64,000 bases of DNA from positions 434,001 through 498,000 of the forward strand of contig CATKHK010000004.1 in the NCBI GenBank assembly GCA_949751835.1, written 5' to 3'. The DNA comes from Blepharisma japonicum. Taxonomy: Eukaryota > Ciliophora > Heterotrichea > Heterotrichida > Blepharismidae. The notes below the pieces were generated by a model. The model was not told where the DNA came from and did no database searches. It saw only the letters and a program-made list of their open reading frames with translations. Below are positions 1 to 64,000 of the stretch, in pieces; position 1 is the stretch's first letter; every line of letters begins with the position of its first letter. Made by a program: the position numbers and the translations under genes.

Positions 1-891
1 AAGAGCTTGCTCATTTTTATTCAATGAGGAAAAAAGCTTTGCTCTTTTAATTAGTGCAGTCATAGAAGTCTCTGGGAAAGAAATTGCTTTATTTAGTGCT
101 TCAAGGCAGTTTTCTTTATTTTCTGTAAGGCTTAAACAATCAGCTATCCCTAAATATGCTGATCCATCTTTTGGATTAAATGCAATGGCTTGTTTAAAAT
201 CACATAAAGCTTTCTCATATTTTTCCTGCTTCAAATATATTTGCCCCCTTACCACATACCCTTCCGCAAATCTCGGAAACTTAGATAAACCTTTAGATAT
301 AAGCCTCAAAGCTGCTGAAATATCTTTCATAGAGATAAAGCACATGCTTAAAGCTGTATATAATTGCCTATCATAAGCAGGGTTCTCTTTAGCCACTATC
401 AACAAATCAGCAATAGCTGATTTATGATCTTGTAAATGCATATAAGATATAGCTCTTCCATAGAGAGCATCAAAATTCCCTCTATCTTTTTCCAAAACAC
501 CTTGAAAAATTTCAATTGCTTGGGAAAAATTTCCATCCTTGATGGCTTGTCTGCCTATCTCAATTTGAACTTCTAGGTTTTCTAAAATATCAGAAATTTT
601 TGTGACTGATCTAAGAGTAGTGTGTCTTGATCTAACTGATTTCATTTCTCCAATAGAATTGTGACGCGTTCGATCTACTGAGGTGCTTCGAAGTTTTATT
701 GAAGAAGGGGAAGATTCTTCGTATGCAGCAAATGAATGGTTTATTTTGGGACTTGATCTCTTTCGTGATTTTGATGAAGATTTTGGAGAGAGCTTTGCAC
801 GTTGAGACGGAGATCGATAGCGAATTCTATTTATAGTTGTAACTAGGCCTGCAGCTTGATACATTGGAGATTGAGACTTCAAGAGCATCAT
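1..891 (-). CDS. TPR-repeat protein, C-terminal part outside window
   Basis: The minus-strand frame is open from an ATG-ATG pair at 891 to the window edge (297 residues visible); in-frame TAA codons lie just upstream of the start. The first ~105 residues are Ser/Arg/Lys-rich and look disordered (RYRSPSQRAKLSP). From about residue 110 there are tandem tetratricopeptide helices, with TPR-like segments such as NFDALYGRAISYMHLQDHKS and AEGYVVRGQIYLKQEKYEKA and a further unit ending FNPKDGSAYLGIADC. TPR arrays bind partner proteins; ciliates use many in intraflagellar transport and basal-body complexes, but nothing here fixes the partner. The gene is truncated by the window, not broken. The TPR call is firm, the cellular role unknown. 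Confidence 0.82.
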   Translation of the reverse strand, partial: MMLLKSQSPMYQAAGLVTTINRIRYRSPSQRAKLSPKSSSKSRKRSSPKINHSFAAYEESSPSSIKLRSTSVDRTRHNSIGEMKSVRSRHTTLRSVTKISDILENLEVQIEIGRQAIKDGNFSQAIEIFQGVLEKDRGNFDALYGRAISYMHLQDHKSAIADLLIVAKENPAYDRQLYTALSMCFISMKDISAALRLISKGLSKFPRFAEGYVVRGQIYLKQEKYEKALCDFKQAIAFNPKDGSAYLGIADCLSLTENKENCLEALNKAISFPETSMTALIKRAKLFSSLNKNEQAL

Positions 892-1027
892 TATAATTTG
901 AGATAAATTAAATTTAAATCGAAACAATTTCTCCACAGAAGATTTATTTTTAAAATTTATATGATTGAATGTTAGTTTAGCTATACTTCTTGCTACATTT
1001 AAAATAATCACTTAGCAAATAACTATA

Positions 1028-2431
1028 CTAATCAGGTCTTTTTTCATTTATCATATCCCACGTCTTTGCTTGTGAAAACGAATCAACTGCTCCTAAAATT
1101 GCTTCTCTTCCCTGCAGCAATAGTCCTCTAGGCACTTTATTATCAGGACATAAGCCTTTTAATTGCATAATAATTTCTTTTTCTTCTCTCAAAGTCTTGA
1201 ACATCTTGATCATCTTCGTCACTGCCTTCACTTTGTTTCTGAAAATTTCGACTTTTGCCTCTCTAACGTCTTCTTGAAGCTTCTTCACCTGTGACCCTAC
1301 CTCGACTCCACGCTTTGCGTCGGCAATATCAGGCTTAATTACAGTTTTGATCATTTCCAAAACCTTTTCTATTACAAAAGGAATACTCCACTCAAACAGA
1401 CCCATGAAATTTGGAAGAATATAAGGATGAGCCGTATAGTTGAACTGCTGTATATTTAGTGTATTATTGTCAAATTTAAGAATTGCACCTTTATTGTTGT
1501 AAACATCACAGTAGTTTGGAGCTGAAAAAACTGTAATGACGCAAGGGAATTCTGAAGTTCCACTCCATCTATGCATTTTATAGCCATCTAGTTGTGCTTC
1601 GTGTGCTCTGAGGATAGAAAGCAGCCTATTTTTCTTTAAAAATCCGTTAGCTGCTGACAAGCCAAAATAGAAACTGCATCCTCTTACAGTGTTGACTCTA
1701 TATTTTTCTGGGCAACTACCTGTATCGCTATCAACTGGATCGCTTCAAAGGATGTCACAGTAAAGTCCTTGTCTTGGTGGCTCTTGGAAACGGCTGAGCC
1801 TTGAAATGTCTTCTAAAGTCATCAGCTCAGGAGAAATCCCTCCATGAACAGCCAAAAATTTATTATTAACTATACAAGCCAAAGGCAGAGAGTCAAAACT
1901 TTCCATGATTGCATCATATGTTTCGGTGTCAAATTTGTAAAGCGTTTCTTCTCTGAAGTTAAAAAATGATGTCATCTGCCTGCATTCATGGTTTCCTCTT
2001 AGCATATAGACAGTTTGAGGAAAATTAAGTTTGACCGCATACAACAAGAGCGTGACTTCAATTGAAAAAGAGCCTCTATCTACATAATCTCCTAAAAACA
2101 AATACTTAGTTCGATTTGGATCTCCACCCAGTTCAAGCAGTCTCAATAAGTCATAATACTGGCCATGGATATCCCCAACCACCGAAACTGGGTCTTTGAG
2201 TTCTAATAAGTTTCTTTCCCTTCTAAACACATCAGATGCCTGCCTTATCAGCAGTAAACAATCTTGTTTCGCAATTCTGCCTTCTCCTTGCAGATGATCC
2301 CTTAGCACGATCCAATCAGGAGGGTTTGCAATCCCTCTAGGATAAAGCTTTACTCTATCCAGCACTCTATGGGGTGGAGGGACGAGATCTTGTACGGCTC
2401 GGTCGTGCAGTGGATCTAAGAGTGGTTCCAT
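1028..2431 (-). CDS. CNA: Calcineurin catalytic subunit A (PP2B phosphatase)
   Basis: Ca2+/calmodulin-activated Ser/Thr phosphatase of the PPP family, 467 aa. Visible in order: metal-site motifs GDIHGQYYDLL, GDYVDRG and RGNHECRQM; the HGGISPEL segment; RAHEAQLDGY; SAPNYCDVYNNKGA; the hydrophobic calcineurin-B-binding helix around FEWSIPFVIEKVLEM; a calmodulin-binding region (IFRNKVKAVTKMIKMFKTLR); and near the C-terminus DSFSQAKTWDMINEKRPD, which matches the autoinhibitory segment of animal calcineurin. So the full regulatory architecture is present. One in-frame TGA (1745-1747) lies where the family has Trp of WSDP, so it is read as Trp. It stops at TAG. The start ATG at 2431 is the only suitable Met before the catalytic core; no intron is needed. 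The proton-pump gene ends 57 bp upstream on the same strand. Confidence 0.95.
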
Positions 2432-2488
2432 TTAATAATAAAATAAGTAACACAATTTTTGAATTTACCTAAATTATTAGATTTCCTC

Positions 2489-5251
2489 TTAACGGCCTCC
2501 ATGGACGTCTTGAGCAGCAACCATTGATCTTCTGGTGACAATAGACTTCCTCTGACTTCGCCTGTCTGTAACTACGTCTGAGAACATCAAGAATGATTCT
2601 CCAAGCATGGCTCCTGAATATCCTCCTTCTTTTCCTTGAGATTTATAGTAAACATCAAAAGCTCTGATCATGATAATTTTGGCAATGTCTTGGAGAATGA
2701 AAAAGACGAGGTCATATCCCAAAACCCACATAGCGACTCCCCAGCTGATTGGCTTCATATCAGGGATGTTACTGCTTTCTCCGACGCTGATGTTTAGGAA
2801 CCAATAGCAAGAAAGGAACAAACATACAACAATCCCGAACATATCTGCACTGAATAAAAGCTTTCCTGGCATTCTTGTCCAGAACCAGCTCATTGTTCTG
2901 GCAGAGAATACAGTCAAGAAGTTTGATATGGAGACTTTCATGAATATGATTGTGAGGATTTCTCCATATCTCATGGCTTCGATTCCGAATGCATTTAAAA
3001 ATACATTTTTATCGTGGCTGTTCATGTTGTCTAAACAGAGCAGTAATAAAATGAGGGAGGAGATAAAAGCAATGAAGCCTAAAACGGTCGAGTTTGAAAA
3101 GATAAGGACCATGTTCCAGGCCTCAGGCTTTTTATTCACTGTGACTTTATCATATGCGATTGAAATGATTAATCCGTCATTCAGAATGACCATAATAACA
3201 AGACATATAACAGGCAATGCAAAAGTATTTGGAATACTTCCACAGCCATGGCCTTTGCATGTAAAATCGTCAGAAGGGTCAACAGCGACCATAGTGATGA
3301 AGAAGAAAATGATGATTTGGAAAGTACAAGCAATTCTATATGTGCAATAATTGTTCATCCTTTGGAATGTCTTTCTGGCTCTATAGATAGCTTCTATAAT
3401 AACACTAAGTCCTGGACTTGTCAAGACAATATCAGCAGCAGCTCTTGCAGCATCTGTAGCGCCATCAACAGCGATTCCTACATCAGCTTTTTTCAAAGCA
3501 GGTGCATCATTGACACCATCTCCAGTCATTCCACACCTGAAGCCTCTCTCTTGAAGCATTTTTACAATTGCAAATTTATGCTCAGGGAAGACTTCTGCAA
3601 ACCCGTCAGCTTCTTCTACCATGGAGTCTAAAATTTCTCGACTAACAGTATTTGTTTCAGCTTGGAGCATATCAGAGTTATATATTTTATCTCCCATATT
3701 CAATAATCTGGCTGTTTCTTTAGCTATTGCAAGCTGATCACCAGTGATCATTTTGACCTTGACTTCCATTTGTAAAGCTTTTTGGATTGTTTCTTTGGTA
3801 TCATCTCTAGGAGGGTCATATAGCGAAATCAGTCCTATCATTTTCCACTTGGTTTCTCCAGGGTCCATCTTGGCGACTCCAAGAGTTCTATATCCTCTTG
3901 CTGCTAAATCTAACACATGTCCTGATACTTCTTCTTCAATGCTTGGGTCAGCAGCCATAGCTAAAACAACTTGTGGAGCTCCTTTTGTACATCTGAAAAT
4001 TTCTCCTTTACGATTCCTCACAGTTGCTTCTGTTCGCTTGATTTTGGGGTCAAACGGAATGAATTCTTCTTCTTCGTAGCCATCATAGCTGATTCTACAT
4101 TTTTCATATGCATACTCAGTAATACATTTATCAATGGCATCTTGTGACCCCACTTCTCTTTTAGCTGCAAGTCCTGCAACTAAAAATAAATCTTCAGCTT
4201 TATAGTTCTTTAAAAGGACTGGGTTTTGAATTGTCAACTCGTTCTTTGTAAGTGTTCCAGTCTTGTCACTGCAAAGAATTTTCATTCCTGCGAGTTCTTC
4301 AATTGCAGTCAGCCTACTTACAATAGCTTTTCTCGTTGCCAAAGCATGAGCGCCAACAGCCATAGTTGCAGTGCATACAACCTGCATGGCAATAGGGATT
4401 GAGGCGACTAATAAAACGACACAAATGGACAAAGTTTCCAGGAAATTGTTTCCTTTTGCCAAGTTCACTATAAGAATTACAATAACCAAAACGACAGAAA
4501 CAATAAGTAAAGAAAAAGCGACTTTCAGCAAGACTTTTTGGAAGTTTCCACGCTGGTTAACAGAACCAACTAAGGCTGAAGTTCTCCCAAAGAAAGTTCT
4601 TGCCCCAGTAGCCATTACAATTGCTTCAAGATCTCCTCTTTTACACACTGAGCCTTGATAGACTGTATCTCCTTCATATTTCATGACCGCTAAAGACTCA
4701 CCAGTTAGAGCTGATTGATCAATTTCAGCAAACCCTGGCCCTAAGACTGCATCAGCGGGAATTATGTCTCCAAGCTTTAAGTTGATTCTATCACCTATGA
4801 CTAAATCTTTTGCATTTATTGTGTCATATTGTCCATCTCTCTTGCATTTGGCCTTAGGAGCCATATTCTTCTTGAGTGCTTCTATTGCATTTCCAGCATT
4901 TTTTTCTTCATACCAGCCTACAAATCCATTCACAAATTGTAAAATCATCAGAACTCCAAAGTCAAGCCATGAGAGTCGGATCAGCTCTATCAAAATGGCT
5001 GCCCAAATCATGCCTGGCATTGGACCCCAAAAATAGCTAAGGAATTTGAGAAATGGATTTACCTTTTTCTCAGGAAGCATATTTGGCCTTAATAATAATT
5101 ACCCATCTCTAGCTAATCTTCTCGCTGCTTCTGAGCTTGTCAGCCCAGATTCAGGCGTATTCATTTCTGCCAGTTGCTCTGGCGTTAACTTGTTGGCCTT
5201 CTCTTTTGGCTCTTCATTTACCTCTTCTTTCAGCTTTTCGTAGTTTGCCAT
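2489..5251 (-). CDS. P3A-type plasma-membrane H+-ATPase
   Basis: P-type ATPase that exports protons using ATP, 915 aa after removal of one 15-nt intron (5088-5102). The N-terminal actuator part carries LTGES; the phosphorylation motif is CSDKTGTLT; nucleotide-domain motifs KGAPQVVL and MTGDGVNDAPALKKADVGIA follow. The TM6 segment VILNDGLII retains the Asp that serves as proton donor/acceptor in plant and fungal pumps. About ten hydrophobic segments are seen. The junction LPEKKVNPFLKFLSYFWGPM is typical of the P3A subfamily, which separates it from Ca2+ or Na+/K+ pumps. The first exon starts at ATG 5251 (MANYEKLKEE) and supplies the SSEAARRLARDG segment expected before PNMLPEKK. The C-terminal tail ends in a basic Ser-rich stretch (RRSQRKSIVTRRSM), a plausible phospho-regulated autoinhibitory tail by analogy. 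Confidence 0.93.
5088..5102 (-). other. 15-nt intron in H+-ATPase gene
   Basis: Reading on the minus strand, gtaattattattaag interrupts the codon GG|G; removing it joins RLARDG to PNMLPEKKVNP, the expected family sequence. Retained, it gives an immediate in-frame TAA. It ends in AAG instead of the TAG seen in the other introns here. Confidence 0.9.
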
Positions 5252-6251
5252 CACCACTATTATTATTCAACAGCTAATGGCAACACTATTGTTTCTTATA
5301 ATAGAATGCTTAAAATAAGTTAAATATTTATATATTTTTAGGTATATCAAGAGTTTTCCCTCAATAAAATATTGGTGAAAATATTGGAGAATAGATAAAT
5401 TTAAATATTTTGATATTGGATACAGGCAAAATTTTTCTTTAGAAGAAGGTACAGCCTAGTTTATATTTAATCCATTTGAATTAATTCAATAACTTTTGAA
5501 AAAATAAGATATAGGAAGACTACTCGAATCATACTGGCTGGGATAATTTCGCCATTTTAATGATTTGGGTAAAAATCAGGTGAATTTAATAATTTTGCAA
5601 ATGATTGCTGATTGTGGTTTGGGGTTATCAGAATTCATTTATTATGAAATCTATTTGGGTCAATTGAAAGAATGAATTTTTAAAATTCAAAAATTTATCA
5701 GATTTGCATTGTCTTTCAAAAGTCATAAATTATATATGAAAGTATATATATCGATACCAATTTTGTCTAAAGTCAAAACTGTGATTGCCCTACTTGCCAT
5801 ATTTATGAATTATTAGCTATCATTTTATTTATCCGATCTATCTCTCAAATTACTTTGAATTATTTTCTTTTATCATTAAAAATCGATTTAAATACTTCGA
5901 TCTATTTGCTTTGAACTCCTCATACATTTTTAACAGTCTAATTGTATTATTTATTTTTTGAACCAAATTATTTATCATTAAATTGCTAAATTTTTACATT
6001 GCCACAGGAAAGGATTAGTGATTAAGATTTCCACTGATTAAGATGTATAAATCAGAATAGATTAATCACTCAAAACTAATAATCATTCAATTTATAAGTA
6101 TTATTTAAGCATCAAAATATAAGAATTCAATGCTTAGAAAACTCATAAGCGTTTAACTCATATTACTCTTTTAAGTTATTTAAATAAACAGCATCATATG
6201 AAGAAAGAGCTTAAAATATTGATCATTTTAAAATTATATACCCTCGACTTT
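5252..6251. other. Gene-free AT-rich spacer
   Basis: About 1 kb between the 5' end of the H+-ATPase gene and the 3' end of the phosphodiesterase gene, both on the minus strand. All six frames are closed by frequent TAA/TAG, and no tRNA-like, repeat or conserved coding segment was recognised. It presumably includes the promoter of the proton pump next to 5251. Confidence 0.7.
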
Positions 6252-9200
6252 CTATGCTGCTTCATCTTCATTTTCTAGTCTAGCTTGCATTTCTTCAATA
6301 TTCTTATTCATATTTTGTAAGTAGTTACTCAAATTAGGCTTAAGCCACAAGTCCAAGCACTCCCACAGCGGCCTAACAACAAACTTCATAAAGTTAATTT
6401 CGTTGGAATAATAAACCCTAGGCTTATCAAGGTCTTTCATGAACCCAGTTGGTGTAAGTCCTAGTGCAACTTCATCCTTATACTGCTCTGAAAATTCCTC
6501 ACAGACTCTTCTGGACCAAATTTCATATACAGAAAATGCTTTTGTACCATGTGCAAGATCACAAGAGTGCAGTACAAACCCTGCTACCTTTTCTGTGTCT
6601 TTTTCCAGCGTCCCTAGTGGATTTTCAATCATATCATTAAATCTCCTAGTCATATTTGACATCATCCCCAAGTGCTTGCTCATATCGGTTGCCAAAATTG
6701 AAGAAATCATTAATTTCCTTATATATCTATACTTCGTGGGCTTCAAATGCTTAAAAATATTGCAGTTTTCATTCTGCATAGTAAAGAAAGCTGTTGCAGC
6801 ATGGTGTTGCTCCAATACTGATTTATCATGGTACATTATTGCTAATCTTGAAGATTTTGCGCATTCAAATGGATTATTTCTTCCAGTATGGTCTAAATCA
6901 TGGCAAACTGATCCAACTAGTAATGCTAAAATGTCAGCAGGCTTAAAATATGATCCAGCTGAGGTGCTCGCAAGTAGCATATAAGTGCTATGCATCACAC
7001 TCAGATTGTGCTCAAAGTTGTGGAAAGGGTTTCCACGCTGGTCGCATATGTGTTTTAACTCTTCTACGAAATTCACGAATATGTGTGGGCGGATTTTGAA
7101 TCTCTTGAAAAGATCAAAATCAGTCATTATGGCATGTACAAAGCCAATGGGGTCGTCGACTGCAAATGCATTGAAGTTCCAATTTCTTATGTCGTCTAGA
7201 GTCACTCGTTGAGAAAAGGAGTCAAGATTTTCAGGGGAAGTTTCAGAAATAGAGGAATATCGCCTAGTTCTATGGGTTTCTACTGGCATGTCTAGCTCTA
7301 AGATCGACTTCAAGGCTTCGATCCCTTGCTCTAATTGATCGACTGGCCCTTCAAGTCTGTATTTAGGCCTATTTAAATTCCCAGCTTTTAGCCTTGACAT
7401 AATATCTTGTAAGTTGTCTCTGATTTCAGGTCTGATATTCTCATTATCTGTTATAACTGCTAGGTCTTCTATGCACCTTTGTAGCTCTGTTTCAGTTTGT
7501 AATGGAGTTGTAAGAGCTTTTATCTGAGATTTCACTTCTCTGAACTTTGTGTGGATTTCTTCTAGACTGCTGCAGTCTTCTAAAATGATGACTACTCCTT
7601 CAAACTGCCCTTTATTAATACCTTTTAAGCCAAGAATTCTGTAATTAAACTTTTGGTTTTTAATCTGATCATTTATAGGTAGAATTGAGAGGAATGATGA
7701 GCTTCTGAGGGACTCGGTATAAATGCACTTTGAAGTTTTATAAGGCTTCAGGCTTGGATCATTGTATACTTTTTGGATATCGCCCACCAAAGATGGGTTA
7801 TTTTTAAGCCAGCCTGTATAATGGAATTTTTTAACGATAAATTCATTCACTCCAAAAACACCTTCGATTGGCTTATTAACGTAGCTTAGTTTGCCTTCAC
7901 TATTTAGGACCAAAGCATAGCTTCCAATACTGTTTAGTATTCCTAATAAGCTCGTTCTCTCTTCAATAGTATTTGTGAATAAATCGCAGTTTTCTAGCAC
8001 AGCAGAAACCATTTCACAGAAAAGGTCCATGGTTTCTTCATCATTCGCATCAAAAGTGGCATGTCTCTTATTAATTAACTCGATAACTGCAAGTACCTGC
8101 TTTTCTGAGTCTAAAATAGGCATGCAAAGGATGCTGGTCGTTCGATAGCCAGTCAATCTGTCAACATCTGGAGTAAATCGAGTATCATGATACGCATCTT
8201 TTATGTTTTCTTTAGCCTTTTTAGCAGCAACACTTCCTGGAATCCCATATCCCATGTAAAAGCTATAATTCTCAGGAAGGTCTTGCTCAAGCCCTTGAGG
8301 TCTCGCTATTAATAGATTTTCTTCTTTAGTGAAAATAATTGCTCTATCACAGTCACATAATTGTTCTGCAGCTTTTCTTATTGTTGTCATAAGGGCATAG
8401 GAATCTCTTTCAGAAGCAATTGCTTTAACAAAATTCTTAAGATCTTCATTTGCATTTTTTCCATCTGAATCAGAGCCTTTTTTTAAAGACACTGAAATTA
8501 TTTTGGCTAAAGACTCAAGAATTTCTATATCCTCTGTTGTAAAATCTACGGATTGCAGCAAAGAAGGCTCTTTTTTGTTTTTAAGGTAAAGGAGACCCAT
8601 AAATTCCCCATCATCGATTATAGGAACAGCTAATACATGGTACGATTTATTAGGCTTCAATGATGTAGCAGTCGAACTTTTATCATAGCAGTCCTTAAAA
8701 AAATCAAGCTCCCACTCATGAGGGTTATGAGGCTCTCCATCATGAATTGTTAATTCTTCGAATTCTGAATCTTTATATAAATAAATATAGGCTTTATCGG
8801 CATTTGTATGGGATTGGACCAAATCCAAGCTGAACTTCAATAAGTTTTCTAAGTCATTATAGCAAGAAATCTTATAAAGGATGTCCCTATAATAAGCGCA
8901 TCTTTTTTGATATTGATTAGAGACAAGGAAAACTTGTTTACACCAGTGTTGAAGCATTTTATTTTTCCTTCCTGTCTCCAAAATTTTCTTCCATTGAGCT
9001 GCAGAGTCATCTCTAGCAGAAGCGAGTTCTGCAAACTCTTTTGGAAGAATAGATAAAAATGAGGCTACTTGTAAAGTCTCTTCTTCAAGTTTATCAAGAT
9101 TTACAAATACAATGACTCCTATCACTGCAGTCCTGCTGTCAAGAATTGGAATGCACAGATAAGAGTCAACCTGATCTTCGCAATCGAGTGAGTCTAAGTC

Positions 9201-11363
9201 GAATTCAAAGTTTATGTCATTTTCAGCATCATTCTTGATGCTGATTATTTCTTTTTGCTGGATTGATTTTTTAACTAGTCCGGCAGGAGCGTAACTTGAC
9301 ATAGTAATTTGTTCTATCAAGTTTACTTGAGATTTGTCATATAAAAAGAGCTTTGCAACGCCACATTTGACGATTTCCGTTAATTTTCGAGCAATTTTTA
9401 TATAAGGCTCGTTTGGATTTTTTACTAGCTCGTCTATTAGATCATACAGACTTTGAATGGTATCTTTTGGAATCCCGAGGATGTTGTTTAAGCTTTTAAG
9501 CAGGAAAGGAGGCTCTTTTTTGTTTTTTTCTCTTCTTGCGAGCTCGTGGCTTAAAAAGAAGCTTGATTGTGTTGCTAATTCTGAGTTTTTTCTGAAAATA
9601 TTGACAGTCCTGAACTCTGACTCAGAACTTTCTTGAGCTCTATCTGGAGAAGATTCAATTTTGCTCTCGTCAAGCATTGTTTCAGGTAAATGCTCAATGA
9701 ATAGTCTCATGAAAATTGTACTTAATGAGCTTGAAAATTTTTCTACCATGTGTATATCATCTTTTGTAAAAGGTTCTTGCCTACTTATCACAATAAGTCC
9801 TATGGTCGGATCTTTCAGTTCTTTCGATAATATAGGGAAAATCGCGACGCTTTTTCCTTCATAAAGGTTGATATCATGCAAAACTGGAAGCTCAGAGTTT
9901 GGAAGCACTAAAACTTTTTGAAGCGAATAAGCATAGCCAAAAACAGTGTCAGCTGACAATGGAAATGCCATAGTTCCGCATGTGTCTGATTTTTTAGTCC
10001 ATATAAACTTCTTATGCTGATCTGATACAAAAACTGAAGAAGAATCATGAGGCAGGATATTATGTAAAGACTGAGTTATCAAATCAGTGAGCTTGACATA
10101 GTCGAAAAGCTTATCTTTCCTGTCAATTGTATATGAGTACATCCCATGAATCCATTTTCTCAATTCATCTTGATCACTTGAAGAGCTCTTAGGCTCTACA
10201 GAAAGTTTGGTAAGTTTTCCTAAGGATGCTGTTAAGAACAGCGCGAAATTTTCATCAATTTCTGTAAAGATTGAGTTTGACCTAAAAAACTCAACAACTC
10301 CTTGCACAGTGTTGGTATAGGACATGATTGGGCACACAATGCAGGATTTGTAGCCATAGTTCAAGTCTTGCGGTCATAGCGGTTCAATAGATAGATCTCT
10401 AATATTGAGAATTTCCTTATGGGTGAATCCTACATATTCCGAAATCCTTGACTTATGGTTGCTTATGTCAGTATTTATTCCCTGAGCATACTCGCATGTT
10501 AACACTCCTTCACCCATACTATAAAGTACCATCGCATCAGTGCTCATGATATCAGAAATCGCATCTATCAAACCTTTAGAAACTCTATACCATGGCTTCA
10601 TTATTTCATCAAGCCTCTTGCAGTATTCTTTTTTCTTGCAAATCAAGTTGACTTCATTGTGGAGCCTATTTTTTTCCTTGTTCACCAAATGATGACTATC
10701 ATCTTTATTTAACAACGATAAATACTCTGCTCTTTGTTCTAAAGCTTGATAGATGATATGTCCGAAGCTAGTCACAATTTCTACGTCTATATCTGTATAA
10801 TAGCCTTGTGAAAGATCTTCGCCCACTTTATTAAATAACTGCACCACTCCAATCACTTTTCATTGACCCACAACTAAAGGAACGCATGCGGTTGTTGTCG
10901 GCTGGATAACTTTGTTAGTCACAGGCGAAAAGGGGTTGATTTTCAGCTGAAACGCAGAGTAAAATGTGGATGTGTGAGGATTTGTTATGAGCTCTGGGTG
11001 CTGTGTTTGAGCTACATATCCGGGAAGTGATTCATCATTAATTTCTAATTCGGTAAAGGGTTGAAGAGGATTAAATATTTTAAGTTTCTCGTCTTCTTTC
11101 AGAAGAACTTCTACTCATGAAGAATTCGTCAATTCCGAAATAAGTTTTGCTGAAGCGCGAGATATGTCAGCTAGGGACATATGATGAGTATTCACCAAGC
11201 TTGAAAGAGAAAGAAGAGCCTGAGGAATCATCGCAATCGTATTATTTTTGATGTAATTTGCATTTGAATTGTCAGGATTTTCATCAATTTTATGAATATC
11301 AATCGTGTACCTACGCTGTCGTGGTTTAATGGACTCGGGGCTAGACTCACTCATATATAACAT
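6252..11363 (-). CDS. Giant multi-GAF/PAS cyclic-nucleotide phosphodiesterase
   Basis: About 1703 aa, continuous when three TGA codons (near 11115, 10857 and 10374) are Trp. I count about six GAF-like sensor domains between residues ~80 and ~1145; the last is the clearest, with GYGIPGSVAAKK and a C-terminal NKRHATFDANDEE similar to the NKxnFxxxDE motif. A PAS-like domain follows (about 1150-1265, LNSIGSYALVLNSEGKLSYV). The PDEase I catalytic domain occupies roughly 1430-1680 with metal-binding HNFEH, SVCHDLDHTGRNN and SCDLAHGTK. It should hydrolyse cAMP and/or cGMP in the cytoplasm, controlled by ligands of the GAF domains. Odd: the invariant purine-contacting Gln of the family (in S-Q-x-G-F) aligns with Glu in YYSNEINFMKFVVRPLW. 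The start is ATG 11363 or ATG 11354. No membrane segment is seen. Confidence 0.9.
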
Positions 11364-12058
11364 ATTGGATGTTAAAGAGAACTGTTTATTAAATTAACAG
11401 CTTTATCAACAACAATGTTTCAATAAAAGGAAAGGCTCAAATCTAAATAATTTTGATCAATTTCAAATGAGATATAAAATGTCGGTGAACTTTTAAAATA
11501 TACTGTATTCGGAGACTATGCAAGCTCAATATGGACCAAAATCATTTTTTTATTTACTTGTAAATATCATAATAAAGCCAATTTAAAGGATTAATTTTTA
11601 AGCAGGTTTATTTAAAATCAGAGTATATGTAAAATGTAAAAAATGGGAATTTTTATTTAAAATTAAAAGAATTGATGTTTTTTGGTAAATAAAGTGAGAG
11701 AGAAGCCAAGTAAACTGTAAAAGAATAGCACACAAGTAAGATCCTAATTTATTAATTATAAATCAAAAATAATTTTTTATACTGCTTTTGAGTAATTAAT
11801 CGATAATATTACGGTTTTACTATTGAATCTGAATTATAAACTGTTCATCTGATACATTTTTAATTATTCTCAAAATAAATAATAAAAATCATCAATCTTA
11901 TTGATTTAAATTAATTCATTAAATCTTTTCGTTTAAGTAGTTTTCAGATATATATCAAAATGGAACTAAACCCAAAATACTTATGATTGCCAAATTTTAA
12001 GTCAGTTAATTTCTAGAGACATAGAATTCAAAAATATTATTTGGGGGCCTTTTGATAA
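11364..12058. other. AT-rich divergent intergenic region
   Basis: About 700 bp between the divergent starts of the GAF-phosphodiesterase (11363, minus) and the gene at 12059 (plus). It should hold both promoters. No open frame of interest, repeat or RNA gene was recognised. Confidence 0.65.
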
Positions 12059-13702
12059 ATGGAATCATCTGGCAGGCGAAGACTTAAAAAAATATCCATT
12101 CTAAATGAAGAGACTCCTTTAACACAAATCCAAGATAACTCATTCTCTGCTCAAATTTCTACACAAGATACCAATAAGCAGTCTATTTCAGATGCCGAAG
12201 AAACGTATTATGACGAAAGAGTATCCTTTAAAGATCTAATAGCAAATAATAAGAAAACAGTTTTTTCTAAAAGAGAAATCTTAGATCCACTTAATCCAGA
12301 AAATTTCCCAGATCTGGAATTTTCATCAGCAATTTACACACAAGATGAAGAAGACACAAATATAAAATCAAAAAACAAAAGAAAGAGACCCAAAAGAATG
12401 ACTGTCCCTAAGCTGCCGAGGTTCAATAAAATGATTGATTTCAATCCAATGTTTGAAGGGTCTACAACAGAGTTTGAATATTTAAGAGATCAACCATTGG
12501 AGTTGCCGAATAAAATGAAAACAAATAAAGACATAACTGACTTTCTAACAAAATGCAAACAAGACAAGCAAGATAAGTCAAGCTATTTATTAGCAAAAAA
12601 TGTCCTAACTGATGGTGGCCAGCAAGATTCTCTTATAATAAAAGCCCCAGAGAAGCTTGAAGGATTTATTTCAAAAAAGCAAGCCTTGCAGCCAAGAGAC
12701 CTCTTAAGAGAAAATTTGATGAATGAAGCCCGAGAAAGAAGAATGAATTATATAAGCCCCGACATGCTTTTCAATAAGTCTTCTAGTGAATTGACAGGAA
12801 GGAAAAATGACAAATCGCCTGAGCCTGTTAAAGAAGAAAAAATTGATATACAAAGAGTTATCGAGCTTGAAAATGGAATTTCTGAACCAATTGCTTCTGA
12901 AAAAACTATAAATTCTCAAAAATCAGAGCACAGTGAAGAAAGTGAATCAAATAATCCTAATTTAGCCTACAACGAGAAAGAAGAAAAAGACCTTTTAGAA
13001 ATTCCTTCTCAGAAGTTTTATAGCAAAATCATTGATAGCCCAGCAGTTACCCATTTTTTTGAAACTGAAGCAGAGCAAGGTAGTGATAATGAAGAACATG
13101 ATAATTGCATTAGGCCTAAAGAATTTGAAAATGAAGCAGAAGAAGAAATTGGAGAAGTTGATAATTTGATTGATCATACAAAAATCGATGATAATAAAGA
13201 AAAAATCTTGAAAAAGCATTTAGGAGATATGATCGTCAAAGATTTCTATCAAATTAAGAAAGTAATTAATGCTGATTTCAAAGGGAAAAGGCCACCTGAT
13301 TATTTAGAAGAATCAAATCTGGATTTAAAGAAAATGAAACTTATGAAACAGCAAAAAGATACGCTGGAAATAGAAACTAAAGATACGAAAAAGAATAAAG
13401 AAGAAAAAGCCATTGGGGAAGACTTGGAAAAAGAGGAATACACAAAGTTGGAAATGCTGAAAAATTCGCAAGAGCTTAAATATATTAGAAATATATCAGG
13501 AAAGTCACTGATTCTTGATGAAAAATCAAGGAGCTATTTAAATTTAATAGAAGAGCCTAATTATCAGGTAACCCGAAGATCATTACTCAGCGATATCAGC
13601 AGAAGCTGATCAAAAGGTTCAGAAGACTCAAAAGAATTATCAAATAGATCGGTCTCATCAAAAGAAAAGAAATATGTTCCCGTGTTTTTCAAAAGAAAGT
13701 AA
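12059..13702 (+). CDS. Highly charged, largely disordered protein, function unknown
   Basis: 547 aa from ATG 12059 to TAA 13700-13702, with one in-frame TGA (13607-13609) read as Trp near the end. The N-terminus is basic (MESSGRRRLKKISI), followed by a Gln/Ser/Thr region, a KRKRPKRMTVPK basic patch around residue 105 that could be a nuclear localisation signal, and long Glu/Lys-rich tracts with coiled-coil propensity in the second half (KKMKLMKQQKDTLEIETK). It ends in a basic KKYVPVFFKRK tail. I recognise no family. Start and coding nature are supported by the long single frame and sustained charged composition unlike the flanking AT-rich spacer. Confidence 0.75.
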
Positions 13703-13845
13703 TGTAACTAATAGTGTGTAAATGGTTTCTTTAAGCATATTAAGTTTACTATAAGATTGGACATAGATGATAAGAGATCTATTTGAAAACTTTTATTTTT
13801 CATAGTGAATTCTTAATTTATAAATTTTTTTCAAAGCTTTAATGA

Positions 13846-14028
13846 TTATTCTTCTTTGTTTGATGTGCTATTACTTGTTTTTGGAGATTGCCTATTAGAT
13901 GTGAAATTTCCTTCAGTTCATTCAATTATCTTGCCAAAGCCGAGTGAAATGATATAGCCTATTATGGAAAAGAAAATAAGTCCTTGCCAAGTTGTGATAC
14001 TCAAAGTAGGTCCTGCCTCTGCCTCCAT
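13846..14028 (-). CDS. Small single-pass membrane protein, or 3' half of a split gene
   Basis: A 60-residue frame from ATG 14028 to TAA 13846-13848, with one in-frame TGA as Trp. It contains a clear transmembrane helix (GLIFFSIIGYIISLGFG) followed by a hydrophilic Asn/Ser-rich tail with NFT and NST sites. In-frame TAA precedes the ATG, so it could stand alone. However, a second open frame (14042-14161) lies 13 bp upstream, offset by one base, and together they would read as a soluble domain followed by this helix. No family recognised. Confidence 0.45.
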
Positions 14029-14041
14029 CTCGTTGATGATT

Positions 14042-14161
14042 TTAATTTAGTGAGCCATCTTTTAATATAAAATCAGCTTTCATCACTGAAGCATTTTTGA
14101 TTGGAATCGAAAGACAAGAGACTATGGTCCCGTTGGAATTTTTGCACTTTACAATCAGCAT
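14042..14161 (-). CDS. 39-residue open frame, possibly 5' half of the adjacent membrane protein
   Basis: ATG at 14161, TAA at 14042-14044. The product (begins MLIVKCKNSNGTIVSCLSI) is mixed polar/hydrophobic with NGT and NAS sequons and does not look like random AT-rich translation. Skipping a single A in the AAA just before its stop codon would fuse it in frame to the 60-residue membrane frame downstream. No 15-16 nt GT...AG intron can be drawn here to do this. Might be a base-call error, a true frameshift, or an unrelated small frame. Confidence 0.3.
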   Translation of the reverse strand: MLIVKCKNSNGTIVSCLSIPIKNASVMKADFILKDGSLN

Positions 14162-14343
14162 AAAAAATTAAAAGTCATTATTTTACAATTTTTTTGATTT
14201 AGAGGAAGATGAGAGGCGGAAGTTTTTAAAGGAATCAGTAATTGGCTACTCGTATTTCTTGAATTTGATAAAGTTTATTTTAGAAAGAAACGAATTTAAT
14301 TGTTTTATTCAGCATTAACCATAATGTAAAAGTTATTAGAGTT

Positions 14344-15081
14344 TTACTCGGGAAAATCGTTGGATTTATAATCGGAGAGCATCGGAATACCAGAAGACAT
14401 TGAATTTCTTTCCATAATTGCACCTTTGAAATTCTTTTCCCCCAAATACACGCACCCCAAAATGATCGCCATTGCAGACCCAATCAGTGGTCCGATCATA
14501 TAAATTCATATATCGTGTATGTAATTTATATCATCGTAATATATCGCTTTAACAGAGTTCAAAGACGCGCATACCGTAGGATTAAAGCAGCCTCCAGAAA
14601 TAGGGCCAACAGTTAACGCACCCACCAAGACTGTCATCGAAACAGCAAGTGAGCCTATTAACGGAAATTCAATTTCCTGGCTTATCATGATAACAAGATT
14701 TAATTGGCAAGTGAAAATTGCTTCAGCCACAATCGCTTCAGAGATTGTTGAATCATTTCCAATTTTGAAATGGAAGTGGTTCCCTGTTGCAATAATTGTC
14801 CCTATTAAGCCTCCACATAAGGCTCCAACAATTTGGAAAATGAGATTTCCCTTGAATTCAACACGATTTTCGTTGGTGAGGGTTCTGAGATATTTCTTTT
14901 TTGCGTAATTACAGAGAGTTACAGTGGGGTTCAAATGAACCACACCAATAAACCCTCCTCCTATAATGATAGCCCATAGCCCAAAGCTTACAGCATATGG
15001 GTCGCCAAAGCTTACAGCAACTGCTAGAGTGAGCATTGCTGTCATTTGAGTTTCGGCTATTCACTTTCTCCAATTTTCCAT
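14344..15081 (-). CDS. Aquaporin/MIP-family channel with NPT-NPT motifs
   Basis: 245 aa membrane channel. The start ATG 15081 gives MENWRKWIAETQMTAMLT with two Trp, one from TGA; a second TGA near 14506 is also Trp. Six hydrophobic segments and the two half-helix loops of the family are visible: HLNPTVTLCNY in the first half and GGCFNPTVCASL in the second, with GPISGG before the latter. In typical aquaporins both are NPA and the second is NPAR, whose Arg forms the selectivity filter. Here both are NPT and the Arg position is Val. It probably passes water, glycerol or another small neutral solute, but the altered filter makes substrate uncertain. The C-terminal tail is hydrophilic. The ATG lies 22 bp downstream of the NAD synthetase stop, so its promoter must overlap that gene or the two are co-transcribed. 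Confidence 0.88.
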
Positions 15082-15103
15082 TATTTATTTATTTATTCGC
15101 TAA

Positions 15104-17221
15104 TTATTGAGGGTTTTTAATGCTTTCCACGATTTGGTCAATATCTTTGTATTGGGCTTCCCACTTTGAATTATATAGGAATGGTCTAAGATCATATCTA
15201 TTATCATCACAGCCAAGCGAGTCCATGTGAATGACAGGGGTTAGCGTTACCAGTTTATGTCTATTGATTGCATAATACGTAAAGAATCTTTTCACTTTTT
15301 GGGCAACTAATTCAGGCTCCATTGTTTTCCATTCAGTCAGGCAACGATTAAACATATATAGAGGGCCACAGTGATCAATTTTTCTTAGCATTGCCATCAG
15401 ATGAATTTCTTCATAGCTTAATCCTAATTCGTGCTCGTCAGTTTGTTGCAAAGTATGCCAGTCAGAAAGAGGCTGCAGCTCAGCTGTAGGAGTAGCTTCA
15501 AGAATAGGAATAATTGAGCGATAATTATATCTTTCTGAAGCCCAATGCAAAAAGAATCTTAAGTCAATTTTTGAAACACCACCTATAGGGTTTATATCGG
15601 CGCTTGAGGTGTCATATTTTGTCAAATATCCAGTTAATGATTCTTCGATGTTTCCACTTCCCAATATAATTAAAAATCCTTTCTTTCCTAAAACCCATGG
15701 TAGAAGCTGTCCTGCCATGTAGCTTGCAACCATACGAATTCTAGCTTGTAAATTTTGTAAGGCTACATCTTCATATTTTGTTCCTCCTTTTGACTCATAA
15801 TTTGGTTTATCACTATGTGTTACGCTCGTGAACATATTTAAGTATTCATTATAAACTTCATCAATATTTTCCTCAAAATGATTTGAACCTATTTCTTCAG
15901 CTAAGTTTTTCGCTCTTGCTTTAGACTCTTCTGAGCTATTTTCAGACGCTAAATAAGCTGTATGCATAATTTCATGAAGCATTTCATGGTGGTTTTCAGG
16001 TATTTTCCCTACAATTCTTCTCAAATCGTTCTGTAAAACTTCAAGATTATAGCCTTTAAACACGTTTAAGCAATGCATAACTTTTCTACACATAATTGCT
16101 ATTATAGCCAGAACACTTGCAGAATCAGAGCCTCCAGATAATGGCAAGAAAAAGCCGCTTGCATTAGTTCTGCGTAAATAATCCCAAAGATAACAAGCTG
16201 GAGCAAAGCCAGTTTCTTCAGCCCTGGAGTATTCTGGAACTTGAATTGGTAATGAAGACTCTATTGAATTTTTCACAAGCAGTTTAAACCCTGGAACCAC
16301 AATGACCGGGAATTGCTCTAAAATTTTATCTTTAGCTTGCATGTTTCTCGAAGCGATTGCGTTTCTATAGCTATCTACTTCACTTAAATCAAGGGCTGCT
16401 GAAACCACATCTACTGACTTCATTGAGAATGGTTCAGTTGTGGCAAAGCAATTTCCATTTAAAAAAATCATTGATCTTGCATTAAAATAAGTGCGATGCC
16501 CATCACAACCAATTTGGTTAGAATACATGTAAACCCCTCCAGTTTTGACTGATGCCGACATCATGCTATACCATTTTTGGAATTCTATTGACATTTGGAA
16601 AGGATTTCCCCCCATATTCAAAACAATGTGAGCGCCCATCAAAAATAATTCAGTGCTTGAGGAGACTGGCGACAATAATTCTTCATAAGTTTCCACTCCT
16701 ATTAAATAGCCATCTTCAGATCTTAGCATTCCATTTCCAAATGGCGCAGTTTGCTGGCCAGTCACATCAGTGATGAAGGCTGGTAAGCTGTACTGCATGA
16801 GTTCTCTATTTCCACACCATGCAGTAAACCAGCGTTTTTCTCTATTAAGTCCATCATCTGCAAGTACAACTTTAGGCTTGATCAGGATTACTTTTCCATT
16901 GTAAATTAGCACACTGCAGTTGTAAACAACTCCATGAAAGTATAGAGGCATGCCAATAAGGCAAAGGATATCGTTATATGGAGGAATGAGGGTTACTTTG
17001 ATTACGTTCAATAATACCTGCCAAGAGTGATGGATCGTATCAGGCTCTACATAATGGTCTTCGATGCTATAGCCAGTCACTTCTGCTTGAGAGCCAAGCC
17101 GAATTTTGGCATTATGCACACGCTTGGCTTGGATGATTGATTCTATTATGCGCTGCTCGTTTCCTTTGAAATCCAAAGCCCACTGATCTAAAGAGCAGGT
17201 TGACACTATGGTTGGCTCCAT
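15104..17221 (-). CDS. NADSYN1: NAD+ synthetase (NADSYN/Qns1 type) with degenerate glutaminase domain
   Basis: 705 aa, uninterrupted. Two domains: an N-terminal nitrilase-fold amidase (about 1-300) and a C-terminal ATP-dependent NAD synthase (about 325-680) with the P-loop PLSGGSDSASV and GSGNIEESLTGYLTKYDTSS. The synthase converts nicotinate adenine dinucleotide to NAD+, normally using ammonia released from Gln by the amidase. In this protein the synthase motifs are intact, as is the amidase Lys (IKPKVVLADDG), but the catalytic Glu position reads Gln (RLGSQAEVTGY against the usual xxPELxxxGY) and the nucleophilic Cys position reads Tyr (GVETYEELLSP against the usual E-x-C-EEL-W-x-P). I infer an ammonia-only enzyme. 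Length and fold are otherwise normal and the frame is unbroken, so it is not an obvious pseudogene. Starts at ATG 17221. Confidence 0.95.
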   Translation of the reverse strand: MEPTIVSTCSLDQWALDFKGNEQRIIESIIQAKRVHNAKIRLGSQAEVTGYSIEDHYVEPDTIHHSWQVLLNVIKVTLIPPYNDILCLIGMPLYFHGVVYNCSVLIYNGKVILIKPKVVLADDGLNREKRWFTAWCGNRELMQYSLPAFITDVTGQQTAPFGNGMLRSEDGYLIGVETYEELLSPVSSSTELFLMGAHIVLNMGGNPFQMSIEFQKWYSMMSASVKTGGVYMYSNQIGCDGHRTYFNARSMIFLNGNCFATTEPFSMKSVDVVSAALDLSEVDSYRNAIASRNMQAKDKILEQFPVIVVPGFKLLVKNSIESSLPIQVPEYSRAEETGFAPACYLWDYLRRTNASGFFLPLSGGSDSASVLAIIAIMCRKVMHCLNVFKGYNLEVLQNDLRRIVGKIPENHHEMLHEIMHTAYLASENSSEESKARAKNLAEEIGSNHFEENIDEVYNEYLNMFTSVTHSDKPNYESKGGTKYEDVALQNLQARIRMVASYMAGQLLPWVLGKKGFLIILGSGNIEESLTGYLTKYDTSSADINPIGGVSKIDLRFFLHWASERYNYRSIIPILEATPTAELQPLSDWHTLQQTDEHELGLSYEEIHLMAMLRKIDHCGPLYMFNRCLTEWKTMEPELVAQKVKRFFTYYAINRHKLVTLTPVIHMDSLGCDDNRYDLRPFLYNSKWEAQYKDIDQIVESIKNPQ

Positions 17222-17327
17222 TTGGAATTATTTATTTAATAATTCAGGTAACTTTATTCATCGCTGAATTCAGGTGATTTAATTTGAATAGATACTAAAA
17301 GAAATAAGTTTTAATAAGCTAATAATA

Positions 17328-18032
17328 ATGGGTTGCAAAAAGTCCAAGTCTCTTTATGATCAAAAGTCAGCGGAAAATGAAAACTTGGAGATTTATGAAA
17401 GCAGATTTCGTTTAAGAAATCACAGCATCCACGAATATGAAGCAACCATACGGCGCTTTCAGAATTTATCTTTGCCTTGTGCTAAAGCATTAGAAATTTT
17501 ATCGCAAAATTTCAGCTTGCCTTTTACTCAAAAATTGCTTGAAATATTCGCAGATAAGTTAAATCTTAATGGAGTCCTTAATACTGACTATCTTATTTCC
17601 TTTGCAATTCTTTATGGAGAAGGTTCAGCCTACGAAAAGGCAGACTCACTTTGGCACGTTGCAGATACTGCATACTCGAATTCTTTGACTAAGAGTGATA
17701 TTCAAAGGATAGTGAAGGGGGTTATTAGAGTTTCTATCGGTATAATGCTAGAAGCAGCAATTGAAGAAAATTACTTCAATGTCAATCGCTTGACTTCATG
17801 AAAAAGCCAATTAAATGAAAGAGCTGAAGCTCTTGAAGAAAAATTGGTAAGACATTTCTTTGGAGAAAAGCAGGAGATTAAGAAAGATGAATTTATAAAT
17901 CTAGTTGTTGATGGAAAAGATAGCCAAATTACTGATCCTGTTTCAGTGAGAACATTGCTAGAACATACTCAAGCCATTCCGAAAAAGTTTGCGAATCCAT
18001 TCAAAAACATGAAGACAAAATTAACAGGCTAA
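17328..18032 (+). CDS. N-myristoylation-type small protein with EF-hand-like fold, unassigned
   Basis: 234 aa, ATG 17328 to TAA 18030-18032, with one TGA (17799-17801) as Trp. The N-terminus MGCKKSK is a classical N-myristoylation plus palmitoylation signal (Gly2, Cys3, basic). The body is helical, with two segments laid out like helix-loop-helix units (LLEIFADKLNLNGVLNTDYL, then VADTAYSNSLTKSDIQRIV) but lacking the acidic loop residues for Ca2+ binding. This resembles degenerate members of the calcineurin-B/recoverin group, but the assignment is weak. It is divergently oriented from NAD synthetase with a 106-bp shared upstream region. Confidence 0.7.
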
Positions 18033-18192
18033 TATACTAATATAGCTTAGAATTTATTTGAATTGCCTATCCACTTGATTTATCATTGCCAAAGATTTTA
18101 AATATTAAATCTTTATTTATTATATCGACTTTCAGTTATTATTTAATGTGATTATTTACTTCTGCTTTATCATTATTTTCTGCACTAATAAA

Positions 18193-19833
18193 ATGAACCA
18201 TAAAAATAGGATTAATTATACATTTTCAACAAGGAGCAACTCTTCAAGAAGAACAATTTCAGCCACTCGCACTCATGATCTGTCAAAATCAAGCAGATTG
18301 GAGATCAAAAAGCGACCTTCAATTTATAGCTCGCAACAAGTTCAATATTTATTAGAAGAACTCGAAACTCTTTGAATCAAGTATGACATCCCTAATCAGC
18401 ATCAAATAATTTTCAAATCTTTACTAGCAGCTTCACCTACTTATTCCGCAATAATAATTGCAAAAGAAATTAGTATGCTTGAAGAAAACCAGTCTCCAAT
18501 CCTTAATATTTTAAGAACTATACAAGAAAGAGAATCTTATCTTTCGAAGATCCAGCTTCTGGCTAAACATTATCGTAAAAAGAATTGCAAAGATTTAGAA
18601 ATGATTGGACTTGAGCTTGCGAATTTGATAGAAAAAATTAGAGATAAAACAATCGAAGTTATCGAAAGAGTTCAGATTTGGAAAAAACTGTATGAGTGCC
18701 ATGATATTGAATTTTTGTGAAAAGGAATTAATTATTATGAAAAATTAAAATCAGATTTAGACTTCTTAGTTGGAACTCCTTTGGCAAAGATTTTTGCATT
18801 TACACATAGAGATCCATTCTTATTAAATATAATCCGAAGTTACCGTTGGCTTTCTAAGAAATGCAATATGAAACTTGGATTGACAAACTTCCAAAAAAAA
18901 CAAATTAAAATTTCTCTTAAATTTTTGGACATTGAGGATTTTTCTGATACTTTAAATCAAGAATTCAACACTTTGCGAAATGCAATTGAAATTCCTGACG
19001 CTGCATTCGATCATTTATTTACTCCTAAAAATAAAAATGTAGTTAAACGTAACCTCAAAGAAACAATAAAGGCAGTCTGTGAAGATTTTATTAATGGAAT
19101 TGTATATAAAGGCTGTCTAGATATTGCAAATGAAGGATTCCAAGAAAAAGCAAAAATTATCAATGATATTTGTGCTGAAATAATCCTTGATTATATAATA
19201 GACAATATATCTGAACACACATCAAATTCTGTTTGTAAGAGAGTTCTCAAATTAAATCAAGACTTAATTTTGGTCAAAGAGTTATCTGATTCAATAGTGA
19301 ACCAACTTACAGAATTTGAGTGTAAAAATTTGTGCTATGAATTTCTCAATGAGTTTTTGTTAGATGAGCTCTGCTATGATCTCATTCCATATTCAGAGCT
19401 TAAACCAATAGCATTATTGTGCATAAAAGAAATGAATAAAGAAGATGCAGTATTAAGCAACGAAGTTTGTAGCCAATTAATTGAAGACTTTCTTAGCAGT
19501 GAGTGAATTGAGACCTTAGTAGAAGCTGAGAAGTTATCAAACCACATTGAAGGGGTTATGGATTCATTGCCCATGAAACTTCAAAAGCAAGTATGAAATG
19601 AAGAAAGATCAAAAATTTACGAACAGGTCATAGAAAAAATTTATTTTGATATTTTAAATATATTTGTTGGAGGGTTTTGATTAGAAAGATTGGCTACTGC
19701 CTCTCTTCTCGAAATTCAGGGAATGAGAGAACTCCCCATGGATAATATCTTTGTTTTGCACGATCCCAAAGATTATAGAAGTAGCCTCTTAAGGAGGCCC
19801 TGGGCTCGAAGAAAATCAGTGTACGATAAATAA
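18193..19833 (+). CDS. Large helical protein, function unknown
   Basis: 546 aa from ATG 18193 to TAA 19831-19833. At least five TGA codons are read as Trp (near 18373, 18718, 19504, 19594 and 19678); without this the gene looks like five fragments. The first ~50 residues are Ser/Arg-rich and disordered (FSTRSNSSRRTISATRTHD); the rest is alpha-helical with alternating Leu/Ile and charged residues, little low complexity, and an ending with a compact basic motif (LLRRPWARRKSVYDK). I recognise no family. The UNC119 gene converges on it with 48 bp between the stop codons. Confidence 0.72.
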
Positions 19834-19881
19834 AATAGACTTATAAATACTGATAAGACTGTTTAAATTTATTTAAGATAT

Positions 19882-20403
19882 TTAGCCTGAATAGTTATAC
19901 TCTGCTCTGACATGCATAATAAGCTGGCCATCAGCAAAGAAAAAGCTATCTGATTTAGTCTCTCGAGGACTCAGAACTATGTCCGCCTTTTGCTCTTCTG
20001 TTAGCTCTGGGAGAGTATAAATGAACTCCCTTGAGTTGATAGTGTTTGGTATCATAAAATCAATAGTGAAATCATAATTCTCCACTAATCTGTCTTTGAA
20101 ATAATGCCTTTCTATCATTCTGAAGTTTGATACTGGATATTGACCTACAGAGAAATAAATTAAAGAGCCAATTGTACGCAAATTTAAGAATTCAGGAGGA
20201 AAATCATAACTAATAAATCTTGAATCTTCAGTCTGAGGCTCAAAGTCTCTTTCTAAGTCCAGTAAAATTGTATTGGTATCCATATCCCTCAGCCTGAAGC
20301 TCCCGAATCTTATATCAAAGATGTTTGCATTCAGCGAACATAGAAATTCAGATGTTGCATGAGTATGAGAAAGAACCTCTTCTGGGGTTACAGTTCCTAT
20401 CAT
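19882..20403 (-). CDS. UNC119: UNC119 / PDE6-delta family lipid-binding chaperone
   Basis: 173 aa, single frame, ATG 20403. It matches UNC119 along its length: N-terminal TPEEVLSHTHATSEFLCSL, central DFPPEFLNLRTIGSLIYFSV, NFRMIERHYFKDRLVENYDF, and C-terminal SPRETKSDSFFFADGQLIMH. The family forms an immunoglobulin-like beta-sandwich that encloses the N-myristoyl group of cargo and delivers it to cilia, where Arl3-GTP releases it. That role is inferred from the family. Relevant here: several proteins in the window start with myristoylation-type MG termini (17328, 28854, 43404-44507, 63571). Starts 142 bp beyond the 3' end of the DNAL1 gene. Confidence 0.95.
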   Translation of the reverse strand: MIGTVTPEEVLSHTHATSEFLCSLNANIFDIRFGSFRLRDMDTNTILLDLERDFEPQTEDSRFISYDFPPEFLNLRTIGSLIYFSVGQYPVSNFRMIERHYFKDRLVENYDFTIDFMIPNTINSREFIYTLPELTEEQKADIVLSPRETKSDSFFFADGQLIMHVRAEYNYSG

Positions 20404-20545
20404 AATTTATATCATTTAATTCGATGTCATTTGCCTGCATTAATAAATTATCTTGCTTTAAGGTTCTACCTAAAATTATGCATCAGCAGAACTCATATAT
20501 ATATCAAAAGAGTTTTATGCATTTTTATATAAAATCTAGCTTAAG

Positions 20546-21124
20546 TTAATCTCTTAACTCTTCTGCTTGCTTTCTAACCTGATCTGACACAATTGCCCCA
20601 TCAAGAACCTCTATATGAGGACATCTTTTGATAACCATTGGTCTCGCATCATCTTTATTCTGAAATCCCTCATAAATAGGATTCCCTGACAAAAGCACAT
20701 TCCTTAGCTCCTGTAGCTGGTTAAGTCTATTAATTTCTTCCCAGTTCTTGATTTTATTATTCGACACAAAAAGTGTAGTCAACCTAACACAGTTTTGTAA
20801 ACCATCTAATTTTTCAATTAAATTGTATGAAATCCAGAGTTCCCTCAGCGTCCCTCCCACTTCATCAAGCCCTGAAATTTTCCTAATCTGATTTCTGCCT
20901 ATGGACAATATTTCAAGGCTCCTCAAATTTGACAAATTCATTATTTTTTCTATACAATTGGTCGATAATGATAACTTGCGGCAGTTAATAAGTTGTGACA
21001 ATCCTTGGTCCATTTTGTTGATTGGCGGATTCCAACATATTAATTTTACTTCTGAAGCTTCTGCTGCGCGCTGTCCAGTGCGAGCTTCCCACTCCTGAAT
21101 CGCTTTAGTGCAGGTCATCGTCAT
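20546..21124 (-). CDS. DNAL1: Axonemal dynein light chain 1 (LRR protein LC1)
   Basis: 192 aa. The N-terminal KAIQEWEARTG and the series of about six 22-residue leucine-rich repeats (CRKLSLSTNCIEKI, LEILSIGRNQIRKI, LRELWISYNLIEKL, LTTLFVSNNKIKNW) are characteristic of outer-arm dynein light chain 1, which binds the microtubule-binding domain of the gamma heavy chain and tunes ciliary beating. The C-terminal CPHIEVLDGAIVSDQVRKQA is also typical. ATG at 21124 or two codons later (both in frame). It lies 45 bp downstream of the GRIP golgin stop codon, on the same strand. Confidence 0.93.
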   Translation of the reverse strand: MTMTCTKAIQEWEARTGQRAAEASEVKLICWNPPINKMDQGLSQLINCRKLSLSTNCIEKIMNLSNLRSLEILSIGRNQIRKISGLDEVGGTLRELWISYNLIEKLDGLQNCVRLTTLFVSNNKIKNWEEINRLNQLQELRNVLLSGNPIYEGFQNKDDARPMVIKRCPHIEVLDGAIVSDQVRKQAEELRD

Positions 21125-21169
21125 CTTGAATTAATTTATAAATGTTTGAATATTAATAAAATTTTCCAA

Positions 21170-22429
21170 TTAAGTTTGGGATTTCACTTCTTCTTCAGAG
21201 TCGTTTCGCTGCTTGGCTAAGTTGGCTCTTCGTCTTCCTTCATAGGTGTGAATAGTGTTGTGTGACAAGCCAGTTCCTGGACTTTTCACAGTGAAGAGTC
21301 CAGTGACACTGCTGTAGATATGGCTGGATTCCCTTGCAAGCCTGATAACTTCAATTTCTTCAGGTGTGAAGTCAAGGATTGTATAAATCACATAGGCGAG
21401 GCTGGTAGCTTCTCTAAGATTCCCTGCATACATGTACTCCATATACTTCATGACTATGTTTTTTAGGTACTCCATGTTCACATTTTCTCTTGACAAAGAT
21501 TTTTCTAACTCTTCAATTCTGATCTTCATAGACGTGATTTGGTCAGATTCTTCACTGGGCTTTTCGAATTCTTTAATTTTCAGCTTAAGTCTGTCTATTG
21601 TTTGGTCTTTTTCTAAAACTAATTTTTGGGCTCGCTTTCTGTGCTCTTGGAAATCGTTTTTTGTGTCAGAGAGCTGGTCTTCGAGCTCTTTTATTAGTGA
21701 TTCGTGCCTGTGCTTCTCTTGATTGAGCTGTTGAATGCTATCAAGGTACTCTACTTCTTTGTCTTCAGTGTTTTCTTTTTGGTTGATTTCACTCTCAAGA
21801 AAGCTAATTCTGGCTTGTGCATCAGCTAATAACTTCTGCAACTTCGGAATATCGTCAGAAAATGTTGGCGGGCGTTGTTCTAAAGCAGCAATTAAACTGT
21901 TTGTTTTATTTTTAGTCGCTTCTTCTTGCTGAGCCCTCAATCTTGCATTTTCTACTTTTAAGTTTTCAATCTGTTTCTCTAAGTATTCCACTTCTCCTCG
22001 AATTTCATCCATTTGAGATAAGACAACTGAATGCTGTTCTTCTAGAGCTCTAAATTCAGCAGATTCCTGCTCCTTTACTTTAAGGTTTTCTTTCAATCTT
22101 GATAATTCTCCTTTCAACTTTTGAATTTCATCAGTTGAAGACTGGCTCATCGTTCTTATCAGTCTTTTTTGCTCTTCTTCTTTAGATGCTCATAGCGACT
22201 CAAGTTCTTCTGCTTTGCAGCCTCCGAAGTCTCGCTGAATTGATCGATCAAGCACTGTTTGTGCGAAATTAATTAAAGCCTCTCTATCGCTTAAAAGATC
22301 TCCATTTTCTCTATGCTTGGAAACATAACGTTCTTCAAGTCTTTCTACTTTCTTTTGAAGGTTTTTAACTTCTTTGTTTTTTTCTTTTAAGACATTAAGC
22401 AAAGTTGGGTAGTCAGGTTCTTCTGCCAT
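21170..22429 (-). CDS. GRIP-domain coiled-coil golgin
   Basis: 419 aa. About 330 residues of continuous coiled coil (Glu/Lys/Leu heptads) are followed by a GRIP domain around residues 300-350: MEYLKNIVMKYMEYMYAGN and ILDFTPEEIEVIRLAR correspond to the family pattern YLKNVVLKFL...LLxFSPEE. GRIP domains bind Arl1-GTP and place golgins on trans-Golgi membranes as vesicle tethers. A TGA at 22190-22192 is read as Trp. I chose ATG 22429 (MAEEPDYP); an in-frame ATG at 22456 would add nine hydrophobic residues (MIFFPVFHN) and is less likely. Unlike many golgins the GRIP domain is followed by a ~65-residue basic tail. Confidence 0.85.
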
Positions 22430-22750
22430 ATTATGAAAAACTGGGAAAAATATCACTATGGAAGCAATCTATTTTAGACTCTTTCATCACTTTTGTGGAA
22501 CTTTATCTATAATTATCTTTTATGCATTAGAATGCAAATAATCATAATTTTTTTATTAAACATTTCACTGCAACAAAAAAAAATTAGCGGCAGCAACTGA
22601 ATATGAAATATATATATTTTTTATATGCACAAAAGCAAGCAAAATTTTACAAAATTTTTATTTAATTGATTCGAAAATTTGGATACTTAGGCAGATCTTT
22701 GAATTAATGAAGATAATAATAAATTAATACTAAAAAGTAATGAATTAAAG
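22430..22750. other. Intergenic spacer, nothing recognised
   Basis: Upstream region of the golgin gene and 3' flank of none on the other side (the Cys-rich gene ends at 22751). AT-rich with long A and T runs. No open frame or RNA gene recognised. Confidence 0.6.
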
Positions 22751-23818
22751 TTAAATCCACAAGGAAACTATCATTGCTGTAATAGCAATGAGATTGGCAC
22801 CTGAAACACCCCAGTATTGACTTGTATAGATACTTTGAACACAAAGGTCATTTCCTTGCACTTTAGGATAATAATTCCAATAGAAATCAGCTGCATTAAT
22901 ATCATCTAGTTTTTTAATAAGTGATAAACAAGAATCTGCATCTCTTCTAACTGTATTGCACACGGAAGCAGATGCCTTGAGCGCTGTTACCCATTTATTA
23001 ATCAAACTTTGGCCTGGAGCATCTCCAATGAATGGATTGCAATATGATTGGCCTGCAGAATTATAGCCGCATTGGCATGAGCTTAAATACATATTTGTTC
23101 CATCTGTCCCTAAGCAATCAGTACTCTGTGTGCAATTTGTAGGTAATGCTTTGCTGCTGGTAGGAGCAGTGGAGCAGATACCTAATTGCCCATATAAGCT
23201 TCCTGATTTAACGCAATATCCAGAGGTACACATTTCAGACAGCCCATTTTGGCAATCTGTTACGACTTGACCATTAGGAACTGCAGAATATTGTGTGCAA
23301 GTCCCATTTGATGATGAATAAGTTGCATTACAGCTTGCATAATTGACGCAGTCAAGATAGCTTCTACATCCAGATACTCCTATAGCAATTTGAGCTGTGC
23401 AAACTCCTCCTGCAGAACACATAAGTCCAGGGTTACATTGCTCGTGAAGGGTACAGGTATCTCCTTTTGATTGTCCTGTGCATTTGGAACTAGTGCAAAT
23501 TCCAAATTTGCAATCTGTTTGAACAGTGCATGGCTCTCCAGGATAATTTTGGAGAGCAGCAACTGCAGGTGTGGCTCTACATGTGAGATTCAAGTTTGTA
23601 GTGTTACAGTATGGAGTAGTGGAGGTGGAAGAGCATGGGGTTAAGTAAACGTTTGTGCCTGATACCAAACCGCATGATCCTGTAGGAATAGTCACATTTG
23701 AGGTCTTACAAGAATACGACTTGCAAGAAATTGCTGAGAGCAGATCTTCACTGTGATTATTTAGCCACCTTGCGGAGGAAATGGCAAGAATCATAGCCAG
23801 GACTAAATTCTTCAACAT
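22751..23818 (-). CDS. Cys-rich secreted or GPI-anchored surface protein
   Basis: 355 aa, single frame from ATG 23818. It has an N-terminal signal peptide (MLKNLVLAMILAISSA), a Cys/Ser/Thr/Asn-rich ectodomain with about 30 cysteines and several N-glycosylation sequons, and a C-terminal hydrophobic stretch (ANLIAITAMIVSLWI) ending at the stop, the layout of a GPI-anchor signal. Two central units (GEPCTVQTDCKFGICTSSKC and GDTCTLHEQCNPGLMCSAG) are spaced like the short Cys repeats of Dickkopf/colipase-type domains, found in many ciliate surface proteins. Function is unknown; cell-surface coat or adhesion is an inference from the architecture. Confidence 0.85.
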   Translation of the reverse strand: MLKNLVLAMILAISSARWLNNHSEDLLSAISCKSYSCKTSNVTIPTGSCGLVSGTNVYLTPCSSTSTTPYCNTTNLNLTCRATPAVAALQNYPGEPCTVQTDCKFGICTSSKCTGQSKGDTCTLHEQCNPGLMCSAGGVCTAQIAIGVSGCRSYLDCVNYASCNATYSSSNGTCTQYSAVPNGQVVTDCQNGLSEMCTSGYCVKSGSLYGQLGICSTAPTSSKALPTNCTQSTDCLGTDGTNMYLSSCQCGYNSAGQSYCNPFIGDAPGQSLINKWVTALKASASVCNTVRRDADSCLSLIKKLDDINAADFYWNYYPKVQGNDLCVQSIYTSQYWGVSGANLIAITAMIVSLWI

Positions 23819-24384
23819 ATTTATTATTATCTGATGGAGAGGTTGGTTATTTGAATTATGAAAATTATGGTAAATTAATTTTATGCATTGATGCTATCTC
23901 TCAATTAAAGTAATCAACAAATTATTTAAGCTAAATTAATGATATTTCCAGAATTAGAAAAGGCATGGAAATAAACAAGAAAAATATAACTGATTAGTGA
24001 TGTTTTTCAGTGTTGTCTGAGCTCAATTTCTGTTCCCCTTGCAATATATAAGTTACCTTTAAAATCACTGGTAAAAACTAGACGGCAGTACTTAAAACTC
24101 AAAAGTGGAACAACCTTTAGTATCTTTAAATTATGTACAGCTTTTGGCAAATATTAATAAGATTTATAAATTATCTACTTTTTTGATTTTAAGGATTTTT
24201 ATTATAATTTTCAAGGTCTTAATCATTCCAAAATTGTTATGCATAGAAATTATTACAGAAATATCAGGCATTAAAAATTGGATATTTTAATGAGGATTAA
24301 TTTTTGAATTTGCTTACTTTTATGTAGATCTCATTCATGAAGTTTATTAATAAGCAATACATATGAGAATTAAGTTTATTACTT
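23819..24384. other. Intergenic region with a possible coding remnant
   Basis: 566 bp. A minus-strand frame without ATG is open from about 24153 down to a TAA at 23926-23928 (about 75 codons, one TGA). Its composition is less AT-biased than the rest of the spacer. It might be a gene relic. A plus-strand frame at 24105-24290 is present too but is AT-driven hydrophobic translation. Otherwise nothing recognised. Confidence 0.4.
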
Positions 24385-25002
24385 TTACCTTCTGTTGTCA
24401 TCGTTCACATATCTTCCTGAAATCGAAGGCTTTTCAGCAGCTGGGTTAAATATAGTTGATTCATGCTTTAAAGGATTCAGTCTTTTCTGGCTTTTATGGT
24501 TGCTTTCTGCCTTTACAAAGAAAGATCCTGGTAAGAAATCTATTGATGATGCTGTTTTTGGAATTTTATTTCGCATTGATGGTGCATAGTAATTAGATTG
24601 TGATTCTGGTTGTCATGAAACTTGGCTTTCAAGGTATTTTTGTGATCTAATAGGCTTTTTCGGGCTTTCTTTTAATTCAAATACTTCTCCAGATAATGGA
24701 TTATCCCGACTTGTTATTAGCGTTGGGTTGTTTGATTTAGCTTCAAAATCTGTATTTGTGCTACTCTTATCCCACAAATTATTATTATGAGCAGGATTAA
24801 CTTTTCTTTTACCTTGCTTATATTCAATTGGCCTTTCTGGAAAGGTAGGATCAAGTGTTCTCCTGGACAGACTTTCTTGCTCAATTCTTTTTTGAGAAAT
24901 ATGCTTGCTTGGCTTATTGTTTTCAAATAGAGAAGGAGTTGAATTGCTGAACGTTAAACTTGATGTAAGGCCTCGCTTTTCCAAATTATTTGTATTTTTC
25001 AT
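24385..25002 (-). CDS. Basic, disordered protein of unknown function
   Basis: 205 aa, ATG 25002 (MKNTNNLEKRG) to TAA 24385-24387, with one TGA (24613-24615) as Trp. The protein is Ser/Asn/Lys/Pro-rich and predicted disordered, with short islands that look conserved (FPERPIEYKQGKRKVNPAHN and GEVFELKESPKKPI). This type of protein is common among ciliary microtubule-associated and inner proteins, but I cannot assign it. In-frame codons extend to 25020 but have no ATG there. Confidence 0.65.
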
Positions 25003-26550
25003 TAGTTTTATATCTCTCAAATTAATTCCCTAAATTAAAAGGATCTTTTATTTATAGCAAGATTAGTTTTAGAATTAAATTTTATGCTATTTTAAATGCC
25101 TTTTAGTTTAATATAATCTAATCAGCTGGAAATCAATTTTAACGCTTATGTAGCTATGCAATACAGAATCTTTCAAAGAATTAAATAATTGTAATGCTTG
25201 CTGAATATAATAAAAGAATAAATAATTCACTAGTCTATACCAGCATGTATGAAAGGAAATTTTAGATAAATAAAATAAAATAGCTGAATTAGAATTTTTT
25301 CTTCAAGAATTAATATTCGTCAAGAAAAAATTTAATTTCGTGGGTTTTTTTTCTATTATGTGTTTACTCCAGCATTTCTTCTGCAAGATGATGAGCACTT
25401 TTCAAATAAAGAGGGTTGGGAGAAATTTAAGTGATAAGGCAAATAATACTATGAGAGCCTTTTTAACATTATCTAGAAAACTGTGCTAATTATTATAAGT
25501 GTTTGATTTTTTGTTATACATTTGAGTTATAAAGGTTCCATTTTGGTGAAACTTGGAAATGCTATGACTATAAACAGCATGCAAGTAATTAAAATACTAA
25601 TATAGACCATTTTTAGAGCAAAACTCCAAATTTATATTTGTGAAAATTATTTTAGATCATTGCAAAATTAGATAAAAGTATTCAAGGAATATTTTTACTG
25701 TAATTTCATTGATTTCTTATTATATATTGATTCTCCTGAAGAATTAGGGTTTAATAGCTAAGAGCAATTGGTGACAAAATTAATGATATAATTGATATAA
25801 TCATAAGCATGATGATCTTTTGCATAAATAGACATATTGCTATATAATGTTGGACTTGATCTCATTTTAACTTATTCCAAGAAATTTTGGAATTAGAATA
25901 CTCAAGAATTAGGAGAGGCTACAGAACAAAAATAAAAAATCAACAAAAATAGAATTTTGTAATTTTTGATAGATGTCAACTACTTCCACAAATAAATACA
26001 ATTAATCTCCTCTTGCATAATATATTTTAAAAAGCCTATTCTGAGAAAATTGTATCACTTTTTGTGGAAATAAAAATGATTTATGCTATTTAGTGCACTG
26101 GTATTTTACTTAGTTTATCATAATTCAAATTAATCTTGTACCTTATTAAAAGTAGTAAAACTTCTATTCTTTTTCAGCAGTTGTTCAAAAAATTTGCATT
26201 TATACTGAACTATTAAAATTCAAAATTGCTTTTAAAATAAAATTTCCTTCAAGTTGATGATAAATTCTTACTTTATTGCAAATAAGGCTCGGAATTATGA
26301 AATAAAATTTATAAATTAATGCGAACATTTTACAATGTGTTTCTGATACAATTATAAAAAATGTCATTTAAAGTAATTTCCTTTTTCTTATGCAATCTAC
26401 TAGAATCTTAATTAAATTCAAAATTTTAAATAATTTTTCTTCTTCAGTCTACTGCTAATCTTTAAATTTGTTATTCTTTTTATCATCCATAAAATATTTT
26501 CTATCTATTATAGACATAATAACCTGATTCGAAAAGAAATATAATAATCA
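25003..26550. other. 1.5-kb gene-free AT-rich region
   Basis: The longest stretch without a recognisable gene in the window, between divergent genes at 25002 (minus) and 26551 (plus). TAA/TAG are dense in all frames. I found no tRNA, repeat array, inverted repeat or transposase fragment by eye. A single AGGGTTT at about 25745 is not a telomere array. It must contain the promoters of both neighbours; a retained germline-type insert is possible but untested. Confidence 0.6.
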
Positions 26551-28785
26551 ATGAAAATAAGGCAATCCAAAACTCCTGAAGAGAACCCTTTCACTTTATC
26601 AGGAATTTCTGCTAATTCAGATAGCCATTATCCAAGCCCTCATTACAGAAATTTGAAATTTTCGAGTAATCTTCTTGAACGTCACTACCAAAATGTAATA
26701 ACGAGCAACGATTCAAGCGCTGCACAGCTAATAACCGAACTCCAATATAGGCTTAAAATTTTTTTATTGAGCTATTATATCCTATTAGGAATATATCTTC
26801 TGCTTTATATCATCGGCTTCTCTTTAAGTGACAGCTCTTCACAAGTTTTTGGCTGCCAGGTTGGCCTGCTTTTAGGGCAAATTTTGATAAGTTCAGGAAT
26901 TTATTTATTAGGGTTTTATACTGTGACTATTAATAGTTATCGTCCAGAACTCCTACAAGTAAGCTACCTTTTGGCAGCGGTTATGCTTATTTTAAACAAT
27001 GGACCAGTTCAAGGGGCAATATTTGGTAACGATTCTATAACTTATATGTCGTGCTTGCCAGGATTACTTGTACTATTATCCGTTTCTAAATTCATCCTTA
27101 TCACAAATTTTTTGAATTATTTGCTATTAAATACCTTAATAGCAGTGGTTTTTCTTATTTCACATATTTTTGGTTATCAGCACTTAGCAACGACACTTTT
27201 CGAGGTTGGGCTATTTTATTATAGAGTCTTGATGGAAACCAGGACTTTTTACACACATGAAGCATTCACAAGAAAAAAGTTCCAAATGACAGTAAATGTT
27301 ACTGAAGGGTTTGACGAAGCAGTTGGCCATGGGTTTTCAGAGCCAAAATCAGAGCTTGAAGAAATTATTGAATGCTTATTAGAAACTATTACAAATGCAA
27401 AACAAATTATTGCAGATATGTCAGCTAGTGATAATAAAAGTAAAGTAATGAGGATCCATGAACTTGTGAATGGAGTCATAGGGAAAATAAGATCTCAAAC
27501 TAATATTTATGCAGCAGATATTGAAACGATTACTAAAGGTCTTGATGAGGAAGATAAAATTTTCATCAAGCAAACTCAAAATGAGCAAACAAAAGTGCTT
27601 CCTATAAAGCCAAGAAATAAATTGAGGATAAGAAAAACTGATGAAATTGCGCTTACATATAAAGTTTATGAGTTTGAAGAGCTGATTGGGATTCTGAAGC
27701 ATATAGGGAAAAATTGAAATTTTGATATGTTTTTCTTACAAGAATGCACTCGAGGCAAACCTCTTGTTGCAGTGGGTAAGTATTCTATTGGAAAATATAG
27801 ACTAGATGAAATTCTCAACATAAAAGAGATGACATATGTCAACTATTTTCAAGATATGGAACAAAGATATAAAACTGAAAACCCATATCACAATTCCACT
27901 CATGCAGCAGACGTGCTTTCGTCATTTTTATTCTTTATTAATCAATCAGTTCTATTAGAGCTCTTTTCTGAATATGACATGCTAGCTGTAATTATTGCTG
28001 CTTTAGGGCATGATGTAGGCCATCCAGGCTTAACAAATAGATTTTTGATAGTCAATAAAGATGACCTTGCAAATACATGTAAGTTTTATTTAGATAATGA
28101 TTATTCTGTTCTTGAAATGATGCATTGCTCGTCAACTTTTTATTTGATGAAAGGGCAAGACGCAAATATTTTAGGGTATATTGATGCTGAGCATTATACG
28201 AGTGTTAGGAAATTAATTGTTGAAATGATTTTGGCAACTGACATGAGCAAGCATTGGGATTTATTAGCTCAATTTAAAGCAAAGGCTTTAAAACCTCCCC
28301 AGCAGTTTGAAACTGTCGATCAGAGGATTGATATTCTGAAAATGAGCATTAAAGCTGCAGACGTTGGCCATGCCGCTAAAAGTATCGATCTTCATCAAAA
28401 ATGAAGCAAACTTGTGATTGAAGAATTTTATAGGCAGGGAGATATGGAAAAAAAGCTGAATCAGCAAGTTTCTATGTATTGTGATAGAGAAAAAACAGAC
28501 ACTGCCAAATCTCAGGCAGGGTTTATTAGGGTGATTGTTTTACCATTATATGAAGCTCTATCAAATTATTTAGGTTCTCCTCGAGTTGAGGAAAATTGCT
28601 TAGAGCAATTAAAATCCAACTTATCATCCTGAGAGTATGAAATGAATCGAAATAAAATTAAAACTCTCACTTATAACACAGAAGAGAGTATCAAAAATGC
28701 TATAGTCCAGAAAGAAGTACCGATAAGAAGATCTGGCACACAAAGAGTGCTTGATCCAACTAAAAAGAAGATTTGGCCAGTGTAG
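26551..28785 (+). CDS. Six-TM membrane cyclic-nucleotide phosphodiesterase
   Basis: 744 aa, ATG 26551 to TAG 28783-28785. Three TGA codons (27715, 28402, 28630) are Trp, giving continuous sequence across KNWNFDMFF and HQKWSKLVIEE. About six hydrophobic helices occupy residues ~65-235; after a ~150-residue linker the PDEase I domain (about 390-690) shows YHNSTHAADV, LGHDVGHPGLTN, ATDMSKHWD, KAADVGHAAK and SQAGFI, so all metal ligands and the purine-binding Gln are present. It should hydrolyse cAMP or cGMP at a membrane, possibly the ciliary or plasma membrane. Membrane-bound PDEs of this layout are known in alveolates. The CDPK gene follows 68 bp downstream on the same strand. Confidence 0.92.
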
Positions 28786-28853
28786 CTTATATAAATTGTA
28801 TTGAAAATAATAACTATTGAAAATATAACTTATATATTCCGATTAAAATAATT

Positions 28854-30390
<1,537 letters not shown>

Positions 30391-30411
30391 GTAAATAAAC
30401 CATCAACGAAA

Positions 30412-32097
30412 TTATAAAACATCCTCACAATCTTTTAAATATCGGGGGCTTTTATTTTCTGGAGTAGTTAGAAATTCAACAAATAGCTCTCTTTCAGTAA
30501 GACCTGAAGGGCTAACCTTGAAATTTACCCTTGTTTGTTCCACGTCGAGAAGAATTTTATTCATTTTCTGCTCTTGATCTTTAAGCAATGTTGATAATGA
30601 TAAATAATTTTCTCTGCCATCAGCTGTATGCTTGCTTTTAATTATGTCTAAATTATCCAATAATTTTTCAGACTCAAAAAGCATATTTTTCGAGGAATCT
30701 AATATAGCTGCAATTGAACTTTTATAGGCCTGCTTTGCTTCTTCCTGTTTTTGAAAAACTGTCTGAATCATCTCGATAAGTTTATCATAGGTAAGATTTG
30801 TACATTGATTTTGAGTTTCAATTATCTGATGAAGCTCGTTAAGTGTCACATCTCTTTCGTCTATTGTTTTTCTTTCAGCTAATTGCAATTCACGTCGATT
30901 TCTAAAAGTTCTATACTGATCAATCCTGAAATCAGTTTGTGCTTTGATATCTTCAAGAAATGTCTTTATCTCAAACAAGCAGTCATACTCACTTTGAACT
31001 CTTTCTTGTTCTAACAAAATTCCCGCCATTGCCAGTAGATGTTTTTTCTTTTGTTCCTCTAACAATTTCGTAACTTCTTGCAGCTTGATCCCTTCATACT
31101 CGCATCTTTTATCAGAAAGCTCATTATGTGATTCTGATAAATTTTCTTCAGCTTGTAGTTTTGCAATTTCTTTGATAACTGAGCATAGCTCATCATTGAC
31201 TATTTTTTCATTTTCTTTTTCCAGTGCATCTAGTTCTTGTTTTATCATATTAGTTTTGGTATTAATAATATCATCTTGTAAGAATTTATCTTTTTGTTCT
31301 CTTAGTACTATATCTTCTAAAGCTTGCAAGGCAGACTCATATCTTTGCTTTGCAGCAGAAGCTTTGGTTTCTTGTTCAAGGTTTTTAAGGGATAATGATT
31401 GTAATTTAACCCTTTCAGCGCAGAGTTCTGTGTATTCATCAGATCGATCTGACATCAAACAATGGTGGTGAACGCTAAAATCAATTGCTTGCACAATTTC
31501 TTCAATTTGTTTGGAATATTGTATTACAAGTCTTGACAGCTGCTCATCAGTTGATGTGTATTCTTGGACCAACGAAATTGATAATACATTGGAGCTTGAA
31601 TTAAATCTCTTCAAAAATATTTCTAGAGTTTCAAATAGCCCTTTAAGACTTTCGTTAAATTGGCTTTGCAGAGAACTCATTAAACTGCTTATTTCGATTT
31701 CTTCTTCATTTCGCAGCTCATTTTGCAGGCGGACTATTTCTTGCTCTTGCTCTTGCTTTTGTTTTTGAAGTTCTTCAATAAGGCTTGGCTGGACCAAGTT
31801 GATGAGATCAGATTTATAGCTATTTATATCAAGCAATTCAATGATTTCTTGTAGAGATTCATAGTCCAGTTTTGTTTCTAAGCCTTCATAAACTTCTAGT
31901 TCTTTCGCAGTAAGAAATTGAGTCTCGCTCATTGAAGAAAGAAGTCATTGCAGCAAGTTATTAATTCTTGGAAATGCAAAAATTCATTCAAGAGATTGAG
32001 GGTTCTGAGGAATTAATGAAGGAGATATGCCTTGAGACTTAGCCCAATCGTCGAATCCTAATTCTTTGAGTTTTTGGAATAATTTATTTCCAGACAT
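30412..32097 (-). CDS. HAUS3: HAUS augmin-like complex subunit 3
   Basis: 561 aa. ATG 32097 gives an N-terminus (MSGNKLFQKLKELGFDDWAK ... LEWIFAFPRINNLLQWLLSS ... LTAKELEVYEGL) that matches the HAUS3 N-terminal domain pattern: a short helix, then the F/LxWxF...FLxWF...LSxxEL layout. Two TGA codons near 31945 and 31990 supply Trp of this pattern. The remaining ~470 residues are long coiled coil. Augmin binds the side of spindle microtubules and recruits gamma-tubulin for branching nucleation. No intron is needed. Confidence rests on the N-terminal pattern; the coiled coil alone would not distinguish the subunit. Confidence 0.8.
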
Positions 32098-32264
32098 AAT
32101 CCCGCTTTGATATATTAATTGATTTTATTAGATTTGAATTAAAATTCTGATAAAATTAAAAAATTTTAGCATAAACTTGCTTCCCTCTTTTAAGAAGAGG
32201 CAATAGTTTTTTATAATTTTATTGGAAAGCAATTAACAAATAGCAATTTAATTATAAGCAAAAT

Positions 32265-32867
32265 TTATATTTCTTTATTTTTCTTTGATGTATATTCAAC
32301 TATTGCCTCCATTCTTTCTTTAAGTTTTCTAAGCTGAACATCAATTCCTGCATCATTAGGAGTCAAACTCTGAGTGTCAGAGATTGTAGGACTTCCTCTA
32401 CTTTTCAGAAACACAGAGTCATTATCTACTGACTTTTTCCTTTTTCTGTTTGTAATGGTTAAAAGCCCCGGCGGAGCATAATATGGGCTTTTATTTGAAA
32501 TACGAATTAACAAATCTTTGCTTGAAGACTTGTTATTGATTTTTTGCAAACACGCATAGCTTTTGGATCTCATTTCTTCTCCGCTGTTAAGAAATTTTAA
32601 CGAAATCACTTTCAAGCCTTGGTTTCTTGCTGTCTCCTGCTGCTTTTTGCTCATTTCTTGTTTCAAGTGGCCAATATACCTTGCTAATGTAGACACATCC
32701 TTTTCTTTTTTTAGAGATTCTTTTATTTCATCAAAAAAGCTCTCATACCTTTCAAATTTTTTTTTTAACTCATCTTTTTCTTTCTCAGATTCATTAAATG
32801 CTGCTTTTAAGACAAGAAGCTCCTTGTCCTGTTCACTTATTTCTTTTGCCAGAACCTTAATGTCCAT
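32265..32867 (-). CDS. Short coiled-coil protein, unknown
   Basis: 200 aa from ATG 32867 (MDIKVLAKEISEQDKELL). The first ~90 residues form a coiled coil (AAFNESEKEKDELKKKFERY); the middle is basic and Ser-rich with ITNRKRKKSV, a possible nuclear signal; a second short coil ends the protein (LRKLKERMEAIVEY). I chose this ATG because an upstream in-frame one (32936) would overlap the end of the RING gene. With this start the gap to that gene is 32 bp. No family recognised. Confidence 0.68.
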   Translation of the reverse strand: MDIKVLAKEISEQDKELLVLKAAFNESEKEKDELKKKFERYESFFDEIKESLKKEKDVSTLARYIGHLKQEMSKKQQETARNQGLKVISLKFLNSGEEMRSKSYACLQKINNKSSSKDLLIRISNKSPYYAPPGLLTITNRKRKKSVDNDSVFLKSRGSPTISDTQSLTPNDAGIDVQLRKLKERMEAIVEYTSKKNKEI

Positions 32868-32899
32868 AATTATTATTGTTATAGTTGAATTACTGCTAA

Positions 32900-34090
32900 T
32901 TAAGGCAAATAATAAAAATCGACAATTGGTCCGCACAATATATCAGTTCGATTGCTTTCATCGCCTTGAACAAAAATTGTATTGGCAAAAGTAAAAACTG
33001 TCTCGTCCCTTCCATTTGCTTGCAGTAAAGAATCTACACATTTGAATGTCTTTGCTCCAGAGAGCTTCAAATAAATAGTATAAAAAATGCCAGGCTCAAT
33101 TTTAACGATAGTCTCAAATGGGACTTTTGTAACCCCAGACATAAAGTCAGCAACTAAGGTTACTGGAAAACTATGAAGATACACAACTTCGCTTCTGGAG
33201 CTTTGTCCTTTGAGAAGTTTCATTTCGTTGATGACTGTTGTTTTTTCGAGCTTATATGGGGTGCAAACTCCGATCCCTGACAAATAAACTTGTTTGTTTG
33301 ATTTGAAGCTCAAAGCATCTATTCTTCCTGAGTATTTCCAATTCAAAGCTTTAACATTCCTCGATCTTCTGATGCTGCATTCTTGTCTTGCTGGGTTGAA
33401 AACTCCAATGTTTCCTATTTTTTTTAAATTGCTTGTAAGTCACTCTTCATCAATTGAAACGTCAACCCGATAGCCATTCTGTGGGTTGTCTTCTCTTTCG
33501 TTTTTGCTGCACATACTCTGAAATAGCTGTGCAATATGCTCTAAATAATACTGCTCTTGGTTTTCTACAATTTTTCTCATCCCTTGGAATTTACCTCTGA
33601 CAGCATCTTTATTTTTAATTGAATTTTCCTTCCAGTTCGCCAGTAAACTTTCAGCTTTTTCTTTCCTTTGAGTGCACTCTTTAATTCGGAACTTATAAGC
33701 ACTTTCAATTTGATCCAAATGAGAATTAATCAAATTTTCTAGTTCGGGGTCATTTAAGTTTAAAAGCCCATGATTACTATGTTTTACTACACATTGAAGG
33801 CAGAGAGGATATTTGCACACTTTGCAATAAAACAGTAGCTCTTCATGAGTACACATTTCTACTTCAGAAGGGTTGAGCTGGGCCTGAATTTGAAAGATGG
33901 TGATATTTTTTGGGAGCTCTTTCAGAGTCCTGGACTCTAAAGTTCGACAATGTGGGCATCTTAAGGGCTCAGGGAGTAGGATTAGGCAGTTTTTGCAAAA
34001 TGTATGTCCACAGCTCAGCATAAGGGGTACGCGCTCCTCTTGGTCGTATTCTTCAAAACAGACGGAACAATAGGTCAGACTTTCTACCAT
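32900..34090 (-). CDS. RING / B-box / PHR-domain protein (probable E3 ubiquitin ligase)
   Basis: 396 aa. N-terminal C3HC4 RING finger (CSVCFEEYD ... SCGHTFCKNCL ... RCPHCRTL, residues ~8-55), then a B-box-like zinc site (MCTHEELLFYCKVC, LCLQCVVKHSNHG), a coiled coil (~125-190), a TGA-encoded Trp (33440-33442), and a C-terminal PHR beta-sandwich (~235-395; ALNWKYSGRIDALSFKSNK, YLSGIGVCTPY, FVQGDESN). PHR domains occur in the PAM/Highwire/RPM-1 ligases and in some ciliate RING proteins. Ubiquitin transfer is inferred from the complete RING; substrates unknown. ATG 34090 is 53 bp past the LRR gene stop. Confidence 0.87.
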
Positions 34091-34143
34091 AATTTATCTT
34101 CTTTTAATTTCTCTTTTATTTATTAAATTTTACATAGAAGAAT

Positions 34144-36855
34144 TTAATCGTTTTGCTGGTCAGGCTTCTTTTTGAGCTCTTTTTGAATGCTTATTGGCAA
34201 TAATTCCATAAGTTTCGGAAGTAAGTTTGTAATTAATTTAGCCAGAGGAGTAGCTTCTGTTGATCTTTCACCACTTTCAGGATCAGGAAGCTTGGCCATA
34301 TCAGCTACTCTTGAGATAGCTTCCAAGAACTCAATAAAAGACATCTGAAGATGTCTATCATAATCTAATTCATTTGGCTGGGTCATCATTGCAAGATTAA
34401 AAGCCATGTTAGTTTCTCGGGCTGTAAAGGTCTCAGTCAGCAACTGACCTTCTATGCAAATGCCATCAAACTCTTGCAAGCACATAAATGGTTTTTGGCC
34501 AGGCTTGACTTTCATTTTTGAATATTTTGCATATACTGCTTTTAGTAATGACACATTTGCTTTTAAAACGTTATCAACTTCTTCTGTGATATATCGTGAA
34601 AATCTTCACTTATCAGCTAAAATATGACTTAAATTTGGCTTAATATGGTTATTAAGCATAATGTAAACTGCTTCTGATGCTGTTGTAGCTTGACCAGATT
34701 TTAGAAATTTGTCTAGAGAAATACGCACTAAAATTTCCATAAATTGATATCTTATTAGTGCATTGGCAGGATTTCTTGGATTATTCTTGATTTCTGTATA
34801 TAGAGCTGCCTTTGTGTGGAAATCTAAATCTGCAAGCCGGAAATTAGAATCAAAAATTTTTGCTTCATTGCAGAGGTCAGTCAAAACCATTTGGCCAATA
34901 GACCAAATTTCTCCTTGAGGACTAAGAGATGAATAATACTTATAAACCTCTTTTATGACACGATAGGATTCCCATAGCATTTTGCTAACTTTGGCTTGCT
35001 CATCTGGATCTTTTACAAGTTTTGGGATTTTTGACCTTTCCCAGTCAAACTCAAAGCATTTTCTAAGCAATTCTTCATCATCAAATTTATAATCTTTAAA
35101 AATGGATATCGGGATTCCCCAAGTTCTTTTTACAACGAGCGGCACAAATTTTCTCCTTGGAATTCGGGGTTTAGGGCTTTTCTCTTCTAAGGAAAGCAAG
35201 TTTGGCCCTTTTTGGTTGTCCTTGACATTTGCATCACATATATCAACTTGGATTTTGCAGCCTGGGTATAGCTCAATTTCTCTCGAATAGTCGTTCGGCA
35301 GCTCTGTCACCCTTTGATTTGGATTATTTTTAATTTGAGAATTATGTGTGTAAAAATAATAAAATCTTCCAGGTGGACACATACGAACAAGTTTATATGT
35401 AGTAGAGTCAATTTTCTGCATAAGTTCGCCTTCATATCCTTCAAAGCTAAAATGAATATATACAGGATCCTCTGCAGACCCAATTCATTCGAACTCAACT
35501 TCATTCCACCTCTCGCAGATCCAACAGTTGCTTACATGCCTTCAGTTCAAATGGCTAGTAATCCTACTATTAGATAAAATTCTGGTAAAAATATGAGCTT
35601 GGCCTGGCTTATCGAATTTTGAAGGAGACACAAACCCCAAAGCATCAACAATCCCTTGATTACCTTCCATATGAATTCCCATTATTGTGTGATTGTGTGC
35701 AAGGCCTTCTGACAGCACTTGGGCATCATTTAAAGACAGCCCATTGTGAGAAAGATCTACATGAAATAATAACGGATGCTTTTGAAACGCTCTGGATAAA
35801 AACTTGCAAGCATTGTCTTGTGGAGGCGAAGAAATTGCATTCCAAGAGAGATCAAGAATCTTCAGCGATTTATTGTGAGAAATTGCTCTACATATCATTT
35901 TGGCACCTTCACCTCTGATATTATTTCAATGCAAGTCTAATTTTTGGAGCGTAGTTGATAATTCTATAAGTTTTGCTATTGCCTTACTACCTTCTAGATT
36001 ATTTTTTGCCAAATTAAGTTCTATAAGTAAATAGCTGCTTTTCAGAGCTTTACACAATATTGAAGCTCCTGCGTCTTTCATGTGCAAGCCTTCAAGCCTA
36101 ATGGTATGGAGTGATGTGTTCCTCTTTTGAGACATATCAGCAATATATTGTACTACATCATTACTAAGCCTGTTATTAGACAAATCGAGTATTTCAAGTG
36201 CACTTGATTTAACTCCCTGCAAAATCTTCATTGCCCCTACATCAGTAAGCCTATTGTCACTTAAAATCAGCTTATTCACTTCAAACTCTTTCATTCCTTC
36301 AGATAAAGCTTCAGCATAAGAATCTCCCATCGCATACATCCCAATATCAATGTCTTGATCTTTTCCTGCTCTTTTTACAATTCCCATTGGAATTGGCGAA
36401 AGATGTTTTTCACGGATCTTTTTTAGGTATGAGGTAACAGGAGAATCTTCTATATTAAAGTGCCTATTTGTTTCAAGGATTTTATCAATATTTCTATAGT
36501 TATCCACATATTCAAGTTTTGCTTTTTGCCCGACCATATAGGTTTTTGATCTTCTGCTGCCTGGAAAAAGTTTCTTTTGCCCTTCTTCATTGAGCACTCT
36601 GAACTGGTCATAATAGTTGCTTAAATTTGGAAGTTTTAAAGGAGGAACATGAGGCTTAGGAGATTCAGACCGGCTTACAAGTATGGGTAATTCAACAACT
36701 GTCTCCTTCGGAGATTCAGTTATTGAGTGGACTATTGGCTTTCTCTTTGGCAATTTTTTCTTCTTCTTTTTTAATCTCGTAGGGCTATCCCCAAAAACTG
36801 GAGCTCTTATAGAATGTCTATTAGGAATAGGCATAGGAGAAAAGTAGCTTGACAT
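34144..36855 (-). CDS. Leucine-rich repeat protein with C-terminal EF-hand-like domain
   Basis: 903 aa once four TGA codons (35926, 35542, ~35488, 34606) are read as Trp. The N-terminal ~160 residues are basic and disordered with KKKKKKLPKRK. Ribonuclease-inhibitor-type LRRs run from ~185 to ~425 (VNKLILSDNRLTDVGAMKIL, LEILDLSNNRLSNDVVQYI, LIELNLAKNNLEGSKAI, LKILDLSWNAISS). Next is a Trp/Cys cluster (CWICERWNEVEFEW) leading into a conserved-looking beta-rich segment (YKLVRMCPPGRFYYFYTH), and a helical C-terminal region resembling degenerate EF-hand modules (~640-900). Similar LRR-CWICxxW proteins are, to my recollection, present in other protists, but I cannot name a function. It ends in KELKKKPDQQND. 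Confidence 0.8.
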
Positions 36856-36878
36856 TATATTAATAAAACTTACATTAG

Positions 36879-38855
36879 CTAGCTGAGCTGGGATGGCTGA
36901 ATTCCCATTATTGCGTATAAATTAAGACGGATTTCTTTAAACCTTGGCCGGGAAATGGGATCTCCTGTACAGCATTTTAATATGAGCTCTTTTAAAGGCT
37001 CTGACATTTCTTCGCTTACTTCAAACGGATATTTGAGGACAAGTCTGCGCTGGACTCCAAGCAAATCTAACCCATTTCATGGCTGAAGCCCAGTAAAAAG
37101 CTGATATAAAACACAGCCATAGGCTCATATATCTGTTTTTGTAGAGCATACAGGGTGATCTTCATATAGTTCAGGGGCCATATATCGAATAGTGCCTTGG
37201 CAAATTTGTGTGTTTTCTAGGCTATTTGTATTTGCAACTTGCTCTATTGTTCGTGATAAGCCAAGGTCACCAATTTTTACTTGATTAAACTGATCTAAAA
37301 GAATATTTTGAGGTTTTAAGTCTCTATGAACAATTGGAGGTTTTTTATTGTGTATATAATTCATCCCTTCAGCTATCTGAAGTGCAATGCGAAGCTTCTC
37401 GCTATGATCAAATTTGTTTTTCTCGATAGCATCAGCTAAATTTCCACCTTTTGCCAGCTCTGTAACTATACATAATGGCCCTTCTATACATATGCCTAGA
37501 AGCAATAGAAATCTATGATGCCTAATCTTTATAAGACTTTGAATTTCTTTTATGAAATCTTCTACAACTTTTGCATCAATTCTTTCTGAGTTCACAATTT
37601 TGACTGCAACCTCAGAGTCTCTAAAATAAGCTCTATATACTTTTCCATATCCTCCTTTTCCTAGCTCTTCTCTCATTTTAATTTCTTGGTAGTTGATAAT
37701 ATCAACCCCTAAGTCTCCAAAATCAATTGAGAATTTTTTAGACAGCATCCCAGAAATCAAGTTTTTCACTTCTGGAGTAAAAGGGGAATGAGAGCTTTCG
37801 CTGCTAGAAGTTCTTACTAAAATGGATTGCTTTAGAATTTCAATTTGAAGGTCTTCATCTTTTCCATTTTTCTCTTCTTCAATGCTTTTTTCTTCTGCTT
37901 CTGAAAATATTTCAGATTTCGCTAGCTGGATTACATGAAATTCTTCACCTGTTACTTCATTTTCTTGGACCCCGCCACTTTTTTCTGCAGAGAGATCAAG
38001 AGACATCACATCATCTTCAATTTCTTCACTAGCAGCATTATTTTCCTCAAAAATATCATTACTTTTGATATCGCTATCATCCATTTTAAGCTCATTCTCA
38101 CTTTCTATTTCTTTTGCTTGCAAAAATCTCCTATGAGCTTTTCTTTCTAATTCCTCAGTAATTAATTTTGCGATGTTTCTTTGATCATCTATTATTAAGC
38201 ATATATCAAATGCTGTTGTATTGTCATTATCAACAATACTAACGTCTGCTCCTATTTGTATCAAGACACGGGCACAGTCATAGCATTGATTATATGCTGC
38301 ATAGTGAAGTGGGGTCCAGCCTCAGTTATCTTTTTCATTGACATCTGCACCGTTTAAAATCAGCATTTCTACTATTTCTGCGTTAGAAGCTAGGTGCAGA
38401 GGAGTCATTCCATAGGAATTTTTTGCTTGCTCTATTCCTAATTCTTCAATGCAAACTCGAGTCATCTCAACACTGCCTATTGAAGCTGCAATATGCAGGC
38501 AGGTGTTTCCATTCTTATCAGTTTTATCGGGCGAAATATAAGCAGACATCAATCTAAGAATTGTTGGGTCCGAGGAATGTACAGCATTTAATAGCGCGTT
38601 GTGGCCATATTCATCTTCAGAATTATAGTCAAGGGTTTCAAAGTGCGAAATAAGATAATTAAGAACTGTTTTGCTTCCTAGCCTGCATGCATAAAGCAAT
38701 GGAGTGAAATTTCAGTACCCGACCTATTTAGTAATTACCAATTCAAGAGGAGCATTTGGATCCAATTGATATAAACACATTTCTAGCTGCTCAACATCAT
38801 CATGCTCAATTGAATTCTGAAGGAGGGTCTTTACATTATTTACGTCTATCGCCAT
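36879..38855 (-). CDS. Ankyrin-repeat TKL-type protein kinase
   Basis: 653 aa after removing a 15-nt intron (38724-38738). ATG 38855. Ankyrin repeats (~40-225): YWNFTPLLYACRLG, EYGHNALLNAVHS, KNGNTCLHIAASIG, YGMTPLHLASNAE, WGWTPLHYAAYNQ, two of them with TGA as Trp. An acidic linker follows, then a kinase domain (~385-640): GKGGYGKVYRA, EVAVKIV (Lys), HRDLKPQNILL, KIGDLGLSR (DLG in place of DFG), GTIRYMAPELYE, and DIWAYGCVLYQLFTGLQPW in which both Trp are TGA. It resembles the tyrosine-kinase-like ankyrin kinases (ILK/MLK-related) with apparently complete catalytic residues. Its stop codon is 23 bp before the LRR gene start. Confidence 0.92.
38724..38738 (-). other. 15-nt intron in ankyrin kinase gene
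   Basis: gtaattactaaatag, phase 0, with an in-frame TAG as its last triplet. Removal joins NAPLEL to VGYWNFTPLLYACRLG, restoring the first ankyrin repeat. Confidence 0.93.
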
Positions 38856-39381
38856 CGTTTCCTAATATGGTAAGAAGCCTTTCCGCCCCCAGGTATGACA
38901 TATTAAATAAGAGAAAATAATGCTGAGGATCTTTCAAAATTCAAAGTCTATTGATTTTTTGAATGCTCCTAGAGGCTTTAAAAATTAAATAGAAATTGTA
39001 ATAATCAAGAATAAGCATTGCGTTGAATTGTCAAAATGCTTTGTGAAGCTTTGCAAATATTATTATTTGTTTTTATCAACAAAGTTTTCGATTTTAATTA
39101 ATATGTTACCCTTATAGAGCATAGATTAATGGCTCTCTAACCAAATCTGTTTCGTATATTTCTTACAGAGATATAGGACCAGGTATGATCAGCTCCAAAA
39201 ACTTAAAAATTTATTAAATTCAAATTAATAGGCATAAATATGTTAAATACTAATTTCTTTATTTAAAGCTGAAATTACTCTTCAAACAAATTATTTGGAA
39301 TACTTATGAAGTTTTGCCTAAAACAATAAACTTAAAATGGCGATTAATGAATAGAAATGCCTTAGCATGGTTTTACATTTA
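38856..39381. other. Intergenic region, no gene recognised
   Basis: 526 bp between the ankyrin-kinase start and the 3' end of the CxC protein gene. AT-rich except for an island around 39120-39215. I looked there for a tRNA or snRNA and found neither a T-loop consensus nor snRNA landmarks. Confidence 0.55.
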
Positions 39382-39819
39382 TTATGTTCTTCCTTGGTAC
39401 CCACTTAAGTCCTCGTATTCTAAAAACCCAGCTTTTTCTTCCAATCCTTCAGAAATCCAATAATCATCATAGTCATCGCAGTCATATGATCTATGACACC
39501 TCTTGTGACAGTGGCGTGGATGGCAAGTGCAATTTGTTTGATTGCCAGGGGGTGGTACAGTTTGATTCGCTAAAGGTGTGGAGCAATCGCATGAGCAATT
39601 ACAAGAAAAGCAGTCACATGTACAATTACAGCTACAATTCCCAACTCCAGTGGTATTTGTACTTGTGTTCGTTGGCTGGACTGCAATTGTCAGGTTTCGT
39701 CCCTCATCTTCATCTTTCCAGTCCCATCCTCCAAGCTCCCTTGTTGATCTACCTTTTATATCGTCTATGCTTGCTGCAAATGTTGCGACACAAAGAATAA
39801 GCAGAAAAGCGTATTTCAT
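39382..39819 (-). CDS. Secreted CxC-cluster protein
   Basis: 145 aa from ATG 39819 (MKYAFLLILCVATFAA, a signal peptide). The mature region is acidic near its N-terminus, then holds a dense cluster NCSCNCTCDCFSCNCSCDC of alternating cysteines interspersed with NxS/T sequons, then a His/Cys stretch (CTCHPRHCHKRCHRS) and an acidic Tyr-rich tail. The CxC spacing recalls metallothioneins, but the signal peptide and sequons point to a secreted or vesicular protein. Metal binding is inference. An in-frame ATG six codons upstream exists; the later Met fits a signal peptide better. Confidence 0.8.
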   Translation of the reverse strand: MKYAFLLILCVATFAASIDDIKGRSTRELGGWDWKDEDEGRNLTIAVQPTNTSTNTTGVGNCSCNCTCDCFSCNCSCDCSTPLANQTVPPPGNQTNCTCHPRHCHKRCHRSYDCDDYDDYWISEGLEEKAGFLEYEDLSGYQGRT

Positions 39820-40081
39820 CAGAATTATTATTAGCAATTAAACGCACCATTTAAAAATCAGCATTCTGGTACTATCTACTATCCATAATAAATATAAATG
39901 AATTAATGGCTATGAGCAAATTATTTCCAAAATGGCTTTGTTGAATAATAGATTAATTGTATAATATTTGCAACATATATTTACTAATTTAAACAATCAA
40001 AATTGAGCAATAAATAGATCAAGAATTATTTAAATTTAATAGTAAGACACAATAAAGTTTATTGAAATCAATTTTAGTTAA

Positions 40082-41827
40082 TTATATATCTGCAGATTTT
40101 TCTAAATACTGAAATTCATGAACACGAGGCAAGTATGATTTTAGCTTTTCAGTATCCAAAATATTTCTGAGCCTATTAATGCAAACTCCATAATCCCAAT
40201 TGCCCTCATTTTGTCCTACATACTCTTTAAGAATGTTATAAACCTGCAAAAAATTATCTGCTCCCATTTCTTGCTCAAGTTCCAGCCTCATTTCTTCCAG
40301 TCTATTATACATTGATACTTCATTAATTGGTGCGCTTTCTTCTATTTTACTTGCAGCTTGAACAGTCCCTATATTTACAAGCTCATCCTCTCTATCCACA
40401 ATTTCTTCATCAGGGATTTCTATTTCTGGAGCAGGTGGATTTAAATCTTCAGATTCATCTTCAGCCCCTTCACTTTCACATGCTTCTTGGAGCCTTTCAA
40501 TCATTCTTTCTCTTTCGTAAGCATCAGGGTCTCCCATCCATTCAACTAGCCCTGCCTTTTTTGTCGATTTATTTTCTTTCATTTTCTTCTTAATGTCAGC
40601 TCTCATGCTTTTCCTTTCTTCGTCCCTTTCTTTTCTTATTTTTTCTGACCTTTCTTTATCTTCTTCTCTTTTAGATTTTTCATACTCTTCTTTCAGTTTG
40701 GCTTTCTTTAGTTCCTCCTTTGATTTTTTTGCTGGTGTTATTGTTGGTTTTGCAGATGGTACTTCTCTCTTTACTGGCTTAGCAGCTTTACTTTTAGAAG
40801 CTTCTGAAGATTTTGATTTTATGGGAGCTTTTGGTTTTGGGGCAGCTTTTGGGTTTGTCGGAGCGGAAATGTCAAATTCTGTGTCTCTCTCAAATGAAAT
40901 AAGCTCTTCTGTTACAGCCTCAGCTGGGACTTGAACTTCTCTGATTTCTGGGTCTGCTTGAAGAATTGGAGCACTTTGGTTATGTAAAACTGTATGTGAA
41001 AATTCTTGAGCCCTGATTGTTTCTGTCAAAAGATTTTGAATTCTTGATTTTATAAATGGAAGCCTTAAAACCTGTGCAACAGTAGGCCTTTTTGCAGGAT
41101 CTGTTGACAGCATTTGGGAGACTAGAGTCCTCATATCTCTAGAAAAGTGCGGAGGAATCTGGCTAAAGGCCCCTCTAACAATTTTTAAAGCAAGCATATG
41201 AAGTGATGAGCCATCAAATGGAGGCTTTAAAGCGCAAAGTTCATATAAAAGTACTCCCAAGCTCCATATATCACTTTTAAAGTTATAAGGCTTGCTTTCA
41301 ATAATTTCAGGTGACAAATAATAAGGTGTCCCTACCATTGTTCTTGCATTATCTATAGTGCTAGATAATACTTTCGCAATTCCAAAGTCTCCAAGTTTAA
41401 TCATTCCGTTTTTCATTAAGAAAATATTTTGTGATTTGATATCTCTATGCAAGATTTTTCTGTCATGCACATGCTTCATTGCTAAACAGATTTGAACAAA
41501 CCAGTCTAAAATTTGGCTCTCTGAGAAATATTTGGTTCCCTGCTGTTTGATCTTCGTTTGCAAATCTCCTCCATCAGCATAGTCCATCACAATGTTAAGT
41601 TTGCCGGTTGTTGTTGTGTATACATCAACAAAACGGATAATATTTGGGTGATCGAAGTTTGACATGATTTTGGCTTCATGGTAAGCTTGCTTCTTTTCTT
41701 CAGGGCTCATGGAGGATATATCTATTTGCTTTACCACCTTTTTAGAGTTGTCTTTTGGATTCTCACAGAGATAGCACTTTCCAAAAGCTCCTTGGCCAAG
41801 GAGTTTTATTTGTCTTAAGCCTTCCAT
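40082..41827 (-). CDS. NEK: NIMA-related protein kinase (NEK)
   Basis: 581 aa, one frame, ATG 41827. The kinase domain starts at the N-terminus (~4-260): GQGAFGKCYL, VVKQIDI (Lys), the NEK-typical HRDIKSQNIFL, GDFGIAK, VGTPYYLSPE and SDIWSLGVLLYELC. The ~300-residue tail is Lys/Glu-rich and basic (KAAPKPKAPIKSKSSEASK), then a charged coiled coil (EEYEKSKREEDKERSEKIRK), and ends in a helical segment (YNILKEYVGQ). NEK1/NEK5-like members with such tails regulate cilium length and basal bodies; ciliates have large NEK families. No TGA codon and no intron in this gene. Confidence 0.94.
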   Translation of the reverse strand: MEGLRQIKLLGQGAFGKCYLCENPKDNSKKVVKQIDISSMSPEEKKQAYHEAKIMSNFDHPNIIRFVDVYTTTTGKLNIVMDYADGGDLQTKIKQQGTKYFSESQILDWFVQICLAMKHVHDRKILHRDIKSQNIFLMKNGMIKLGDFGIAKVLSSTIDNARTMVGTPYYLSPEIIESKPYNFKSDIWSLGVLLYELCALKPPFDGSSLHMLALKIVRGAFSQIPPHFSRDMRTLVSQMLSTDPAKRPTVAQVLRLPFIKSRIQNLLTETIRAQEFSHTVLHNQSAPILQADPEIREVQVPAEAVTEELISFERDTEFDISAPTNPKAAPKPKAPIKSKSSEASKSKAAKPVKREVPSAKPTITPAKKSKEELKKAKLKEEYEKSKREEDKERSEKIRKERDEERKSMRADIKKKMKENKSTKKAGLVEWMGDPDAYERERMIERLQEACESEGAEDESEDLNPPAPEIEIPDEEIVDREDELVNIGTVQAASKIEESAPINEVSMYNRLEEMRLELEQEMGADNFLQVYNILKEYVGQNEGNWDYGVCINRLRNILDTEKLKSYLPRVHEFQYLEKSADI

Positions 41828-41899
41828 TTATGAAGAAACCTTAGTTTTTGATGATTAAATAGTCTTTGCTAGAGAATAAATGTTAAAATATTTGATTAT

Positions 41900-42583
41900 C
41901 TAAGGTAATTTTTTTAGTATTGCTAAGTGAAGTTCATTGTTTTTTGTTGTGCCTCTAATATCATCGTCTTTTGATTCCATTGAAAATTTATTTGAAAATT
42001 GTATAAAAAACGGATCAGATATTTCAGGAATTCTTTGCTTATATGATAAAATTATTGTTGTGTCAAGAGAACTCAGCTGATATAGTGTTTCACAAAGAGG
42101 AACCGCTAGATCCTATTTAGATTTTACTGGCAAATAGCAAACATCTGACATTAGGATGTAATCAAAATGGTAATGTGCTAAGCTTTGTCTATGATTTTCA
42201 TCCTCCCAGTTAAGCTCTCTAACTGTTCATGCATTCTCAGAACATTTTGTATTTGCTTCTAAGTTCTTTTGTGTTAAGTTTAGCACAGGCAGGATGTCGG
42301 TTGCTACTACATTTGCGCCTTTATAGAAACTCAAAATTGAAGGTAAAGCTGTTCCTGCTCCCAGTTCCAAAATTCATTTATTTGTAAAATCTAAATTTTG
42401 AATATATTTGGTAATAACATATGAGCTATCCCAGAATATGCCTCCTTTTCCATATCTGAAGTTTTGATACAGCTTTATTGGATTTTCTAAAAACTCATCA
42501 AAAATTAAGAGTTCTACATTTGAATAGCGATAATCGTCAAAAATATCATCAGTGCTAATAGTAGCTCTCTGGCCTTCAGACAT
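41900..42583 (-). CDS. METTL21/EEF1AKMT3-like lysine methyltransferase
   Basis: 222 aa after removing a 15-nt intron (42113-42127); two TGA codons are Trp. S-adenosylmethionine-binding class I fold of methyltransferase family 16: WILELGAGTALPSILSFY (motif I), VVATDILPVL (acidic residue of motif II), then the DYILMSDVCYLPDLAVPLCE segment, where the family has a Asp-x-x-Tyr-like motif, and TTIILSYKQR. The N-terminal GKGGIFWDSSYVITKYI corresponds to the usual G-x-x-x-W-x-(A/S) element. Such enzymes methylate Lys of eEF1A, HSP70 or VCP; which one cannot be told from this sequence. It stops at TAG 41900-41902. Confidence 0.87.
42113..42127 (-). other. 15-nt intron in methyltransferase gene
   Basis: gtaaaatctaaatag in phase 0 with a terminal in-frame TAG. 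Removal joins VCYLP to DLAVPLCETL. Confidence 0.92.
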
Positions 42584-42778
42584 TTAGTGTAATTTTTATC
42601 TATATAGTTACTATAAATATGTATCGTCTATTTTTCAATTAATCAAATATCTCTTTAAATTATCAAGAAAGGATTTAAAACAAATATCTAGTTTGGCATT
42701 AAAGGATGAATTTCAATGTCTCACTATTCAAATTTATATCTTTATATGCATCATTAATTATTATATCAAACTGACAGC

Positions 42779-43255
42779 CTAGCCCATAAGTTTTTGGATA
42801 TTTACAATTTTCGAACTTGTGATAGGAATATGGATTGGAATAGTATTTTTAAAGCCTTCTGGAATTTGGTACTGAGACACATTTCTTGATTGATCATATG
42901 TTTTTATAATGGATCGTCTATGCTTGACAGCTAACTTCTGTCCCAAAAGTTCAAGGCTTTCACTTCTCGATCCTAATTTAGGGGACTTATTTCGAGTAAA
43001 GCCATCTAAATAAGGTGATGACCATTTCTCAGACTCTTTGTCCAAGGACTTCTGCAGGGATGTTAATACAATTGAAGCCAGGCTTGATTTTGTATTTCCA
43101 TTAGGAATTGCTTTTTCTTTCAAATTTAGTTTTGATATATCACTGAATGAATAGGACTTATAATTTGATAGTGACTGAAACCCTTCTTCAATTAAAATGC
43201 TTTTTGCTATTTTCCTTCTTTGCTTTCTCCAACTTTCCAGTCTATGAGTGCTCAT
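42779..43255 (-). CDS. Basic protein of unknown function
   Basis: 158 aa, ATG 43255, TAG stop. Arg/Lys/Ser-rich (MSTHRLESWRKQRRKIAK at the start, KLAVKHRRSIIKTYDQSR later), pI clearly basic, mostly without predicted membrane or coiled-coil segments. No family recognised. The frame is closed at both ends by AT-rich spacer, and codon composition resembles the neighbours, so I regard it as a real gene. Confidence 0.6.
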   Translation of the reverse strand: MSTHRLESWRKQRRKIAKSILIEEGFQSLSNYKSYSFSDISKLNLKEKAIPNGNTKSSLASIVLTSLQKSLDKESEKWSSPYLDGFTRNKSPKLGSRSESLELLGQKLAVKHRRSIIKTYDQSRNVSQYQIPEGFKNTIPIHIPITSSKIVNIQKLMG

Positions 43256-43403
43256 TGTCGAAGTATTAATAAATTAATGTCATGGACTTTAATATTAAGA
43301 AAATAATTGAAGCATAATTCAAGGTCTAAAATCTTTTATAGAAATTCAATGTTTATATAATGCTATTTAAAATTTTAATTAGTAAAATTAATTGTATCAG
43401 ATT

Positions 43404-44507
43404 TTATTTTGTTGTGGCAGCATCAGAATTACTACCTTGCTGCTGGTTTATATCATAGAAATAGCCTGCAAATAAATTTTGAGTAGAATTACTTCTTAGC
43501 AGTTCTGCACTTTCCTGCATTTCGTCATTTTCTGCATCTTTCCAAGGATCATTGGAAAGATGCAGTCTCATATCAAAATTATCTTCATTTTTATCAGGAA
43601 TAAAAGGAGACACCAAAGAGTGGTCCAAAAGTTTTTCCCATTCAAAATCTTTCAGCCAAGGGTGGGTTTTCACTTCGTCTGGACCATTAAGTCCCAATCT
43701 ATTTACAGGTTTCCTTTGTATCATCTAAATATGGCTTACTCTATTTATAAAGTCAGCAGCTTCCACTGACCAGCCTTCAGGTACTTCATTTTTCTTGATT
43801 TGTACTTGTTTTGCTAAAATCTGATCTCTAATTTCTTTCCTTGACCTACCTAAATAAGGTCTTTTTCCGTTCATAAACTCATAAGCAATGATTCCAACTG
43901 CAAAATAATCTGCAGCAACCCCATGGTTTTGTCGGCACATCACTTCAGGAGCCATATACCCTGGTGTGCCACTTGTGTCTTTGGCATTCTCTGGATTCCA
44001 GACTCTTGCGATACCAAAATCTGTGATTCTCACATAGCCTTTCCCATCAATAACTAAATTTTCAGGCTTGATGTCTCTGTGCAAAATTCCATTTCTATGC
44101 AAATACTCAAGGCCTGACACAATGCATGCAATAAAAAATTTCGTTTGTTCTTCTGAAAAACTTTTGCAACGGCCTAAATGATATCGGAGATCTCCTCCTG
44201 GCATGAGATCCATTACTAAGTAAAGGCTTTCTCTATCTTGAAATGCATAATGCATATTTACTATAAAAGGGTGGTGAAGCATTGATAGGAGTCTTCGCTC
44301 GTTCATTACTGAATTTACACTTTTTTTTGCAAGTACTCGCGCCTTTAGCATTTCTTTCATAGCAAAAATTTCATGTGTTTTTTTCAATTCGACCTTCCAA
44401 ACCTTTCCAAAACCGCCTTTTCCAATTACATATTGAAATTGGAAATGAGTTTTCGAGATACTAACAGTGGGGTCAGCGTTCTCTTCTTTGAAATTGCAAC
44501 TACCCAT
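43404..44507 (-). CDS. AGC-family protein kinase, STK32/YANK-like
   Basis: 362 aa after removal of a 15-nt intron (43725-43739). ATG 44507 gives MGSCNFKEEN, an N-myristoylation-type start. The kinase domain (~20-285) shows GKGGFGKVWKV, FAMKEM (Lys), PGGDLRYHLGR, HRDIKPENLVI, ITDFGIAR and GTPGYMAPE. The PGGDLRYHL segment and spacing are typical of the STK32/YANK branch of AGC kinases. The C-terminal extension (FEWEKLLDHSLVSPFIPDK) resembles the AGC tail start but no clear FxxF hydrophobic motif is seen. Intron removal gives FINRMIQRKPVNRLGLNG, the expected subdomain XI. Confidence 0.92.
43725..43739 (-). other. 15-nt intron in AGC kinase gene
   Basis: gtaagccatatttag in phase 0, ending in an in-frame TAG; removal joins ADFINR to MIQRKPVNRLG. 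Confidence 0.95.
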
Positions 44508-44762
44508 TAGCAAAAAGCAATAAATTTAATTTAATAAACGATAATATTTTCGAAGGCTTATTTATTTCAGTATTTATGGCTATTTTTTAGGCACACAATG
44601 TAATTAATTATTGATTGATTTAAGATTTATATAGATATTTTTGAATTATTTTAAAGCCAATAGATTTAATAAGAAAAGCTCTTAGCACTTTTTTATTTTA
44701 ATACCATTGTAATATTTATATTTCAACTATTAATAAGTTTATCATCTATCTCCCTCAAGCTC

Positions 44763-45617
44763 TTAAGCTGACCATAAATCTGAAATCCCTTCATTTTTCA
44801 TAGCATTATTATAAACAGCATTTTTTCTTAATTCCTCAGCCATAGTAGAAGACACTTTAAAAGTATTTGTACTTAAGATCTTCGGCTCTTCATCTTCAAT
44901 TGGTTTATCGCTTGAAACTACATAAACCAATATTTCTCCGTTATTGGAGCGAAGATAAATTTGATATTTTTCCTTTTCCTCTGGAGAAAACTCCTCTGGG
45001 TCAGGTACCTCTAATGAAGTCCCTGAAGGCGCTCTGATTGCTAGTAAGGTTTCATTTGGGTACTCAGTTAAGTTAGGAAGACTCTTGATATCGTCATATG
45101 TGACATATGCAAACTCTGCATAACTTGGATCCTTTGTAAGCTGATTTAGCGACTCTTGAATTTGATTGGTCCAATAGTCCAGCCGATCTTCTTCTTTATT
45201 TAGCATCTCTAGTTCTTGATTTAAAGTATTCATTTCTTCAAATTGCATATTTTCTTGTCCGCCACATCCTCCGATCCATTGAATTTTATTTTTGTGCTTT
45301 TTTTGGATCAGTCCGATCCCTTCGAGGACATTGGTGATATCATAAATTCTGCGTTTTTGGACATTTAGCACTTGAACGGCCTCGTTCAAGTCGATGCATT
45401 GGTTTTCTGCTTTTTGGATCAGTGAAACGAATTTTTTTGTTAATACACCGAGTGAGTTATCATTTCTGCCGATACTGTAGTTTTCTTCTGATTTTACAGC
45501 AGAGCCTTGGCGACTTTTTCTCTGCTTTTCAGAAGGTGGCGTTTCGAAGCCCTCATATTCGTCTTCACTTATAAAATCATCTTCTTTTGGCTTCTTTCGG
45601 ATCCTTTGCTGACTCAT
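44763..45617 (-). CDS. E2F: E2F-family transcription factor
   Basis: 284 aa, one frame, ATG 45617. A basic/acidic N-terminus is followed by a winged-helix DNA-binding domain (~55-120) containing LGVLTKKFVSLIQKAEN, DLNEAVQVLNVQKRRIYDIT and NVLEGIGLIQKK; RRIYDITNVLEGIGLI is diagnostic of E2F proteins. A Leu-rich coil (MNTLNQELEMLNKEEDRL) for DP dimerisation and a marked-box-like region (LLAIRAPSGTSLEVPDPEE) come after. It should act with a DP partner in G1/S control. The start is only 26 bp from the start of the divergent gene at 45644. Confidence 0.95.
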   Translation of the reverse strand: MSQQRIRKKPKEDDFISEDEYEGFETPPSEKQRKSRQGSAVKSEENYSIGRNDNSLGVLTKKFVSLIQKAENQCIDLNEAVQVLNVQKRRIYDITNVLEGIGLIQKKHKNKIQWIGGCGGQENMQFEEMNTLNQELEMLNKEEDRLDYWTNQIQESLNQLTKDPSYAEFAYVTYDDIKSLPNLTEYPNETLLAIRAPSGTSLEVPDPEEFSPEEKEKYQIYLRSNNGEILVYVVSSDKPIEDEEPKILSTNTFKVSSTMAEELRKNAVYNNAMKNEGISDLWSA

Positions 45618-45643
45618 TTAAATATTATATGAATTTTTAGTAA
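45618..45643. promoter_or_regulatory. 26-bp divergent spacer between E2F and a plus-strand gene
   Basis: The two ATGs point away from each other with 26 bp of almost pure A/T between them (TTTAAATATTATATGAATTT in its first part). Both 5' untranslated regions and promoters must fit here or overlap the opposite coding sequence. Confidence 0.55.
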
Positions 45644-46117
45644 ATGGAAAACAGGAACTTTGAAGGGTTTGTCTTCACGTTTTATTCAAAAACAAGTCAG
45701 CTGAATAACTCAAAAATTAAAGAGCCTCCATCTAATCCATCTCATGCAGTGAAATCTGATGCAAACTATATATTGAAACCTTTGAAAATCATTAGAGAAA
45801 ATTTGAAAAAAATTAGAAAGGCTCCTCCTTTAGCCAAAAGAGAAGCTCTGGCGATGGATGAAAGCTACCAAATTAATACCACAGAAAGGCATATAAGGGA
45901 AAGCACTCCTCCAGGCATGATGAGATCAAAAAGCTCTTTTTGCAATCTGAGAGAGGCAGCTGAGAATTCAGATATATATATTTTCAACAGAGTAAAAAAA
46001 TACGACAAAAGAGAAAATGTTTGTAAACTCCCACCGATTATACATCATTATAAGAAAAAGCATTTCGTCTATCCTTCTATTGTGGGTAGAGGATTTAAAG
46101 CCAATTTGATTGCATAG
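45644..46117 (+). CDS. Small basic protein of unknown function
   Basis: 157 aa, ATG 45644 to TAG at 46115-46117. Lys-rich, with KIIRENLKKIRKAPPLAKRE in the middle and KSSFCNLREAAENSD later, no membrane segment. No family recognised. It is probably expressed from the same tiny spacer as the E2F gene. An alternative start at the internal MDESYQINTT (around 45855) would leave a larger spacer, but the upstream part reads as protein (SNPSHAVKSDANYIL), so I keep the long form. Confidence 0.62.
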   Translation: MENRNFEGFVFTFYSKTSQLNNSKIKEPPSNPSHAVKSDANYILKPLKIIRENLKKIRKAPPLAKREALAMDESYQINTTERHIRESTPPGMMRSKSSFCNLREAAENSDIYIFNRVKKYDKRENVCKLPPIIHHYKKKHFVYPSIVGRGFKANLIA

Positions 46118-46398
46118 CATCGCTATTTAAAGTGTAATAATACAGCATCTCTTTTGTTTAAAACTCTAATAATCACACTTTATTGCATAATCTGTTACAT
46201 TTTCTTATTTTCTTGAGCCTTGCGTTAATTTTAATAGAAAATAAGCCTCCATTCATTTTCTTCAATTGATTAGATATTCGAAACTTAATAAAGTTATGAG
46301 CCATTAATTCTGTATAGTTCATATATGAATGATATAAAGAGCTATATATATTTATCACTTAATCCATTACTTTTTTTTAAATTTAATATTAATATAAA

Positions 46399-49065
46399 AT
46401 GAAGGGTAAAAATGAGACTCACAGCCATATGGCGTCTTATGAAGAAGAAAAGAAGTCATTAATTAGAAGGGAAGCTCAAAGAAACCCAATCAAGAAAAAA
46501 GCTCCTGTCATAGATGCTCGTCTAACAAGTCGAGTTTCCATTGACGCTCCAAATGCATTAGTGGTCGATAAGCCAAAAACTGCCAGAGATCTTGAAATAA
46601 TCACAAACGCTTTAAACAGACATTTCATTTTCACAAGCCTTACTGATGAAAACAGAGCTGTCCTCATCGATCACATGAAGCATTTTACTTTAGGTCCAAA
46701 TGAGATAGTTTTCGAACAAGATCAGCCTGGTATCAATTTCTTCATTGTTGCTTCAGGAAAATTAGACGTCTATGTGAACGGCAAAAAAGTTAACTCATTA
46801 GGAGCAAATGACAGTTTTGGAGAGCTAGCTTTACTCCACGACTCACCAAGATCTGCAACAATCAAAACCGCTGAACGTATTACGATGTGGGGACTTGACA
46901 GAAGGACGTTCAGAAATGCAGTTGAAAGTGTTAATGCTCAAAACTACCAAGAAAACAAACAGTTCGTCGAAAGTGTGCCTTTATTTCATATTCTGACGAC
47001 ATCACAAAAAGACTCACTCGTCAGCTCTCTCTCAACGTTAAGGTTTAGAGCTGGGGAAAGGATTGTTAATGAAGGAGACCCTGGAGATCTATTCTTTCTA
47101 ATAAAAGAAGGACTAGTTTCATGTCTATACGAAGGCAGAGAAATTCGGCAAATGACAAGAGGTGATTATTTTGGAGAGCAAGCTCTTCTTTATAATTGTG
47201 TAAGAACTGCAAGCATAGTTGCAGCAGAAGATACAAAATGTGTTGCTATAGGAAGAGAAAAACTTACGAAAGCATTAGGAAACCATCTTCAGCAGATTAT
47301 ATATCAAAATACCAAACGAATTGCTATTGATAAAAGTCAAATACTTAGTAATCTAACTGGAGAGCAACAAATAAAGCTTCTCAATTCGCTAAGGGTCAGG
47401 TCATTTAGAGATAACGAACTTGTAATCCCAAGAAATGTCAACAAAGGAGCACAATTATGGATTGTACTTAATGGTCAGTTGAAATATAAAACTGGCAGAA
47501 TTGCAGCAGAAGTTTTCCAGACTTTAGGAGATATTGAAATAACCCAGCCTGATAATGGAGCAATCTACAGTGAAGATATAATTTCTGAAGGAAATTCTGA
47601 TGTGGCAGAAATTACAAGGCAAGAATTTGAGGAATGTATTGGTGGGCAATATAATGAAATCGCTACTGATAATGAAGCCATAACAGTTTTAAAAAGAGTT
47701 CAAGTATTAAGAGGCCTCTCATCAGAACGATTTATCGCTTTACACAGGGCTTTACGAGTTGTCGACTATGAAGATGGAGCAGTTATAGTTCGCCAAAACG
47801 ACCCTGGAGACTCATTTTTTATTATTAAATCTGGCAAAGTAGATGTCTTGAAAGATGGAATAGGTGTCAGAACAATAACAAAGCATGATTATTTTGGTGA
47901 AAGAAGTGTGCTTTTTGGAGACTGCAGAACTGCTACTGTGATTGCTAAAGGAAGTGTTTCTTGCTGGATACTGCATCAGCAAGACTTTTTGCAAGCAATT
48001 GATGAAAATATTCGTGTACAGCTGATTAAAAGAATTGAATTGCAAGACGACAACATCACACTAAATGATCTTGCAATTGTAAAAGTCCTTGGGAAAGGAA
48101 TGTTCGGAAATGTCTTTCTAGTTGTCCATAAGCAGCAAAACCGTCTATATGCACTTAAAACAGTAGATCGAAGAAAAATTGACCGCTATGAAATCCAAGA
48201 AAATTTAATATTAGAACGTGCTATTTTGAATCAGCTTGATCACTCTTTAATTGTCAAACTTGTAAGAAGCTTTAAGGATGCTAAAAGAATTTACTTTTTA
48301 ATGGAATTTGTGAGAGGAATGGATCTTTTTGACGTACTTCGTCAAATGAATGAAGTGTCTGACCAAGAATCTAAATTTTTCATAGGCTGTTTAATAATCA
48401 TTCTTGAGCACTTGCATGAGCGTGATATTATTTATAGAGACCTTAAGCCAGAAAATGTAATGATCGATGATGAAGGATATCCCAAACTAATCGACTTTGG
48501 AATTTCAAAAATTGTCCATGGGAGAACATATACACTTGTAGGCACGCCTCATTATATGGCTCCAGAAATTATTATTGGAAAAGGGTATGGACATTCAGCT
48601 GATTTTTGGAGTGTAGGTATTATCCTTTATGAGTTTCTCTGTGGAGGGGTTCCATTTGGAGAAGATCTTGATGATCCATACGCCATTTATGAAAAGGTGC
48701 TTGAAAGAAAATTGGCCTATCCTTCGTTTGTCAGCAGAAATATGCCAGCCAAGCCTATAATAGAACAGCTATTAAGCAAACAGCCTGCAATGAGAAATGG
48801 AGGAAGCATAGATAATTTGAAAAACCATCCTTGGTTTCAAGGCTTCAATTGGGTAAGAATAATTTAGGAACATCTACTAACAAGAGAAATCCGTCCACCA
48901 TATATTCCAAGAGTAAATGACCTTTCCAGAGATATCCAAAGCGCACTTAAACAAAATAGGCCACTAGATGATATAATAACTAGAGAAGAAAACGCAGAAG
49001 AAATCCCGCCAGGGAAGAGCAGACGTCCAAGGCATTGTCCAGAAAATTGGGATCAGGACTTTTAA
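46399..49065 (+). CDS. PKG: cGMP-dependent protein kinase (alveolate PKG, four cNBD)
   Basis: 883 aa after removing a 15-nt intron (48853-48867). Four tandem cyclic-nucleotide-binding domains: A with FGELALLHDSPRSATI, B with FGEQALLYNCVRTASI, a third that lacks a phosphate-binding cassette (QPDNGAIYSEDI), and D with FGERSVLFGDCRTATV. The catalytic domain (~550-815) has GKGMFGNVFLV, YALKTVD (Lys), YRDLKPENVMI, IDFGISK and GTPHYMAPE, followed by an AGC tail that ends PENWDQDF. Four cNBDs with a degenerate third are the layout of apicomplexan PKG. cGMP binding should release the kinase; it pairs functionally with the phosphodiesterases of this window. ATG 46399 is the first in frame. Confidence 0.96.
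48853..48867 (+). other. 15-nt intron in PKG gene
   Basis: gtaagaataatttag, phase 0, ends in an in-frame TAG. Removal continues FQGFNW into EHLLTREIRPPYIPRV, the AGC C-tail; retention would truncate the kinase tail. Confidence 0.95.
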
Positions 49066-49126
49066 GATAAAAAATTCGTCTACATTTTGTTTCTTTTTTT
49101 AGAACTTCTTCTTTTTATATTTAATA

Positions 49127-51220
49127 ATGGATAAACTGAAATGGGCCAGCTTAGGACTCGCTATATTGATTTTGCTTACAATTATATTTAGTGTGTTTTT
49201 GGCTATATTTTATGTCTTTTATTTGCTTTCTTATGCTTTGACGACTCCTGGATCGATTCTGATGTTTTTTGTATCAGTTTATTTGTTTTTACATTTAATT
49301 ATCAGAGTTTTGGTTTTCCCTGGATCATTTAAACTTTGGAAGCGGTCTGTAGAAAACTCCTTGTGTAGAGAAGCAGCTGGACACATGCTAAGACGAGTAC
49401 AAGATTTGCATTCTGCACTTGATTTATTTGCCTCTAATAATTCAATGTCTTTTATTCAAAATATTGCGATGGAATCTACCTCTCAATGCAAACGCTTAAC
49501 TGAGACATTTATCGAAATCTACAAGAAGAAAGAAGCTGAAGGAGAGCTAACCCCGTATCAATCTTCTATGATGAATGAGCTTGAATCTTTCAAAAAAGCG
49601 CTTTCTGATGCAGTAATAGTTTCAGGATCTCGAGTGATTTTAAACTTATGAGACTGAATGGACTACGAAAATGACTTGAGAAACGTCATTTTTGAAGATT
49701 CTCCAGCAAATCAAAAATATATCAGAGCGCTCGAAAATTGTGTAAGCGTAGAAAACAGGCTGCTGGATTCTTGCAAAGAACTTCCATGCTGCTCAGGTAT
49801 GAGTAGATGGTTCAGGGATACAACTTTTGGAACAGCAGAAATCCTTAGGTCAGAACTAGAGTTGAATTTTTACTCAGAGCAAATATGGTTAAGGGCTAGT
49901 GATGGGGTGCAAATAGATTGCTTATGACTTATGAAAAATAATCAACCTGGAGATGAACCAACAATAATATATTGCAACCCTAATGGTGGAATGTATGAGT
50001 TTTCTCTATATCAAACTGATTGGATTGAGTTCTATCTCAACCAAGGAATTAACTTGTTTTTATGAAATTATCGAGGATATGGCAGAACTAAAGGAACTCC
50101 CAGTCCATCAAATTCAAAAAGAGATGGAGAAATAATTGTGGACTATTTGAGGAGAATAAGAAAAGTTATTAGACTAGGAGTTCATGGTGAGAGCTTAGGA
50201 GGGATGATTGCGACACATATAGCAAGCCATTGCAAAGTTGATTTTTTATTTGCTGACAGGACATTTTCAGCTTTGAAAAATGTAGCGAAATACAGCTATG
50301 GAAAATTTTTAAGCCAGCTATTCCAAGTTTCTACATGCTGGAAGGATGATTCTGCTACTGACTTTTTGGAATCAGACTGTTATAAGGTTTTGTCAGCAGA
50401 TCCTCAAGACAATGTTATAATAGAGTTGGCATCATTAAAATGTGGAGTCGCAAAAAGAATCATTGAAATTGATCAATATGATGGAAAATCGCTAAACCTG
50501 GAAAAGAACACTTATATTCTTTTGCCAGAAGAGCTGGAAACAATGGGGAATAATATTACAAGACTTATGTATTTAATTGAAGAGTCTACTAAAAAAGACA
50601 AAGACTCAAATTCAGGGGCCTCAATTGATTTAACTTCAAACAGTATTTATCATTTGGTTGGAAAAGATGCAGAGCATGATGATGAGCTGATTTGTTCAAT
50701 TTTATATAAAGTTCTATTCGCAATTGATTTGATAGACGCAGGTGGAAAACCTCTTAGTTCAATCAGTGTAGATATTAATAAAAAGACCTCGCTTAACATG
50801 TGACTAATTGTTTTGGATGTTTGGGGAAGTTTTCTTCCTTTGTCTAATGAGAGCTTGGGAGGAACAAGAGAAAAATCAATACAAAAACTAAGCAACAGTA
50901 TCAGTGAGATCCAAAATATATTAAATGAGTATGGACATTTATCCAATCCAAAAGTTATCGAGATTTGTGACTTGATAAGATCCCTTGACCAACTTATGCA
51001 AAAAATCAAGAATCATCTAGAAAGTAATGGAAATAGAGGAAAAGAGTCCATTCAATCTCCTACAGTAAGTGAAGCAAGCACGCTGACTACAAGAAGTTTG
51101 GTAGATAGCCTTCGAGCAGGCTTTTTAATCACGCTAGAATGTGGACACAGTGGACATATGAATACTTTAGAAAGAGCAGTACTGTTAACTCATCTAACCA
51201 AAGCTGGATTTTTAGGATAA
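49127..51220 (+). CDS. Membrane-anchored alpha/beta hydrolase
   Basis: 697 aa, ATG 49127 to TAA. At least five TGA codons are Trp (for example 49649, 49925, 50063, 50801). Two or three hydrophobic helices at the N-terminus (~8-65) anchor it; the region up to ~260 is helical. The hydrolase core starts with IIYCNPNGGMYEFSL (oxyanion strand), continues with NYRGYGRTKGTPSP and the nucleophile elbow GVHGESLGGMIATH (Ser in GxSxG), and a late CGHSGHMNTLE supplies the probable catalytic His. The large insertion between elbow and His is unusual. Related ABHD proteins act on lipids or acyl-thioesters; substrate unknown. Confidence 0.8.
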
Positions 51221-51302
51221 TATATATTTTATAAGAGCGTTTTAACAGTCATAATATTTTAGTCATCTTACAAAATAGACCTTATTAAATTTTTATATAT
51301 GC

Positions 51303-52061
51303 TTACACCCTTGATTTGCCTCCACTTACACTTGTGGTTTCCTCACTCTGAGAGTCTTGATCTTGGTCTTTTAGCATTTTATCAAGTTTGCATCTCAATT
51401 GATCTCCAATAGAACCCCTATTTAGCAAATTTTCAAGCATTTCTCTAGATTCCTCTGCATAGCTATTTTCAGGTGCCCTGAACGGGACTTTAGGCAACTG
51501 CTTGGCTTTTTCAAGATTTGAAATATTAAATATCACACAAGGCTTAGAGGTCTTTTTATCTCCTCCAACTTCTTGATAAATCTCTATTGAGTCTTCGATA
51601 TCAAAAATTCTGTCATGATTTCCATCAATGTCGTAGACATCAGTGAAAAATTGGTTGGCATATAATTTAGGAGCTTTGAATACAGGCTCTCCCTGCAGTT
51701 CTGTAAGCTTGCTAACAGGCTTATTCGCTGGTTTAGAAGGCTTAACGATTTTGTTGGTTTTTATTGGAGCTTTTGGTTTTACTGTAGAGGTTAGCTTGGA
51801 TTTTTTGGGAACTTGTGGAGTGTTTTTTGTTTCTTGAGGACTGTTTTGCCGAGTCAATAATTTGTTAGAAGCCTTTAAGCTCTTGAGATCTCGACGATCT
51901 AGATAAGGATTAATGAAGTCTGATTGAGTACGACGATGAAGGGGCTTTATCAGTTTTGTTAGAGTTTTTGGGCTTAGGAGTTTACTTGTGGGAGATGGGA
52001 TTATTGAAAATAAAGGGGAATTCAATGTTGGATTCTTTAATTTTTTGTTAGTCTCTGCCAT
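51303..52061 (-). CDS. Lys/Pro/Ser-rich disordered protein, unknown
   Basis: 252 aa, one frame, ATG 52061. The N-terminal half is basic and proline-rich (KPLHRRTQSDFINPYLDRRD, VKPKAPIKTNKIVKPSKP), the second half more acidic with short hydrophobic islands (YANQFFTDVYDIDGNHDRIF and EKAKQLPKVPFRAP). The C-terminus is Gln/Asp/Ser-rich. No family recognised; the basic/acidic split is common in microtubule-associated ciliate proteins but gives no assignment. Confidence 0.66.
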   Translation of the reverse strand: MAETNKKLKNPTLNSPLFSIIPSPTSKLLSPKTLTKLIKPLHRRTQSDFINPYLDRRDLKSLKASNKLLTRQNSPQETKNTPQVPKKSKLTSTVKPKAPIKTNKIVKPSKPANKPVSKLTELQGEPVFKAPKLYANQFFTDVYDIDGNHDRIFDIEDSIEIYQEVGGDKKTSKPCVIFNISNLEKAKQLPKVPFRAPENSYAEESREMLENLLNRGSIGDQLRCKLDKMLKDQDQDSQSEETTSVSGGKSRV

Positions 52062-52495
52062 TGTCTTTAAATTCTTTATAATTACCTATTAATATCTTTT
52101 GGAGCTATCTAATAAAGATATCGATTTTGCTGAACTATTTACTAGATTTTTGTAACTGATAATAAATGTATTAAACATATATAAATTATTTATTAAGCTC
52201 TATTAGCTCAGTGAGGTAACTTTTTAAGAAAGAAAAATCCACATTTATGAATAATGATTAAAAGAATAGTTTTTTTATAAAGCATAACTTTTTCGAATAT
52301 AATAATTTTATAAAAATAAAAAGAATTTAAGAATTATTTTAACTACATTAGAAACATAATAATGAATAATTGACACATAGAAAAAATTTTGCCATTTCAA
52401 AAACCTTTGAGGTTCTCTTATTTTAAAGTAGAAACTGATGAGAATAACTTGATAAACTAATTTTATTATTTCTAGTTAAATAGGAGGATCTAAGA
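52062..52495. other. AT-rich spacer, nothing recognised
   Basis: 434 bp upstream of the 52061 gene and downstream of POC5, both minus. Closed in all frames; no RNA gene seen. Confidence 0.6.
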
Positions 52496-53230
52496 TTATT
52501 TGGGTATTGCTGATTTATCTTGAGTGAATATCAAATTTCTGCTGGTTTGAGATAAAGCTTTGTTGTGCTCAACAGATACTTGTCTGATTGTCATGTTTTC
52601 AAGATGCAATGCAGACATGCTTCTTAGTAAGGCTTGATCGCACTGATACTGAAGATGATTTTTGGCAAGATTTTCATTTCTTAGGTCTTCAGATATTTCA
52701 GATACCATCTTTCTCAAAATTTCAAGTTCTTGGTTTCTATTTTGGATTGCTTTTTCAACAGCTTCCCTGATTTTTCTTTCAGTTGTTTGGTCTGTATCTT
52801 TCCTCTGATTTATTTGCAGCTCATTTTTCCAGCCTCTGCAAGATCTTTTAAGAAGTCCACGCTTATAAAAGGTCTCTAAATACTCATTCATCTTTTTCTT
52901 CTTTAAACTGTTAACTAAAAAATCTTTCCAAGCATCCATCACATTTTTCTTCACTCTTTTTCCATTTACATTCTCACACACAAGATAAGCACGAAATTTG
53001 GATTTTAATTTTTCGCTTTTATAATGTTCAATCGTCGCTTTGAGTTGGTTGATTTCGGATCTTTGAGATTCAATTTTTTCTTGAAGGGCTCTTTTTTCGG
53101 TTGAGAAAATGCCTTGATTGACTTCTTTGTGCTTTTCAAAAAATTGATTCATTTCATCGTAAGCTGCCTGCTGGAATTCTGAAAACTTGCTATTAATGGC
53201 AGAGTTTAGAGCTTGAGTATTCGCTTCCAT
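52496..53230 (-). CDS. POC5: Centriolar protein POC5-like
   Basis: 244 aa, one frame, ATG 53230. Coiled coil through ~80 residues, then Sfi1/POC5-type centrin-binding units (VKKNVMDAWKDFL and FYKRGLLKRSCRGWKNEL, with the Leu-Leu...Trp-Lys spacing), a second coiled coil, and near the C-terminus CDQALLRSMSALHLENMTIR, which matches the conserved KAFMRGVCALNLEAM segment of animal POC5. POC5 is a centrin-binding protein of the inner scaffold of centrioles and basal bodies. Shorter than the human protein, as expected for a protist core version. Its start is 24 bp from the stop of the tyrosine phosphatase gene. Confidence 0.75.
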   Translation of the reverse strand: MEANTQALNSAINSKFSEFQQAAYDEMNQFFEKHKEVNQGIFSTEKRALQEKIESQRSEINQLKATIEHYKSEKLKSKFRAYLVCENVNGKRVKKNVMDAWKDFLVNSLKKKKMNEYLETFYKRGLLKRSCRGWKNELQINQRKDTDQTTERKIREAVEKAIQNRNQELEILRKMVSEISEDLRNENLAKNHLQYQCDQALLRSMSALHLENMTIRQVSVEHNKALSQTSRNLIFTQDKSAIPK

Positions 53231-53254
53231 TTTAAAACTATTTATCTAATGAAA

Positions 53255-54275
53255 TTATGATAGCCATCTCTGAACAAATCTATAAAGCCAGCCGTACTGA
53301 AGACTAGTTTGCACCATCAATATTCGTTGCTCCCTTAATCGTCGAACAACAGAGAAAACAGAAACCCCAAGGTCCACATTTTGCCTTTTCTGGCTCTCTA
53401 TAATTTTTTTCAAGCAATCCAAAGCAATAAAAGTTCCTGTTCTTCCTACTCCAGCACTGCAGTGGACAACAATTGGCCCAGTCCTTACAGGTTTTTCGAT
53501 ATCTAATTGTTTTAATAGTTCATTGAATGAATTTATGTCACCTGGAATTCCTCTATCAGGCCAATCAGTAAACAAATAATGTCTGACTGCTCTTATTTCG
53601 CCTTCGCTATTTTGAATCCTTAAATCAGAAACAATGTATCCTGGATATTTTGTTCTTGCAATGCAATTTATAGTAATGTTATCAGCTTGTAGCGTATCTC
53701 CTTGCATCGGCCAATATATTTCACATCTTCCCTGTATTAAAATTACACTTTGGCATTCATCTACATTAACAAGCATAAAAATGCTTGAAGAATTTTCTTG
53801 CCAGATCATTTTTCAAAAATCATTAATTGTGTTTGGTAAAGGACCTTGAGTGGCGATGAATAATTTATCGTCAACTGGTGATTCGGTTCCCTTAATATAG
53901 GTTACATAGATATAATTTGCATTTATAAATCCGCTACCTGAGAGCAATGGAACTTGAGTTTGCCTGTCTATGTGAAACTTACATGTGAGGATGTCTGAAT
54001 ATCTATTTAACTGTGAATTTTGATTAATAAACGATTCTTCGTAAAATGGATGACCCATAAATTCATCAAGAATCTAAAATATAGCTTACTCTGAATTGCT
54101 GCTGTAAATCTCTTTGGGATGGTATTGAAAAATTGGATAATTTATATCCTCGCTCATATGCTAAAAGCTCTTGAGATCTAGAAATTAGTCGAAAAGAGTA
54201 GTCAGGGATATGGGATAAGCTTCCTGAAATCAAAACACTTCCTGATGGCAGAGATAGAGTGATGGGCATTTCCAT
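53255..54275 (-). CDS. Classical protein tyrosine phosphatase
   Basis: 334 aa after removal of a 16-nt intron (54074-54089). Visible motifs: NRYSDILTCK (pTyr-loop region), SGFINANYI, FIATQGPLPNTINDFW (Trp from TGA 53813-53815), TDWPDRGIP (WPD loop with the general-acid Asp) and HCSAGVGRTGTFIALD (P-loop with nucleophilic Cys and Arg), followed by RILMVQTSLQYGWLYRFV (Q-loop). Complete and probably active. An N-terminal ~75-residue extension precedes the catalytic domain. Start ATG 54275 (a second ATG follows two codons later). Confidence 0.94.
54074..54089 (-). other. 16-nt intron in PTP gene
   Basis: gtaagctatattttag after AGA. Removal joins QQQFR to ILDEFMGHPFYEESF; retention changes the frame. 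Confidence 0.93.
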
Positions 54276-54611
54276 ATTACGCTGATTTTTTATCTGTTGC
54301 CTAAAATTTAAATTTTAAGTTATGCTCTTTTTATCCTCTTTTAAGAGATGTATAAGCATAAATTTTGACAAAATAAGCATATCAATTAGAATGGCTTTGA
54401 AAAATCATTAAGTAGTTTTAAAGTAATAGATTAGATAAAATATTATTTATTCGCATAGATCTAATATAAATTTGATGTCATTATCATTAGATAAGTTTAA
54501 TTTAATTATAAATTAGATCTTGAATTTTCATTTAATTTAAAAATAATTCTAATTCAAGAAGACTAAAATTGAGAGATATAAATTAACCACTTAAATTATT
54601 ATATCTTTTCT
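54276..54611. other. AT-rich spacer, nothing recognised
   Basis: 336 bp between the PTP start and the end of the Mei2-like gene, both minus. No gene or RNA recognised. Confidence 0.6.
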
Positions 54612-55712
54612 TTAAGAAAGAATTAGAGGTTTCATACTTGTATCGTTTTGTACCATTATGCTTGAACTTTGGAAGTGTTTTTCCAAAGCAGCCCTACCTT
54701 GTATTCTTGCGTAGCTCAAAGCACAAATTTTATTACTGTTAAACCTTTCCCAAGTTTTCCCATCAAATTCTTGATAGAACGCAGGAATAAATCTATGATC
54801 AACAAAATTGATAAATGAATAGCCGACGTTGCATTTGTTTTTAAAATCGATTGGAAGATATAAAAAATCATAACTCCCAGCATGACGTAAGTCAATCGAT
54901 TGGATAAGCATTGCTTGAGTGTACTTATTTGGAATATTTTTTATCATAATTGTTGTCCGACGATCAATATTTGAGAGAACCAATTCAAGCGAAATCACAT
55001 AATTTCCTTTATCTTCACCTTCAATTTTTTTTTTGGGGACAACAGAATGTCTTTTAGGGATTATTTGAGGACCTATAGAATTCATGTTTGCATTAAGATC
55101 AATTAATGTTAATGGCTCCTTTTCAATAGGATTAGCGTCACAAGGGTCTGGATGGCCTTTTTCTTCAAATTTTAGATCAAATGCTAATATCTTTTGATAT
55201 TCAATTTTCACATCTTCATGAAGCAATGAGCATTGAACAAGCCAAACTCTTCTCCTATCATAATATTTGACAATTCAATACGAATCGATGCGCATTATTT
55301 GCATTGATCCTTGCCCAATAGCTTTGAATATTAGGTTTGAGTTTTTATCTAATGGGTCACTTAACACAACAAAATCAATATACTCAACTTCCAAAGGGTC
55401 TGGAAGATATTTCACGAAATAGATTTGGGATAGGGATACAAATGCATGGCGAGCATCTCTTATGTCGTAATAAGATACTATCACTTCTGAAAAGGCCAAA
55501 TGATGGGTATCAAAGACATGGAGATCTCCAAATTTTTCGAATATTCTTTGAATATCAGAAAGGACAATCCATGGATCGATTCCTGAAACAAATATGTTTC
55601 TAGTCGATTCTTGGCTTATCTGGGGTTCATCTTGTGCTAACGCTTGAAAAGCTGGCAGTCGCTTTTTGAGGTTGCTGGTAGGGAGGGATTCATAATTTCT
55701 TTTCGATACCAT
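54612..55712 (-). CDS. Mei2-type RNA-binding protein
   Basis: 366 aa, one TGA (55275-55277) as Trp, ATG 55712. The C-terminal RRM is of the Mei2 kind: RRTTIMIKNIPNKYTQAMLI, then GSYDFLYLPIDFKNKCNVGY and SFINFVDHRFIPAFYQEFDG. An N-terminal region (~38-120) looks like a second, more degenerate RRM (NIFVSGIDPWIVLSDIQRIF). Mei2-like proteins bind non-coding or messenger RNA and control meiosis or development in yeast and plants; in ciliates a role in conjugation or RNA turnover is plausible but inferred. The spacer to the Era gene stop is 191 bp. Confidence 0.9.
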
Positions 55713-55903
55713 TTTTAAATTTGATTTTAAAGGGGATTTAACTTCATTTAAATTGATTTTGAAGAAAGAGCACGCTATTTGCCAAATCTTAATAATAAAT
55801 ATTATATTTCAAAAAAATATTTTAATTTCATTCAAATTCTTTTATCTCATTATTTGATAAATTTAATTATAAAAACCTTAAATTAGCCATCTTTTATTGT
55901 TTT

Positions 55904-57202
55904 CTAATTTTCTTTGTTTGGATCTTCTAAGAATTTTATAGTCTTCTTTGAAATTTCATCAGAGATTTGTAACTTCGGATGCAGAAGGTTTACTTCTCTA
56001 TTGTGTCTTATGGCCCAACTAACAGACTCTTTCATCTTTTTAACTTTTATGGTTAGGCAAATTGGTCGCTGGTATAGCTTTTCAAGTCTGCATTTTACAT
56101 TAAAATGCAATTTTTTGATGCATCTAGCTGCCTTCCCAACAGCCATTCCAACTTGAATATTGCTATGAACCATGAGTTCTGTATCTATCCTTAAAGTGCC
56201 ATCAAGATATGGAGTCCAGCCTACAACTCTTGTGTACCAAATATAAGGTAGCCTATCATGATACATATCAAGCATTTCTGTTCTGAATAATTGATTTACT
56301 TTATCAATGTCAGAGAGCGTAGTCAGCTGCATTGGATGATAGCTTCAGTCTCCTGGCTCTGCAGACTCCATAATATCTTTAACAAGTGTGTCGACATTAT
56401 AATTCTCTTTAGTAGAAATATAAAATGTTTTGTCAAATCTAGCATACTCACGAAGCTCATTTTCTATATACTTTACTCTTCTTCTATCTTGAACTAAGTC
56501 GACTTTAGTGAAAACCAAGTAAGCTGGAATGGTTTTCAATATCTGGCTTTTTCTTTCTTGATAAGCATCTTCTGATTCGTCTATCAATCTCAGCTCTGGT
56601 ATATCTATATCTTCAGATCTTTTTTCAAGTAGTCTTTGTAGTCTTGAAGCAGCTGCTTTTACGTCATCACGCAGCACCTTTACAGTATCAACTAAAAATA
56701 GAGTCAAGTCTGATGAAGAGACCGCATCCCAGCCGAGTGTTGAAATTCTATTTGTTCTGACCCCATGGGTGCTGATAATTCCTGGAGTGTCATGAAATAC
56801 CATCTGCACATTATCTATTGTTTTAATCCCTTCCTTTGCATCTAGTGTTGTGTTTACTTTTCGAGATGTCGCAAAAATCTCAGCTCCCAGAATTTTATTG
56901 ATAAGTGTTGATTTTCCTGCATTTGGAGCTCCAACAACTGCTATTTCTATAGATTTTGAATTTTCTGGAGCTTCAAAGTAAGGAAATAAAGCAATTCTAG
57001 CTTCGAGTGGAACTTCATATACCTCAGTCAATGGACGATTGGGGATTCGGTAAGAAACAACTTCAGCTTTCTTTTCATTCATCTTAATTGGGTGAGGAGA
57101 TGGGATTTTATAAGTTTTTTTAGGTGGAGGAGGAACAGGCGGTGGCTTATACATAAAAGCTTTTGTGGAAGATAGTGATACAAAAAGCCTGACTAATTTC
57201 AT
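55904..57202 (-). CDS. ERAL1: Era-like GTPase (probably mitochondrial, ERAL1)
   Basis: 432 aa, one TGA (56345-56347) as Trp. GTPase domain (~78-285): G1 GAPNAGKSTLINKILG, G3 VFHDTPGI, G4 FTKVD, Era-type switch. A KH RNA-binding domain closes the protein (LRIDTELMVHSNIQVGMAVG then AARCIKKLHFNVKCRLEKLY). Era proteins bind 16S/12S rRNA 3' ends during small-subunit assembly. The N-terminus (MKLVRLFVSLSSTKAFMYK) is basic and amphipathic like a mitochondrial presequence. Between domains, DWSYHPMQLTTLSD fits the linker. It is divergent to the exonuclease gene with a 91-bp shared upstream region. Confidence 0.92.
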
Positions 57203-57293
57203 GATGGCTTTTTGATTAATAAATTAATTAAGAGTTCCTTATGTATTTATTTTCTAATCCAAAAAAATACTTACAGTTTTTAAATACTATTAA
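57203..57293. promoter_or_regulatory. 91-bp divergent promoter region (ERAL1 / exonuclease fusion)
   Basis: Both start codons face outwards, so regulatory sequence for both genes must lie in these 91 bp. It is A/T-rich and carries a TTAATAAATTAATTAA-like stretch close to the ERAL1 start, similar to upstream sequences of other genes in the window. Confidence 0.5.
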
Positions 57294-59915
57294 ATGGGCT
57301 GGTATGAAGACTCATTAGTGAAGCTAAAAAATAATCGTCCCATTTTCTGAGATTGGGCAAGGTTTATAGATTCTATAGACCCAATTGAGCCTCATCAATA
57401 TTACAGAATCCTCCAAGAATACCTTTCAACTCGCACATACTTAATTGGTGATGAAATATTTCCTGAAGATCTTTATCTTGTCAACAAACTCAAACAAATT
57501 CCAACGTTCACCAAAGTTCTTTGTGGGACTAAAAAACCAGAACATTTGTGTAGGTGGTTTAATCAAGTATTTTCAACGTTCCCTGATGAAAAACACGAAT
57601 ACTATTTAAAACATAGTAATGTAATCGACAATCGCCTAATAAAAGCTATTAGAGAAAATGACTATTCGAAGTTCGAAATGCTTCTGGATCTGGTTGATGT
57701 TAATGCTAAAGAAAGTGAATCAGGCCCAAGACCTATCCATATTGCATGCGAAACTGGGAATTTTGAGATTTTAATGAAACTGCTGCAAAAAGGTGCAAGC
57801 ATTGAGACAAAAGATGATGAAGGACTTACACCTATTTTTTATGCAATTCAAAATGATCATAAAGAGATAGTTGAATATCTAATAGAAAACGGTGCAAATA
57901 TTAACCATATTGAAGACCAAAAAAGAAGCTTATTATATTGGACAGCAAGTCTAGGAAAATTAGATTACATTGATAAACTTTTAGAAAAGAACTGTGATCC
58001 TAATATTCAAACTAGGCTAGGTAGAACTTGTTTAAGCAAAGCAGCATGAAATGGAAATTTAGACGTTTTAAAAAGACTTCTTAAAGTTCCTAGTATTGAT
58101 GTAGACATTCCTGATTCTAAAGGAAGAACTGCACTGCATAATGCTGTATGGGGACCTGCTGGAGGAAGATCAGGGAAAAAGATGGCAGAAACAGAAGGTG
58201 ATAGTCCTGAATGTGCTAAGCTTTTAATTGAAGCTGGAGCTAACATTGAAGTAGAAGACAATGCAGGAAATACCCCAATTTGTATAGCCTGCTCCACTTA
58301 TGCATTGGACTCATTAAAATTATTAATAGAGTATGGTGCAGATAAATTTCATGAAAGTAAAGATGGGTACTCGCCTTTGCACCAAGCCTTAGCAAGAGGA
58401 AACATTGAATGTGCTGCAATTTTAATTCAAAATGGAGTTGACCCAAATATGAAAAGCAAAGAAGGAAGGAGTGGCTTAGAAGTGTCAATTCAATTTGGCC
58501 AAGATGAATGCGTTGCTTTTTTGTTGGACTTTAAAGTAGATTGCTCTCAAAAGGAGGTTGAATATTGCATGAAATATGGAAGTCAAGAAAGTCTTGAGAT
58601 GCTTATTGATTATTATGGGAAATGGCAAGGGATGGTTGAATATTGTTTATTGGAAGGAAATGATAATTGTGCTAAGTGGATACTAGAAAAAGTTGAAAGC
58701 TTAAGTATTGAAGAATTAAAAACGGCTTTTAAGAGGAATGAAAAGATTGTTGAAATAGCCTTGGAAAAATGAAAAGGAACGCTTCCAAAAGAAATTCTGG
58801 AGCTTGGGCTGGAGAACGAAATTGATGTTTCAAAAATTTTGGCTAAAGTAAAGCCAACAATGAAAGCTTTACATATAGCAATTACCAAAGGAAAAGAAGA
58901 AATTGCAATAGATATGATAAAGCATTACCCAAAACTTCTGCAAAAGCTTAACCCTCTTACCGGGAGAACTGCCCTTCATTTAGCTGCAGAGCATGGCTTT
59001 TGCAATTTAGCAGCTTCTTTAATCAACGCCGCTTCCAACCCTTGTGAATACATCAGCTTGCTTGATAGTCAAGGTCTTTCTGCAATGATAATTGCAGAGA
59101 TTCACAAATTCCACTCATTTACCGAACTTTTGAAAGACCTCTACTCACAAGTTTCTAACAGAGAAATCATTACACACATAAAAAATATCGAATATGAAGA
59201 AAGTGATGAAGAAATCCCCATTCATCCATATGCGAAGATAGAAATGCCAATCGAATATTTTGATATTAATATAGAGCTTAAAGATATTCCCAATACAGAA
59301 CTGATATGGGTTGATACTGTTGAAAAACTTGAAAGAATGAAAGAATATTTACAAGAAATAAAAGTTATTGGAATTGACCTTGAATATTTCACATTTGCGT
59401 ATAGAAAAGGCTGCGTTTCTTTAGTTCAGATATCAAGCGGAGCCAAAGATTTTGTAGTGGACCCTCTTGTGAATAGAACAAATGTAGGAGAATATTTGAG
59501 AGTTTTAATGGGAGATCCAGGAAAAGTCAAAGTCCTTCATGGTGCAGATTCTGATTTAATGTGGCTTCAGAATGATTTTCTAGCATATGCTGTCAATGTT
59601 TTTGATACAGCTAGAGCTTATAGGGTTATTAAAGGGGATGCTGACCCTCCTTCTTTGGCAATTCTACTATATGTTTATTTGAATATAAAGGCAGATAAAA
59701 CTTTTCAAGTAGCAGATTGGAGAATAAGACCGTTGCCCCAGCCTATGATGGAGTATGCTAGAATAGACGCACATTATCTCCCAGAACTTTATCAAAAATT
59801 AATTGCACAGATGAGCTCCAAAAATTTTGAAGAGTTAGCAAAAATGTGTAATAGCTTATGTCTTAGGAATCCAACAAACAAATATTATAAATTAAATATA
59901 TTAAATTGTGGATAA
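57294..59915 (+). CDS. GST_C / ankyrin / Rrp6-like 3'-5' exonuclease fusion
   Basis: 873 aa, ATG 57294 to TAA 59913-59915, with TGA codons near 57348, 58047 and 58770 as Trp. Part 1 (~1-105) looks like the C-terminal half of a glutathione transferase fold (LSTRTYLIGDEIFPEDLYLV, PEHLCRWFNQVF), as used in tRNA-synthetase and translation complexes. Part 2 (~120-630) is an array of roughly ten ankyrin repeats (GPRPIHIACETGN, DGYSPLHQALARG, GRTALHLAAEHG). Part 3 (~660-870) is a DEDDy exonuclease: IDLEYFTFAYRKG, GADSDLMWLQNDF, FDTARAYRV, QVADWRIRPLP, YARIDAHYLPEL, closest to EXOSC10/Rrp6 by eye. No HRDC domain or nuclear signal is seen after it. I know of no described protein with this combination. 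Probably an RNase with protein-protein targeting; the substrate is unknown. Confidence 0.88.
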
Positions 59916-60022
59916 ACATAAACATAAGAATATATCATTATAATTAGCTTGGGAAAATTCTTAAAATTGATTTTGACATTAAAAAGGATTGAATCAGCAA
60001 ATAAATTATAAAATAAAAACAT

Positions 60023-60277
60023 TTAAAAGAGGCAACAGGCACGGCAACTATTTTGTGCTCTATCACTAGAAGAATCATTTTTATCATGCAAAGCTGAAAT
60101 TTGTGTACTGTCTTCAGTTATCTGTGATTTTGCCATAGACGCTCTACAACTAGTTAGTTGAACAGATATTTCTTCATATCCAAAAGTGCTTTTCATATCA
60201 TTTACAGTCAAAATTGTGACAGCTTCAGATGAGACACATCTCAGTTGTATCATTGAGTTTTCACTGTTCTCTTCCAT
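60023..60277 (-). CDS. Small protein with CaaX-type C-terminus
   Basis: 84 aa, ATG 60277. Hydrophilic, Ser/Thr/Glu-rich. It ends in NSCRACCLF: the last four residues CCLF are a possible prenylation box (CaaX with Phe at the end) with a neighbouring Cys that could be palmitoylated. The body shows no GTPase motif, so it is not a Ras or Rab. A membrane-attached regulatory peptide is possible. Coding is supported by a closed frame with low A/T-run translation but the family is unknown. Confidence 0.5.
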   Translation of the reverse strand: MEENSENSMIQLRCVSSEAVTILTVNDMKSTFGYEEISVQLTSCRASMAKSQITEDSTQISALHDKNDSSSDRAQNSCRACCLF

Positions 60278-60424
60278 TTTATATATGAGACTTACAGATT
60301 ACTTTATTCAAATACCATGCAAGATTCCATAGGCTATTTTATCAAGAACTATATCTGCTAAAATCTATATTTGAATGATAAGCAATATAAAAGTCAAGGC
60401 AAACTTAAACAGAAACTTTTTAAA

Positions 60425-60650
60425 ATGAAATCGAAAAAATTTGAGGAGGAAAAATTCTATTTTTGTATTTATCTTATATCTAAGATCCAAGATCTCAGGG
60501 TAAGAATAGCTTTAGAAAGTTGAAATGAAATATGAGACTTCCTTGATCAAACAATGGTTTGCGGTTAAATCAAGGATAGGGAAAGAGATAGAAAAAATTA
60601 ATCATGTAGATGAAATTGGGAAATGAGAATTATATCTATTTCTTATATAA
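60425..60650 (+). CDS. Possible small spliced gene (or unspliced 47-residue frame)
   Basis: On the plus strand between two minus-strand genes. ATG 60425 opens a frame; gtaagaatagctttag (60500-60515) fits the 16-nt intron pattern exactly, and removing it gives 69 aa (KKFEEEKFYFCIYLISKIQD, then QWFAVKSRIGKEIEKINHV) ending at TAA 60648-60650. Without splicing the same ATG runs to a TAA after a different C-terminus (ALESWNEIWDFLDQ), also open. Both options read Trp from TGA. No family recognised and length is short, so this is tentative. Confidence 0.3.
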
Positions 60651-60682
60651 CTAAGGAATTCGAACCACCAATATTTCTTTAA

Positions 60683-61314
60683 CTAGTCAAGCTTAATTTC
60701 TAAAGATCCCTCTTCTTGAGACGGCCAAGGCAAGCAATCAATTCCTTCAAGTGTATACTCCTGAGAAACTTCCATAGGCAGCATATCCGCAAGCCTTTCT
60801 AGCGCCTGTTGAAAGTTTTCCTCAGTTTTCCCATTCAGATGGATTCCAGCTGTAGACCGAGAGCCAGACTTTACTTTCCTAATTTCAAAGCGAGATCTAA
60901 CCAAGACTTCTACTTTTTCCCTGATCAAGTGAGTAGCTTCATAGATTTCGTCATCGGTCATCTCTACTGATTGATCATCAGGTATCTCTGAAAGTTTGAT
61001 TTCTAACTAAAATGACACTTACCTCTTACTTGTGGGACAGAAATATTGACCTGACTAGTCCAATTTGACGTGTCCACATTCTGCTTGGAAACCATCAATT
61101 CATCAATACCATACATCTGTGGCCTTTTTTTCTTGGGGTATTTTAGCTTCTTCTTTTGGGCATTCGAAACAATCTGCGCATTTGGCTGAACTGATTGAAC
61201 TATTTTTTCTGTCTTGGAGATAAATCGTGAAATCGCCTTTTTAACCTTCATAAGGCTTAGCTTGGAGTCACGAGTTTTAATGGTTCGCGCTTTGAGTGCC
61301 AACTTCTGCCTCAT
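60683..61314 (-). CDS. Basic N-terminus/acidic C-terminus protein, splice junction unclear
   Basis: ATG 61314. The first part (~100 aa) is strongly basic (KAISRFISKTEKIVQSVQ, QKKKLKYPKKKRPQ) and the second (from about 61000 down to the stop at 60683-60685) is acidic and helical (EIYEATHLIREKVEVLVRSR, ERLADMLPMEVSQ). The two parts lie in different frames. The 16-nt candidate gtaagtgtcattttag (about 61006-61021) leads into the wrong frame; a 20-nt GT...AG (gtaagtgtcattttagttag) or a 23-nt one restores it. Alternatively these are two tandem genes, the second from ATG 60961. No family recognised. Confidence 0.5.
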
Positions 61315-61393
61315 TTCTTTTATTATCCAATCAAGATGGACAGACCTTCATATATTAATAGAATAATATGTATACAGCTAATTTGATTAGTAG

Positions 61394-61996
61394 TTATTCT
61401 ATAAACTTTATATATTTTTGAATCCAGTTTTTATAAAGATCTCTTTCTCTGACCAACGCCATTATCTCTATGAATTTCCCAATATCTTCATCAATTCCAA
61501 TCCTAAGCAGCCAATTTTTTATATCATTTTGTAGTGGGAGGCTTAAGAAATTGAAATCAATCTTCGGGGTATCATCATATAAAAATTTTGATGGGTCTCT
61601 TAATCTTGATTGCAAAAATGCCAAATGATGTATCGTAATTTGTGAGTTAATTGATATGCATTCAGCAGTGAAATGTTCCATTCCATCTTTGTGAATATTA
61701 ATAAAAAGGTCTGCAGTGTCCATTATTTCAGGCTTCTCTTCAATTTCGCCGTCATCTTGTTCAAGTTCATCCTTTTTTTCTCCCTTTGCCACTGGCCGCC
61801 TTGAGAAGAACTCAATATCTATTTTATAAGGTGGTGTAAACTTCAATAAGTTCATTTTCGGTGAATTTTGGTTCACTTGTAATGCAAATGATGAGCGTTT
61901 AAGCCACCACTCTAGAAAAGGAATGGGATTGTCAAGGCTGATCTCATAGTTAAGCTCTTTTTTAAGGGTGTTTAGAAGAACAAGTCTAGTGAACAT
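61394..61996 (-). CDS. MAM33/p32-family mitochondrial acidic protein
   Basis: 200 aa, ATG 61996. The C-terminal ~60 residues (KIDFNFLSLPLQNDIKNWLL, GIDEDIGKFIEIMALV, KNWIQKYIKFIE) follow the p32/MAM33 pattern F...LP..LQ...WL..RGI...L..F......E..EYI.WL..L..F. An acidic loop (DELEQDDGEIEEKPE) in the middle is another hallmark; p32 forms a doughnut-shaped acidic trimer in the mitochondrial matrix. The N-terminus (MFTRLVLLNTLKKELN) could be a presequence, although short. In other eukaryotes it supports mitochondrial ribosome assembly and translation. It is the most divergent of the assigned proteins, so this is a moderate call. Confidence 0.62.
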   Translation of the reverse strand: MFTRLVLLNTLKKELNYEISLDNPIPFLEWWLKRSSFALQVNQNSPKMNLLKFTPPYKIDIEFFSRRPVAKGEKKDELEQDDGEIEEKPEIMDTADLFINIHKDGMEHFTAECISINSQITIHHLAFLQSRLRDPSKFLYDDTPKIDFNFLSLPLQNDIKNWLLRIGIDEDIGKFIEIMALVRERDLYKNWIQKYIKFIE

Positions 61997-62039
61997 CCAC
62001 CTTTATAATAAGTTCATTATGTTAATAAAATTAAGCACA

Positions 62040-62747
62040 TTACTTCAGCTTATATGAAGATTTATATTCATCTAAGCTATTTGAAATTGTTGAAATCAGA
62101 GAGTCTATCATATCAAGCGGGTCTTTGTTTTGGGTATTTATCTCGAATTTTATCTTGAAATCTTTTTCTGGAGGAGGCTGCTCTAGCTCTGGAATTTGAG
62201 GACTCGGTCTTTTAATGATTTGTAACTCTTGGGTAAGCTCGTTAACGTGGTCTTTTAGCCTTTGTGATTCTTCATCTTTTCTAGTTCTAACACGCTCAAG
62301 CTCTGATCCTGCTAATGCTAATTCTTCTAGTGTTTTGTGGTAAAATTTAGTTAAGTCACCAATATTTTGGTCTTTTTCTCTAACTCGAGTTTTTAAGGCT
62401 TCGTTTTCTGTTTCCACTTCTTTTAGTCTCTGCTTGAGAGCTTCAATTTCTCCAGATGTAGAAGTGGATGTTGTCTTAAGTCGTTGTGATAGAGATTCAA
62501 GTTCTTTAGATTTTTTCATTAATGAGGCTTTGGATTTTTCAAGTTTTTCTTGCAGAGTTTTCTTTTCTCTTTCCAACTCAAGCTTAGCTACCATCAACTG
62601 CTCTAATTCTTCTTCAACTTCTAATTCAAAGCGCTTGCTACTTTCTATTTATAAAATACCTTGGTATTCTTCGAAGTCTTTTTTGAAGGATTCAAGCTCT
62701 TCATATTTTTCTTGGTACAGTGTTTTGTAATTCACCTCTTCTTCCAT
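62040..62747 (-). CDS. NDE1: NudE/NDE1-like dynein-regulatory protein
   Basis: 230 aa after removing a 15-nt intron (62645-62659); ATG 62747. The joined N-terminus MEEEVNYKTLYQEKYEELES / FKKDFEEYQESSKRFELEVE fits the NudE pattern in which the coiled coil has a central ESS element and an ELExELE stretch. NudE proteins bridge LIS1 and dynein for transport and spindle functions. The coiled coil continues to ~160 and the C-terminus (~165-230) is less conserved, ending NSLDEYKSSYKLK. The intron placement, which yields YQESSKR exactly at the conserved site, supports both the intron and the family. Confidence 0.8.
62645..62659 (-). other. 15-nt intron in NudE gene
   Basis: gtattttataaatag in phase 1; retained it produces TAA in frame. 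Removal joins EEYQ to ESSKRFELEVEEEL. Confidence 0.9.
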
Positions 62748-63110
62748 TGGTTTATTTATAAATTCTCGATTCAAAATACATCAAAATTATTATGAGAGGG
62801 CAATATCCTTAAAATCTATATACTAAAAAAGTTGGTAAATAAAAATTTGTCATTGATTTTTTAAAATATTCAATATTGTACCATTTGATCAGCTTAGTCA
62901 TTATAGCAAGCTAATAATTTGATTATTTAGAGTATTTACTTATTATTTATTATCTCTAGCTATTCAAGATTTTATCAAAATTAGTTATGATTATGCTTGA
63001 AGACGGATTAGTATAGGTTGATAATTGATAGAACTTCGTTAAGCCCTAAATTCATTTAAATTTTAATATTATTTATGATTTAGCATATCTAAGCTAAAGT
63101 TATAAAGTAA
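62748..63110. other. AT-rich spacer, nothing recognised
   Basis: 363 bp upstream of NudE and of the eL29-like frame (divergent). No other gene or RNA recognised. Confidence 0.6.
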
Positions 63111-63233
63111 ATGGCAAAGGAAAAGGTGCATATAAATCACAATTTAGGACACAAAAACTGCCAAAATCGAATCAAGAGACCAAAGAAGCAGATTCATGAG
63201 CCACATAGAGGTTATGACTTGAAGTACTGATAA
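63111..63233 (+). pseudogene. RPL29: eL29-like frame, decayed or truncated
   Basis: ATG 63111 opens a 40-codon frame, closed by TAA 63231-63233 after a TGA (Trp). The product begins MAKEKVHINHNLGHKNCQNR and continues IKRPKKQIHEPHRGYDLKY. Positions of MAK, K, H, HN, K, N, IK and P, then E...G.D.K match ribosomal protein eL29 (family: MAKSKNHT.HN...K.HRNGIKK), but several normally invariant residues are changed (N6 to V, H17 to C, G20 to R) and the frame ends where the family continues with LRNxRFAKK. A genuine eL29 would be at least ~55 aa. I therefore read it as a decayed or retro-type copy. Functional copies would be elsewhere in the genome. Confidence 0.5.
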
Positions 63234-63570
63234 AAAAAGCCTGCTCAGCTTCATGACCCAAATATACAGCATACTGTTTTAGCTTAATTTAAAACCTTAT
63301 TTTGAAGTGCCTATTTTATATTTTTCTGATCAAAAATAAACAAGATAAACGACTTCCTTTATAAGATTGAATGCCCATCATTCTTAAAAATACTTCTTAA
63401 AGATCTAATTAGCTTGAAAACAGTTCAAAATACTAAATTTATCATTTTAAATCATTTGGCCAAAAATTAACTTTTTAAATTGCTTTATGTTTTTCAATTA
63501 ATACAATCAAATCATAATCATGCTGAATTTAAAATTTGTTAAAATGCTATCCGTTGTTTGAGTATAAAAA
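63234..63570. other. AT-rich spacer, upstream of START-domain gene
   Basis: 337 bp. No gene recognised; it must contain the promoter of the gene at 63571. Confidence 0.6.
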
Positions 63571-64000
63571 ATGGGAAACAGAGAAACTAGGTGCTTCAGT
63601 TGCTTTGAAAAGCAGCAGCGACTTCAGGGCCAATCAAACGACATGGCTTCTCCTATAGCATTTGCCCCTATGGAAAATGACATTTCTGACAGTAGATTAT
63701 CCTCTGACACAATTGAAAAAGAAGAACCCAAAGATGATGGCCCGTTTTCCAGAGATTCCGCAATTAAGTTAATTGACGATTGCCAGGAAAAGTTTTTGAG
63801 CATTATTAAAACTAACTTTGAAGAAGAAAAATATATTCTAGAACACAATCAGGATGGCTTAGAAATCTTTTCATGCGACACAAATGAAGGCTTTATGATC
63901 ATCTCTAGATGGAAAGCACCTTTTACTCCTGAGCGAATTGTTAATTTTTTACGCTGCACCGAGAATAGGAAGCAATGGGACAAAAACATAGCAGATATAA
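63571..64000 (+). CDS. START-domain lipid-binding protein, partial, N-myristoylation-type start
   Basis: Open from ATG 63571 to the window edge (143 residues visible). The N-terminus MGNRETRCFSCF offers Gly2 for myristoylation and Cys8/Cys11 for palmitoylation. An acidic, Ser-rich linker follows (~30-70), then the start of a START/Bet v 1-like domain: AIKLIDDCQEKFLSIIK, DGLEIFSCDTNEGFMIISRW and FTPERIVNFLRCTENRKQWD, where the R..WD is typical of START domains. Such proteins carry sterols or phospholipids between membranes. The C-terminal part lies outside the window. Confidence 0.72.
   Translation, partial: MGNRETRCFSCFEKQQRLQGQSNDMASPIAFAPMENDISDSRLSSDTIEKEEPKDDGPFSRDSAIKLIDDCQEKFLSIIKTNFEEEKYILEHNQDGLEIFSCDTNEGFMIISRWKAPFTPERIVNFLRCTENRKQWDKNIADI

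Follow-up and report, generated by a model that had tools for sequence, protein, structure and literature searches.

Nucleases of the Rrp6 type are usually bound to the exosome. The GST-like domains of aminoacyl-tRNA synthetase complexes, as described in passages of PMC10813123, pair through interface 1 or interface 2; the latter is formed by stacked helix alpha7 arginines which, in the species studied there, were kept only in EF1beta, EF1gamma, GluRS and AIMPs, and an AIMP:GluRS pair joined in this second way forms the core of the modelled apicomplexan complexes. The same interfaces were described for human GST-like domains in a section of PMC6760448. Here we describe a ciliate protein in which a GST_C-type domain and an ankyrin solenoid are joined to an Rrp6-like exonuclease. 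The catalytic module is well known, but no protein of this plan, and no account of its architecture and ciliate spread, was found in open-licence PMC papers. The passages seen of PMC7968707, PMC6431247 and PMC2848206 name ankyrin and exonucleases in other contexts, and neither 'ankyrin' nor 'exonuclease' occurred in the main text of PMC9942806. The database names for the Blepharisma stoltei proteins are 'unnamed protein product' or '3'-5' exonuclease domain-containing protein'.

The window, the whole stretch of 64,000 nucleotides analysed, lies on contig 4 of the Blepharisma japonicum assembly (45.2 Mb in 224 contigs). The nuclease gene occupies 57294..59915 on the plus strand and encodes 873 aa, a call resting on the frame, full-length paralogs and a B. 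stoltei ortholog. An in-frame TAA stop (57291-57293) immediately precedes the ATG, and the 873 codons are uninterrupted if TGA is read as Trp. The frame, coordinates and three TGA-Trp codons given in the earlier note proved exact: these codons encode Trp19 (57348..57350), Trp252 (58047..58049), where Trp was invariant across the 17-member family alignment, and Trp493 (58770..58772), where Trp was found in 3/3 paralogs. The gene needs no intron, because the paralog alignment contained no unexplained insert. In B. stoltei, TGA encodes Trp and introns are mostly 15-16 bp (parts of PMC9942806).

Several neighboring genes were observed, all on the minus strand. A divergent GTPase gene at 55904-57202 (MMR_HSR1, E 3.2e-19; 'Era-like' by eye) has its ATG 91 bp from that of the nuclease gene. 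An RRM_2 RNA-binding protein (PF04059, E 1.4e-45; 'Mei2-like' by eye) is encoded at 54612-55712, and a gene of the MAM33/mitochondrial glycoprotein family (E 1.4e-14) at 61394-61996.

HMM searches of the three parts, which the earlier note had suggested, recovered each of them by Pfam. A putative docking domain of GST_C type and aminoacyl-tRNA-synthetase class comprises residues 1-100 (57294..57593; Pfam GST_C at 35-94, E 3.3e-4). It is followed by an ankyrin solenoid at residues 114-621 (57633..59156; best Pfam ankyrin E 7.5e-59), in which the structure model showed about 16 helix pairs; all three parts named in the earlier note stood, and its count of about ten ankyrin repeats did not. The Rrp6-like DEDDy 3'-5' exonuclease domain, assigned by Pfam, structure match and residues, spans residues 668-850 (59295..59843), with DNA_pol_A_exo1 at 671-838 (E 4.3e-33) and 35 residues C-terminal of the Pfam domain. 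Its catalytic residues, all four positions of which had been read from the sequence, are found in ExoI (D695-L-E697, 59376..59384), ExoII (D754 in HGADSD, 59553..59555) and ExoIII (Y821-x3-D825, YARID, 59754..59768), and the set D695, E697, D754, Y821 and D825 was complete in 31/31 exonuclease-bearing family rows. The protein is very probably an active exoribonuclease. NCBIfam names were also considered and set aside, since they were ankyrin and RNase D look-alikes scoring under the family cut-offs.

The join between the ankyrin and exonuclease parts could in principle have arisen by misassembly, from two transcripts or by chance read-through of two genes. Two full-length paralogs, each 51% identical to the window protein, were found in the same genome on other contigs (151 and 55), and each of the three genes has an ortholog in B. 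stoltei. That of the window protein is 94% identical and likewise 873 aa long, as would suit a Blepharisma near the sequenced B. stoltei but distinct from it. The same join was present in 31 family rows, counting the three proteins of this genome, and these rows came from several sources. Misassembly and chance were rejected because paralogs and homologs carry the same join, and an artefact of any of these kinds is extremely improbable; the single-protein fusion proposed earlier was supported, and the gene and its relatives almost certainly represent a real conserved gene.

Queries made from the exonuclease region and from alignments of the family, with the best 120 rows taken from each, brought together at least 31 rows with exonuclease: 24 short-form proteins (744-895 aa as called) and seven long-form ones (1026-1167 aa). 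Most came from metagenome and assembly sets; the named organisms were B. stoltei, Paramecium pentaurelia and P. sonneborni. A third search was flooded by ankyrin proteins, and P0144, P0231 and P0235 were the only family members among the 120 rows listed; members from Stentor, Tetrahymena or Oxytricha may have been crowded out. The long-form Paramecium protein P0144 was 28% identical to the window protein across residues 115-857. Both forms share a signature in ankyrin repeat 6, GRTALHNAVWGxAGGRxGKK...DSPE, which in the window protein reads GRTALHNAVWGPAGGRSGKK...DSPEC (residues 277-307, 58122..58214). Its LHNAVWG core, with small variations allowed, was found in 33 of 347 compared proteins, all of them family, and in 33 of 34 family proteins, the exception being P0235. 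A looser pattern also matched 12 EXOSC10 rows, which was read as chance.

In a tree of the exonuclease domain, built from 14 Rrp6 proteins hand-picked from 120 listed, the 31 exonuclease-bearing family rows and 11 others, short and long forms fell on one side of a branch with support 95/85, and the family branch kept 91/85 when the long-branched rows (P0145, one RNase D and three EXD3) were removed. A polymerase, L019, had no domain match and so is absent from the tree. Tree support for one family is good, not decisive; judged from alignment and signature, the long form belongs to this family instead of having arisen a second time. The search of further ciliates proposed in the earlier note thus yielded orthologs in B. 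stoltei and the ankyrin signature with exonuclease in Paramecium, and the architecture is not peculiar to heterotrichs. Blepharisma belongs to Postciliodesmatophora and Paramecium to Intramacronucleata, the two main ciliate branches, and therefore the ankyrin-exonuclease fusion probably dates to an early common ancestor of these ciliates.

Four proteins carrying the signature and no exonuclease (P0164, P0166, P0175 and P0177) were considered as a second architecture and rejected: they match P0145 but break off immediately ahead of its exonuclease, and therefore the called frame probably stops in a putative intron. All four end in '...EIGLDLSG' or 'EIGFDLSG' at this point, perhaps at a shared intron, and their N-termini are GST-like by alignment, Pfam detecting GST in P0166 and P0175. 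P0129 (670 aa) also breaks off short of the exonuclease. Scans with two short peptide patterns, which distant relatives may escape, gave 14 pattern matches and no relatives in IMG/VR, and 36 pattern matches with four relatives in prokaryote genomes; the match of these four was confined to residues 666-847, and they were read as RNase D.

The exonuclease domain had Rrp6/EXOSC10 as its best solved-structure matches and, among the matches listed, as its closest named non-family sequences. It shares with them the catalytic fold and every DEDDy residue, which would fit a diverged Rrp6 paralog that kept its role in nuclear RNA processing or its link to the exosome, with contacts made by GST_C and ankyrins in place of PMC2NT and HRDC. 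However, neither PMC2NT (PF08066) nor HRDC (PF00570) was matched at E 0.1 in 17/17 family members, in line with the earlier description of a complete core lacking both, whereas the genome's own Rrp6 proteins carry them (PMC2NT and HRDC in L005, HRDC in L004). The family also branched outside all 16 Rrp6 rows with the support values given above, although those 16 rows did not form one clade. PF01612 matched 11 places in the genome: two Rrp6 genes, two EXD2-like genes, three EXD3-like genes bearing a zinc knuckle, a polymerase and the three family genes (EXD and polymerase names by eye). Since two canonical Rrp6 genes stand beside three family genes, the family supplements canonical Rrp6 rather than replacing it, and continued exosome work by a diverged paralog is unlikely. 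EXD2, EXD3/Mut-7 and RNase D have the PF01612 domain in common with the family, but EXD2-like and EXD3-like proteins are encoded by separate genes, and these, like four bacterial RNase D rows, lie apart from it in the tree. The EXD2-like L006 and L007 were observed to carry HRDC after the exonuclease (E 3.4e-7 and 1.4e-6) and, by eye, an apparent N-terminal membrane anchor.

The single-sequence GST_C call was marginal, and the structure model of the isolated GST domain was weak. A profile built from 13 of the 17 aligned members (near copies P0002, P0003, P0004 and P0009 dropped; conservation means were taken on the same 13) gave a firm result, with EPRS at E 9e-10 and EPRS, AIMP3 and GluRS making up nine of the top ten rows. 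At E 0.1, Arc1p_N_like matched 13/17 members and GST_C 5/17. GST_N was not matched at this threshold in 17/17 members, and the window-protein model is helical from residue 2 on; EF1beta is likewise without the thioredoxin half, according to passages of PMC10813123. By sequence, the GST_C domain is of the GluRS/AIMP/EF1B kind, not the enzyme kind. It resembles the domains of GluRS/EPRS, AIMP3, Arc1p/p43 and EF1B in profile, in its all-helical C-terminal half and in the alpha7 arginine, but differs in lacking GST_N and in being joined to a nuclease instead of a synthetase, scaffold or elongation factor.

Residues R87-W88 (57552..57557) aligned with the RW of EPRS (R149-W150, counted from the alignment), placing R87 at the helix alpha7 arginine of interface 2. 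This arginine was present in 29/29 short and P0145-type rows (24 and 5), the window protein included; five of these rows are without exonuclease in the called frame, and the comparison left out six Paramecium-type long rows and P0128, which has no N-terminus. At the candidate helix alpha5 N-cap, S/T-x-x-D, D59 was found in all 29 rows, with S/T in 17/24 short rows and F in the window protein. At the alpha7 position, the six Paramecium-type long rows showed R in one (P0133), K in P0136 and P0138, and S in P0144, P0231 and P0235. Within the B. japonicum genome, an Arc1p-like protein (GST plus tRNA-binding domain) keeps the arginine, whereas the position is Lys in EF1gamma and Gly in EF1beta. From 55 GST_C matches, 20 were made into loci and compared and 35 left out, one locus (L034) being the EF1gamma gene again; none of the 20, EF1gamma included, had the arginine. 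Of the GST domains compared in this genome, those of the Arc1p-like protein and of the family's three members were thus alone in having it.

The Arc1p/p43-like protein, L020, is encoded on contig 54 and combines GST with tRNA_bind. A GST-like N-terminus was seen by eye in MetRS (L051, contig 25) and not detected by Pfam. PF00749 matched two places; the one on contig 3 was taken for GlnRS and the one on contig 66 for GluRS. In this GluRS (L026) Pfam found no GST domain, and a divergent frame starts just upstream.

Two other readings of the architecture were weighed. The whole-model structure-match list was occupied by ankyrins, RNase L and Rrp6, with no GST row among the matches listed. The protein might be a sensor like RNase L, in which a small ligand or a protein binds the WGxxGGRxGKK...DSPE loop of the solenoid and turns the nuclease on. 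RNase L, where kinase-like and KEN RNase domains follow the ankyrins, has a different nuclease fold and fewer repeats than the family, and Pfam found no kinase-like domain of its sort in the window protein, where the domain after the ankyrins is DNA_pol_A_exo1; such a sensor appears quite improbable. Ciliates depend on scan RNAs, DEDD exonucleases trim small RNAs in other systems, and Blepharisma carries three paralogs of the nuclease, all of which would suit a small-RNA trimmer in genome-rearrangement pathways. However, the three EXD3-like genes (by eye) would be nearer to known small-RNA trimmers, the GST_C type points toward translation, and the open-licence PMC literature on Paramecium, ankyrin, exonuclease and small RNAs yielded no relevant paper, leaving this role highly doubtful. 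The earlier note had envisaged an RNase recruited through ankyrin or GST_C contacts to a translation or small-RNA complex; the GluRS/AIMP/EF1B-type GST_C would favor the former over the latter.

We consider the family to be, with a probability of about 0.35, scaffolded exoribonucleases of ciliates docked on the tRNA-synthetase complex, with metal-dependent 3'-5' activity apart from the nuclear exosome. With no GST_N half, the customary pairing through interface 1 cannot take place. From its sequence class, the GST domain may dock on a partner of aaRS/EF1B type, at slightly under even odds. Since, of the GST domains compared in this genome, only those of the Arc1p-like protein and the family's nucleases have the alpha7 arginine, docking through interface 2 on a p43/Arc1p-like scaffold is proposed, this particular partner being offered tentatively. 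Most Paramecium-type members lack the arginine, and docking may therefore be restricted to some lineages. The docked nuclease would take the place held by GluRS in apicomplexans and yeast, and the ankyrin solenoid would hold a partner or position RNA. The likeliest task would be to trim RNA 3' ends or turn them over beside the translation machinery. An RNase D/Rrp6-type enzyme next to synthetases suggests tRNA 3' ends, making tRNA the first candidate, although it is rather doubtful as the main substrate.

A GluRS-type GST on the nuclease and none on GluRS raise the further, unlikely prospect that in these ciliates an exoribonuclease has displaced GluRS from its position on the Arc1p/p43 scaffold. 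If true, the tRNA-charging complex would have a 3'-5' RNase built into it, which might serve, for instance, in tRNA surveillance. An Rrp6-type core joined to ankyrins, and mostly to a synthetase-type domain, would be a new route to RNA decay or trimming beside translation, for which R87 and the Arc1p-like protein provide a precise, testable contact.
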